The translations under genes and the position numbers were made by a program. From Clostridiales bacterium (lineage in GTDB: Bacteria; Bacillota; Clostridia; Lachnospirales; CAG-274): 39,940 nt of DNA. The notes below the pieces were generated by a model. That model was not told the origin of the DNA and ran no database searches. It worked only from the letters and a program-made list of their open reading frames with translations. Each line of letters starts with the position of its first letter. Position 1 is the first letter of the stretch. Below are positions 1-39,940 of the stretch, piece after piece. The stretch lies in contig JAJQFU010000032.1 in the NCBI GenBank assembly GCA_021200955.1, positions 1 through 39,940 of the forward strand. Reading direction: 5' to 3'.

Positions 1-27
1 AAATTGTGATGTATTTATTAAAAATTA

Positions 28-56
28 TTGCTAATTTTAAGGTTTTATTGTATACT
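28..56 (+). promoter_or_regulatory. Putative sigma-A promoter of the LRR surface-protein gene
   Basis: TTGCTA at 28-33 and TATACT at 51-56 are separated by exactly 17 bp. Transcription from here would leave a leader of about 190 nt before the start codon at 252. The leader holds a weak inverted repeat (AAGAACA 135-141 with TGTTCTT 154-160, followed by T's) and no recognised riboswitch. The assignment is by consensus match only. Confidence 0.55.
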
Positions 57-251
57 GAACATAAAGCATTTGATTTAAACAAAAAAGTAGAAAATGTGAT
101 TTTCTTTATTAATAAGTTATATCATATATTACTGAAGAACAACAGATGTGTTCTGTTCTTTTTAAGTATGCTTTGAAAAAGGAGGGACGGGTTTAAATAT
201 GATTTAGATATTTTAAGAAACAGTCAAATTAATGTTTAAGGAGGGTAATTT

Positions 252-3200
252 ATGAAGCGAAAAACAATACGCATAATCAGTGCGGTAATTGCGGTTGTTA
301 TGGCGGTTTCAACAATCGTTTATGTAAATGCCGATGAACAGGGCGGCTTGCTGACAGAGCTGCTTGAAGAATATGCCGGAAGCGAAGATTCGGCTGTTTC
401 CGATTCTGCTGTGGAAGCGGAAATCTCTTCTCCCTCAGGCACAGAAACCGACGAACAAGAAAACGGAAATAATTTTTCTGAAAATGAAGCCGTATTAAAT
501 TCGGTTTCCAATACAGCGGAAACAATAATTTCAGCCGATTTGGCTGATAACGGCGAAGCTTTAATCTCCGGATATTGCGGAGATGAGGTTGAATATGTTC
601 TTTATGAAGACGGATCTCTTGTTATTTCCGGCTCGGGAGATATGTATAATTATGACAATTACAATGAGCCGCTTACTCCATGGTATGAAGAGTATATAAC
701 ATGGGACATAACCTCAATAACAATTGAAAGCGGAGTAACAAGCATAGGCGACAGTGCTTTTGAAGAGTGCGGCGCAGCGGAAAGCATTACCATAGCCGAC
801 ACAGTAACGAAAATAGGCGAGGGTGCATTCAGATACTGCGAATCTCTTCCGAGTATAATAATACCCGATTCCGTTACATATATCGGCGAATGGGCATTTG
901 AATGCTGTGAATGGCTTGAAAGCGTAACTCTTTCGGAAAACTTGGAAGGAATAACCTACGGTATGTTTGCCGAATGTTATTCGCTTAAAAGCTGTAAAAT
1001 ACCCGATTCTGTTACGTATATTGACGAATGGGCATTTGAAGGCTGTGAATCTCTTGAAACAATAACCATTCCGGCATCGGTAACAGCCATAGGCGAAGGC
1101 GCTTTTGACGGAGCAGGGCTTTTGACGGTTTACTGCTATGAAAATTCAGCGGCTGATAATGCTGATTATTACCCTGACGATACGGAAATTATTTATATTG
1201 AAGAAGGTGCCGAAACAGGCTCCTGCGGCGACAATGTTACATATACGCTGTATGAAAGCGGAACCCTTATAATTTCCGGCGAGGGCGATATGTATGACTT
1301 CGTCTTTGAGGGTGATGACGACAGCGAGTTTGTTTATGCTCCGTGGAATCCCGATATCGAAAACAATACGATTAAAACAGTTGTTATTTCAGAGGGAGTA
1401 ACAAGCATAGGAAATTATGCTTTCTGTTATTGCTATGGTATAACCTCTGTATCACTTCCTTCAACATTAACCCGTATAGGCGATTATGCTTTTGGCTGGT
1501 GTGAATCAGTGCCTAAAATAGATTTGCCCGAATCATTAACAGATATAGGTCAATATGCATTTTGGGGCTGTGAATCACTGACAAGCATATCAATTCCCCA
1601 GGGAGTAACATCTATAGATGACTTTACATTTTTATATTGTGAATCGCTTACAAGTGTGGATCTTCCAACATCTTTAACATCTATCGGCTTGTGGGCGTTC
1701 GGCAGCTGCTATGCTCTTCCCGAAATATACATACCGGGAACAGTCACCGAAATAGGCGATTATGCCTTTTCATACTGCACTGCTTTAACAAGCATAACCA
1801 TTCCTTCAAGCGTAACCTCTATAGGCAGCAGCGCCTTCTATAAGAGCGGTCTGAAAACAGTTTACTGCCCTGAAGGTTCTGTTGCAGATGACTCAACCCT
1901 TTATCCCGAAGGAACGGAAATTATTAATGCAGAATATTTAGCATACGGCTCCTGCGGAGATAATGCTGAATATACATTAACAAGCGACGGTGTTCTTACA
2001 ATATCCGGCACGGGAGAAATTACCGAATATACAGACGATATATATTATCCTTGGGCGGATTACAACAGCTTCATTACGTCAATTGTTATTGAAGACGGTA
2101 TAACAAATACGGGTGTTCTTGCATTCTACGGCTGCACTTCATTAAAGAGCGTAAGCCTCGGAGCAGACGTAACATCTATAGCCAGAGCGGCATTTTCAAC
2201 CTGTTCCGCTCTTGAAAGCATAACCATGCCCGAGGGATTAACCTCTATAGGTGCTTCTGCCTTCTGGGGAACGGCTCTTAAGAGTGTAACTCTTCCCGAA
2301 ACTCTGGAGACATTAAGCAGTGCTGCATTTTATAACTGTGCATCTCTGGAAAGTATAAACATACCGGAATCTCTTACTTATTTAAACGACAGTATATTCT
2401 GCAACTGTACCTCCCTTAAGAGTATAACCATTCCTCCGACTGTAAAGAGTATAAGCAGCTCGGCCTTCAACAGCAGCGGTTTAACTGCGGTATACTGTTA
2501 TAAAAATTCCGTAGCAGACAATTCAAACCTTTACCCCGACGGAACGGAGCTTGTATATATAGGCGAAGCTGAAATTGAAGTACTGTATACGGGAAGCTGC
2601 GGAGATGATGCCGAATATACCTATTACAGCGACGGCTCACTTATAATATCCGGTACGGGAGCGATTAATGACTATAATTACACAACCGTACCTTGGTATT
2701 CCTACCGTTCAAATATTAAGTCTGTAACAGTCGAAAGCGGCATAACAAGCATAGGAACCTATGCACTCAGCGGCTTATCATCGGTGACAAGCATAGAGCT
2801 TCCCGATACTGTTACAACTATAGGCAATAGTGCTTTTTATGAGGACACCGCCCTTAAAGAGATAAGCATACCCGATTCCGTAACAGAAATAGGCAGAAGT
2901 GCATTTTCATATTGTACGGCTCTTCCCGAGATAACTATACCCGATTCTGTTACAACTATGGGAACCTCTGTATTTTGGTATTGCAGCTCTTTGACAAACG
3001 TAACATTGTCAAATTCGCTTACAGCTATAAGCAGTTATATGTTTTACGGCTGTTCATCACTGACGAGCATAACCATACCGGAATCGGTTTTAAGTATAAA
3101 CTATCAGGCATTTTATGAATGTACGGCTTTGGAAAGTGTAACAATTCCATACAATGTTTTAACTGTAAACACATCTGCTTTTTCTAACTGCAGCGGTTTA

Positions 3201-6200
3201 AAAACAGTTTACTGCTATGAGGGTTCATTTGCCGATAATTCAAGTCTTTATCCCGAGGGAGCAGAGCTTGTTTATATAGGCGACGCTTCCGATAAAATTG
3301 CCGTTTCCGGAAGCTGCGGAGATGAAGCGGAATATACTTTATATGCCGACGGAACACTGGTGATATCCGGTGCGGGCAAAATGACAGACTTTGACGGTAC
3401 AAGCGCACCATGGTATTCCTACCGAAGTGCCGTAAAATCACTTGTTGTTGAAGAGGGAATAACAAGTATAGGGAAATACAGCTTTTATGGCTGTTCATCA
3501 CTTGCAAGTGTAGAAATAGCGGAAACAGTTGAATCTATAGGAATCAGAAGCTTCGACTCCTGTTCGGCATTAACAAGCATTGATATACCGAATTCTGTTA
3601 CAAGTATAGGCAATTACTGCTTCTATCACTGTACGGCTCTTGCTGATGTCAGTTTATCCGAATCACTTGAAACCATAGGCACATATGCTTTTGCTTACTG
3701 TGAAGCACTTCCGAGCGTAATAATACCCGACAGTGTAACATCATTGGGAGGAGATGCATTTTATTATTGCACTGCTTTGGCGGAGGTTCAGATTTCAAGC
3801 GGCTTGACTGAAATAAGCGAATATACATTCGGACGCACCGGTCTGACCGAGGTTATAATACCCGAGGGTGTAAAAACTATAGGAGACAGTGCTTTTAACA
3901 ACTGCAGCAGCTTAACAAAGATTACAATACCCAACACTGTTGAAACTATAGGCTCCGCAGTATTCAGATATTGTTCATCTCTTAAATCAATAGTAATACC
4001 CGACAGCGTAACAAGTATAAACGCTTATGTATTTGCAGACTGTACAGCTTTGGAACAGGTTGTATTATCAAATAATTTCGACTATGTATGGAATGAAGCC
4101 TTCTATAACTGTTCAAGTCTTAAAACACTTGTAATACCCGACAGTGTAAGGAATATAGGTCAGTATGCTTTTTCCGGCTGTACGGCTATGGAAAGTCTTT
4201 ACTTACCCGAGGGCATAACCTATATTATTGAGGATAGTATAAGCGGAATGTCTGAAAATGTAACAGTTTACTGTTATTCAAATACAAATGCTTATATATA
4301 TGCAGTAAATTTGGGATATAATGTATATGACCTCGGTGAACATGAGCACGAATATGAAAACTTTGCCACTACATTCAGCTGTACAGAACAGGGCTATGCA
4401 GGAAGAACCTGCTGGATCTGCGGATATACTGTTATAGATGAATATTTCGGCGGCGAAGGTCACCAATACGGCGACTGGGTTGTTGAAAGCGAAGCCACAA
4501 TTTTCAGCGAAGGTTATAAATACAGAGAATGTTCTGTCTGCGGTTACAAAGAAGAGGTTTATACCGACAAGATTGATGTTGACATAGAAACAGACGAAAA
4601 CTACGGTCTTGCAAACTTTACCGTAGTTGACGCAGGCACTCTTGAACCTATCAGCGGAGCTAAAATGCATATTACAACGGAAAACGACGGCGAAGGCACA
4701 GTTTACTGCGGAAGTGACGGAACGGCTTCTATTATACTTCCCGTAGGAAAACAGACTGTTACCGTTTCCGCCGACGGCTATGGCTCAAGAAGTCTGAATG
4801 TGACAATAGCTTCAGGCGAACAGAATATAGCAAAAATCGGTTTGGGAACAGGCTCCCTTGTTGAGGGCGTTCTTACGGTTGACGCTATGACCGATGAAGA
4901 AATTAAGAATGCGGGAATTGACGTTAATGCCGAGGACAATAACCAAATTTATAAATATACAGTAACATTTGAATTTGGCGAATATGAGGCATATTTCGAT
5001 TCGGAAGGCACAAACTACAGTTCTCCTCAAACCTTCTATGACGGAGATACTCCCGTAAAGGTTACCGCCCTTTCCGAAAACTTCTACCTTGTTATAACAG
5101 GCGAGGTTAAATGGCTTAAGGAAATGTTTGACGTTCAGCTTCTTGTTATAAACAATTCGGCTACCGACACAATTGAGGATTGTACAGCTGAGCTGGTTCT
5201 TCCCGAAGGAATGTCTCTTGCAGATTTGACAGAGGGCGAACAAAGCCTTGTTCAGACAATAGACTATGTTGAAGAGGGCGGAACGGACGAACTTCACTGG
5301 TATGTCAGAGGAGACGAAGAGGGAGAATATGACTTGACTGCCAAGCTTGAGGGCTTGCTTATGCCCTTCGAAGAAAGCTTCAGCTATGAATATACTACCG
5401 ATGAGCCTGTAAAGGTTTATGCAGGCAGCGCTCTCCAAATGACAATTAAGGCTCCCGGCGCAACATATTATAATGACGATTATACTGTTACACTGGAGCT
5501 TGAAAATGTTTCCGACAAATCTATCTATAATCTGACTCATACAATAACAAGCCTTGAACAGTTTAAGGCAGTTACCTATTCAGGGGGCTATATTATAGAA
5601 GAAGCCTATGTTGATACTGACCTCGATAAGGTAACGGTAACAACATATGATGAGGAAGGAAAAATTGTTGACGAGTCCGAGACGACTGTTGACACCTATG
5701 TAATAGGCTCTGCTTCTGCAGGCGAGCTTAAGCCCGGCGACAAGATAGTTATTGAAGTGACATCAAACATTATGTTTGAAGGCGGCAGATTAACAGCAAA
5801 GGGCGCAGAGCTTGTTGAGCAGATAGAAGAGGCTCAGAAGATTTTGGATGCTTATAATGCTGCTGCGGACGGAAATGAAATTCTCAACACAGCCTACAAT
5901 ATGCTTGCTGCGGCTCAGACCAATATGAACGCAGCGGCTTTAAGCGGCACAAAGGGAGAGGCTTATTCTTCGCTTTTGACAGCTGTAAATCAGCTTTTGG
6001 ATATAATTTCCACAGGCAGCAGCACAGCCTTAGAGACGGTCTCAAGGCTTGAAAAAGCGGGAATTTATTCGGTTCTTTATGAAATCTCTCAGGATTCTTC
6101 ATATTATGAAAACCATACCGAGGACGAAATAAATTCTTATCTTAAGGTTATGGACGCAATTTTAAGAAGCTGCAGCGATGAAGAATTTGAAACCTACAGT

Positions 6201-7409
6201 GTTTTCAACATTCTTAAGGCAACAGCGGAGTCAATACCCTTAAGATTTATATTAAAAGATGTTTTCGTAAATACTCTTGAAGGCTCAACAACTGAAATTC
6301 CATATGTTATAGAAGTGACGGCAGGCGATTATCCTGTTTCATTCAGTGTCAGTGCAGTGGGCAGCTATCTCTATGATATTCTTTATTCCGCTATGGGCAG
6401 CGATGTACCCAGATATGTTGATATTTTCGGAGGAGAAACTTCGGGCTATGACGATGTTGTTCAGCATATAATTATGAAGCAAAACAGCACGTCTACTCTT
6501 GCGGCTGAATCGGCAACGGGCAACGCAGCCTTCAGGGCTTGGGTTGAAACCGCCGACGGAAGTATAAGTTCGGCTTTCACCCTTACTTCAGACAATGAAA
6601 CGGCAGCGGTCAGCGGCGGTGTTCTCAGCTTTACGGGCTCGGGCTTCATAAGTGCGGTTCCTTCGGCATCTGAAGGCGGAACGCTTTATGTAGAAGCAAC
6701 CGAAAACGGCGAAACAGATGTAAAGACTTATGAAATTGACGTTGTTTCAGACCATACCTGTTCGGGCGAATGGGAAGCTGTTGTGGAACCTACGGAGGAA
6801 GCTGACGGCTATATGGTTAAGGTCTGCGATACCTGCGGAGACATAATCGATATTAAGACAACTAGTCTCTGCGACAGCCACAGCTTCGGTGAATATGAAA
6901 TTATTTCGGAAGCAAGCGAAACAGAGTACGGACTTAAGGTCAGAACCTGTGAAAACTGCGGCTATACAGAATATTCCGTAATTAAAACAACAAATATTCT
7001 TGAGCTTACGGAAGAAAGCGAATTGACCATTGACAGCGGCAGCAGCTATGTTGTAGGAACGGAAGCAAAGGTATTAATATCCGACTTTATGGAGAACTTC
7101 GAAAACGACAATATTGTTATTTATGACAATAAGGGTGTTGAGGTTACGGATTTAAGCGGATATATAGGCACCGGCTTTGTAATTCAGAATGTTTATCAAA
7201 ATGAAGTGACGGATCAGCTGATTGTGGTTATTAAAGGCGAGCTGAACAGCGACGGCGTCAGAAATGTTCTCGATTTGGCAAGGCTCTTTGACCATATTCA
7301 GTCGGCGGAGATTTTAGACGGATATTATTTGGAAGCAGCTTATATGAACGGCGATGAAAAAATAGACGTTTTGGATCTTGCTTCACTGTTTGATGAGATT
7401 CAAAAATAA
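252..7409 (+). CDS. BspA-type leucine-rich-repeat secreted protein with C-terminal dockerin-like module
   Basis: A very large (2385 aa) secreted protein. Residues 1-27 form a signal peptide (MKRK, hydrophobic core, cleavage near VNA/DE). Five modules follow to about residue 1360. Each opens with a (S/Y)CGDxxxYTLYxDGxLxISGxG motif (near residues 105, 322, 565, 779 and 1019) and continues with tandem ~23-residue LRR_5 repeats of the form I-P-x-S-V-T-x-I-G-x-x-A-F-x-x-C. Then come two CxxC mini-modules (about 1376-1436), a carboxypeptidase-regulatory/PEGA-like beta domain (about 1452-1526), a long unassigned region, two more CxxC modules (about 2172-2240), and a duplicated dockerin-like segment (about 2329-2385, N-x-D-G-x-x-N-V-L-D-L-A then NGDEKIDVLDLA). 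No LPXTG or SLH anchor is visible. By family it is an adhesion or protein-binding surface protein; its ligand is unknown. The start follows AAGGAGGG with 6-nt spacing. Confidence 0.9.
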   Translation: MKRKTIRIISAVIAVVMAVSTIVYVNADEQGGLLTELLEEYAGSEDSAVSDSAVEAEISSPSGTETDEQENGNNFSENEAVLNSVSNTAETIISADLADNGEALISGYCGDEVEYVLYEDGSLVISGSGDMYNYDNYNEPLTPWYEEYITWDITSITIESGVTSIGDSAFEECGAAESITIADTVTKIGEGAFRYCESLPSIIIPDSVTYIGEWAFECCEWLESVTLSENLEGITYGMFAECYSLKSCKIPDSVTYIDEWAFEGCESLETITIPASVTAIGEGAFDGAGLLTVYCYENSAADNADYYPDDTEIIYIEEGAETGSCGDNVTYTLYESGTLIISGEGDMYDFVFEGDDDSEFVYAPWNPDIENNTIKTVVISEGVTSIGNYAFCYCYGITSVSLPSTLTRIGDYAFGWCESVPKIDLPESLTDIGQYAFWGCESLTSISIPQGVTSIDDFTFLYCESLTSVDLPTSLTSIGLWAFGSCYALPEIYIPGTVTEIGDYAFSYCTALTSITIPSSVTSIGSSAFYKSGLKTVYCPEGSVADDSTLYPEGTEIINAEYLAYGSCGDNAEYTLTSDGVLTISGTGEITEYTDDIYYPWADYNSFITSIVIEDGITNTGVLAFYGCTSLKSVSLGADVTSIARAAFSTCSALESITMPEGLTSIGASAFWGTALKSVTLPETLETLSSAAFYNCASLESINIPESLTYLNDSIFCNCTSLKSITIPPTVKSISSSAFNSSGLTAVYCYKNSVADNSNLYPDGTELVYIGEAEIEVLYTGSCGDDAEYTYYSDGSLIISGTGAINDYNYTTVPWYSYRSNIKSVTVESGITSIGTYALSGLSSVTSIELPDTVTTIGNSAFYEDTALKEISIPDSVTEIGRSAFSYCTALPEITIPDSVTTMGTSVFWYCSSLTNVTLSNSLTAISSYMFYGCSSLTSITIPESVLSINYQAFYECTALESVTIPYNVLTVNTSAFSNCSGLKTVYCYEGSFADNSSLYPEGAELVYIGDASDKIAVSGSCGDEAEYTLYADGTLVISGAGKMTDFDGTSAPWYSYRSAVKSLVVEEGITSIGKYSFYGCSSLASVEIAETVESIGIRSFDSCSALTSIDIPNSVTSIGNYCFYHCTALADVSLSESLETIGTYAFAYCEALPSVIIPDSVTSLGGDAFYYCTALAEVQISSGLTEISEYTFGRTGLTEVIIPEGVKTIGDSAFNNCSSLTKITIPNTVETIGSAVFRYCSSLKSIVIPDSVTSINAYVFADCTALEQVVLSNNFDYVWNEAFYNCSSLKTLVIPDSVRNIGQYAFSGCTAMESLYLPEGITYIIEDSISGMSENVTVYCYSNTNAYIYAVNLGYNVYDLGEHEHEYENFATTFSCTEQGYAGRTCWICGYTVIDEYFGGEGHQYGDWVVESEATIFSEGYKYRECSVCGYKEEVYTDKIDVDIETDENYGLANFTVVDAGTLEPISGAKMHITTENDGEGTVYCGSDGTASIILPVGKQTVTVSADGYGSRSLNVTIASGEQNIAKIGLGTGSLVEGVLTVDAMTDEEIKNAGIDVNAEDNNQIYKYTVTFEFGEYEAYFDSEGTNYSSPQTFYDGDTPVKVTALSENFYLVITGEVKWLKEMFDVQLLVINNSATDTIEDCTAELVLPEGMSLADLTEGEQSLVQTIDYVEEGGTDELHWYVRGDEEGEYDLTAKLEGLLMPFEESFSYEYTTDEPVKVYAGSALQMTIKAPGATYYNDDYTVTLELENVSDKSIYNLTHTITSLEQFKAVTYSGGYIIEEAYVDTDLDKVTVTTYDEEGKIVDESETTVDTYVIGSASAGELKPGDKIVIEVTSNIMFEGGRLTAKGAELVEQIEEAQKILDAYNAAADGNEILNTAYNMLAAAQTNMNAAALSGTKGEAYSSLLTAVNQLLDIISTGSSTALETVSRLEKAGIYSVLYEISQDSSYYENHTEDEINSYLKVMDAILRSCSDEEFETYSVFNILKATAESIPLRFILKDVFVNTLEGSTTEIPYVIEVTAGDYPVSFSVSAVGSYLYDILYSAMGSDVPRYVDIFGGETSGYDDVVQHIIMKQNSTSTLAAESATGNAAFRAWVETADGSISSAFTLTSDNETAAVSGGVLSFTGSGFISAVPSASEGGTLYVEATENGETDVKTYEIDVVSDHTCSGEWEAVVEPTEEADGYMVKVCDTCGDIIDIKTTSLCDSHSFGEYEIISEASETEYGLKVRTCENCGYTEYSVIKTTNILELTEESELTIDSGSSYVVGTEAKVLISDFMENFENDNIVIYDNKGVEVTDLSGYIGTGFVIQNVYQNEVTDQLIVVIKGELNSDGVRNVLDLARLFDHIQSAEILDGYYLEAAYMNGDEKIDVLDLASLFDEIQK

Positions 7410-7455
7410 GGCTTAAGCCCCTATTCAGGCGTTTAAGTTCATATTAAGATATTTT

Positions 7456-7487
7456 GGGTACGGGCAGTTTTCTGTCCGTACCCTTTT
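7456..7487 (+). terminator. Rho-independent terminator after the LRR gene
   Basis: A 12-bp stem (GGGTACGGGCAG with CTGTCCGTACCC, one G-T pair) with a TTTT loop is followed by TTTTATATT. It lies 46 bp after the stop codon. The convergent A-rich side is weak, so it probably works on the + strand only. Confidence 0.88.
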
Positions 7488-7564
7488 ATATTAAAAACGA
7501 AATGAAAGAAAATAATTATCTTCCCAAAATCCGTAAAAAGAGCGGATATTTTTATCTGAATTTT

Positions 7565-7630
7565 TTTACAGGAAATTATAAATCATTTTACCTTTCTTTG
7601 GTAGAAGCAAAAAAAATATGACTGTATAAT
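7565..7630 (+). promoter_or_regulatory. Pho-box-like activator site and promoter of the alkaline phosphatase operon
   Basis: Four hexamers are spaced at exactly 11 bp: TTTACA 7565, TTATAA 7576, TTTACC 7587, TTGGTA 7598. A TATAAT -10 box follows at 7625-7630, and no acceptable -35 lies 17 bp upstream of it. In Bacillus subtilis, PhoP binds tandem TT(A/T/C)ACA hexamers with about 5-bp gaps and replaces a weak -35. The pattern fits that model and precedes a phosphatase gene. The regulator itself is not in this window. Confidence 0.7.
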
Positions 7631-7694
7631 AAGACACATTAAGACATATAGAAAGGGCATATTTTTATGCCGGTTATCAGGAGGTAAAATTATT

Positions 7695-9320
7695 ATGAAG
7701 TATATGAAAAAGAAGATGCTGTCTTTAGGCATTATAACAGCTGTGCTCGCAGGAACCTTATCCTGCACGGGCTGTTCCGGAAGCGGCAGTACGGCTTCGG
7801 TTTCGGACGAAACAGAGCAGACGGAAACAGCGGAAGCCGCAGAGAACACCCCGAAGTATATATTCCTGTTTATAGGCGACGGTATGAGCTACCCTCAAAT
7901 TCAGCTTACAAATTATTTTGTCAGTGCAAATGATTCCGCCGAAAAAGGAAAAACCGTAAATGTCGAGGGAGAAGAAACAGACGTGCTTCAAAGCGAAAGC
8001 CACCTTACTATGATGGATTTTGAAACAGCAGGTTCAGCCCAAACCTATGACAGTACATCATTTGCTCCCGACTCCGCTTCAACCGCTACATCTATAGCAA
8101 CCGGAAACAAAACATGGAGCGGCAGCATAAACGTAAGTCTTGATTATTCAGAAAAATATGAAACCATAGCCGAAAAGCTGAAGGCTCAAAAGGATTATAA
8201 AATAGGCGTTGTTTCAAGCGTAAACTTAAACCACGCTACACCTGCCGCCTTCTATGCTCATCAGAAATCCAGAAACAGCTATTACGACATAGGTCTTGAG
8301 CTTATAGACAGCGGTTTCGACTATTTTGCAGGCGGCGGACTTTTAAAGCCCACAGGAGCAGATGAAGATCAGGAAAATCTTTATACACTTGCGGAAGAAG
8401 CCGGCTATAAGGTTTTAACAACACAGGCTGAGGCAGAAGCCCTTACAGCCGATGACGGAAAGGCTATAGTTATAGACGAACATCTTGCAGACAGCTCGGC
8501 TATGGCTTATGACATAGACAGAGAAGAAGGTCAGTGGGGTCTTTCAGACTATGTTGAAAAGGGCATAGAGGTTTTGGATAATGACGATACAGGCTTCTTT
8601 ATGATGGTTGAAGGCGGAAAAATCGACTGGGCGTGCCACGCAAACGATGCCGCTACGGTAATACAGGATACAATAGCTCTTGACGAAGCCGTAGCCAAAG
8701 CAGTGGATTTTTATAACAGCCACCCTGACGAAACTCTTATTCTTGTTACAGGCGACCACGAAACCGGCGGCCTTACAATAGGCTTCGAAGGAACCGACTA
8801 TGACACCTTCCTTACCAATTTTAACAATCAGAAGGTTTCCTTTACAAATTTTGACGACAACTATGTTGCAGGCTACAAAGAAAACAAAACTGACTTTGAC
8901 GCTGTAATGGCTGACGTAACCGAGCTTTTCGGTCTTGTTCCTCCCGACGGATCCGCCGCTTCGGCTTCTCAAAAGGACAGCGTCGACCTCCACCCCGAAT
9001 CGGATAATGACGGAACACTTGTTATGACAGAATATGAATACGGAAAGCTGAAAGCCGCATATGAAGAAACTCTTTCGAGAACAGGCGACGAAGAGGAATT
9101 TGAACAGCAGGAATATGAGCTTTACGGCAGCTATGAGCCTTTAACCGTAACCGTAAACCACATTTTGAACAACAAAAGCGGTGTAAGCTTCAGTTCCTAT
9201 GCCCATACGGGTCTGCCTGTAGAGGTTTTGGTAAAGGGTGTCGGTGCAGAAGACTTCCAAGGCTTTTATGACAACACTGACATTTATAAAAAGATGGCTC
9301 AGCTTACGGGGGTAATCTAA
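7695..9320 (+). CDS. phoA: Alkaline phosphatase, secreted lipoprotein
   Basis: A 541-aa phosphomonoesterase that releases phosphate outside the membrane. Residues 1-27 form a lipoprotein-like signal (basic start, hydrophobic core, LSCTGC). The metal-site motif FIGDGMS lies near residue 57. The nucleophile is in DSASTATS (Ser127), as in the DSAASA motif of E. coli PhoA. EGGKIDWACHAND and TGDHETGG carry the other metal ligands, and a late His occurs in SYAHTG. Length is near the family norm with a C-terminal extension. The start is preceded by AGGAGG. The upstream 11-bp-periodic hexamers suggest induction by phosphate starvation. The YibE/F gene begins 3 bp after the stop, so the two are almost certainly cotranscribed. 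Confidence 0.93.
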   Translation: MKYMKKKMLSLGIITAVLAGTLSCTGCSGSGSTASVSDETEQTETAEAAENTPKYIFLFIGDGMSYPQIQLTNYFVSANDSAEKGKTVNVEGEETDVLQSESHLTMMDFETAGSAQTYDSTSFAPDSASTATSIATGNKTWSGSINVSLDYSEKYETIAEKLKAQKDYKIGVVSSVNLNHATPAAFYAHQKSRNSYYDIGLELIDSGFDYFAGGGLLKPTGADEDQENLYTLAEEAGYKVLTTQAEAEALTADDGKAIVIDEHLADSSAMAYDIDREEGQWGLSDYVEKGIEVLDNDDTGFFMMVEGGKIDWACHANDAATVIQDTIALDEAVAKAVDFYNSHPDETLILVTGDHETGGLTIGFEGTDYDTFLTNFNNQKVSFTNFDDNYVAGYKENKTDFDAVMADVTELFGLVPPDGSAASASQKDSVDLHPESDNDGTLVMTEYEYGKLKAAYEETLSRTGDEEEFEQQEYELYGSYEPLTVTVNHILNNKSGVSFSSYAHTGLPVEVLVKGVGAEDFQGFYDNTDIYKKMAQLTGVI

Positions 9321-9323
9321 AAT

Positions 9324-10463
9324 ATGTTAAAAGGGATTTTTTATAAAAATTCTCCCTTTTTGCTGATTCTGACAGGTATTATTTTTGTTGGCATCCTCTT
9401 CCTGGTTCCTACAGGCTATGAGGATGCCAAAATTTATGAGGACGCAGAAAGGGTTAAAGCAGAGGTTATATCTGTTGACAACTCGGCAGTAAAAAGCTCG
9501 GGGCTTATTAAATCAGGCGAACAAAGCTGTGTTGTTATTGTAAAAAAAGGCATTTTTAAGGGCAGAGAGATTGAAGCCGTCAATTTTTTAAGCGGCTCTT
9601 TGGAACAGGACAAAATTTTTGAGGCAGGCGACAGCTGCCTTGTTACAATTTCATATGAAGGTGAAAATATAACCTCCTGCATTATGTCGGATCATTACAG
9701 GCTGGATAAGGAAGCTCTTCTGCTGATTCTGTTTTTTGCCCTGCTTATAGCCTTTGCGGGGAAAAACGGTTTTTTGGCAATTCTCTCATTTGTAATAACT
9801 ATAATGACTCTTTGGAAGATACTCGTTCCCGCATATTTAAACGGCGTAAACCCCGTATGGCTGGGAATGGGAATAACTCTTCTTTTAACCTGTATTATCA
9901 TATTTTTCGTCTACGGCTTCGACATAAAGACACTTTGCGGAGTTTTGGGCTCTTTTTTGGGCATATTTACAACCTGCATAATGGGCATAATATTTACAGA
10001 TTTGTTTAAGATACACGGCGCCGTTATGTCAAATTCAGAAACGCTGTTATACAGCGGCTATCAAAACCTTAACCTGACCTCCGTTTTTATGAGCAGCATT
10101 TTTATAGGGGCTTCAGGGGCAATGATGGATTTGGCAGTGGACATAACCTCGGCGGTAAACGAGGTTGTAGAGAAAAAGCCGGAGATTAAGTGGAGAGAAG
10201 CCGCCCGTTCGGGAATGAACGTAGGCAGAGCCGCAATGGGCACAATGACAACAACTCTTCTGTTAGCCTATTCCGGCAGCTATATAGCCCTGCTTATGGT
10301 TTTTATGGCTCAGGGAACCCCCATAGACCATATTTTAAACTACAAATATGTTTCGGCGGAAATTCTCGACACAATAACCGGCAGCTTCGGGCTTGTTACC
10401 GTAGCTCCCTTTACCGCCGCCGTATCCGGTATTCTTCTTACTAAGAAAAAGGCGAAGGGCTGA
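9324..10463 (+). CDS. YibE/F family integral membrane protein
   Basis: A 379-aa polytopic membrane protein. One membrane segment lies near residues 13-30, followed by a soluble extracytoplasmic region of about 100 residues rich in beta-type sequence. About seven further membrane helices run from residue 130 to the end, with the conserved small-residue stretch FIGASGAMMDLAVDI and a following E(V/K)-rich loop with R-G-M-N-x-G-R typical of YibE/F. The biochemical role of the family is not established. Here it lies 3 bp behind the phosphatase gene and uses a GGGGG Shine-Dalgarno inside the end of that gene, so it should share phosphate control. No terminator is visible after it. Confidence 0.88.
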   Translation: MLKGIFYKNSPFLLILTGIIFVGILFLVPTGYEDAKIYEDAERVKAEVISVDNSAVKSSGLIKSGEQSCVVIVKKGIFKGREIEAVNFLSGSLEQDKIFEAGDSCLVTISYEGENITSCIMSDHYRLDKEALLLILFFALLIAFAGKNGFLAILSFVITIMTLWKILVPAYLNGVNPVWLGMGITLLLTCIIIFFVYGFDIKTLCGVLGSFLGIFTTCIMGIIFTDLFKIHGAVMSNSETLLYSGYQNLNLTSVFMSSIFIGASGAMMDLAVDITSAVNEVVEKKPEIKWREAARSGMNVGRAAMGTMTTTLLLAYSGSYIALLMVFMAQGTPIDHILNYKYVSAEILDTITGSFGLVTVAPFTAAVSGILLTKKKAKG

Positions 10464-10533
10464 AAAAACTGTCATTTATGAAAAAAATCATTTTGAAACC
10501 GCCGAAAAAAGCAAACCCTCAAAGTCTCTTTTT

Positions 10534-10599
10534 TTATCATATATTTTACAAGATATTTACATTTATATGATATCGGAAAATTTTTATGTGTTGTATTAT
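10534..10599 (+). promoter_or_regulatory. Second Pho-box-like site and promoter, upstream of corA-ppk
   Basis: Hexamers TTATCA 10534, TTTACA 10545, TTTACA 10556 and ATGATA 10567 again repeat at exactly 11 bp. A TATTAT -10 box starts at 10594. The offsets from the -10 box (60, 49, 38 and 27 bp) are identical to those upstream of the alkaline phosphatase gene. The two middle hexamers match the Bacillus PhoP consensus best. The shared geometry is seen in the sequence; the regulator's identity is inferred. Confidence 0.65.
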
Positions 10600-10644
10600 A
10601 TAAAGGCGCAGATTCGGCAGGCAATAAAACAGAAGGGTAATGCT

Positions 10645-10689
10645 GTGAAAAATGATTTATCAGCTTGGAAGTCAGCTTCGGGAAACTAA
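10645..10689 (+). CDS. Possible 14-codon leader ORF overlapping the corA start
   Basis: A GTG at 10645 lies 7 nt after the only good Shine-Dalgarno (AGAAGGG, 10631-10637). It opens a 14-codon frame (MKNDLSAWKSASGN) that ends at TAA 10687-10689, inside corA. The annotated corA ATG at 10652 is 14 nt from the same Shine-Dalgarno, which is longer than usual. This may be translational coupling or a leader peptide, or simply an unusual start. There is no protein-level evidence. Confidence 0.22.
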   Translation: MKNDLSAWKSASGN

Positions 10690-11563
10690 TCTTGAAACTG
10701 TTATTAAAAACGGAGACTCCGCAGTTATTGTTACAAATGAAAACAAATATCCTTATATTTTAAAAGCTTTGGGAATTCAGGCGGAGGTAGATGTTTCCTT
10801 AACGGAAATTTTTTTCTGCAAGCTGGAAAGTCAGCCGGAGTGTCTTTACGGAACGCTTTCCATACCGCCGCTTTTGGATGTTTTGGGTGAGTGCTATCAA
10901 ATTGCATATATTGTTACTGCAAAATATGTAGTGCTTATAGACAACGGAGCCTTTGCCTCCCGTCTTATTAACAGAATAAGAACAAGAAAGGTTCATCAGG
11001 GAGAGACAAGAGAGCGTTTTTTATCCAATTTTATTGCAGAATTTATTTCAAGAGACGCCGAAGTTTTGGAGGGCTATGAAAACACCCTTATGGAAATGGA
11101 AGACGAAGCCTCAAAGGGAATTGAAGAACACTTTCAAAGCAGGCTTCAGCCTGTCAGAAAACAGCTTTTAACCCTTCGCAGCTATTATGACCAGCTTACG
11201 GATATGACCCGTGAGCTTGAAGAAAACGAAGACCGCTACTTTGCCAAAAAGCAGCTTAAATATTTCGGAACGGCAGCCGACAGAGCGGAACGCCTTAAAG
11301 ACAGAACAGGCTATCTTTTGGAATATGCAAGACAGGTAAGAGACGCTTATCAGGCTTTGGTTGACGCCAAGCAAAATGAAAATATGAAATTTCTGACAAT
11401 TGTTTCAACAATATTTTTTCCGCTGACACTGATTACAGGGTGGTATGGAATGAATTTTGAAAATATGCCGGAGCTGAAAACAGGTTATCCCGTTATTATT
11501 TTGGTCAGCTTGGCTGTTATTATAGTCTGCCTTCTTATTTTCAAAAAGAAGAAAATACTATAA
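10652..11563 (+). CDS. corA: CorA-family divalent-cation (magnesium) transporter
   Basis: A 303-aa pentameric Mg2+ channel-type transporter of the plasma membrane. The N-terminal two thirds is the soluble alpha/beta funnel with a long charged stalk helix (about residues 130-240). Two C-terminal membrane helices follow (about 247-266 and 278-297). The selectivity signature YGMN sits right after the first helix (WYGMNFENMPEL). The protein ends in the usual basic tail (FKKKKIL). The start is uncertain because the Shine-Dalgarno is 14 nt away and fits an overlapping GTG better. It lies 26 bp before ppk, so the two form an operon. Mg2+ is the counter-ion and cofactor of polyphosphate synthesis, which makes the pairing sensible. 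The substrate could also be Co2+ or Ni2+. Confidence 0.9.
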   Translation: MIYQLGSQLRETNLETVIKNGDSAVIVTNENKYPYILKALGIQAEVDVSLTEIFFCKLESQPECLYGTLSIPPLLDVLGECYQIAYIVTAKYVVLIDNGAFASRLINRIRTRKVHQGETRERFLSNFIAEFISRDAEVLEGYENTLMEMEDEASKGIEEHFQSRLQPVRKQLLTLRSYYDQLTDMTRELEENEDRYFAKKQLKYFGTAADRAERLKDRTGYLLEYARQVRDAYQALVDAKQNENMKFLTIVSTIFFPLTLITGWYGMNFENMPELKTGYPVIILVSLAVIIVCLLIFKKKKIL

Positions 11564-11589
11564 TTTTTTAACAACAGGAGGAAAATAAT

Positions 11590-13713
11590 ATGGATTCTGA
11601 AGTAAACACACAATATACACAGGACAGAGAGCTTTCATGGCTTAAATTTAACGAAAGAGTTTTGGAAGAAGCCAAGGACGAAAGCGTCCCTCTTATGGAA
11701 AGGCTTAAATTTGCCGCAATATTTTCAAGTAATTTAGACGAATTTTTTATGATTAGGGTAGGCTCCCTTCATGATATGCGCCTTCTTAAAGAAACCCATA
11801 TTGACTGCCGTTCGGGAAAAACCCCTAAGGAACAGCTTCAGGATATTTTCAAAGCCCTTATTCCCCTTTATAAACAAAGAGATAAGGTTATGGACGAGCT
11901 TGAGTCAAGATGCCGCGCCTGCAATATCTGCCGTTTGGGCTTTGACGAACTGGACGAGAAGGCAAAAAAGCAAGCCGCCCAATGGTTTGAAAAGGAGGTA
12001 AAGCCCATACTTTCTCCCCAAATTGTAGACCTGCATAACCCCTTCCCCCATTTGCCCAACAAAGAGCTTGAAATAATTCTCTCTTTAAAACGCAATGACA
12101 AACAGCTTTTGGGAATTTTGCCCGTACCGGCTTCTCTGCCGCCTTTTCTGCGTTTGGAAGAGAGAGGAGTTCACTATATTTTAACAGAAGACATACTTTT
12201 GGAGTTTGCCGGAGAAATATTCAACCAGTTTACTATTTTAGACAAGGCGGTAATTTCCGTTACACGAAATGCAGATATTGCCCCTGAAGACGAAGCCTAT
12301 GACGTAGATATGGACTTCCGTCAGCATATGAAAAAAATAGTTAAAAAGAGAACGCGCCTGTGCCCCGTCCGTCTTGAAATTCAGGGAATGCTCAGCGAAA
12401 GCACTGTGGAAATTCTCAGCCGCTTTCTGTCTCTTCCTCATGAACAGATTTTCCTTACAAAATCACCTATTCATTTGGATTATCTCTTTAAGCTGGGAGA
12501 CCTGCTGCCCAAAGAAAGCGCCGCAGCCCTCTGCGACACTGCCTACACACCACGGTTTTCTCCCGAGCTTAACCCGAACGAAAAAATCATTCCCCAAATC
12601 GAGAAAAACGATGCACTGCTGTTTTATCCCTACGAATCTATGGAGCCCTTCCTTCGTATGATTTCGGAAGCGGCTCAGGACTCGGACGTTCTGTCTATTA
12701 AAATTACAATCTACCGTCTTGCTGCCAAAGCCAGACTGGCTGAATATTTGTGTGCTGCGGCGGAAAACGGAAAGCAGGTTGTGGTTCTTATGGAGCTTCG
12801 TGCCCGTTTTGACGAGAAAAACAACATAGAATGGGCGGAAAGACTGGAGGAGGCCGGCTGTACTATTCTTTACGGCTTCGAAGGAATTAAGGTTCATTCA
12901 AAGGTCTGCCTTATTACAAGAAGGGAACACAACAGAATTAAATATATAACCCAAATAGGAACAGGCAACTATAACGAAAAAACGGCAAAGCAGTATACCG
13001 ACCTTTGCTTAATGACGGCTAATCAGGAAATAGGCGAGGACGCGGCGCAGTTCTTCCAAAATATGGCTACGGCAAATCTGGGCGGAAAATACAAACAGCT
13101 TTTGGTTTCCCCCTTTGAGCTTAAAAACAGAGTTATAGCCTGTATCGACAGAGAAATCGAGAAAAAATCCGATGGCTACATCTTTCTTAAGCTTAATTCT
13201 CTTACAGACAGAAATATAATCGATAAGCTGGCTGAAGCATCGCAGGCAGGGGTTGAGGTTGTTATGAACATAAGAGGAATCTGCTGTCTTCTGCCGGGAA
13301 TTGAGGGTCTGACAGACAATATTAAGGTGTTTTCCATAGTAGGCAGATATTTGGAACACAGCCGTATATACTGCTTCGGAAGAGAACCGGACGCACTGCT
13401 TTACATATCCTCAGCGGATTTTATGACCAGAAACACAGAGCGCCGTGTTGAGGTGGGCTGCCCCGTTCTTGACAAAAAAACAAGAGCCCGCCTGTTCCAT
13501 ATTATAGACGAGCTTCAAAAGGACAATTTTAAGGCGAGGGTTATGAAGCCCGACGGAAGCTATCAAAGAAAAAAGGATTATAAAATGCCTGTAAGCTGTC
13601 AGGAAAATTTCCAAAAAGAGGAAATAATAAAGGGTATGGGAAGCCAAAAGGAACCGGCTCCCATAAGAAAAATAAAAAATTTTATATTTAAGTTTAAAGC
13701 AATTTTTTCATAA
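11590..13713 (+). CDS. ppk: Polyphosphate kinase 1
   Basis: A 707-aa enzyme that reversibly polymerises the gamma phosphate of ATP into inorganic polyphosphate. The N domain starts with RELSWLKFNERVLEEA and SNLDEFFMIRVG, hallmark PPK1 motifs. The two phospholipase-D-like catalytic domains are present. His436 in KVHSKVCLITRR corresponds to the autophosphorylated His435 of E. coli Ppk, and a second catalytic His is in YLEHSRIYCF. TQIGTGNYNEKTAKQYTDL is also typical. Length is normal. AGGAGG precedes the ATG. It is cotranscribed with corA from a Pho-box-like promoter, consistent with storing phosphate during or after limitation. A bidirectional terminator lies 73 bp beyond the stop. Confidence 0.97.
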   Translation: MDSEVNTQYTQDRELSWLKFNERVLEEAKDESVPLMERLKFAAIFSSNLDEFFMIRVGSLHDMRLLKETHIDCRSGKTPKEQLQDIFKALIPLYKQRDKVMDELESRCRACNICRLGFDELDEKAKKQAAQWFEKEVKPILSPQIVDLHNPFPHLPNKELEIILSLKRNDKQLLGILPVPASLPPFLRLEERGVHYILTEDILLEFAGEIFNQFTILDKAVISVTRNADIAPEDEAYDVDMDFRQHMKKIVKKRTRLCPVRLEIQGMLSESTVEILSRFLSLPHEQIFLTKSPIHLDYLFKLGDLLPKESAAALCDTAYTPRFSPELNPNEKIIPQIEKNDALLFYPYESMEPFLRMISEAAQDSDVLSIKITIYRLAAKARLAEYLCAAAENGKQVVVLMELRARFDEKNNIEWAERLEEAGCTILYGFEGIKVHSKVCLITRREHNRIKYITQIGTGNYNEKTAKQYTDLCLMTANQEIGEDAAQFFQNMATANLGGKYKQLLVSPFELKNRVIACIDREIEKKSDGYIFLKLNSLTDRNIIDKLAEASQAGVEVVMNIRGICCLLPGIEGLTDNIKVFSIVGRYLEHSRIYCFGREPDALLYISSADFMTRNTERRVEVGCPVLDKKTRARLFHIIDELQKDNFKARVMKPDGSYQRKKDYKMPVSCQENFQKEEIIKGMGSQKEPAPIRKIKNFIFKFKAIFS

Positions 13714-13736
13714 TGCATAAACCCTATGATGATGCA

Positions 13737-13760
13737 ATAAAATATTTTTAAATATTTTAT
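13737..13760. repeat. AT-only perfect palindrome
   Basis: ATAAAATATTT at 13737-13747 and AAATATTTTAT at 13750-13760 form a perfect 11-bp inverted repeat with a TT centre. It lies between ppk and the convergent liv operon, just before the GC-rich terminator. It may be an accessory terminator hairpin or simply AT-rich sequence. Confidence 0.4.
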
Positions 13761-13786
13761 CTGCAGTTGTTATATTTATGCGATTT

Positions 13787-13823
13787 AAAAGCCGCTTGGG
13801 TGGAAGATCCAAACGGCTTTTTT
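13787..13823. terminator. Bidirectional terminator between ppk and livF
   Basis: AAAAGCCG (13787-13794) pairs with CGGCTTTT (13814-13821), with an inner TTGG/CCAA stem. T runs on both strands (TTTTTT to 13823 and AAAA at 13787) suit termination of both the + strand corA-ppk and the - strand liv operon. Confidence 0.88.
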
Positions 13824-13838
13824 ATAATGTTTATTAAT

Positions 13839-14552
13839 TTACGAGCTTTTACCGAGGTAAAGCTCCTTAACGCGCTGATTTGACAGAAGCTCGGCTCCCG
13901 TGCCCTCAAGCCCGATTGTACCTGTTTCCATAACATAGCCGTAATCGGCAATTTTAAGGGCTGCGTTGGCGTTCTGCTCAATAAGAAGAATAGTAATATG
14001 CTGCTCCTTATTGATTTCCTTAACCTTATTAAAAATGTCCTTAATAACAAGAGGAGCAAGACCCAGTGAAGGCTCATCCATCATAAGAACCTTGGGCTGT
14101 GTCATCAGGGCTCTTGCAAAAGCAAGCATTTGCTGTTCGCCGCCGGAAAGAGTACCGGAAAGCTGATTGCGTCTTTCGCCCAAAATGGGGAAAAGCTCCT
14201 CGCACATATTAATGTCTTTTTTTATGCCCTCTTTGTCCTTTCTGAGATATGCGCCTATTTTAAGGTTTTCTCTTACTGTCAGTTCTGCAAAAACATGTCT
14301 GCCTTCGGGAACAAGAACAATGCCCTTTTGGGTGATTGCCTGGGTTGAAAGCTTTGTTATGTTTTCGTCGTTATAAATAATCTCGCCGGAAGCAGTGTTT
14401 ACAAGGTGCATAATTGCCTTAAGAGTTGTGCTTTTGCCTGCACCGTTAGATCCTACAAGAGTAATTATTTTTCCATCGGGGATTTCCATATTAATGCCCT
14501 TAAGAGCTTTAATACCGCCGTAGTTTACAAAAATATCGTTTACCTTGAGCAT
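13839..14552 (-). CDS. livF: Branched-chain amino-acid ABC transporter ATP-binding protein LivF
   Basis: A 237-aa cytoplasmic ATPase, one of the two nucleotide-binding subunits of the Liv importer. Walker A is GSNGAGKST (about residues 34-42). The ABC signature is LSGGEQQM, and Walker B is VLMMDEPSLGLAP. The C terminus VKELYLG is typical of LivF. Its length matches the family (about 235 aa). Its ATG shares one base with the stop of livG (TAATG), indicating translational coupling. It is the last gene of the five-gene operon and is followed by the shared terminator. Confidence 0.96.
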   Translation of the reverse strand: MLKVNDIFVNYGGIKALKGINMEIPDGKIITLVGSNGAGKSTTLKAIMHLVNTASGEIIYNDENITKLSTQAITQKGIVLVPEGRHVFAELTVRENLKIGAYLRKDKEGIKKDINMCEELFPILGERRNQLSGTLSGGEQQMLAFARALMTQPKVLMMDEPSLGLAPLVIKDIFNKVKEINKEQHITILLIEQNANAALKIADYGYVMETGTIGLEGTGAELLSNQRVKELYLGKSS

Positions 14553-15322
14553 TAATCATCGTCCTCCTCTCCCAAATATGCCTTAATAACCTTGGGGTCT
14601 GCCTGAATTTCTTCGGGTACTCCCTGAGCTATGGTTTTTCCGTATTCAAGAACGTAAATTCTGTCGGAAATATCCATTACAAGCTGCATATGGTGTTCTA
14701 TCAGGAGAATTGTTATGTCGAACTTCTTGCGGATTTCCACAATAAAGTCCGAAAGCTCCTCTGTTTCCTTGGGGTTCATACCGGCTGCCGGCTCGTCAAG
14801 AAGCAGAAGGGTGGGGTCTGTAGCCAATGCTCTGGCTATTTCAAGGCGTCTCTGCAGACCGTAGGGAAGGTTTGAAGCCTTTTCGTCCTTAAGGTCATAA
14901 AGCCCTACGACCTTTAAAAGCTCAAGAGACTTCTCAAGCATAGCCTTTTCTTCTTTTCTTGCCCAGGGCATACGCAGAACGCATGAAAAGAGGTTCGACT
15001 TTACTCTTAAGTGATTAGCTATAAGAACGTTTTCCAAAACAGAAAGCTCCTTGAAAAGCCTTATGTTCTGAAAGGTTCTTGCTATGCCCATATGGGCAAT
15101 AACGTCGGGACGCTTTCCGTTAATTCTTTCGTCACCGAAAAAGACTGTTCCCTCGGTGGGGTTATAAACACCGGTTATCATATTAAAGGCTGTGGTTTTG
15201 CCAGCGCCGTTAGGCCCAATAATAGCCACGATTTCGCCTTTGTTTACTTCAATGTTAAGATCCTCAACTGCGGTAAGACCGCCGAAACGGATTGTTAAAG
15301 CCTTTGTTGAAAGTACACTCAT
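14552..15322 (-). CDS. livG: Branched-chain amino-acid ABC transporter ATP-binding protein LivG
   Basis: A 256-aa cytoplasmic ATPase paired with LivF. Walker A is GPNGAGKTT. The signature is the LivG-type variant LPYGLQRRLEIARAL rather than LSGGQ. Walker B is LLLLDEPAAGMNP. The segment FQNIRLFKELSVLENVLIA after Walker A is diagnostic for LivG. It starts 2 bp after the livM stop with a GGAGG Shine-Dalgarno. The C-terminal tail is acidic (GEEDDD). Confidence 0.96.
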   Translation of the reverse strand: MSVLSTKALTIRFGGLTAVEDLNIEVNKGEIVAIIGPNGAGKTTAFNMITGVYNPTEGTVFFGDERINGKRPDVIAHMGIARTFQNIRLFKELSVLENVLIANHLRVKSNLFSCVLRMPWARKEEKAMLEKSLELLKVVGLYDLKDEKASNLPYGLQRRLEIARALATDPTLLLLDEPAAGMNPKETEELSDFIVEIRKKFDITILLIEHHMQLVMDISDRIYVLEYGKTIAQGVPEEIQADPKVIKAYLGEEDDD

Positions 15323-15324
15323 CT

Positions 15325-16392
15325 TCAGACCTCCTTTTTGGACTTTTTAAGTCCCTTGAAAAATTTGAAAAGTCTGTCGAAAGAAAATTCTTCACTGCCG
15401 AAAATACCTCTTGACCAGAAAAGAATTATAAGCATAAGAACTACCGAGAAAACAACCATTCTCATACCGGAGATACCGGGGTAGTTTATAAAGCCGATTT
15501 TAATGGGGTTGTCTACTATTCTGAGCCATTCCAAAGCTGCACGGACTATAAATGCGCCTATAATTGAACCTGAAATAGAACCCTGACCGCCTAAAACAAC
15601 CATAAGAAGAATTTCATAAGCAAGTGTAAACTTAAACACGTCGGGTGAAATTGAGCTTAAGTGAGAAGCCAAAAGACCTCCGCCTATACCTGCGATAAAG
15701 CCGGATATAACGAAAGAGAACATTTTGTGCTTAAACAGGTTTATGCCCATTGCTTCCGCCGCAACCTCGTCCTCACGAATAGCCTTAAAGGCTCTGCCGT
15801 AGCTGGAGTGTATAAGCAGCACCATAAAAATAACCACTAATGCAAGAACGCCGAAAGCCACATAAAGATTAACGTGCGAGGGTATTCTTATAAGGCCTGT
15901 TGTGCCGTTGGTTACGCTTTGACCGTTCTGAATGAAAATTCTTATAATTTCGGAAAAGCCCAGAGAAGCAATAGCCAAATAGTCGCCCTTAAGTCTCAAA
16001 ACGGGGAAGCCTATTAAAAAGGCGAAGAAAGCCGCTACAAGACCGCCTATAATTAAAGCGATAAAAAAGGGAGCGTTGGCGTTAGCCAAAAAGCCCACAA
16101 TAGGCTTAATTTTATAAATTTCAAGCTTGTCCTGTGCACTTACGGTTAAAAGACCTGTTGTATAAGCGCCCAAAGCCATAAAGCCGGGCTGACCCAGTGA
16201 AAACATACCCGTTAAGCCGTTTACCATATTCATAGAAAGGGCGCATATAGCATATATACAGCAAAGCTTAATTACGCCTATAACGTAGGAGTTAAGCCCG
16301 AAAAGACCGAACTGCTGAATACCCACTATAAGAGCAACGAGAATTGCCAAAGAAATAACCGACAATATATTGTTAAGTTTGGATTTTTTCAT
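15325..16392 (-). CDS. livM: Branched-chain amino-acid ABC transporter permease LivM
   Basis: A 355-aa permease with about nine or ten membrane helices. LivM hallmarks include MNMVNGLTGMFSLGQPGFMALGAY, FLIGFPVLRLKGDYLAIASLGFSEIIR and the coupling-helix segment GRAFKAIREDEVAAEAMGIN. I place the start at the ATG at 16392, eight bases after AGGAGG. A longer frame begins ten codons upstream at 16422 but overlaps livH and has no ribosome-binding site. The gene starts 13 bp after the livH stop. Confidence 0.95.
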   Translation of the reverse strand: MKKSKLNNILSVISLAILVALIVGIQQFGLFGLNSYVIGVIKLCCIYAICALSMNMVNGLTGMFSLGQPGFMALGAYTTGLLTVSAQDKLEIYKIKPIVGFLANANAPFFIALIIGGLVAAFFAFLIGFPVLRLKGDYLAIASLGFSEIIRIFIQNGQSVTNGTTGLIRIPSHVNLYVAFGVLALVVIFMVLLIHSSYGRAFKAIREDEVAAEAMGINLFKHKMFSFVISGFIAGIGGGLLASHLSSISPDVFKFTLAYEILLMVVLGGQGSISGSIIGAFIVRAALEWLRIVDNPIKIGFINYPGISGMRMVVFSVVLMLIILFWSRGIFGSEEFSFDRLFKFFKGLKKSKKEV

Positions 16393-16405
16393 AACGCATC
16401 CCTCC

Positions 16406-17317
16406 TCAGACCTTATCGGCAATTTTCTCGCCGAGAATACCGTTGGGCTTATAAAGGAGAATTATTATAAGAAGAACGAATGAAAAAACGTCTTTATAGC
16501 CTGTAAGTGAGGGAATAAACGTAACCGCCATAATCTCTATAAAGCCGAGCATAAGACCGCCTATAACCGCACCCTTAACGTTGCCTATTCCGCCGATAAC
16601 AGCGGCAATAAAGCACTTAAAGCCGGGCATAATTCCCAAAGTAGGTGTAATCTGGTTATATTTAAGTCCCCAGAGAATAGAGCCTACTGCGGCAATTGCA
16701 GAGCCTACACCGAATGTAAATGAGATTGTCTTGTTTACGTTAATACCCATAAGCTTTGAGGTGTCTAAGTCCTTAGAAATAGCTCTCATAGCCATACCGC
16801 TTTTTGTGTGGTTAATGAGCAAAAGAAGGATAACCATAATTACGGCTGTAATTACGGGAACGTAGATACAAAGTCTCAGTGTATTTACAGGACCTATTTT
16901 AAGACCTTCTACAAAGAATTTAATCTGAGGAAAGGTTTTGGGTCTGCCCGAGAAAATAACTGTTGCAAAGTTTTCGAGGAAATAAGAAACGCCTATTGCG
17001 GAAATAAGCATAGAAATTTTAGGCGCATTCTGCTTACGCAAAGGAGCATAAGCCACCTTTTCAACGATAATACCCAAAAGGGCAGTAGCCACGATTACAA
17101 TAATAAAGGAAATATACCATGGAACAAAATAAACTGCTATTGAATAATAAGCTATGTACATTGCCATCATAAAAATATCGCAGTGTGCAAAGTTTATAAG
17201 ACGCAGTATACCGTAAACCATTGTATAACCCACTGAAATAAGAGCAAAAAGGCTTCCCAAAAGCAGAGCGTTGCACAGCTGCTGAAGGAACACCGCCATA
17301 GTAGGCATAACAATCAT
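16406..17317 (-). CDS. livH: Branched-chain amino-acid ABC transporter permease LivH
   Basis: A 303-aa membrane permease that forms the translocation pore with LivM. Typical LivH features are QQLCNALLLGSLFALISVGYTMVYGILRLINFAHCDIFM at the N terminus, the coupling segment GMAMRAISKDLDTSKLMGIN, and GGIGNVKGAVIGGLMLG toward the C terminus. About eight hydrophobic helices are evident. A GGAG Shine-Dalgarno precedes the ATG at 17317. It is separated from livK by 193 bp that contain a strong hairpin, so its transcript level may be lower than that of the binding protein. Confidence 0.95.
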   Translation of the reverse strand: MIVMPTMAVFLQQLCNALLLGSLFALISVGYTMVYGILRLINFAHCDIFMMAMYIAYYSIAVYFVPWYISFIIVIVATALLGIIVEKVAYAPLRKQNAPKISMLISAIGVSYFLENFATVIFSGRPKTFPQIKFFVEGLKIGPVNTLRLCIYVPVITAVIMVILLLLINHTKSGMAMRAISKDLDTSKLMGINVNKTISFTFGVGSAIAAVGSILWGLKYNQITPTLGIMPGFKCFIAAVIGGIGNVKGAVIGGLMLGFIEIMAVTFIPSLTGYKDVFSFVLLIIILLYKPNGILGEKIADKV

Positions 17318-17426
17318 ATTAATTCATCTCCAATCTTTTAAAAAAAGGGATAATGAATCTTTCACGCAGCCTTCCGAAGTCACTTAGGACTTACCGCCTG
17401 AAAAATCCGTTATCATTTAAAGAAAT

Positions 17427-17460
17427 ATCTCCCCTGCCTACCTAAAAAAGCAGGGGAGAT
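17427..17460 (-). terminator. Intercistronic hairpin between livK and livH, possible partial terminator
   Basis: ATCTCCCCTGC (17427-17437) and GCAGGGGAGAT (17450-17460) form a perfect 11-bp stem with a 12-nt loop. On the - strand it is followed by a moderately U-rich ATTTCTTT. Such hairpins commonly protect the binding-protein mRNA or attenuate readthrough, giving more binding protein than permease. Which applies here cannot be told from sequence. Confidence 0.65.
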
Positions 17461-17510
17461 AAAGTTCCGTTAAAGCTCGAAAAGGCTCAGCCTGTTCGAA
17501 AAAATATTTA

Positions 17511-18716
17511 TTACTCTGCTGAGATAGTTGTTACATAGTCGAATGTCTTGTCAGCAACATTTACAGTCTTGATAACAGCGGGCTTTGAGGGGTCGCCGTT
17601 TTCATCGAATGATGTGAAGCCTGTAACGCCTTCATATTCGCTGGCTGCGATAGCGTCGCGAAGAGCAGTGTGTTCTGTTGTTCCGCAAGCTTCAAGAGCG
17701 TCGCAAAGAAGCATATAAGCATCGTAAGCAAGAGCTGTTACGCCTGCAGGCTCTGCATTGTTGGCGTCTCTGTAGTTCTGAACGAACTCACCTGTCTTTG
17801 ATGAAAGGTCAGCATTTGAATCGAAGAATGTTGAGAATACAACGCCGTCAACCTCGTCGCCGCCTACTTCGATAAAGTCATCGATTTCCCATGTGTCGCC
17901 GCCGAGAATAGGAAGCTCAACGCCAAGCTGTCTTGCCTGCTTAATGAGAAGTGCGCATTCTGTGTAGTTGCCGGGTGCGAAGATACAGTCGGGGTCAGCT
18001 GCTGCAAGGTTTGTGATCTGAGCTGAGAAGTCCTGGTCGCCTGTCTGATATGTAGCTTCAACGATAGAAGCGTCGTCGCCTGTAAGAGTCTTAAATTCTT
18101 CCATAAAGTACTGTGCAAGACCTGTTGAATAGTCGCTTGCTACGTCATAAGCAACGCCTACCTTTGCTGCGCCCAGTTCTTCATAAGCATAGTGAGCCAT
18201 TACAGTACCCTGATAGGGGTCGATGAAGCATACTCTGAAGTACCAGTCATTGCCTTCAGTAACAAGGGGGTTAGTACAGGAAACGCCGATTGCGGGAATT
18301 TCCCCTGCCTTAATAGCTTCGCCTGCGCCGATTGAAGGAACAGATGAATAAGAACCTATGATAGCTGCTACGCCGTCATTTTCAATAAGTCTCTGAGCTG
18401 CTGTGCTTGCTTCTACCTTGTCTGACTTGTTGTCTGCTTCAACAAGCTCGATAGTATATTCTACGCCGTCAAGAGTAACTGTGGGTCTTTCTTCGTTGGC
18501 AATTTTGATACCTTCTGTTTCGATTGCGCCGCCGGCTGCATATGCGCCTGTCATAGGCTGTAATACACCGATTTTAATAACGTCGCCTGTTGCTTCGGCA
18601 GTGTCCTCTGCCGCTGTTTCGTCTGTTGCTGTGTCTGTAGCTGAGCCGCCGCAGCCTGAGAGCATTGCGCCCGATAAAAGACACAAACTGAGTGTTAATG
18701 CTAATGCTTTTTTCAT
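17511..18716 (-). CDS. livK: Branched-chain amino-acid ABC transporter substrate-binding lipoprotein LivK
   Basis: A 401-aa periplasmic-binding-protein fold (type I, ANF-receptor/Peripla_BP_6) anchored by lipid. The signal peptide ends in the lipobox LSGC with Cys22, followed by a Thr/Asp/Glu-rich linker. The mature part begins IKIGVLQPMTGAYAAGG and contains AAQRLIENDGVAAIIGSYSS and YDAYMLLCDALEACG, typical of LivJ/LivK. AAGGAGG precedes the ATG. It is the first gene of the operon. The leader contains two hairpins. The ligand could be leucine, isoleucine and valine or another amino acid or amide, since the family is broad. Confidence 0.93.
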   Translation of the reverse strand: MKKALALTLSLCLLSGAMLSGCGGSATDTATDETAAEDTAEATGDVIKIGVLQPMTGAYAAGGAIETEGIKIANEERPTVTLDGVEYTIELVEADNKSDKVEASTAAQRLIENDGVAAIIGSYSSVPSIGAGEAIKAGEIPAIGVSCTNPLVTEGNDWYFRVCFIDPYQGTVMAHYAYEELGAAKVGVAYDVASDYSTGLAQYFMEEFKTLTGDDASIVEATYQTGDQDFSAQITNLAAADPDCIFAPGNYTECALLIKQARQLGVELPILGGDTWEIDDFIEVGGDEVDGVVFSTFFDSNADLSSKTGEFVQNYRDANNAEPAGVTALAYDAYMLLCDALEACGTTEHTALRDAIAASEYEGVTGFTSFDENGDPSKPAVIKTVNVADKTFDYVTTISAE

Positions 18717-18764
18717 TAATTATTCCTCCTTAATTATAGATAAAGATATAAAGATATAAGATTT

Positions 18765-18829
18765 AAGGAAATATTTAATTTCCTTTTTATTGAAAGGGCG
18801 TGAGGCTCCTGCTTTAAGCCTCATTGCCC
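18765..18829 (-). promoter_or_regulatory. Two stem-loops in the livK 5' leader
   Basis: On the - strand, GGGC-GAGGCT (read from 18829) pairs with AGCCTC-GCCC (ending at 18796). This gives a 10-bp two-segment stem with a small internal loop and a 9-nt apical loop. A second perfect 8-bp stem, AAGGAAAT/ATTTCCTT (18765-18785), follows about 50 nt upstream of the start codon. No U-run follows the first stem, so it is not a simple terminator. It matches no riboswitch or T-box I recognise. Confidence 0.5.
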
Positions 18830-18864
18830 AAACAAACATATTTTTCATAGCACGAATACAATGA

Positions 18865-18893
18865 TATATATAAGATATATAATATATTGGCTA
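18865..18893 (-). promoter_or_regulatory. Weak candidate promoter of the liv operon
   Basis: On the - strand, TAGCCA (18888-18893) and TATATA (18865-18870) are 17 bp apart. The surrounding DNA is an AT-alternating tract, so other -10 choices are possible. A start here would place both leader hairpins in the transcript. Confidence 0.35.
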
Positions 18894-18897
18894 TAAT

Positions 18898-18927
18898 CAT
18901 AAAAATAAGGACGTGGAAGCCACGTCC
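18898..18927 (-). terminator. Terminator of the rpsF-ssb-rpsR operon
   Basis: GGACGTGG and CCACGTCC (18909-18927) form a perfect 8-bp GC-rich stem with a 3-nt loop. On the - strand it is followed by TTATTTTTAT. It lies about 20 bp after the rpsR stop. Confidence 0.9.
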
Positions 18928-18947
18928 TCGTGTTTTAATTGCTTTAA

Positions 18948-19178
18948 TTACTCTGCAACATAAGGTAAAAGGGCAACGTGTCTTGCTCTTTTTACGGCAA
19001 CCGTAAGAACTCTCTGGTGCTTAGCACAGTTCCCCGTAATTCTTCTGGGGAGAATTTTGCCTCTTTCGGAGACATACTTTCTGAGCTTAGCCGTATCCTT
19101 ATAGTCTATATGATTACAATTTTCGGCACAAAATGCACATACACGCTTTTTTCTTCTGCCGCGTCTTTTATTAATCAT
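18948..19178 (-). CDS. rpsR: 30S ribosomal protein S18
   Basis: A 76-aa small-subunit protein that binds 16S rRNA together with S6. The N terminus is highly basic ([12 protein letters not shown]) and contains Cys14, Cys17 and Cys21 (CAFCAENC), part of a zinc-binding form. The middle reads [33 protein letters not shown], with a fourth Cys, and is near-invariant in S18. It ends [12 protein letters not shown], as expected. It is the last gene of the classical rpsF-ssb-rpsR operon, 17 bp after ssb, with AAGGAGG before the ATG. Confidence 0.98.
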
Positions 19179-19195
19179 TGAGCTTTTCCTCCTTA

Positions 19196-19654
19196 TCAGA
19201 ATGGAAGGTCATCAGGGTCGACACTGTCTTCAACCTGATAAAAACCATCGTCACTTGAATTATAGGTGTTTACCTTGGGAGCCTGCTGAGGAGCGGGAGC
19301 AAAGGTCTGGTTATCTCTGTAGGAGTTGTTTGCAGACTTTTTTTCTACAAACTCGGCTTCTTCAACAATAACCTCGGTTGTAACTCTTTTTTGCCCTTGG
19401 CTGTCTTCCCAATTTCTAACTTGAAGTCTGCCGGATATACCTATGCCCATACCTTTAACGAAGTATCTCTGAATAAATTCACCTGTCTTGCCGAAGGCAA
19501 CACAGTTTATAAAATCGGCATCGGCTTCGCCGTCACGCTTAAAGCGGCGGTTTACCGCAAGCCCTATTCGGCATATGGCAAGAGGCTCAGCAGACTGAGA
19601 ATATCTTGTTTCGGGGTCTCTGGTTAAACGACCTACAAGCAAAACCTTATTCAT
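19196..19654 (-). CDS. ssb: Single-stranded DNA-binding protein
   Basis: A 152-aa SSB. The OB fold occupies about residues 1-105, beginning [19 protein letters not shown] and including [44 protein letters not shown] Gln/Pro/Ala/Asn-rich linker follows. The acidic C-terminal tip DPDDLPF is the docking peptide for replication and repair partners. It acts as a tetramer on ssDNA. It sits between rpsF and rpsR, as in most Firmicutes. Confidence 0.98.
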
Positions 19655-19669
19655 TAAAAGTCCCCCTTA

Positions 19670-19957
19670 TTATTCTTCAACCTTAGTAATAAGGTAACGA
19701 AGAACATTATCCATAATTCTCATACGCTTTTCAACCTCAACGGGTACGCTGGGTTCTCCCGAGAAAACAACAAAGTTATAAACGCCTTCTCTGAGCTTCT
19801 GGATTTCGTAAGCAAGTCTCTTTTTGCCCCAATCGTCAACATTTTCAACAGTACCGCCGAAACGCTCGATTAAAGACGAAACACCTGCCTGAGCCGCAGC
19901 GTAAGCCTCTTCATCTAATGAAGGATTGTAAACTACGCAAAGTTCATATTTGTTCAT
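19670..19957 (-). CDS. rpsF: 30S ribosomal protein S6
   Basis: A 95-aa protein of the small-subunit platform that pairs with S18. It begins MNKYELCVVYNPSLDEEA. DDWGKKRLAYEIQKLREGVYNFVVFSG is the conserved core, and MRIMDNVLRYLITK is the last helix. Length is normal. The ATG follows GGAGGTG. It is the first gene of the operon, preceded by a structured leader and a strong promoter. Confidence 0.98.
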   Translation of the reverse strand: MNKYELCVVYNPSLDEEAYAAAQAGVSSLIERFGGTVENVDDWGKKRLAYEIQKLREGVYNFVVFSGEPSVPVEVEKRMRIMDNVLRYLITKVEE

Positions 19958-20054
19958 CTTTCCTACACCTCCTTTTGGTCATTGGCCCTTTCTCAAACGG
20001 AAAGAACAAGGTAAAACGGCTTGCCAAAAACGGCTCTCCGTTCGTATAGAACAA
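19958..20054 (-). promoter_or_regulatory. Probable S6:S18 autoregulatory leader of rpsF
   Basis: In the - strand transcript, AACGGA pairs with TCCGTT (the + strand copies are 19996-20001 and 20037-20042). These enclose an inner GCC/GGC hairpin and unpaired GCCGTTTT segments. The known S6:S18 leader is a stem with a CCG-containing bulge that mimics the 16S rRNA site. Its position in front of rpsF and the exposed CCG triplets fit, but I could not align it to the consensus. Confidence 0.55.
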
Positions 20055-20055
20055 T

Positions 20056-20084
20056 ATTGTAACACATAAATAATTAAATTGCAA
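20056..20084 (-). promoter_or_regulatory. Promoter of rpsF-ssb-rpsR
   Basis: On the - strand, TTGCAA (20079-20084) and TACAAT (20056-20061) are separated by exactly 17 bp, with TG just before the -10 box. This is a strong sigma-A match. Confidence 0.8.
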
Positions 20085-20111
20085 GACTTTTTTCAAAATT
20101 TTCAATTTTTT

Positions 20112-20148
20112 TTAAAAAATTGAGCCCGATTTCATAAAAGCCGGGCTC
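20112..20148 (-). terminator. Terminator of the yqeG-aroE-aroKQ operon
   Basis: GAGCCCG/CGGGCTC arms (20122-20128 and 20142-20148) form a 7-bp GC-rich stem. On the - strand the stem is followed directly by AATTTTTT. It lies 27 bp after the aroKQ stop. Confidence 0.9.
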
Positions 20149-20175
20149 TTGTCTGTTGTTATTATATTTTTATTT

Positions 20176-21174
20176 TTAAACCATAAGGGATTTAAGGGCT
20201 ATAAGACCCAGCTCGTAGCCGAGAGAGCCGAAGCCGCACATCTGCCCTGCGCAAACCGGAGCGGTAACCGATGTATGGCGGAACTCCTCACGCTTATGAA
20301 TATTGGACATATGCACCTCAACAAAGGGGATTTGGCTCACCGACGAAATTGCATCGCGAATAGCGTAGCTGTAGTGAGTGAATGCGCCGGGGTTTATAAC
20401 AACGCCGTTGACCTTTTCGTAATAGCATTTTTGAATATAGTCAACAATTTCGCCCTCGTGGTTAGACTGAAAAATCTCTATGTCATAGCCAAGTTCTGCG
20501 GCTTTTTCCTTAGCCTTATCCATAATTTGGCTGTAATTCAAATTTCCGTAAACAGACCTTTCTCTGACACCTGTAAAGTTAATGTTGGGGCCGTTTATAA
20601 TTCTGACCTTTTTGGTGCCTGTCTGCTTTGTATATTCCGAATCGTTTAAATATTCGGTTATGGAGTCAATTACGTTTTGAACGCAGCGGTCAACATTTCT
20701 CTCCGAAACGTCCACAACAAGGTCTGCGCTGTTTTCATAAAGGTCAGATCTCTGCTCCATAAGTCTTGTAATTTCGCCTATTTTATCGTCCACCTCAAGC
20801 AATGGGCGGTTTTTATCAAACTTAGTGTTTTCATAAATGCTTTCGGGAGTGCTTTTAAGATAAATTATTATGCCGTTTTTCTTAAGATTTTCAATATTTT
20901 CGGGCTTTAAAACCACGCCGCCTCCTGTAGCGATAACCTTTTTATAGGCTCTGCCCAAATTGACGCAGAGACTTGATTCCTGCTCTCTGAAAAATTCCTC
21001 TCCGTATTCTTTAAACATATCGTTTATTGACATATGATAAAAATCCTGAATTTGCATATCCATGTCTATAAATTTTCTTTTGAGGATCATCGCCAGTTTT
21101 CTGCCTATGGTTGTTTTTCCGCTGCCCATAAAGCCAATAAAGATAATGTTTTTTTCGGTGTAAATTCTGTTCAT
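20176..21174 (-). CDS. Bifunctional shikimate kinase / type II 3-dehydroquinate dehydratase
   Basis: A 332-aa fusion of two shikimate-pathway enzymes. Residues 1-170 are shikimate kinase (AroK): the P-loop is GFMGSGKTT (14-22), the shikimate-binding acidic pair is DMD (37-39), and the lid and glycine motif are ATGGGVV and KNRPLL. Residues 190-332 are a complete type II dehydroquinase (AroQ). It has INGPNINF (193-200), catalytic Tyr209, QSNHEGE, NPGAFTHYS, and EVHMSNIHKREEFRH with catalytic His288. Both active sites look intact. These are pathway steps 5 and 3; step 4 (AroE) is encoded immediately upstream with a 4-bp ATGA overlap. There is no frameshift between the halves, so this is a genuine single frame. 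Confidence 0.95.
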   Translation of the reverse strand: MNRIYTEKNIIFIGFMGSGKTTIGRKLAMILKRKFIDMDMQIQDFYHMSINDMFKEYGEEFFREQESSLCVNLGRAYKKVIATGGGVVLKPENIENLKKNGIIIYLKSTPESIYENTKFDKNRPLLEVDDKIGEITRLMEQRSDLYENSADLVVDVSERNVDRCVQNVIDSITEYLNDSEYTKQTGTKKVRIINGPNINFTGVRERSVYGNLNYSQIMDKAKEKAAELGYDIEIFQSNHEGEIVDYIQKCYYEKVNGVVINPGAFTHYSYAIRDAISSVSQIPFVEVHMSNIHKREEFRHTSVTAPVCAGQMCGFGSLGYELGLIALKSLMV

Positions 21175-22061
21175 TTTTTTATTCCTTTCATTTTTTTGTA
21201 ATGTTCTTTAAGTTCTGAATTTAAGGACTTTAAAAATTCATAGTCAAATTTTCTGTCTTGCCAGATTTCTTCAGAAGCTGCGCCCTGAAAAATCAGCATA
21301 TCAAAGCCGTTTATGCAGTTTGCGCCTGCCTCTTCCGCTTCTTTTAAAAGACGGGTCTGCCACGGGGTATAAATTGCGTCGAAGCAGATTTCCACGTCAT
21401 TGCTGTTAAAAAAGGCTTTCGGCAGAGGGGTCAGGTCTGTTTTTCCCTCAAAGCCCAGTGTTGTTGTGTTAAGTACGGTATCAACTCCTTTCAGCTCTGC
21501 GGCGGATGAAAGGCTTAAGGCAGTGATTTCGCTGTTAAAGTGAGGGCTGAGCCTTTCCTTTAAAGCCTGAGCCTTTTCCTCCGTTCGGTTGGCTATATAA
21601 ATTTTTTTTGCTCCCGCCTTAAGCAGCGCACACAAAACGGCGTCTGCGGCTCCCCCTGCCCCCAAAAGCAGACAGGTTCGCCCTTTAAGGCTTAAACCTC
21701 TCGTTTTAAAGGTATATTCCACCCCTATTATGTCGGTGTTGTAGCCTTTAATTTCACCTTTTGAAAAGCGTACTGTATTCACTGCGCCGATTAGGGCAGC
21801 TTCGCTGTCCAAAGAGGTTAAATGAGGTATTATATTTATTTTATGGGGAAGGGTTACGTTTAAGCCCTTAAAGCCCAAAGCAGCCGCCCCCTTAACCGCC
21901 TCCGAAAGGTTCTCCGGCTTAACGTGAAGAGGTATGTAAACTGCGTTTTCGCCAAAAGCCTTAAAAACGGAATTATGTATTTCCGGCGAAAAAGTGTGGG
22001 CTATGGGGTCGCCTATTACGCCGTAAATTCGGGTGTCTCCCTTAATTTGAACATTCAGCAT
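21171..22061 (-). CDS. aroE: Shikimate dehydrogenase
   Basis: A 296-aa NADPH-dependent enzyme reducing 3-dehydroshikimate to shikimate. The substrate site is HTFSPEIHN (22-30) and NVTLPHK with catalytic Lys74, paired with Asp110 in GYNTDIIG. The Rossmann loop is LGAGGAADAV, and the NADP-binding basic motif is ANRTEEKA. Length is usual. The start overlaps the end of yqeG by 7 bp and the stop overlaps aroKQ by 4 bp, so the three genes are translationally coupled. The order yqeG-(yqeH)-aroE is also known in Bacillus; yqeH is absent here. Confidence 0.96.
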   Translation of the reverse strand: MLNVQIKGDTRIYGVIGDPIAHTFSPEIHNSVFKAFGENAVYIPLHVKPENLSEAVKGAAALGFKGLNVTLPHKINIIPHLTSLDSEAALIGAVNTVRFSKGEIKGYNTDIIGVEYTFKTRGLSLKGRTCLLLGAGGAADAVLCALLKAGAKKIYIANRTEEKAQALKERLSPHFNSEITALSLSSAAELKGVDTVLNTTTLGFEGKTDLTPLPKAFFNSNDVEICFDAIYTPWQTRLLKEAEEAGANCINGFDMLIFQGAASEEIWQDRKFDYEFLKSLNSELKEHYKKMKGIKK

Positions 22062-22570
22062 TTTTTCTCTCTCCTAAGCCTTCTTCTATAAAAGAAAAAC
22101 ACGATTTTTTCAAGGGGTCTCTTAACGGCGGTTATAAGCTCGTCTTTTTTATCTGCCTGTTTTACTAAAATAGAATAAACTCCGTTTAAATTCCCCAAAA
22201 GCACATCTGTAAAAATCTGATCCCCCACTATTGCACACTGAGACGTCTTTAAGCCCGTTTTCTTTAAAAGTATTTTAAGCCCTTTGGAAAGGGGTTTTTT
22301 CGCCCTTGCTTCAAAGGGTATGTTAAGCCCGGTTAAAAAGGTTTCAGACCTTTCTGCCCTGCTGTTTGAAAGCACGGTTATTTTAAGCCCTGCCTCTTCA
22401 AGCCTTTTAAATAAATTAAGAACCTTTTCCGTTGGGGTTTTAATAAAATAGGGAACAAGGGTGTTGTCTATATCGAATATAACGGCAGTTATGCCCAAGG
22501 CTTTCAGCTTCTTGGGGTCAAGACCGTTTACGTCTTCCAAATATTCTTTGGGATATAATAAATTAAGCAT
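22055..22570 (-). CDS. yqeG: YqeG family HAD-IIIA phosphatase
   Basis: A 171-aa HAD-superfamily hydrolase. Motif I is FDIDNTLVP (Asp33 nucleophile and Asp35), motif II is the Ser in VLSNS, and motif IV is VGDQIFTDVL. The N-terminal LYPKEYLEDVNGLDPKKLKALGI is diagnostic for YqeG. Relatives include mitochondrial phosphatidylglycerophosphate phosphatase, so a lipid phosphate is one possible substrate, but the bacterial function is not settled. The C terminus is basic (RRRLRREKKC). It is the first gene of the aro operon, with AAGGA before the ATG. Confidence 0.92.
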   Translation of the reverse strand: MLNLLYPKEYLEDVNGLDPKKLKALGITAVIFDIDNTLVPYFIKTPTEKVLNLFKRLEEAGLKITVLSNSRAERSETFLTGLNIPFEARAKKPLSKGLKILLKKTGLKTSQCAIVGDQIFTDVLLGNLNGVYSILVKQADKKDELITAVKRPLEKIVFFFYRRRLRREKKC

Positions 22571-22604
22571 AGCATTTTATTCCTTAACAAAAATTATCAT
22601 CTTT

Positions 22605-22633
22605 ATTATACTTGCTTTAACGCAAAAAGTCCA
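22605..22633 (-). promoter_or_regulatory. Promoter of yqeG-aroE-aroKQ
   Basis: On the - strand, TGGACT (22628-22633) and TATAAT (22605-22610) are separated by 17 bp. The expected start lies about 25 nt before the yqeG ATG. Confidence 0.75.
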
Positions 22634-22779
22634 GTTAAAATTTCAATTAATTTGTGCGTTAATCATAGACAGGTGTCATTGAGGAAAAGACATTTTATGG
22701 TCAAAATGACTATAAAACTCTTTAGAAAATTATTTTCTTTGTTTAAAATAATGTATTTTTATTGATGTTAAAAAATCTA

Positions 22780-22808
22780 TTGTAATTTTCGGATTTTTTT
22801 GATAAAAT
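22780..22808 (+). promoter_or_regulatory. Promoter of the DUF4914 gene
   Basis: TTGTAA (22780-22785) and TAAAAT (22803-22808) are 17 bp apart. The predicted start near 22815 gives a leader of about 165 nt that begins almost exactly at the first stem described below. Confidence 0.7.
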
Positions 22809-22814
22809 AGATGT

Positions 22815-22978
22815 AATGTTTGAAATTTTAAAAACAACAAACTATCAAACAAATTAAGTGAAGCTACTGCGGAAATACCGAAAAATTTAAGATTTCGGCT
22901 TAGACCGGTTAAGCGGTTATTTCCGCTGAGGGAAACAAACTTATAAATGTTTCCCGGTATATATAAGGAGGCTTAAAT
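22815..22978 (+). promoter_or_regulatory. Structured 5' leader of the DUF4914 gene, candidate cis-regulatory RNA
   Basis: Visible pairings, in order: P0 TGTTTGA 22817-22823 with TCAAACA 22845-22851; P1 GCGGAAATA 22869-22877 with TATTTCCGC 22918-22926 (perfect 9 bp); P2 CCGAAA 22878-22883 with TTTCGG 22893-22898; P3 ACCG 22904-22907 with CGGT 22914-22917. P1, P2 and P3 form a closed three-way junction with no unpaired base between P1/P2 and P3/P1 and five (CTTAG) between P2/P3. P4, GGGAAAC 22930-22936 with GTTTCCC 22949-22955, lies 9 nt before the AAGGAGG Shine-Dalgarno. I do not recognise a known riboswitch core. Confidence 0.6.
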
Positions 22979-24874
22979 ATGTGCGACGGTAAAAACTATC
23001 TGCGCAAGATGCTCCTTCCCCAGGCACTTGCAGACATATTAAAAAGCGGAAACTCAAATGTAATCGTTCCTCGGAACAAGGAGGAGCTTTTTGAGCTTGC
23101 CCTTGGGGGAAAAGGAAATGATACCTTTGAATGTAATTATGACATTAACGGTGAAACCATTTGTGAAGCAACCGTAACCAAGTGTAAAAACGGCATTGTG
23201 GTCAACTTCCCCGATATAACCATGAGAAGGCGTGACCCCAACAGTATGATTATTGCGGATGACCTGCCCACTGACAAGCCTACACATTATGAACGCTTCG
23301 GAAAGAGCTTCGACGACACAAGAACAGACACCTTTGAATGGTTTAAACAGCAGAAGGATATAATCGTTCTTCCCTTCTATTCAGGCAATCAGGATATGGA
23401 AATAGGCTATCCCTCATTAGCTATCGTGCCTAAAAATGCAGCTTTCTTTGCGGCTATGTTAGCTGACTTGCAGTGCTTCATTCCTGCGGAGGAAATTCCC
23501 AATTTCTTTAAGCCCAAGGCTATAATTTATGTGGCTCCGCCCTTCCGTCACACTCACTATGACGGTCAGCAGGTGGTTGTTCACAACCGTCTTTATGATA
23601 TGCACGAGGTGTTTTCATATAACCTCTATCCCGGTCCTTCAGCCAAAAAGGGCGTTTACTCCGTTCTTTTGAACATAGGCGAACAGGAAGGCTGGGTAAC
23701 ACTTCACGCATCTACCGTAACTGTTATTACACCTTACGAACTGTCTCTTACAATTATGCACGAAGCAGCTTCGGGCGGCGGAAAGTCTGAAATGACAGAG
23801 CCTATTCACAGAGACGTTGACGGACGTGTTCTTTTGGGCACGAATATTATAACAGGGGACGATATTCACATTACAATTTCAGACTCCTGTGAGCTTTACC
23901 CCGTAACCGACGATATGGCTTTGGCTCATCCCAAGCTTTCAACAGGCTCAGGCAAGCTTGCTGTTGTAGACGCAGAAAACGGTTGGTTCTTGAGAGTAAA
24001 CCACATCGACCACTACGGAACAGAGCCCGAAACAGAAGAGGCTACAATCCACCCCAAGGAACCCCTTATCTTCCTTAATATGCAGGCTGTACCCAATTCA
24101 ACCTGTCTTATTTGGGAGCATATTGAGGACTCACCCGGCGTACCCTGTTCCAACCCAAGAATTATTATGCCGAGAAAAATAAAGAAAAATATCTCAAGCG
24201 AGGTTGCGGAGATAGACGTAAGAAGCTTCGGTATTCGTACTCCGCCTACAACCGCCGAGAACCCCAACTACGGCATAATAGGTCTTTTCCACGTACTTCC
24301 CCCAGCACTTGCATGGATCTGGAGACTTGTTGCTCCCAGAGGATTTGCAAACCCCTCTATTATAGACCAGTCGGCAGGTATGAAGAGCGAAGGCGTAGGC
24401 TCATACTGGCCCTTTGCAGTAGGCAAAATGGTTGACCAGGCTAACCTTCTTCTTAAGCAGATTTTGGATACTCCCGAAACAAGATATGTCCTTATTCCCA
24501 ACCAGTTCTTAGGGGCTTATAAAATAGGCTTCGCCGGAGAATGGTGTACAAGAGAATATTTGGCAAGAAGAGGCGGCGCTAAGTTCAGAAGCGAACAGCT
24601 TGTTGAAGCAAGATGTCCTATTTTGGGCTATGCCTTTAACAATGTTAAAATTGACGGCTATCAGATCCCCAAGGGACTTCTTCAGGTAAACTATCAGCAG
24701 GAAGTAGGCAACGAAGCCTATGACATCGGTGCTAAGATTTTAACAGACTTCTTTAAAGACGAGCTTAAGAAGTATCTTACTCCCGATCTTATGCCTTTGG
24801 GCAGACAGATTATCGAAGCCTGTCTCAATGACGCTTCTGTTGAAGAATATACAAGACTTATACCCAATATGTAA
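22979..24874 (+). CDS. DUF4914 family protein with kinase-like glycine-rich loop
   Basis: A 631-aa cytoplasmic protein, with no signal or membrane segments, that I assign from memory to the uncharacterised DUF4914 family. Around residues 261-272 it has HEAASGGGKSEMT. This resembles the P-loop of phosphoenolpyruvate carboxykinases and HPr-kinase-like enzymes (SG-x-GK-(T/S)). Other conserved-looking stretches are APPFRHTHYDGQQVVVHNRLYD (about 183-204), NGWFLRVNHIDHYG, WRLVAPRGFANPSI and GEWCTREYLARRGGAKF. The C-terminal half contains many aromatic and Arg/Lys residues as in nucleotide-dependent enzymes. Nucleotide binding is inference. It is monocistronic, with its own promoter, a structured leader and AAGGAGG at 22965-22971. 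Codon use resembles its neighbours. Confidence 0.8.
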   Translation: MCDGKNYLRKMLLPQALADILKSGNSNVIVPRNKEELFELALGGKGNDTFECNYDINGETICEATVTKCKNGIVVNFPDITMRRRDPNSMIIADDLPTDKPTHYERFGKSFDDTRTDTFEWFKQQKDIIVLPFYSGNQDMEIGYPSLAIVPKNAAFFAAMLADLQCFIPAEEIPNFFKPKAIIYVAPPFRHTHYDGQQVVVHNRLYDMHEVFSYNLYPGPSAKKGVYSVLLNIGEQEGWVTLHASTVTVITPYELSLTIMHEAASGGGKSEMTEPIHRDVDGRVLLGTNIITGDDIHITISDSCELYPVTDDMALAHPKLSTGSGKLAVVDAENGWFLRVNHIDHYGTEPETEEATIHPKEPLIFLNMQAVPNSTCLIWEHIEDSPGVPCSNPRIIMPRKIKKNISSEVAEIDVRSFGIRTPPTTAENPNYGIIGLFHVLPPALAWIWRLVAPRGFANPSIIDQSAGMKSEGVGSYWPFAVGKMVDQANLLLKQILDTPETRYVLIPNQFLGAYKIGFAGEWCTREYLARRGGAKFRSEQLVEARCPILGYAFNNVKIDGYQIPKGLLQVNYQQEVGNEAYDIGAKILTDFFKDELKKYLTPDLMPLGRQIIEACLNDASVEEYTRLIPNM

Positions 24875-24881
24875 AAAAAAT

Positions 24882-24907
24882 CGAAAAAATGCCTGCGCAT
24901 TTTTTCG
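24882..24907 (+). terminator. Hairpin after the DUF4914 gene, possible terminator and left repeat copy
   Basis: CGAAAAAATGC (24882-24892) and GCATTTTTTCG (24897-24907) form a perfect 11-bp stem with a CTGC loop, 8 bp after the stop codon. The T run lies inside the 3' arm, which suits a weak terminator. A 20-bp core is repeated at 25277-25296 with changes only in the 4-bp centre. Confidence 0.55.
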
Positions 24908-24942
24908 AGGAGTCTAAGGTAGAAACCATCAAGTTTTCCGCA

Positions 24943-25180
24943 AAGTTGATACTTCGTATCAACTTCACAGAAAAGTTTCTGTCCGCGTCACACTTGCCTA
25001 CGTGCATTCATTTCTGTGTAAACACAGAAAAAAGATACACTGCGGAAGTGTTCCTTAATCGTTGAAAGCCTTAGCTTTCAACGAAAGAGGAACGGCAGCG
25101 GAGTGAAGTCTTGTTTTCGTACTTGTACGGAAACAAACGAACGGAGCTTGGCGTGACGAGGGCAAAGCTCGCCCTGCGGA
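24943..25180. other. Palindrome-dense non-coding block, candidate structured RNA or repeat element
   Basis: No credible gene lies in 24875-25443. Successive perfect or near-perfect stems occur at 24943-24965 (10 bp), 24967-24982 (6 bp), 25011-25030 (8 bp), 25060-25083 (10 bp, extended by GTTCCT/AGGAAC at 25050-25055 and 25088-25093), 25111-25136 (12 bp) and 25159-25175 (5 bp). Long-range pairs TCCGC 24982-24986 with GCGGA 25176-25180 and GTCAC 24987-24991 with GTGAC 25153-25157 could close the whole as one multibranched fold. By my count 25141-25200 is about 58% GC, far above the other intergenic regions. The rest of the gap (25181-25276) is AT-rich with no clear feature. Confidence 0.55.
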
Positions 25181-25276
25181 TTTAAGTCTGCGACGCTTAT
25201 ATAAAATATGTTATTCGCAAATTTTTAATTTTGACGAGTGGCAACATCTTGATACTGATAATGTATAAAAATACTC

Positions 25277-25296
25277 AAAAATGTTTACGCATTTTT
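25277..25296. repeat. Second copy of the 20-bp near-palindrome flanking the non-coding block
   Basis: AAAAATG-N4-CGCATTTTT here matches 24885-24904 at 17 of 20 positions, the differences being confined to the central four bases. The copies are 392 bp apart and bracket the palindrome-dense block, so they could be element ends or paired weak terminators. Confidence 0.45.
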
Positions 25297-25322
25297 ACTG
25301 ATAAACTATTATAAAAACAAAA

Positions 25323-25355
25323 CGGCGGAGAGCTTCAAAGCTTTCCGCTGTTTTT
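25323..25355 (+). terminator. Strong terminator upstream of the aminotransferase promoter
   Basis: A stem of about 13 bp (arms GCGGAGAGCTT and AAGCTTTCCGC plus two outer pairs including a wobble) is followed by TTTTT at 25351-25355. It lies just 22 bp before the next promoter. It must therefore stop a transcript arriving from the left: readthrough from the DUF4914 gene or an RNA from the palindrome-dense block. Confidence 0.85.
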
Positions 25356-25376
25356 ATATGTGATCAAACAGTATAA

Positions 25377-25405
25377 TTGACAAATTTTTATTTTAGTTAT
25401 ATTAT
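25377..25405 (+). promoter_or_regulatory. Promoter of the aminotransferase gene
   Basis: A perfect -35 TTGACA (25377-25382) and a -10 TATTAT (25400-25405) are separated by 17 bp. The leader is about 30 nt. Confidence 0.85.
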
Positions 25406-25443
25406 AGTTTTAAAGATTATGTATGAAACAAGGAGCGGAAAAC

Positions 25444-26601
25444 ATGAAACCTTTAAGCTTAAGAACAGCGGATTTCACTGACTCCGTCATAAGGCGAATG
25501 ACGAGAATATCCGATCAATACAATGCAATAAACCTGTCGCAGGGCTTTCCCGACTTTGACCCGCCGAAGGAAATTACAGACAGGCTTGGGGAAATTTCTT
25601 CAAAGGGTCCTCACCAATATTCAATAACCTGGGGCGCCGAAAACTTCAGAAAGGCTTTGGCAAAAAAACAGTCCGAGTTTACGGGCTTAAACATTGACCC
25701 CAATAAAAATGTTGTTGTTACCTGCGGAAGCACCGAAGCTATGATGGCGGCTATGATGACCGTCGCCAACCCGGGAGACAGGGTTATAATATTTTCGCCC
25801 TTCTATGAAAACTACGGTGCAGACACAATCCTTACGGGAGCCGAGCCGATTTATGTTCCCTTAAATCCCCCTGAATTTACATTCGACCCCGATGTTTTGG
25901 AGGAAGCTTTTAAACAAAACGTAAAGGCAATCGTCCTCTGCAACCCCTCGAACCCCTGCGGAAAGGTTTTTACATATGAGGAGCTTAAAATAATTGCAGA
26001 CCTGTGTAAAAAATATGACGCCTATGTTATAACCGATGAGGTTTATGAACACATTGTCTACGAGCCAAACAAGCATATTTATATGGCTTCTCTGCCGGGA
26101 ATGTTTGAAAGAACAATTTCCTGTTCGTCACTTTCAAAAACCTACTCTATAACGGGCTGGCGTTTGGGCTATGTTATCGCTTCGGAAGAAATTACGGAGT
26201 GCGTCAAAAAGGTTCACGATTTTCTTACGGTAGGAGCCGCCGCACCTCTTCAGGAGGCAGCCGTTGTGGGGCTTAACTTCGGCAAAGACTATTATAAAGC
26301 CCTTCAAGACCTGTATACCGAAAAGAGAAATATATTCCTTAAGGGGCTTACTGATTTAAAAATCCCTCATACAGAGCCTCAGGGAGCCTATTATGTTATG
26401 CTTGACATATCGGAATACGGCTATGAAAGCGACCTCAAATTCTGCGAGGTTATGGCGGAAAGAGCGGGAGTAGGGGCTGTGCCCGGGTCGAGCTTTTTCA
26501 GAGAGCCTATAAACAGCTATATACGGCTTCATTTCGCCAAGAAAAACGAAACTCTTTACGCCGCACTTAACCGCCTTGAAGGTCTTAAATCAAAAATGTA
26601 A
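25444..26601 (+). CDS. Pyridoxal-phosphate-dependent aminotransferase, class I/II
   Basis: A 385-aa fold-type I transaminase. It has NLSQGFPDFDPP near the N terminus, QYSITWGAENFRKALA, the cofactor motif CGSTEAMMA, CNPSNPCGKVF with the conserved Asn, ITDEVYEHIVY with the Asp, and SSLSKTYSITGWRLGY with the Schiff-base Lys (Lys232). The C-terminal carboxylate-binding Arg is in SYIRLHFA. The QGFPDFDPP opening is typical of the aspartate / aromatic / kynurenine-oxoglutarate subgroup; the exact substrate cannot be read from sequence. I use the ATG at 25444, eight bases after AGGAG; an ATG at 25423 lacks a ribosome-binding site. It stands alone between its own promoter and terminator. Confidence 0.92.
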   Translation: MKPLSLRTADFTDSVIRRMTRISDQYNAINLSQGFPDFDPPKEITDRLGEISSKGPHQYSITWGAENFRKALAKKQSEFTGLNIDPNKNVVVTCGSTEAMMAAMMTVANPGDRVIIFSPFYENYGADTILTGAEPIYVPLNPPEFTFDPDVLEEAFKQNVKAIVLCNPSNPCGKVFTYEELKIIADLCKKYDAYVITDEVYEHIVYEPNKHIYMASLPGMFERTISCSSLSKTYSITGWRLGYVIASEEITECVKKVHDFLTVGAAAPLQEAAVVGLNFGKDYYKALQDLYTEKRNIFLKGLTDLKIPHTEPQGAYYVMLDISEYGYESDLKFCEVMAERAGVGAVPGSSFFREPINSYIRLHFAKKNETLYAALNRLEGLKSKM

Positions 26602-26606
26602 TACAC

Positions 26607-26636
26607 AAAAGCAGCTGAGAAAAACCGGCTGCTTTT
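26607..26636. terminator. Bidirectional terminator between the aminotransferase and WYL genes
   Basis: AAAAGCAGC (26607-26615) and GCTGCTTTT (26628-26636) form a 9-bp stem between convergent genes, with further T's on the + strand (GCTTTT) and A's on the other side. Confidence 0.88.
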
Positions 26637-26640
26637 GCTT

Positions 26641-27606
26641 TTACTGTTTTTTGCTCAACACCTTTACATTATCCCCCTGACTTCTAAGCCACATATCTAT
26701 GCCCTTTCCGAAAACCTCGGCAGTAATAGTCACCCCTGTTTCGTCCTCTGAGATAATTTTTGCGGTAGGGAGCCTGTCCAAAACCGGATCAGGGGAACCG
26801 CCGAAATATTTAAATGTAATTTTTTGAAGCTTTCCGCCGTACATAAACTGAATACGCTTTCGAAACTCCCCTTCTTCAAACCTGTCTTTGTAGGGAATGT
26901 GAAAGCTTTCGTTCAAAACCTTTAATTTTTGTATTCTGTCAATGCGGTAAATAGTGGGGAAGGAATCGTTTATAACGTCAAAATCCTTTCTGACCTCTTC
27001 ATCGTCAATAAAAGCCGTCAGATAAAAATAATATTCCGAAAACATAATCGCCAAAGGTTTAAGCTTTCGTCTGACCACAGCCTTGTCCTTCGTCCGCATA
27101 TAATCGATTTCAATATATTTTGTCTTTCTTATTGCCTGACCCAGCTCCCACATTTTGTCTATAAAAACCTTCCCGTGGTGAGGCTCTATGTAGTGAAATT
27201 CTTCATTGAGAATTAAGTCTCTCACAAGCCGCTGATTTTCTCTGGGAACACACAGCTCCACAAGCTTTTCAAGCATATTCTGCATTTCGATCTTCGTGAA
27301 GGCTCTGCTGTCCAAAAGTATTTTGCATATTGCCAAAATTTCGCTGTTTGAAAGCTTAGAATTATAAACCTTTTCAAGATAATAGCCCTTAATTCTGCGG
27401 TCATAGACTATATTGTCAATTGTGCCGTAACGGCTGCTGCCGGAGCTTATAAAGCTTCTGATTTCGTCTATGTCTCTCTGAACGGTTTTTTCGTTTACTC
27501 CATAGCGGTTTGCCTCGTCCTTTTTGTTTATAACCTCGCCGTTCATAAACCGCATATAAATTTCAAGTATTCTGCTCAACCTGCTTAAATTATCTTTGTC
27601 AGCCAT
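26641..27606 (-). CDS. WYL-domain transcriptional regulator
   Basis: A 321-aa DNA-binding protein. The N-terminal HTH_11/DeoR-like winged helix (about residues 5-65) has NRYGVNEKTVQRDIDEIRSF as recognition helix. The middle WYL domain (about 135-225) has KYIEIDYMRTKDKAVVRRKLKPLAIMFSEYYFYLTAF. The usual W-Y-L is replaced by Y-F-Y-L. It ends in a WCX-like C-terminal domain (TITAEVFGKGIDMWLRSQGDNVKVL). WYL domains usually sense a small ligand or nucleic acid; none can be named here. It is divergent from the 177-aa unknown gene. Its own promoter carries one of two matching operators, so it is probably autoregulated. Confidence 0.92.
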   Translation of the reverse strand: MADKDNLSRLSRILEIYMRFMNGEVINKKDEANRYGVNEKTVQRDIDEIRSFISSGSSRYGTIDNIVYDRRIKGYYLEKVYNSKLSNSEILAICKILLDSRAFTKIEMQNMLEKLVELCVPRENQRLVRDLILNEEFHYIEPHHGKVFIDKMWELGQAIRKTKYIEIDYMRTKDKAVVRRKLKPLAIMFSEYYFYLTAFIDDEEVRKDFDVINDSFPTIYRIDRIQKLKVLNESFHIPYKDRFEEGEFRKRIQFMYGGKLQKITFKYFGGSPDPVLDRLPTAKIISEDETGVTITAEVFGKGIDMWLRSQGDNVKVLSKKQ

Positions 27607-27626
27607 ATTTAATCACCTCTGACTAT

Positions 27627-27660
27627 ATTATAACATTTCATATGGACGGCATTCTGTCCA
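27627..27660 (-). promoter_or_regulatory. WYL-gene promoter with 18-bp operator
   Basis: The -10 box is TATAAT (- strand; 27627-27632). The near-palindrome TGGACGGCATTCTGTCCA (27643-27660) ends exactly 10 bp upstream of it and covers the -35 position, where no good -35 hexamer exists. Outer arms ATGGAC/GTCCAT pair perfectly. Confidence 0.65.
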
Positions 27661-27742
27661 TTTGAAAAATAATTCTTATTTCTTATATAAAGTATATCGT
27701 TTTTTTGATAATTAATCAATATTTTTAAAATATTTTTTCAGA

Positions 27743-27776
27743 TAGACAATATTTTGTCCAAGTGATTTGCTATAAT
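27743..27776 (+). promoter_or_regulatory. Promoter with matching operator for the divergent unknown gene
   Basis: TAGACAATATTTTGTCCA (27743-27760) ends exactly 10 bp before TATAAT (27771-27776). It matches the operator at 27643-27660 as T(R)GAC(RR)(Y)ATT(Y)TGTCCA, with every difference a transition. The two operators start 100 bp apart, one over each -35 region. Confidence 0.68.
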
Positions 27777-27826
27777 GTATTAGCAGGTTAAGAAAAAAGA
27801 ATTTAAATTTACAGGAGGACAAAGAT

Positions 27827-28360
27827 ATGGATGAAAAAAACGATTTCGGAATTGACAAGGTACGTTATTTTGCGGAGTTTAGAATTATTCCTCAAATTAT
27901 AGAATGCGACCCGGGCTATGCTCTTTCATGGCTTTTAAACAAAAGAGAAAAAGCAGCTGGCGGGCTTTATAAAGAAGCCTTTGAAGAGGTTACTGAGGGT
28001 GCTTACCCCTTCAGTGAAAAGGATTTTTCTGTTGAAGTCTATTCCCGTTCAAGCTGCCGAAATGACGCCGTTATAATTATGACATACCCCGAAAACACCG
28101 AAAGCGAAATGATCTGCCTGAAGGGCTGTGCAGTCTTTCTCAAAAATGAAGATAATGAATGGGTCAGCAGATATATAACCGTCGAAACAGACACCTATAA
28201 CGGCAATAACGGCAAATTTTGTTTTATCGGCGAATTTAGGGGTGATAATCACATAAATTTAGGATTTGTTCCCAAAGGAAAAAACAACCTTATTGAAAAA
28301 ATCGAAGAGATTGTTTTCGGTTCAAAAAGCAGATCAAAAAAGCTTGTTAAGGTAAAATAA
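27827..28360 (+). CDS. Uncharacterised protein divergent from the WYL regulator
   Basis: A 177-aa protein I do not recognise. It is soluble, without signal peptide or membrane helices, mixed alpha/beta, with a basic tail (GSKSRSKKLVKVK). It contains FAEFRIIPQIIECDPGYALSWLLNKREKAAGGLY near the N terminus and a beta-rich middle (DAVIIMTYPEN, CAVFLKNEDNEWVSRYITVETDTYN). CAGGAGGAC precedes the ATG. It is the only gene transcribed from the right-hand WYL operator promoter, so it is the likely target of that regulator. Codon use resembles neighbouring genes. Confidence 0.85.
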   Translation: MDEKNDFGIDKVRYFAEFRIIPQIIECDPGYALSWLLNKREKAAGGLYKEAFEEVTEGAYPFSEKDFSVEVYSRSSCRNDAVIIMTYPENTESEMICLKGCAVFLKNEDNEWVSRYITVETDTYNGNNGKFCFIGEFRGDNHINLGFVPKGKNNLIEKIEEIVFGSKSRSKKLVKVK

Positions 28361-28397
28361 CACTTTTCTCTTTAATGTCAAATATTACCTAATTTAA

Positions 28398-28435
28398 AGA
28401 AGCGTTTCACGAGGTTTATTCGGAAACGCTTCTTC
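28398..28435. terminator. Bidirectional terminator between the unknown gene and galE
   Basis: AAGAAGCGTTTC (28398-28409) and GAAACGCTTCTT (28424-28435) form a perfect 12-bp stem with a 14-nt loop between convergent genes. The + side continues CTGCTTTTATTATTTG and the - side TTAAATTAGG. Confidence 0.85.
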
Positions 28436-28443
28436 TGCTTTTA

Positions 28444-29439
28444 TTATTTGTCCTCAAATCCGTTGGGGTGGTTTTTGTGCCAGTTCCAAGCGGTTGAAAT
28501 AATTTCTTCAAGGTCATCGTGCTTAGGCTTCCAGCCCAAAACAGACTTTGCTTTTTCGCTTGAAGCAATCAAAACCGCCGGATCCCCTGCTCTTCTGTCC
28601 CCGTAAACGGTTTTAATGGCTAAGCCCGTAGCTTCCTCAGCTGTTTCAATAACCTGCTTTACAGAGTGACCTACGCCGTTGCCCAAATTGAAAATATTGC
28701 TTTCGCCGCCCTTCATAAGATATTCTGCAGCTAAAATATGTGCGCTTGCAAGATCAAGTACGTGGATATAGTCTCTTATACAGGTTCCGTCGGGGGTGTC
28801 ATAATCTGTTCCGAAAACGGAGATAGAGTCTCTCTTTCCGTTAGGCACCTGTAAAATTATGGGAATAAGGTGGCTTTCGGGGTTATGGTCCTCGCCTATA
28901 AGTCCGTTTGTATGGGCTCCGCAGGCATTGAAATATCTCAGTGAAACATATCTTAATCCCGTTGCGTTAGCTGTCCACTTAAACATTTTTTCCATAGAAA
29001 GCTTTGTTTCGCCGTATGTGTTTGTGGGGAAGGTTTTATCCGTCTCCAAAATAGGCACTCTCTCAGGCTCACCGTAGGTAGCGGCAGTTGACGAAAATAC
29101 GATTTTGTCGATGCCGTGAGCAGTCATAGCCTGCAAAAGAACCATCGTGCCGTACATATTGTTTTCATAATATTTAAGGGGGTTTGTCATAGATTCCCCA
29201 ACTAAGGAATATGCCGCAAAGTGAATTGCCGCGTCAATACCCTTTTCCTTTTCAAAGACGCTGTCAAGAAAAGCCCTGTCTCTTATGTCGCCCTTATAGA
29301 ACTTTGCCTGTGGGTGAACCGCCTTAATATGACCTGTTTCAAGGCTGTCTATAATAACAACCTCAGCACCGCTCGTAATAAGCTCATAGACAGTGTGTGA
29401 GCCTATATAGCCTGCGCCGCCTAAAACCAAAACCTTCAT
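28444..29439 (-). CDS. galE: UDP-glucose 4-epimerase
   Basis: A 331-aa short-chain dehydrogenase-type epimerase interconverting UDP-glucose and UDP-galactose. The NAD loop is GGAGYIGSH at the N terminus. DIRD and FAAYSLVGESM follow. Catalytic Ser/Thr is in SSTAATYG and Tyr/Lys in YGETKLSMEK. RYFNACGAH, GTDYDTPDGTCIRDYIHVLDLA and NLGNGVGHSV are typical of GalE. I set the start at 29439 (9 nt after AGGAG); an ATG three codons earlier overlaps the Shine-Dalgarno. It is the last gene of the long - strand run and is followed by a terminator. Confidence 0.97.
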   Translation of the reverse strand: MKVLVLGGAGYIGSHTVYELITSGAEVVIIDSLETGHIKAVHPQAKFYKGDIRDRAFLDSVFEKEKGIDAAIHFAAYSLVGESMTNPLKYYENNMYGTMVLLQAMTAHGIDKIVFSSTAATYGEPERVPILETDKTFPTNTYGETKLSMEKMFKWTANATGLRYVSLRYFNACGAHTNGLIGEDHNPESHLIPIILQVPNGKRDSISVFGTDYDTPDGTCIRDYIHVLDLASAHILAAEYLMKGGESNIFNLGNGVGHSVKQVIETAEEATGLAIKTVYGDRRAGDPAVLIASSEKAKSVLGWKPKHDDLEEIISTAWNWHKNHPNGFEDK

Positions 29440-29466
29440 AATCAACATCTCCTTTTCATAGAATTT

Positions 29467-29976
29467 CTATAGCTTAAGTATATTTTTTAAACGCTTAAAA
29501 ACAAGCTTACAGCATAAGCCTGTTAAAATTCCGCATAAAACCCCTCCCAACAGAAGCGCTGGAAGGTAATATATAATAGCAGTATTTTCCAAAATAACAA
29601 TAGCCGCCAAAAGCTGACCTATGTTGTGGAAAACAGCTCCCACCACACTTGTAACAACCATATACTCTTCATTTAAAACAAACTTGCAAAGGCTCATAGC
29701 CAAAAGGCACAAAACACCTCCCGACAGGCTATACCAAAACGAAACGACCTGACCGCCGAAAAGACTGCCCAAAACAATTCTCAAAATAAGAACGAGACAG
29801 GCGTCTCTTCTTGAAAAGGCGTACAGAGTGAAAAGTGTCACTATGTTTGAAAGCCCTAATTTTATCCCCGGGATTGCTACGGGAAGAGTAATAAACCCCT
29901 CCAAAACAAATATTATAAGCCCTGCGGATACAAGCAGTGAAAGCCTTGACATATGTCTTATATCAAACTTATTCAT
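29467..29976 (-). CDS. Gx transporter family membrane protein (heptaprenyl diphosphate synthase component I-like)
   Basis: A 169-aa protein with five or six membrane helices, matching the family named Gx transporter or Hpre_diP_synt_I. It has GLSNIVTLFTLYAFSRRDACLVLILRIVLGSLFGG and a glycine-rich SLSGGVLCLLAM in the middle. The fold resembles ECF-type substrate-binding (S) subunits. It begins 4 bp after a NusG domain II protein, a pairing common in Clostridia near flavin or redox genes such as ApbE and Rnf, which are absent here. Isoprenoid-precursor or cofactor transport has been suggested for the family; the substrate is unknown. Confidence 0.85.
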   Translation of the reverse strand: MNKFDIRHMSRLSLLVSAGLIIFVLEGFITLPVAIPGIKLGLSNIVTLFTLYAFSRRDACLVLILRIVLGSLFGGQVVSFWYSLSGGVLCLLAMSLCKFVLNEEYMVVTSVVGAVFHNIGQLLAAIVILENTAIIYYLPALLLGGVLCGILTGLCCKLVFKRLKNILKL

Positions 29977-29980
29977 AATT

Positions 29981-30355
29981 CTACCTCGCTGCTCCGTCGG
30001 CGGCGGCTTCCGCCCCTTCTATTTCAATTACAAGCTTGTTGGGCAGACACACAATGGGCATAACTCCGTCTGAAATATAGCCGCTGTTTACACAAACCTT
30101 GTCGGGACAGCTGGCTGAAACCACTCTTATACGCCCTTCTTCAACTCTTATAAGGTTAAAGCTGTCACCGTCTTTTATTTCAAACTCATAGGCTTCCGAA
30201 ACGTTTTCAAGAGAAACGGTTTTTAGAAGCTCTCCGTCCTTATAAATAAGCGCCCTGACGCCCTGTTCCTTTTTTACGCCGTAGAAGTAAAAGCAAATCA
30301 GCGCCAAAACCAAAACCAAAGCGAAAAGTCCCAAATAAACAAGCCTTTTTTTCAT
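29981..30355 (-). CDS. NusG domain II-containing protein
   Basis: A 124-aa membrane-anchored protein. One hydrophobic helix (about residues 5-27) is followed by an extracytoplasmic beta domain with GDSFNLIRVEEGRIRVVSASCPDKVCVNSGYISDGVMPIVCLPNKLVIEI. The SCPDKxCVxxGxIS and ICLPNKLVIEI motifs define the NusG-II (DUF1312) family. It is not a transcription factor despite the name. It is coupled to the Gx transporter gene (4-bp gap). Its role is unknown, possibly as partner of the transporter. Confidence 0.9.
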   Translation of the reverse strand: MKKRLVYLGLFALVLVLALICFYFYGVKKEQGVRALIYKDGELLKTVSLENVSEAYEFEIKDGDSFNLIRVEEGRIRVVSASCPDKVCVNSGYISDGVMPIVCLPNKLVIEIEGAEAAADGAAR

Positions 30356-30360
30356 ATGCC

Positions 30361-31194
30361 TCAGCCCTTTTTCATCTTTATGGTAAGTCTCTTTTTAAGC
30401 TCTTCAAACTGATTTTGATGCTCTATTGATTTAAGCTCGGGAAAGGCTTTTAAAAGTCTGGTGTGAGTATAAATTCTCTCTTCCACAAGCCTGTTATATT
30501 TTTCTTTAAGCTCTGCAAGGCGTTTTTCGTTTCTCTCTTTGACCTTCTTTTCTGTCTCTTTAACCTTTTCGCTCTGTTCCTTTCTGACCTTTTCAAGCTC
30601 GGAAGCCTTTTCAAAAACAACCTCCGACAAATCGTCGGAAACCGCTCTCATTTCCTTAGCCAGCTTATCCAGCTTTTCCGCTCTCGAAAGCATATTGTTA
30701 AGAGCAAGAAGGGTTATAATAAGGTCGCAGACAAAAAGTCCCGTCAAAACACAGAGTATGAATACGCCCAAAGCAAAGGGAACAAGCCCAACCAAGATCA
30801 AAATCATAGGATTTACAACCTTTTTGAGAACAACTCCCAAAACGCCCCAGACAATACTTATTTCAAGGCAGATATAGCCCTTAAAATTAAGCTTTCTGTC
30901 AGAATAATTCCACCATTTTGTTTTATAAACCTTTTCAAGAACAAACCCTGTAAGAAGCTCCAAAAGAGACGTTATAAAAACAGATGTTAAAAACAAAAGG
31001 TAAATATTTTCAACAGGGTCTAAGAAAAAGCAGATTAAAACCGCCCCTGCACCGTAAATAGGACACCAGGCCCCGTTTAAAAATCCCCTGTTTATAAGCT
31101 CTCCTTTTTTTATTGCACTGAAAGCAACCTCCAAAACCCAGCCTAAAAAAGCATATATATAAAACAGCCACACATATTTATAAAGCTCTGTCAT
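30361..31194 (-). CDS. CmpB-like putative ABC transporter permease (DUF1113 family)
   Basis: A 277-aa membrane protein of the PF06541 type. The start YKYVWLFYIYAFLGWVLEV and INRGFLNGAWCPIYGAGAV are strongly characteristic. Five or six helices occupy about residues 5-165. The C-terminal third (about 175-250) is a long charged Lys/Glu coiled coil on the cytoplasmic side. No ATPase partner is encoded nearby, so the transporter label is weak. It has 15-bp and 5-bp gaps to its neighbours, so it is in the operon. Confidence 0.85.
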   Translation of the reverse strand: MTELYKYVWLFYIYAFLGWVLEVAFSAIKKGELINRGFLNGAWCPIYGAGAVLICFFLDPVENIYLLFLTSVFITSLLELLTGFVLEKVYKTKWWNYSDRKLNFKGYICLEISIVWGVLGVVLKKVVNPMILILVGLVPFALGVFILCVLTGLFVCDLIITLLALNNMLSRAEKLDKLAKEMRAVSDDLSEVVFEKASELEKVRKEQSEKVKETEKKVKERNEKRLAELKEKYNRLVEERIYTHTRLLKAFPELKSIEHQNQFEELKKRLTIKMKKG

Positions 31195-31209
31195 AATTTC
31201 AGCTCCCGG

Positions 31210-32619
31210 TTAATTCAGTTTTAAAAGCTCCTCAAAGGCTCTCTCCAAAGCCTCGTCATGCTCCTGCGACCTTGCGTAAACCGCAAGATTTAAAGAATTT
31301 ATTGTTTCCGCATCAAGCTTAACCGTAGCCGGTATGCCCATTGCGGTTTGGAAGGTCGCCAAGGCTCTTTTTGCGTTGCTGTCCGTAACGACCTTATAGC
31401 CCAAATAGTTCAAAATATCCTTAACCTTGTCTGATTCAAGCTCGTCATTTTCAGTAATTAAAGACATAGAAGCAATGGTTATATCAGGCTCTACACCTAC
31501 TCCGTTTATAATATTTCCGTTTCGTGTAAAATATTCAAGGGTGGTGAGCTTCAGCATTCCCAAGCTGGGGAGACTGGCTATTGTCTGAACAACGCCCTTT
31601 CCGTAGGTGGTTGTGCCTACGGTGAAGCCCGCTTCCGACTCTTTTATTGCACTGGCTATAATTTCGGCGGCCGAAGCTGTCATTGAATTGGTAAGAACGG
31701 CAATTTCATCAAAAGGCACCTTTTTAAGGTCTGAAAAGGTTTCCTCTGTGTTGCCGGTTTTGTCCTGAGTATACATTATTCTGCCCTCGGGAACAATCTG
31801 ACGGCAGATTTCAACGGCTTCGTCTACAATTCCTCCAGCGTTTCCTCTCAGATCCAAAATAAGCTTTTTCATGCCCTTGCTTTTAGCCCACTTAAGAGCC
31901 TCTTTAAACTCCTCGGCTGTGCCTGAGCCTATAGCAGTAATCTGAATATAACAAATTGCGTCCCAGTCGGTGCTTTTGTCAACAGTCAGAAGGTCGTCCA
32001 TTTCCTTATAAAACACAGAGCTTACCTTAACCGCTTCAAGGTCAAAGTTTACATCAAAGGTTTTGCTGTTTCTCAGTATTGTGAAAGAATATTTGGGGCT
32101 CTCAACCTTTGTCAGCATAGAATCGATTTCGCCTGCGTTTTTATAAAGGGTCGATTCTCCGTTTATAACGGTTATTTTATCCCCTGCCTGAAGCCCTGCC
32201 GCCTGAGCCGGGCTTTGGTCTATAATTTCCGAAATTTGGGGATAGTCCTCTGTTATAACAAAGCTGAAGCCTGTGGCGTAAACCTCGTTTGACACATTGT
32301 GAAGAAATTCTTCATATTCGTCTTCGGTGTAAAACTCGGAATATCCGTCAAGGGTTTCTGCCATTGCGGCAACAGCGGCGGCAATAAGCTTTTCTGTGTC
32401 GATTTCTCCGCCCACATAGTTCTTTTCAATATATTCTATTACACCGGCAAGGTAACCCCCGGCGGAAACATAGTCGCCGAAATAGTTGGCGTCCTCTTCG
32501 GCGGTTTCAATGTCTGTTGCTTCGACATCCTCCGCCGCTTCGCTTTCGGCGCAGAAAGCAGCAGTCTCAAAATTAAGGGCAAGCACCGCCGCCGTCAACA
32601 ACAAAAAAATTTTCTTCAT
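31210..32619 (-). CDS. S41-family carboxy-terminal processing protease (CtpA/CtpB-like)
   Basis: A 469-aa exported serine protease. A signal peptide (about residues 1-23) is followed by a helical N region, a PDZ domain (about 115-185, with SPAQAAGLQAGDKITVING) and the S41 core. The Ser-Lys-Gln triad reads as Ser316 in NSMTASAAEI, Lys341 in TTYGKGVVQ and Gln345. The 25-residue Ser-Lys and 4-residue Lys-Gln spacing equals that of Bacillus CtpB. The C terminus (about 400-450) is a peptidoglycan-binding-1-like helical domain. It acts outside the membrane on protein C termini. It starts 4 bp after pgsA. Confidence 0.93.
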   Translation of the reverse strand: MKKIFLLLTAAVLALNFETAAFCAESEAAEDVEATDIETAEEDANYFGDYVSAGGYLAGVIEYIEKNYVGGEIDTEKLIAAAVAAMAETLDGYSEFYTEDEYEEFLHNVSNEVYATGFSFVITEDYPQISEIIDQSPAQAAGLQAGDKITVINGESTLYKNAGEIDSMLTKVESPKYSFTILRNSKTFDVNFDLEAVKVSSVFYKEMDDLLTVDKSTDWDAICYIQITAIGSGTAEEFKEALKWAKSKGMKKLILDLRGNAGGIVDEAVEICRQIVPEGRIMYTQDKTGNTEETFSDLKKVPFDEIAVLTNSMTASAAEIIASAIKESEAGFTVGTTTYGKGVVQTIASLPSLGMLKLTTLEYFTRNGNIINGVGVEPDITIASMSLITENDELESDKVKDILNYLGYKVVTDSNAKRALATFQTAMGIPATVKLDAETINSLNLAVYARSQEHDEALERAFEELLKLN

Positions 32620-32623
32620 CTGC

Positions 32624-33178
32624 TCACCCCTTTAAAACGTCCTTGTTTTTCAAAATATAATCAACTGCCGAAATTATTGTCAAAGCCGTCGCCAAAACCA
32701 TTATAACAACGGTTATTATTTTAAAGACTTGAATATCTAAGTTAAGTATCAGCAAAATTAACATTATCATCTGTGAAATTGTTTTAAGCTTTCCCCATTT
32801 TGAAGCTGCTATAACAATCCCCTTTTCGGCGGCTATGCTTCTGAAGCCGGTTATTAAAAATTCTCTGGCAATTATTATAATAACCACCACAGAGGGCAGA
32901 GACACAACTGCGTCGGGAATACCTATAAGGGCTATCATAGCTGAACAGCACAGAAGCTTGTCTGCAAGAGGATCCATAAACTTGCCGAAATCCGTTACAA
33001 GATTATAACGCCTTGCAATATAGCCGTCTAAGCAGTCTGTAATAGAAGCTACAATAAATACGCCCAAGGCAAGGTATCTGTTTAAGCTCCCGGGAAGCCC
33101 CAGGGGGCATAAAAGCAAAACCAAAAACACAGGCACTAATATTATTCTGAAAATCGTAAGCTTGTTTGGCAGGTTCAT
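32624..33178 (-). CDS. pgsA: CDP-diacylglycerol-glycerol-3-phosphate 3-phosphatidyltransferase
   Basis: A 184-aa integral membrane enzyme making phosphatidylglycerophosphate, the precursor of phosphatidylglycerol. The CDP-alcohol phosphotransferase motif D-x2-DG-x2-AR-x8-G-x3-D-x3-D is complete (Asp48, Asp51, Gly52, Ala55, Arg56, Gly65, Asp69, Asp73). MNLPNKLTIFRI at the N terminus is typical of PgsA. About five membrane helices. Length is usual. AAGGAGGG precedes the ATG. The pairing rimO-pgsA is common in Firmicutes. The 131-bp gap to rimO contains a long hairpin. Confidence 0.96.
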   Translation of the reverse strand: MNLPNKLTIFRIILVPVFLVLLLCPLGLPGSLNRYLALGVFIVASITDCLDGYIARRYNLVTDFGKFMDPLADKLLCCSAMIALIGIPDAVVSLPSVVVIIIIAREFLITGFRSIAAEKGIVIAASKWGKLKTISQMIMLILLILNLDIQVFKIITVVIMVLATALTIISAVDYILKNKDVLKG

Positions 33179-33276
33179 AAAAATCCCTCCTTAATTTAGC
33201 CTCCCCTTGAGGGCGTTCAGAAGTTTTGCTTTGAAAAACCGCTTTCAGCGCTCGATGTATTTCGGGTTCTCGGTGG

Positions 33277-33320
33277 CAGCTGAATGTAAATTTTTTCTTT
33301 TGAAAAAATTTACACAGCTG
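33277..33320. repeat. Long perfect hairpin spanning the rimO stop codon
   Basis: TGTAAATTTTTTC (33285-33297) and GAAAAAATTTACA (33302-33314) form a perfect 13-bp stem with a 4-nt loop. Outer CAGCTG copies at 33277-33282 and 33315-33320 extend it across a 2-nt bulge. The rimO stop (33310-33312) and last codons lie inside the arm. It may act as an attenuating terminator or mRNA-processing site between rimO and pgsA; no U-run follows. Confidence 0.6.
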
Positions 33321-34665
33321 ACGGAGAGGTGTTCACTTCCTCCCCCGTCAGGTCATAATCCGAATAAGACGTTATAAGCACGTTTACATAATCTCCGGAC
33401 AGCAGCTCCTTCTCCGAGCGGAAGAAAACATAGCCGTCTATTTCATAGCAGTCACGGTAGCTTCTGCCTATATAAATATTATCCTCTCCCGAAAGCTTTC
33501 CTTCTACAATTACCTTTAATGTTCTTCCCACAAAGCTTTTGCAGACTCTGTTTGAGATCTCCTGCTGAAGCTCTAAAAGCTCTCTTTTACGTCTTGACTT
33601 TGTGCTGTGGTGAACCTGACCCTTCATTTTAGCGGCAGGGGTGCCGTCCTCTCTTGAATATTCAAAAACACCCAAGCGGTCAAATGAAACCTCGTCCACA
33701 AAGTCCTTAAGCTCCTTAAACTCCTCTTCTGTTTCCTGAGGAAAGCCCACTATTATAGTGGTTCTTAAGCAAATATCCGGCATAGCCCCTCTCAGCTTAT
33801 TTATTACCTCTTTAAGCTCTTCCTTTCGGCTTCTTCTGCCCATTTTTTTAAGAACAGTGTCCGAAGCGTGCTGAATGGGCATATCCAAATAATGACAAAC
33901 CTTGGGGTTTTGAGCCATTTCAAAAATAAGGCTGTCAGTTATGTTTTCGGGGTAGGCATATAAAATTCTTATCCACTCTATGCCCTCTATTTCCGAAAGC
34001 CTTTTTATAAGAACATGAAGTCTGCTTTCGCCGTAGATGTCCTTTCCGTAAAGGGTTGTGTCCTGGGCTATGAGAATAAGCTCCGTTACGCCCTTGTCGG
34101 CTAACATCTGAGCTTCTTCAACAAGGCTTTCAAGGCTTCTGCTGCGGTATTTTCCCCTTAAAGATGGAATTGTACAGTATGTGCAGTGAGCGTCGCAGCC
34201 CTCGGCTATTTTAAGATATGCAAAGCCGCCCAGTGTTGTCATCATTCTAAGCTTAGGCAGTGTTTCGTCAAGTTTTTTGTCCTTGTCCTCGATTTTGACA
34301 ACACGTTTTTGACCCTCCGTCAAAGCCTTTATGACCTCGCCTATGCTTTCAAAAGCAGCTGTCCCCACAACTGCGTCTACCTCCGGCAGTTGTTTAAAAA
34401 TCTCGGTTTTATATCTCTCTGCCATACAGCCTGTTACTATAATAGCCTTTAAAACACCGCTTTTTTTATAATCGGCAACTCTTAAAATATTGTCGATTGC
34501 TTCCTTGTTTGCGTCGGCTATAAAACCGCAGCTGTTTATGACAATAATATCCGCTTCTTCCTCATTTTGCGTAATTTCATAGCCCTCTCTGTCAATAAGC
34601 CCCAGCATTATTTCAGAGTCAACCAAATTTTTATCACAGCCCAATGAAATAAAAGAAATTTTCAT
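33310..34665 (-). CDS. rimO: Ribosomal protein S12 methylthiotransferase RimO
   Basis: A 451-aa radical-SAM enzyme that adds a methylthio group to Asp88 of ribosomal protein S12. The UPF0004 domain carries cluster ligands Cys10, Cys46 and Cys80. The radical-SAM CxxxCxxC is Cys157-Cys161-Cys164 in GCDAHCTYCTIPSLRG. The RimO-type sequence ISLGCDKNLVDSE at the start and FDRLGVFEYSREDGTPAAKM separate it from MiaB. A TRAM domain occupies about 380-445. It starts 9 bp after fhs. Confidence 0.97.
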   Translation of the reverse strand: MKISFISLGCDKNLVDSEIMLGLIDREGYEITQNEEEADIIVINSCGFIADANKEAIDNILRVADYKKSGVLKAIIVTGCMAERYKTEIFKQLPEVDAVVGTAAFESIGEVIKALTEGQKRVVKIEDKDKKLDETLPKLRMMTTLGGFAYLKIAEGCDAHCTYCTIPSLRGKYRSRSLESLVEEAQMLADKGVTELILIAQDTTLYGKDIYGESRLHVLIKRLSEIEGIEWIRILYAYPENITDSLIFEMAQNPKVCHYLDMPIQHASDTVLKKMGRRSRKEELKEVINKLRGAMPDICLRTTIIVGFPQETEEEFKELKDFVDEVSFDRLGVFEYSREDGTPAAKMKGQVHHSTKSRRKRELLELQQEISNRVCKSFVGRTLKVIVEGKLSGEDNIYIGRSYRDCYEIDGYVFFRSEKELLSGDYVNVLITSYSDYDLTGEEVNTSPSAV

Positions 34666-34674
34666 AGCTTCACC

Positions 34675-36348
34675 TTAAAACAGTCCCGTAATTTCGCCCT
34701 TGTCGTTTACGTCAATATTTTCAGCCGCAGGTCTCTTGGGCAGCCCGGGCATAGTCATAATACTTCCGGCAATAGCTACTGCAAAGCCCGCTCCGGCTGA
34801 AAGGGTTACACTCTTAATACTAATGTTAAAGCCTGTGGGTCTGCCTAAAAGAGCAGGGTTATCCGAAAGTGAATATTGTGTTTTAGCTATGCACACGGGC
34901 ACATTTTTATAGCCGATTGCTTCTATCTTATCAATGTCCTTCTTAGCCTTAGGGGTATAGTCAACACCGTCAGCTCCGTAGATTTCCTTGGCTACGGTTT
35001 CGATTTTATCCTTTATGGACATATCGTCGGGGTAAAGGGGCTTGAAGTTTGAAGGCTTGTTCTTAAGAACATTCAAAACCTTCTTGCCCAGCTCAATGCC
35101 TCCGTCGCCGCCTTTAGCCCAAACCTCCGAAAGTGCAAAGTCTGCGCCCATTTCTTCACAGCGTGTCTTTATATAGTCTGTTTCTTCTTCAGTGTCGGCG
35201 GTAAATGAGTTCAAAGTTACAACAACAGGCACGCCGTACTTGCCCAAATTTTCAATATGCTTTTCGAGATTAGAGAAGCCTTTTTTAACCGCCTCGAGGT
35301 TAGGTGTGTTAAGGCTGTTTTTGTCTGCTCCGCCGTTATATTTAAGTGATCTGACAGTTGCCACAAGAACAACACAGTCGGGCTTTAAGCCTGCAAAACG
35401 GCATTTTATGTCAAAGAACTTTTCAGCCCCCAAATCTGCGCCGAAGCCCGCTTCCGTAATAGCTATTTCGGAAAGCGCCATAGCTGTTTTAGTGGCTTTT
35501 ACCGAATTGCAGCCGTGGGCGATGTTAGCGAAAGGCCCGCCATGAATTATTGCCGGTGTATGCTCTAATGTCTGAACAAGGTTGGGCTTCAAGGCGTCCT
35601 TAAGAAGAGCCGCCATAGCTCCGTCCGCCTTTAAATCTCCGGCAGTAACAGGCTCACCCGAATAGTTGTAGCCTACAATAATTTTAGCAAGACGTGTCTT
35701 AAGGTCAGCTATATCCTCCGCAAGGCACATAATAGCCATAATTTCCGACGCAACGGTTATTTGAAAGCTGTCCTGTCTTACAACGCCGTCAGCCTTTGCC
35801 CCAAGACCTATAACAATGCTTCTTAAAGCTCTGTCATTCATATCCAAAGCTCTTTTCCATGTAATTGTTTTGGGGTCAATGTTAAGCTCGTTGCCCTGCT
35901 GAAGGTGGTTGTCAAGCATTGCACTCAAAAGATTGTTGGCTGTTGTCATTGCGTGAATATCCCCTGTAAAGTGGAGGTTAATATCCTCCATAGGCACAAC
36001 CTGGGCATATCCGCCGCCGGCTGCTCCGCCCTTAATTCCGAAACATGGGCCTAAAGAGGGTTCTCTCAAAGCAACCATTGTTTTTTTACCCAGCTTGTTT
36101 AAGCCTTGAGCAAGACCTATTGTGGTGGTGGTTTTGCCCTCTCCGGCAGGGGTTGGGTTTACGGCTGTTACCAAAACAAGCTTTCCCTTTTTACCGCTTG
36201 CCAAGGTTCTGTTATAAAGCTCGTCTGACAGCTTTGCCTTATATTTTCCGTAAAGCTCCAAATCGTCGGAGCTTATGCCAAAGTCCTCCGCTATTTTTGT
36301 TATGGGATACATTTCCGCTTCCTGTGCAATCTGAATATCTGTTTTCAT
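34675..36348 (-). CDS. fhs: Formate-tetrahydrofolate ligase
   Basis: A 557-aa ATP-dependent enzyme that activates formate as 10-formyl-THF, feeding purine synthesis or acetogenic C1 metabolism. The P-loop is [14 protein letters not shown] (about residues 66-79). Other signatures are [51 protein letters not shown] and [23 protein letters not shown]. Length equals the family norm (about 556). AGGAGG precedes the ATG. It lies 35 bp after ftsK in the same direction. Its presence alone does not prove acetogenesis. Confidence 0.98.
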
Positions 36349-36383
36349 TTAATAAGCTCCTCCTTTTATAATATACAGTATTA

Positions 36384-39300
36384 TTAAAACATGTTGCTGC
36401 GTCTTTCCGAATATTCTCTCCATTCCTCTTTGTCCATAAGAACAGCCCTTGGCTTTGCTCCGTTTTCGGGACCTATAATACCTCTGTCCTCAAGCTCGTC
36501 AATAATTCTTGCGGCGCGGTTATAGCCGATTTGGAACTGTCTCTGAATAAGTGAGGTTGAAGCCTTTTTGCTTTTAACGATATAAGCTATTACATCGTCC
36601 GTCAGCTCGTCGCTGCCCCCTCTTCCCCCCGATGAACCGCCTACAGAAGCAATATCCTCTCTGTCGGCGTTTTCAATGCTTTCAATAACCGACATATCGT
36701 AGTTGTTTTCATCGGTTTTAATATAGTCAACAATTCTCTTTATCTCCTCGTTGGTTATAAATGCGCCCTGAACTCTCAGAGTTCTGTCCATTTCAACGGT
36801 TTTAACAAGCATATCACCTCTGCCTATAAGCTTTTCAGCCCCTGACTCGTCAAGAATAATTCTTGAGTTTATAGCCTGAGCAACTGAAAAGGCAATTCGT
36901 GAGGGAATGTTGCTCTTAATAACGCCTGTAATAACGTCTGAAGAGGGTCGCTGGGTCGCCACAATAAGGTGAATGCCTGCGGCTCTCGCAAGCTGTGTTA
37001 AACGCTGAATATGACCTTCAACCTCTTTTTTGGCAACAAGCATAAGATCCGCCAGCTCGTCTATAATTATAACAAGCTTGTAAAGTGGCTTTTGACCCTG
37101 TTTCTCCAAATATTCGTTATATTCGTCAAGGTTTCTGACCCCTACGTCTGCGCAAAGCTTATAGCGGCGCATCATTTCCGTACAGGCCCAGTTCAGAGCC
37201 GCCGAAGCCTTGTGGGGGTCTGTTACCACAGGTATCAAAAGGTGGGGAATACCGTTGTAAACATTAAGCTCAACCATTTTAGGGTCTACAAGAATAAGTC
37301 TGACCTCGTCGGGGGTTGCCTTATATAAAAGGCAGTTTATAAGGGTGTTTATACAAACGGACTTACCTGAATTTGTAGCCCCGGCAATAAGGAAGTGGGG
37401 CGCTTTGGCAATGTCCTTTACAATTACGTTGCCGGCTACGTCCTTGCCTAAGGCAAAGGTCAGCTTTGACTTTGCAGACTGAAATTTCTTGCTTGCCACA
37501 ACCTCGGAAAAGTGAACGTTTATGGGGTGTTCGTTGGGAATTTCTATACCCACTGCGGTTTTCCCCGGTATAGGCGCTTCAATCATAATTTTTTCAGCCG
37601 CAAGACGCATTGCAAGGTCTTTGTCAAGGCTGGCTATGCTTTTGACCTTAGTGCCAACTGCCGGAACAAGCTCATATCTTGTAATTGTAGGCCCCTGGCT
37701 TACCTCAACAACAGTCGCCGATACCCTGAAGCTTTTAAGAGTTTCTTCTAATATATGTGAGTTTTTAATAAGCTCGTCTCTGTTATTTTCCTGCTTTTTA
37801 AGGTCGGGGTTTTTATCCAAAAAGCTGAGCTTGGGATATTTATATTCCGACTGTCTGCTTTGAGACAGCTTTTTAACTGTAGCTGCGTCCCCTTCCACAA
37901 CCTTAACCCTGTCTTTGACCTCTTGGGGTACAACAACCTCTTCAGACTGATCCTCCCAGGGGGGTATGTCTATAACTGCCGTTTCATTAACATCTGAGCC
38001 TGTGTCGGATAAGGGCTCGGCTTCGACAGCCTTAACAGCTTCATCTTCTTCTATAATATCGTCCGGTTCTTCGCCTTCCTCAATATATTCAATTTCTTCT
38101 GTATCAACCGTTTCTTCGGCTTTTTTAACCTCAGGTTCAAAGACCTCTTCGGGGTAGGTTTGTATTTCTTCCTCAACACCCTCCGAGTAAGCTTCTTCAC
38201 CGTTCCCGCCGTCTGAATATTCTTCAGCGTATTCGTCCGAAGCCTTTGGCTTGCTTCTTAAAAATTCGGGAATGTATGACGAAGAGGTACGCTGTGGCTT
38301 ATCCTGCTTCAAAAATTCAAAGCTGTCGTTTTTGCTTTCGGCTTTTTCCTTTTCAATTCGTGCAGAGCCTTCGGCAACACGCCTTGACATAATGTCGGGG
38401 CTCGGCTTTTTCTCCCCGGTTCTCTTTCTTATGTCTACAAGCTTAGCGTCCTTATAGCTTTTTTCTTTTCTGAGCTTTTCATAATAATCGCTTTCGGGTT
38501 CTTCCTCTTCATATTCATAATCATAAACAGGCTCTCTTCGGCTGATTTTGGGAGCTTTCTTGGGGGCTTTCCTTGCGGGCGGTTCATATTCTTCATCGCC
38601 GTAATAATCCCCTACTTCATCGTCATAATAATCGTCATATTCATCATAATATTCATCTTCGTCATAATATTCCTCTTCTCTGTATATTCCCCCCATAATT
38701 GTGGTTGAAATAAAGTGCCAAAAGTCGGAAACCATAACGAAAATGCTCTTTCCCGAAATTAAAAAGCAAAGCGCCGCAATCAAAAACACGAATATTATAA
38801 TACTGCACGCCTTTTTAAATATCAAAAGACAAAGCTCACCTAAAAGACCGCCGAAAAAACCGCCGCCTATATAGTCTGAATCCGTAAAGCCCCCGGTCAG
38901 AGCCGAAAAGTCAAAGCCCTCAGCCCCCTCTCTTACCAAAACGTGTATAAGAGATATAACCGCTATAAACAGCAGACTGCAGAGAACGGCTTTATATTTG
39001 GCTCTTTCTCTGTTTTCCATCATAAACAGCCCGATTACCGCCAAAATAAGGGCAAAGGGGAAAATATAAGCCCCTATTCCGAAAAACCCCTTTAAAACAG
39101 ACAGCATAACCTGACCGAAAATTGTGTCTGAAGCAAAGAACAGGCTGAAAATAACCAAAATTCCGAAACCTGCCGCCATTATACAGCAGGCCTCAAAGGC
39201 TGCCGGGCTTAATGTCTTTTTTACCTTAGGCTCTGCTTTTGTGTTCTCTGCCGTCTTTGCAGGCTTGCTTGTTTTAGCCGTCGTTTTCTTGGCTGTTGTT

Positions 39301-39428
39301 TTTGTATTTGATTTATTATTGCTTTTTGCGGCAGACTTAGCCGTTGTTTTCTTCTTTGCGGCGGTTTTCTTTGCCGTCTGCCCGGAGGTCTTTTTTGCCT
39401 CCTGTTTCTTCTGTGCCAATTTTATCAC
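36384..39428 (-). CDS. ftsK: FtsK/SpoIIIE family DNA translocase
   Basis: A 1014-aa ATP-driven double-stranded DNA pump for chromosome segregation at division or sporulation septa. Residues 1-72 form a Lys/Thr/Ala-rich basic tail. Four or so membrane helices span about 78-235. An unusual Tyr/Asp/Glu-rich stretch (about 245-285) begins a long acidic linker reaching about 540. The motor has Walker A GATNSGKSV (about 682-690) and Walker B IIIDELADLM (about 786-795). The C-terminal gamma winged helix (about 945-1005) reads DSEQ-orienting DNA with STSLIQRQFQIGYNRAARIIDELE. The frame opens with GTG at 39428. A TTG at 39419 has a better-placed Shine-Dalgarno (GGGTGAT), so the true start may be three codons in. 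It is the first gene of the nine-gene run. Confidence 0.95.
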   Translation of the reverse strand: MIKLAQKKQEAKKTSGQTAKKTAAKKKTTAKSAAKSNNKSNTKTTAKKTTAKTSKPAKTAENTKAEPKVKKTLSPAAFEACCIMAAGFGILVIFSLFFASDTIFGQVMLSVLKGFFGIGAYIFPFALILAVIGLFMMENRERAKYKAVLCSLLFIAVISLIHVLVREGAEGFDFSALTGGFTDSDYIGGGFFGGLLGELCLLIFKKACSIIIFVFLIAALCFLISGKSIFVMVSDFWHFISTTIMGGIYREEEYYDEDEYYDEYDDYYDDEVGDYYGDEEYEPPARKAPKKAPKISRREPVYDYEYEEEEPESDYYEKLRKEKSYKDAKLVDIRKRTGEKKPSPDIMSRRVAEGSARIEKEKAESKNDSFEFLKQDKPQRTSSSYIPEFLRSKPKASDEYAEEYSDGGNGEEAYSEGVEEEIQTYPEEVFEPEVKKAEETVDTEEIEYIEEGEEPDDIIEEDEAVKAVEAEPLSDTGSDVNETAVIDIPPWEDQSEEVVVPQEVKDRVKVVEGDAATVKKLSQSRQSEYKYPKLSFLDKNPDLKKQENNRDELIKNSHILEETLKSFRVSATVVEVSQGPTITRYELVPAVGTKVKSIASLDKDLAMRLAAEKIMIEAPIPGKTAVGIEIPNEHPINVHFSEVVASKKFQSAKSKLTFALGKDVAGNVIVKDIAKAPHFLIAGATNSGKSVCINTLINCLLYKATPDEVRLILVDPKMVELNVYNGIPHLLIPVVTDPHKASAALNWACTEMMRRYKLCADVGVRNLDEYNEYLEKQGQKPLYKLVIIIDELADLMLVAKKEVEGHIQRLTQLARAAGIHLIVATQRPSSDVITGVIKSNIPSRIAFSVAQAINSRIILDESGAEKLIGRGDMLVKTVEMDRTLRVQGAFITNEEIKRIVDYIKTDENNYDMSVIESIENADREDIASVGGSSGGRGGSDELTDDVIAYIVKSKKASTSLIQRQFQIGYNRAARIIDELEDRGIIGPENGAKPRAVLMDKEEWREYSERRSNMF

Positions 39429-39475
39429 CCTGTTCTCAGTACACCGGCTTTACACGCCGACACTTATTAAAGCCT

Positions 39476-39505
39476 ATTATAACATTTTTTTTGAGTTTTG
39501 TATAG
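39476..39505 (-). promoter_or_regulatory. Promoter of the ftsK-galE gene run
   Basis: On the - strand, TATACA (39500-39505) and TATAAT (39476-39481) are separated by 18 bp. A small CGGC/GCCG hairpin lies in the roughly 45-nt leader before the ftsK start. Confidence 0.6.
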
Positions 39506-39530
39506 GTTTATATTGTTAATTTTTTTAATT

Positions 39531-39566
39531 CAGTTCAGCTGTTTAGCGAATTAGTTAGTTGAACTG
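39531..39566. repeat. Short inverted repeat upstream of ftsK
   Basis: CAGTTCA (39531-39537) and TGAACTG (39560-39566) pair over 7 bp around a 22-bp AT-rich loop in the divergent intergenic region. It could be an operator or a chance palindrome. The rest of 39429-39641 shows nothing coding. Confidence 0.3.
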
Positions 39567-39641
39567 TTGTGATTTGCTTTTGTAATTTGCTTTAAAGTAA
39601 AAACACATTTAAAATTGTGAAAAATAATATTTCATTTTATC

Positions 39642-39670
39642 TTTACTTCAGACAATTTTTTTGATATAAT
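39642..39670 (+). promoter_or_regulatory. Promoter of the small terminal ORF
   Basis: TTTACT (39642-39647) and TATAAT (39665-39670) are 17 bp apart. The 85-nt leader contains TCGC-TAAC/GTTA-GGCGA (about 39683-39705, one bulged base) and TAGGTA pairing with TACCTA, so it is structured up to the AAGGAGGTG ribosome-binding site. Confidence 0.6.
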
Positions 39671-39761
39671 GCCAATTAGGTAATCGCTAACGGGTTGGTT
39701 AGGCGAGCTTCTGTTATAATTTTAGTACCTATCGGACTTTTATTATAAGGAGGTGTCGCTA

Positions 39762-39881
39762 ATGGTTGCATTTGATATAATTTTTGCTTACTTTACTATT
39801 ATACAAACTGTATACGATGTAAAGTACATAGCATTGTTATTGAAAATATTGCTCAATGAAAAAGACCACCCTGTATTGTAA
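39762..39881 (+). CDS. Small hydrophobic protein, possible holin-like type I toxin
   Basis: A 39-codon ORF with an ideal Shine-Dalgarno (AAGGAGGTG), its own promoter and a structured leader. It is shorter than usual gene-caller limits. The peptide starts MVAFDIIFAY, is mostly hydrophobic to about residue 31 and ends in a charged NEKDHPVL. The MV-(T/A)-(F/Y)-x-x-(I/L)F-x-(Y/F) opening recalls the small holin-like toxins of Firmicutes type I toxin-antitoxin systems, from memory. The middle differs from those I remember, so it could be a truncated or diverged copy. No antisense antitoxin promoter was identified. Confidence 0.5.
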   Translation: MVAFDIIFAYFTIIQTVYDVKYIALLLKILLNEKDHPVL

Positions 39882-39890
39882 GCACATTTT

Positions 39891-39915
39891 GAACCCACCC
39901 CTGTCAAGTAGACAG
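39891..39915. mobile_element. Possible insertion-sequence end at the window edge
   Basis: Read on the - strand, CTGTCTACTTGACAGGGG followed by TGGGTTC resembles terminal inverted repeats of some IS3-type elements, and the core CTGTC/GACAG is itself a 5-bp hairpin. No transposase or matching opposite end is in the window, so the call is weak; a terminator hairpin of the small ORF is an alternative. Confidence 0.2.
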
Positions 39916-39940
39916 AGCAAATAACAAAAGAATTATGTAT

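Follow-up and report, generated by a model that had tools for sequence, protein, structure and literature searches.

Candidate PhoP-type arrays at the alkaline phosphatase and corA-ppk promoters of an uncultured gut clostridium

The alkaline phosphatase gene (ALP) and the corA-ppk gene pair of a Clostridiales genome (G000; G001 to G008 are congeners) are preceded by promoters in which hexamers recur at identical distances from the -10 box, and the question is whether the two belong to a phosphate-starvation regulon. Both lie in the window, the whole stretch of 39,940 nucleotides that was analyzed. PhoP boxes of Bacillus subtilis are made up of TTnACA-like hexamers set in rows before pst, phosphatase and phoPR promoters devoid of a -35. 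The arrays described here are alike in their TTnACA-like hexamers, in the 11-bp period, and in residing before pst, phosphatase and phoPR promoters without a -35.

The window promoters and their genes

According to an earlier note on this DNA, the hexamers of both promoters start 60, 49, 38 and 27 bp upstream of the -10 box, and direct reading of the sequence finds these offsets at ALP (7565-7630) and corA-ppk (10534-10599) alike. Direct repeats with an 11-bp period are thus located 5' of the -10 box in both promoters, neither of which has a working -35 (the same note had remarked on the lack of a good one); a consensus scan of the + strand detected no TTGACA-16..18-TATAAT at either one. The -35 position is occupied by TAGAAG (7602-7607; 17-bp spacer to the -10) in the ALP promoter, and by TATCGG (10571-10576) in the corA-ppk promoter. 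The features of the region are as follows.

7456-7483, + strand: intrinsic-terminator-like hairpin and T-tract (12 pairs, 8 GC)
7565-7570, + strand: ALP half-site 1, TTTACA; kept in the G003 (TTTACG) and G004 orthologues
7576-7581, + strand: ALP half-site 2, TTATAA, weak (sequence reading, orthologue comparison)
7587-7592, + strand: ALP half-site 3, TTTACC; kept in G003 and G004 (TTTACT)
7598-7605, + strand: ALP fourth element, TTGGTAGA, TGRTAGA class; TGGTAGA in G003 and G004
7625-7630, + strand: ALP -10 box, TATAAT; TATAAT at equal distance in G003 and G004
7695-9320, + strand: alkaline phosphatase, putative lipoprotein or secreted protein (PF00245, E 4e-56)
9324-10463, + strand: YibE/F family membrane protein (PF07907, E 3e-79), 3 bp 3' of ALP
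10534-10539, + strand: corA-ppk half-site 1, TTATCA (sequence reading)
10545-10550, + strand: corA-ppk half-site 2, TTTACA; kept in G005 and G002
10556-10561, + strand: corA-ppk half-site 3, TTTACA; TTTACG in G005, TTTGCA in G002
10567-10574, + strand: corA-ppk fourth element, ATGATATC, TGRTAGA class; ATGCTA in G005, ATGGTA in G002
10594-10599, + strand: corA-ppk -10 box, TATTAT (sequence reading, orthologue comparison)
10652-11563, + strand: CorA-family divalent cation transporter, first gene of the corA-ppk unit (sequence match)
11590-13713, + strand: polyphosphate kinase 1 (ppk), second gene of the corA-ppk unit (TIGR03705, above cut-off)

Domain and family matches agree with the first naming of the controlled genes as alkaline phosphatase, CorA and polyphosphate kinase. 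The YibE/F gene is probably in one operon with ALP, the operon boundaries being predicted. The hairpin stands between the ALP unit and an upstream gene (252-7409) coding for a BspA-type leucine-rich-repeat surface protein of 2385 residues. An Rfam search of the window found no RNA family.

The array in this genome and in its relatives

The genome was scanned with R1, a sequence-only model derived from 14 register-locked promoters of congeners alone (alignment A1). The five best matches precede pstS (two arrays, A and B, E 1.2e-8 and 1.8e-8), ALP (4e-6), a Na/Pi cotransporter gene (9e-6) and corA-ppk (1e-5), the outcome for which a genome scan had been proposed; the window matches start at 7565 (ALP) and 10538 (corA-ppk). 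The following three, pfkA (0.003), a purple acid phosphatase gene (0.006) and a second phosphofructokinase gene (0.007), were absent from the training set, and noise begins at 0.1. As R1 was trained partly on orthologues of the top hits, the scan measures recovery and specificity, and the independent test of the window is a matrix free of ALP and corA sites (see below). All eight matches with E < 0.01 are located upstream of genes and outside long open frames, hence not within coding DNA, and matches are enriched at phosphate genes. The regulon cannot be termed "local", as in the earlier note, because R1 matches at pst, the Na/Pi cotransporter and other genes extend the set beyond the window to the whole genome.

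The pst genes reside on contig C101 in the order phoP, phoR, small ORF, pstS, pstC, pstA, pstB, phoU, and arrays are found there 5' of phoP, 3' of phoR and 5' of pstS. The phoP array (TTTACA/TTTACA/TTAACC/TTCACT, at 60/49/38/27 from TATAAG) has the register of the window promoters, so that phoPR and pst of this genome both carry arrays. The phoP promoter is poorly scored by R1 (E 1.3, partial match) because its fourth element differs. The best match of PhoP is PhoB (TIGR02154), those of PhoR are PnpS/PhoR models, all below the NCBIfam equivalog cut-offs; the assignment as a cognate PhoP/PhoB-like regulator and PhoR kinase, predicted from sequence, rests also on the pst neighbourhood.

Perfect hexamer pairs were noticed before genes for an aminotransferase (C50), a phosphoribosyltransferase (C87) and a metallo-beta-lactamase-fold protein (C94), and near a ChlI-like gene (C114). 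All of them lack a fourth element and the register, have noise-level or unlisted scores, and were discarded. A perfect TTTACA pair at nptA1 (C82) was not counted either; a conserved promoter of the sigma-A type stands 5' of it, and less closely related congeners lack the pair. For this reason a hexamer pair by itself has no diagnostic value. The nptA1 leader (L082, approximately 2320-2377) features TTAACC/TTTACA/TTTACA between the sigma-A promoter and the start codon in three close species, and is possibly a repressing PhoP site, or a chance run.

In orthologous ALP and corA promoters the array is kept while the flanks drift. In G001 and G005 the sequence 5' of ALP is dissimilar, yet TTTACC/TTTACA/CTTACA/AGGATA are found at 60/49/38/27 from TATAAT. 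In G002 and G003 the array precedes an operon for uptake and breakdown of 2-aminoethylphosphonate (PhnW and PhnX above the NCBIfam cut-offs). The corA and ppk genes of G002 (L155:13321-15903) are broken across several frames, being either pseudogenes or assembly errors, and their promoter array is intact.

Within the family, 18 of the 48 genomes scanned had matches, and these represent 5 of 11 genera. Ten of the 15 matches outside the genus precede PstS-like genes, the others phoP, pfkA, a phosphofructokinase gene of the second type, and genes for a HAD hydrolase and an unassigned secreted protein (Pfam was run for five of the 15 genes, the remaining ones being judged from the translated sequence). 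When 243 genomes sampled across the class were scanned, eleven matches fell outside the family. Purple acid phosphatase genes follow three of them, and a Na/Pi cotransporter, a PstS and a YibE/F gene one each; a seventh gene, devoid of a Pfam match, may be Ppx-like, and the remaining four matches are at seemingly unrelated genes or without a clear gene. Low-score class matches (one at an ArsP permease gene, one intragenic, two without a clear gene) were rejected as false positives.

Regulator, rival regulators and chance

Both window sites are in all likelihood activating PhoP-type arrays of the Pho regulon, induced by phosphate scarcity via the PhoPR pair of C101. Because the same array precedes phosphate-uptake and phosphate-scavenging genes here and in relatives, among them pstSCAB-phoU and phoPR of the same genome, the ALP and corA-ppk promoters very probably switch on when phosphate is short. 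In the mechanism proposed, scarce phosphate would lead the PhoR-like kinase to phosphorylate the PhoP/PhoB-like regulator encoded with pstSCAB-phoU. The regulator would bind as tandem subunits on one DNA face, contacting three TTTACA-type half-sites and a TGRTAGA element which overlaps the -35 position, and would bring sigma-A RNA polymerase to promoters whose -10 is good but which have no working -35. Alkaline phosphatase and the YibE/F membrane protein, as CorA and polyphosphate kinase, would thereby be induced. PhoP is the presumed binding protein in this scheme, and its role as activator is presumed as well.

The E. coli PhoB box consists of 11-bp direct repeats bound head-to-tail, and similar 11-nt repeat units are found in B. 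subtilis (PMC4415409). The arrays share with the PhoB box the 11-bp direct repeats before pst and phosphatase promoters, and differ from it in the sequence of the repeat (TTTACA, not CTGTCAT) and in being formed by three half-sites and a divergent fourth.

The main rival is a WalR/YycF-type regulator. The WalR/YycF box, TGTWAH-N5-TGTWAH, reads TTTACA-N5-TTTACA on the opposite strand, TGTAAA being the reverse complement of TTTACA, and the 6-5-6 geometry is the same. Contig C142 codes for a YycF-like response regulator (best NCBIfam match YycF), and TTTACA-N5-TATACA is located just 5' of its gene (L178:1100-1118). With respect to the promoter, however, the arrays are on the other strand and their direction is fixed, and the genes behind them are pst, phoPR, phosphatase, Na/Pi cotransporter and phosphonate genes; no gene for cell-wall hydrolysis was found among those preceded by annotated arrays. 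Moreover, three congeners (G006-G008) have related regulators, and neither a close phoPR nor a strong array was found in them. Reading of the arrays by WalR/YycF is accordingly improbable.

Less probable still is that the arrays are read by another member of the OmpR family with the same type of DNA binding. Regulators of this family commonly bind direct repeats spaced by roughly one turn of the helix, and G001 and G003 have arrays while a search of their assemblies revealed neither a close phoP nor a close phoR. These are, however, fragmented (about 340 and 370 contigs, respectively), and the array fronts phoP itself in G000, G002, G004 and G005, a regulator's array before its own gene being the usual sign of autoregulation.

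The match in register had been held unlikely to arise by chance. This stands when the array is considered as a whole, on the basis of matrix, model and conservation, but not for the hexamer pattern alone, which is not rare. The loose three-hexamer PhoP consensus is matched at 16 or more of 18 residues at 7 window places, and since these match three hexamers about equally well, hexamers alone are weak evidence. A hexamer-pair search used as sole criterion was set aside as too weak (815 matches with up to 2 mismatches vs. 670 in the reversed control). When at least 15 of 18 residues and a -10 box (at least 5 of 6) exactly 60 bp downstream are required, only the two window sites and one weaker place on the minus strand are left. 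The training set of a cross-validation matrix comprised sites at phoP, pst, the Na/Pi cotransporter, the purple acid phosphatase, pfkA and the phosphonate operon, with no ALP or corA site among them. Corresponding window scores peak at corA-ppk (10534; 31.4 bits) and ALP (7565; 26.3 bits), and the third-best position on both strands has 9.7 bits. With each family withheld in turn, the ALP, corA, pst, purple acid phosphatase and pfkA scores lie above those of all 322,328 null positions, and the phoP and Na/Pi cotransporter scores are each surpassed by two. Despite the 7 places matched by hexamers, mimicry by A/T-rich upstream DNA is a negligible explanation in view of the cross-validated ranks and score gaps, the E-values of the model, and the conservation of arrays in orthologous and non-orthologous promoters.

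The fourth element and unexpected members

The array had been described as a row of four hexamers. The positions of all four are correct, but the fourth (TTGGTA at 7598, ATGATA at 10567) does not fit TTnACA and belongs to a separate conserved element, TGRTAGA. In a comparison of 29 sites the third hexamer proved looser, and most sites have TGRTAGA, not TTTACA, as the fourth; alignment residues G35, T37, A38 and G39 of the element are conserved in 86-97% of sites. TAGAnR, within TGRTAGA, lies 17 bp before the -10, at the place of the -35 hexamer. Unlike the B. subtilis PhoP box, the array thus has three hexamers fitting TTnACA and TGRTAGA as the fourth. TGRTAGA may be where the final subunit of the regulator meets sigma region 4, and the promoter would therefore be activator-dependent. 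The fixed TGRTAGA at -35 is highlighted as an element whose role is open to promoter mutation.

Phosphofructokinases and YibE/F membrane proteins are among the unexpected members. The B. subtilis Pho regulon differs from the present set, in which ppk, phosphofructokinases and YibE/F are candidate members. The pfkA gene is found behind an array in G000, G001, G002, G003, G005 and in another genus. The second phosphofructokinase carries PKTIDND, which we take to be a PPi-type signature, and its array is weak in G000 and clearer in another genus (L177). The gene resides in an operon (L161:1046-5950, contig C5) in the order phosphofructokinase, ppx, second ppk, with the weak array 5', and G000 has accordingly two PPK1 enzymes, one from this operon and one from the corA-ppk unit.

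Tentatively, and with somewhat more doubt than trust, the clostridial Pho box may be pictured as three TTTACA half-sites plus TGRTAGA, the latter doubling as final contact of the regulator and non-canonical -35. Through this box phosphate starvation may also control entry into glycolysis (ATP-type pfkA; PPi-signature phosphofructokinase with ppx and the second ppk) and YibE/F membrane proteins. In a search of the open-access literature neither a TGRTAGA Pho element nor phosphofructokinase in a clostridial Pho regulon came up, which does not prove absence. The scanning model transfers across genera, and a predicted map of the phosphate-starvation response of uncultured gut Clostridia can be drawn from sequence data; polyphosphate synthesis, two phosphofructokinases and the uncharacterized YibE/F family appear tied to phosphate control.

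YibE/F genes recur by Pho arrays, in the ALP operon (9324-10463), divergent from a purple acid phosphatase gene (L162:3376-4479), and behind an array of their own in a distant clostridial family (L179). This recurrence suggests a phosphate-related membrane function.
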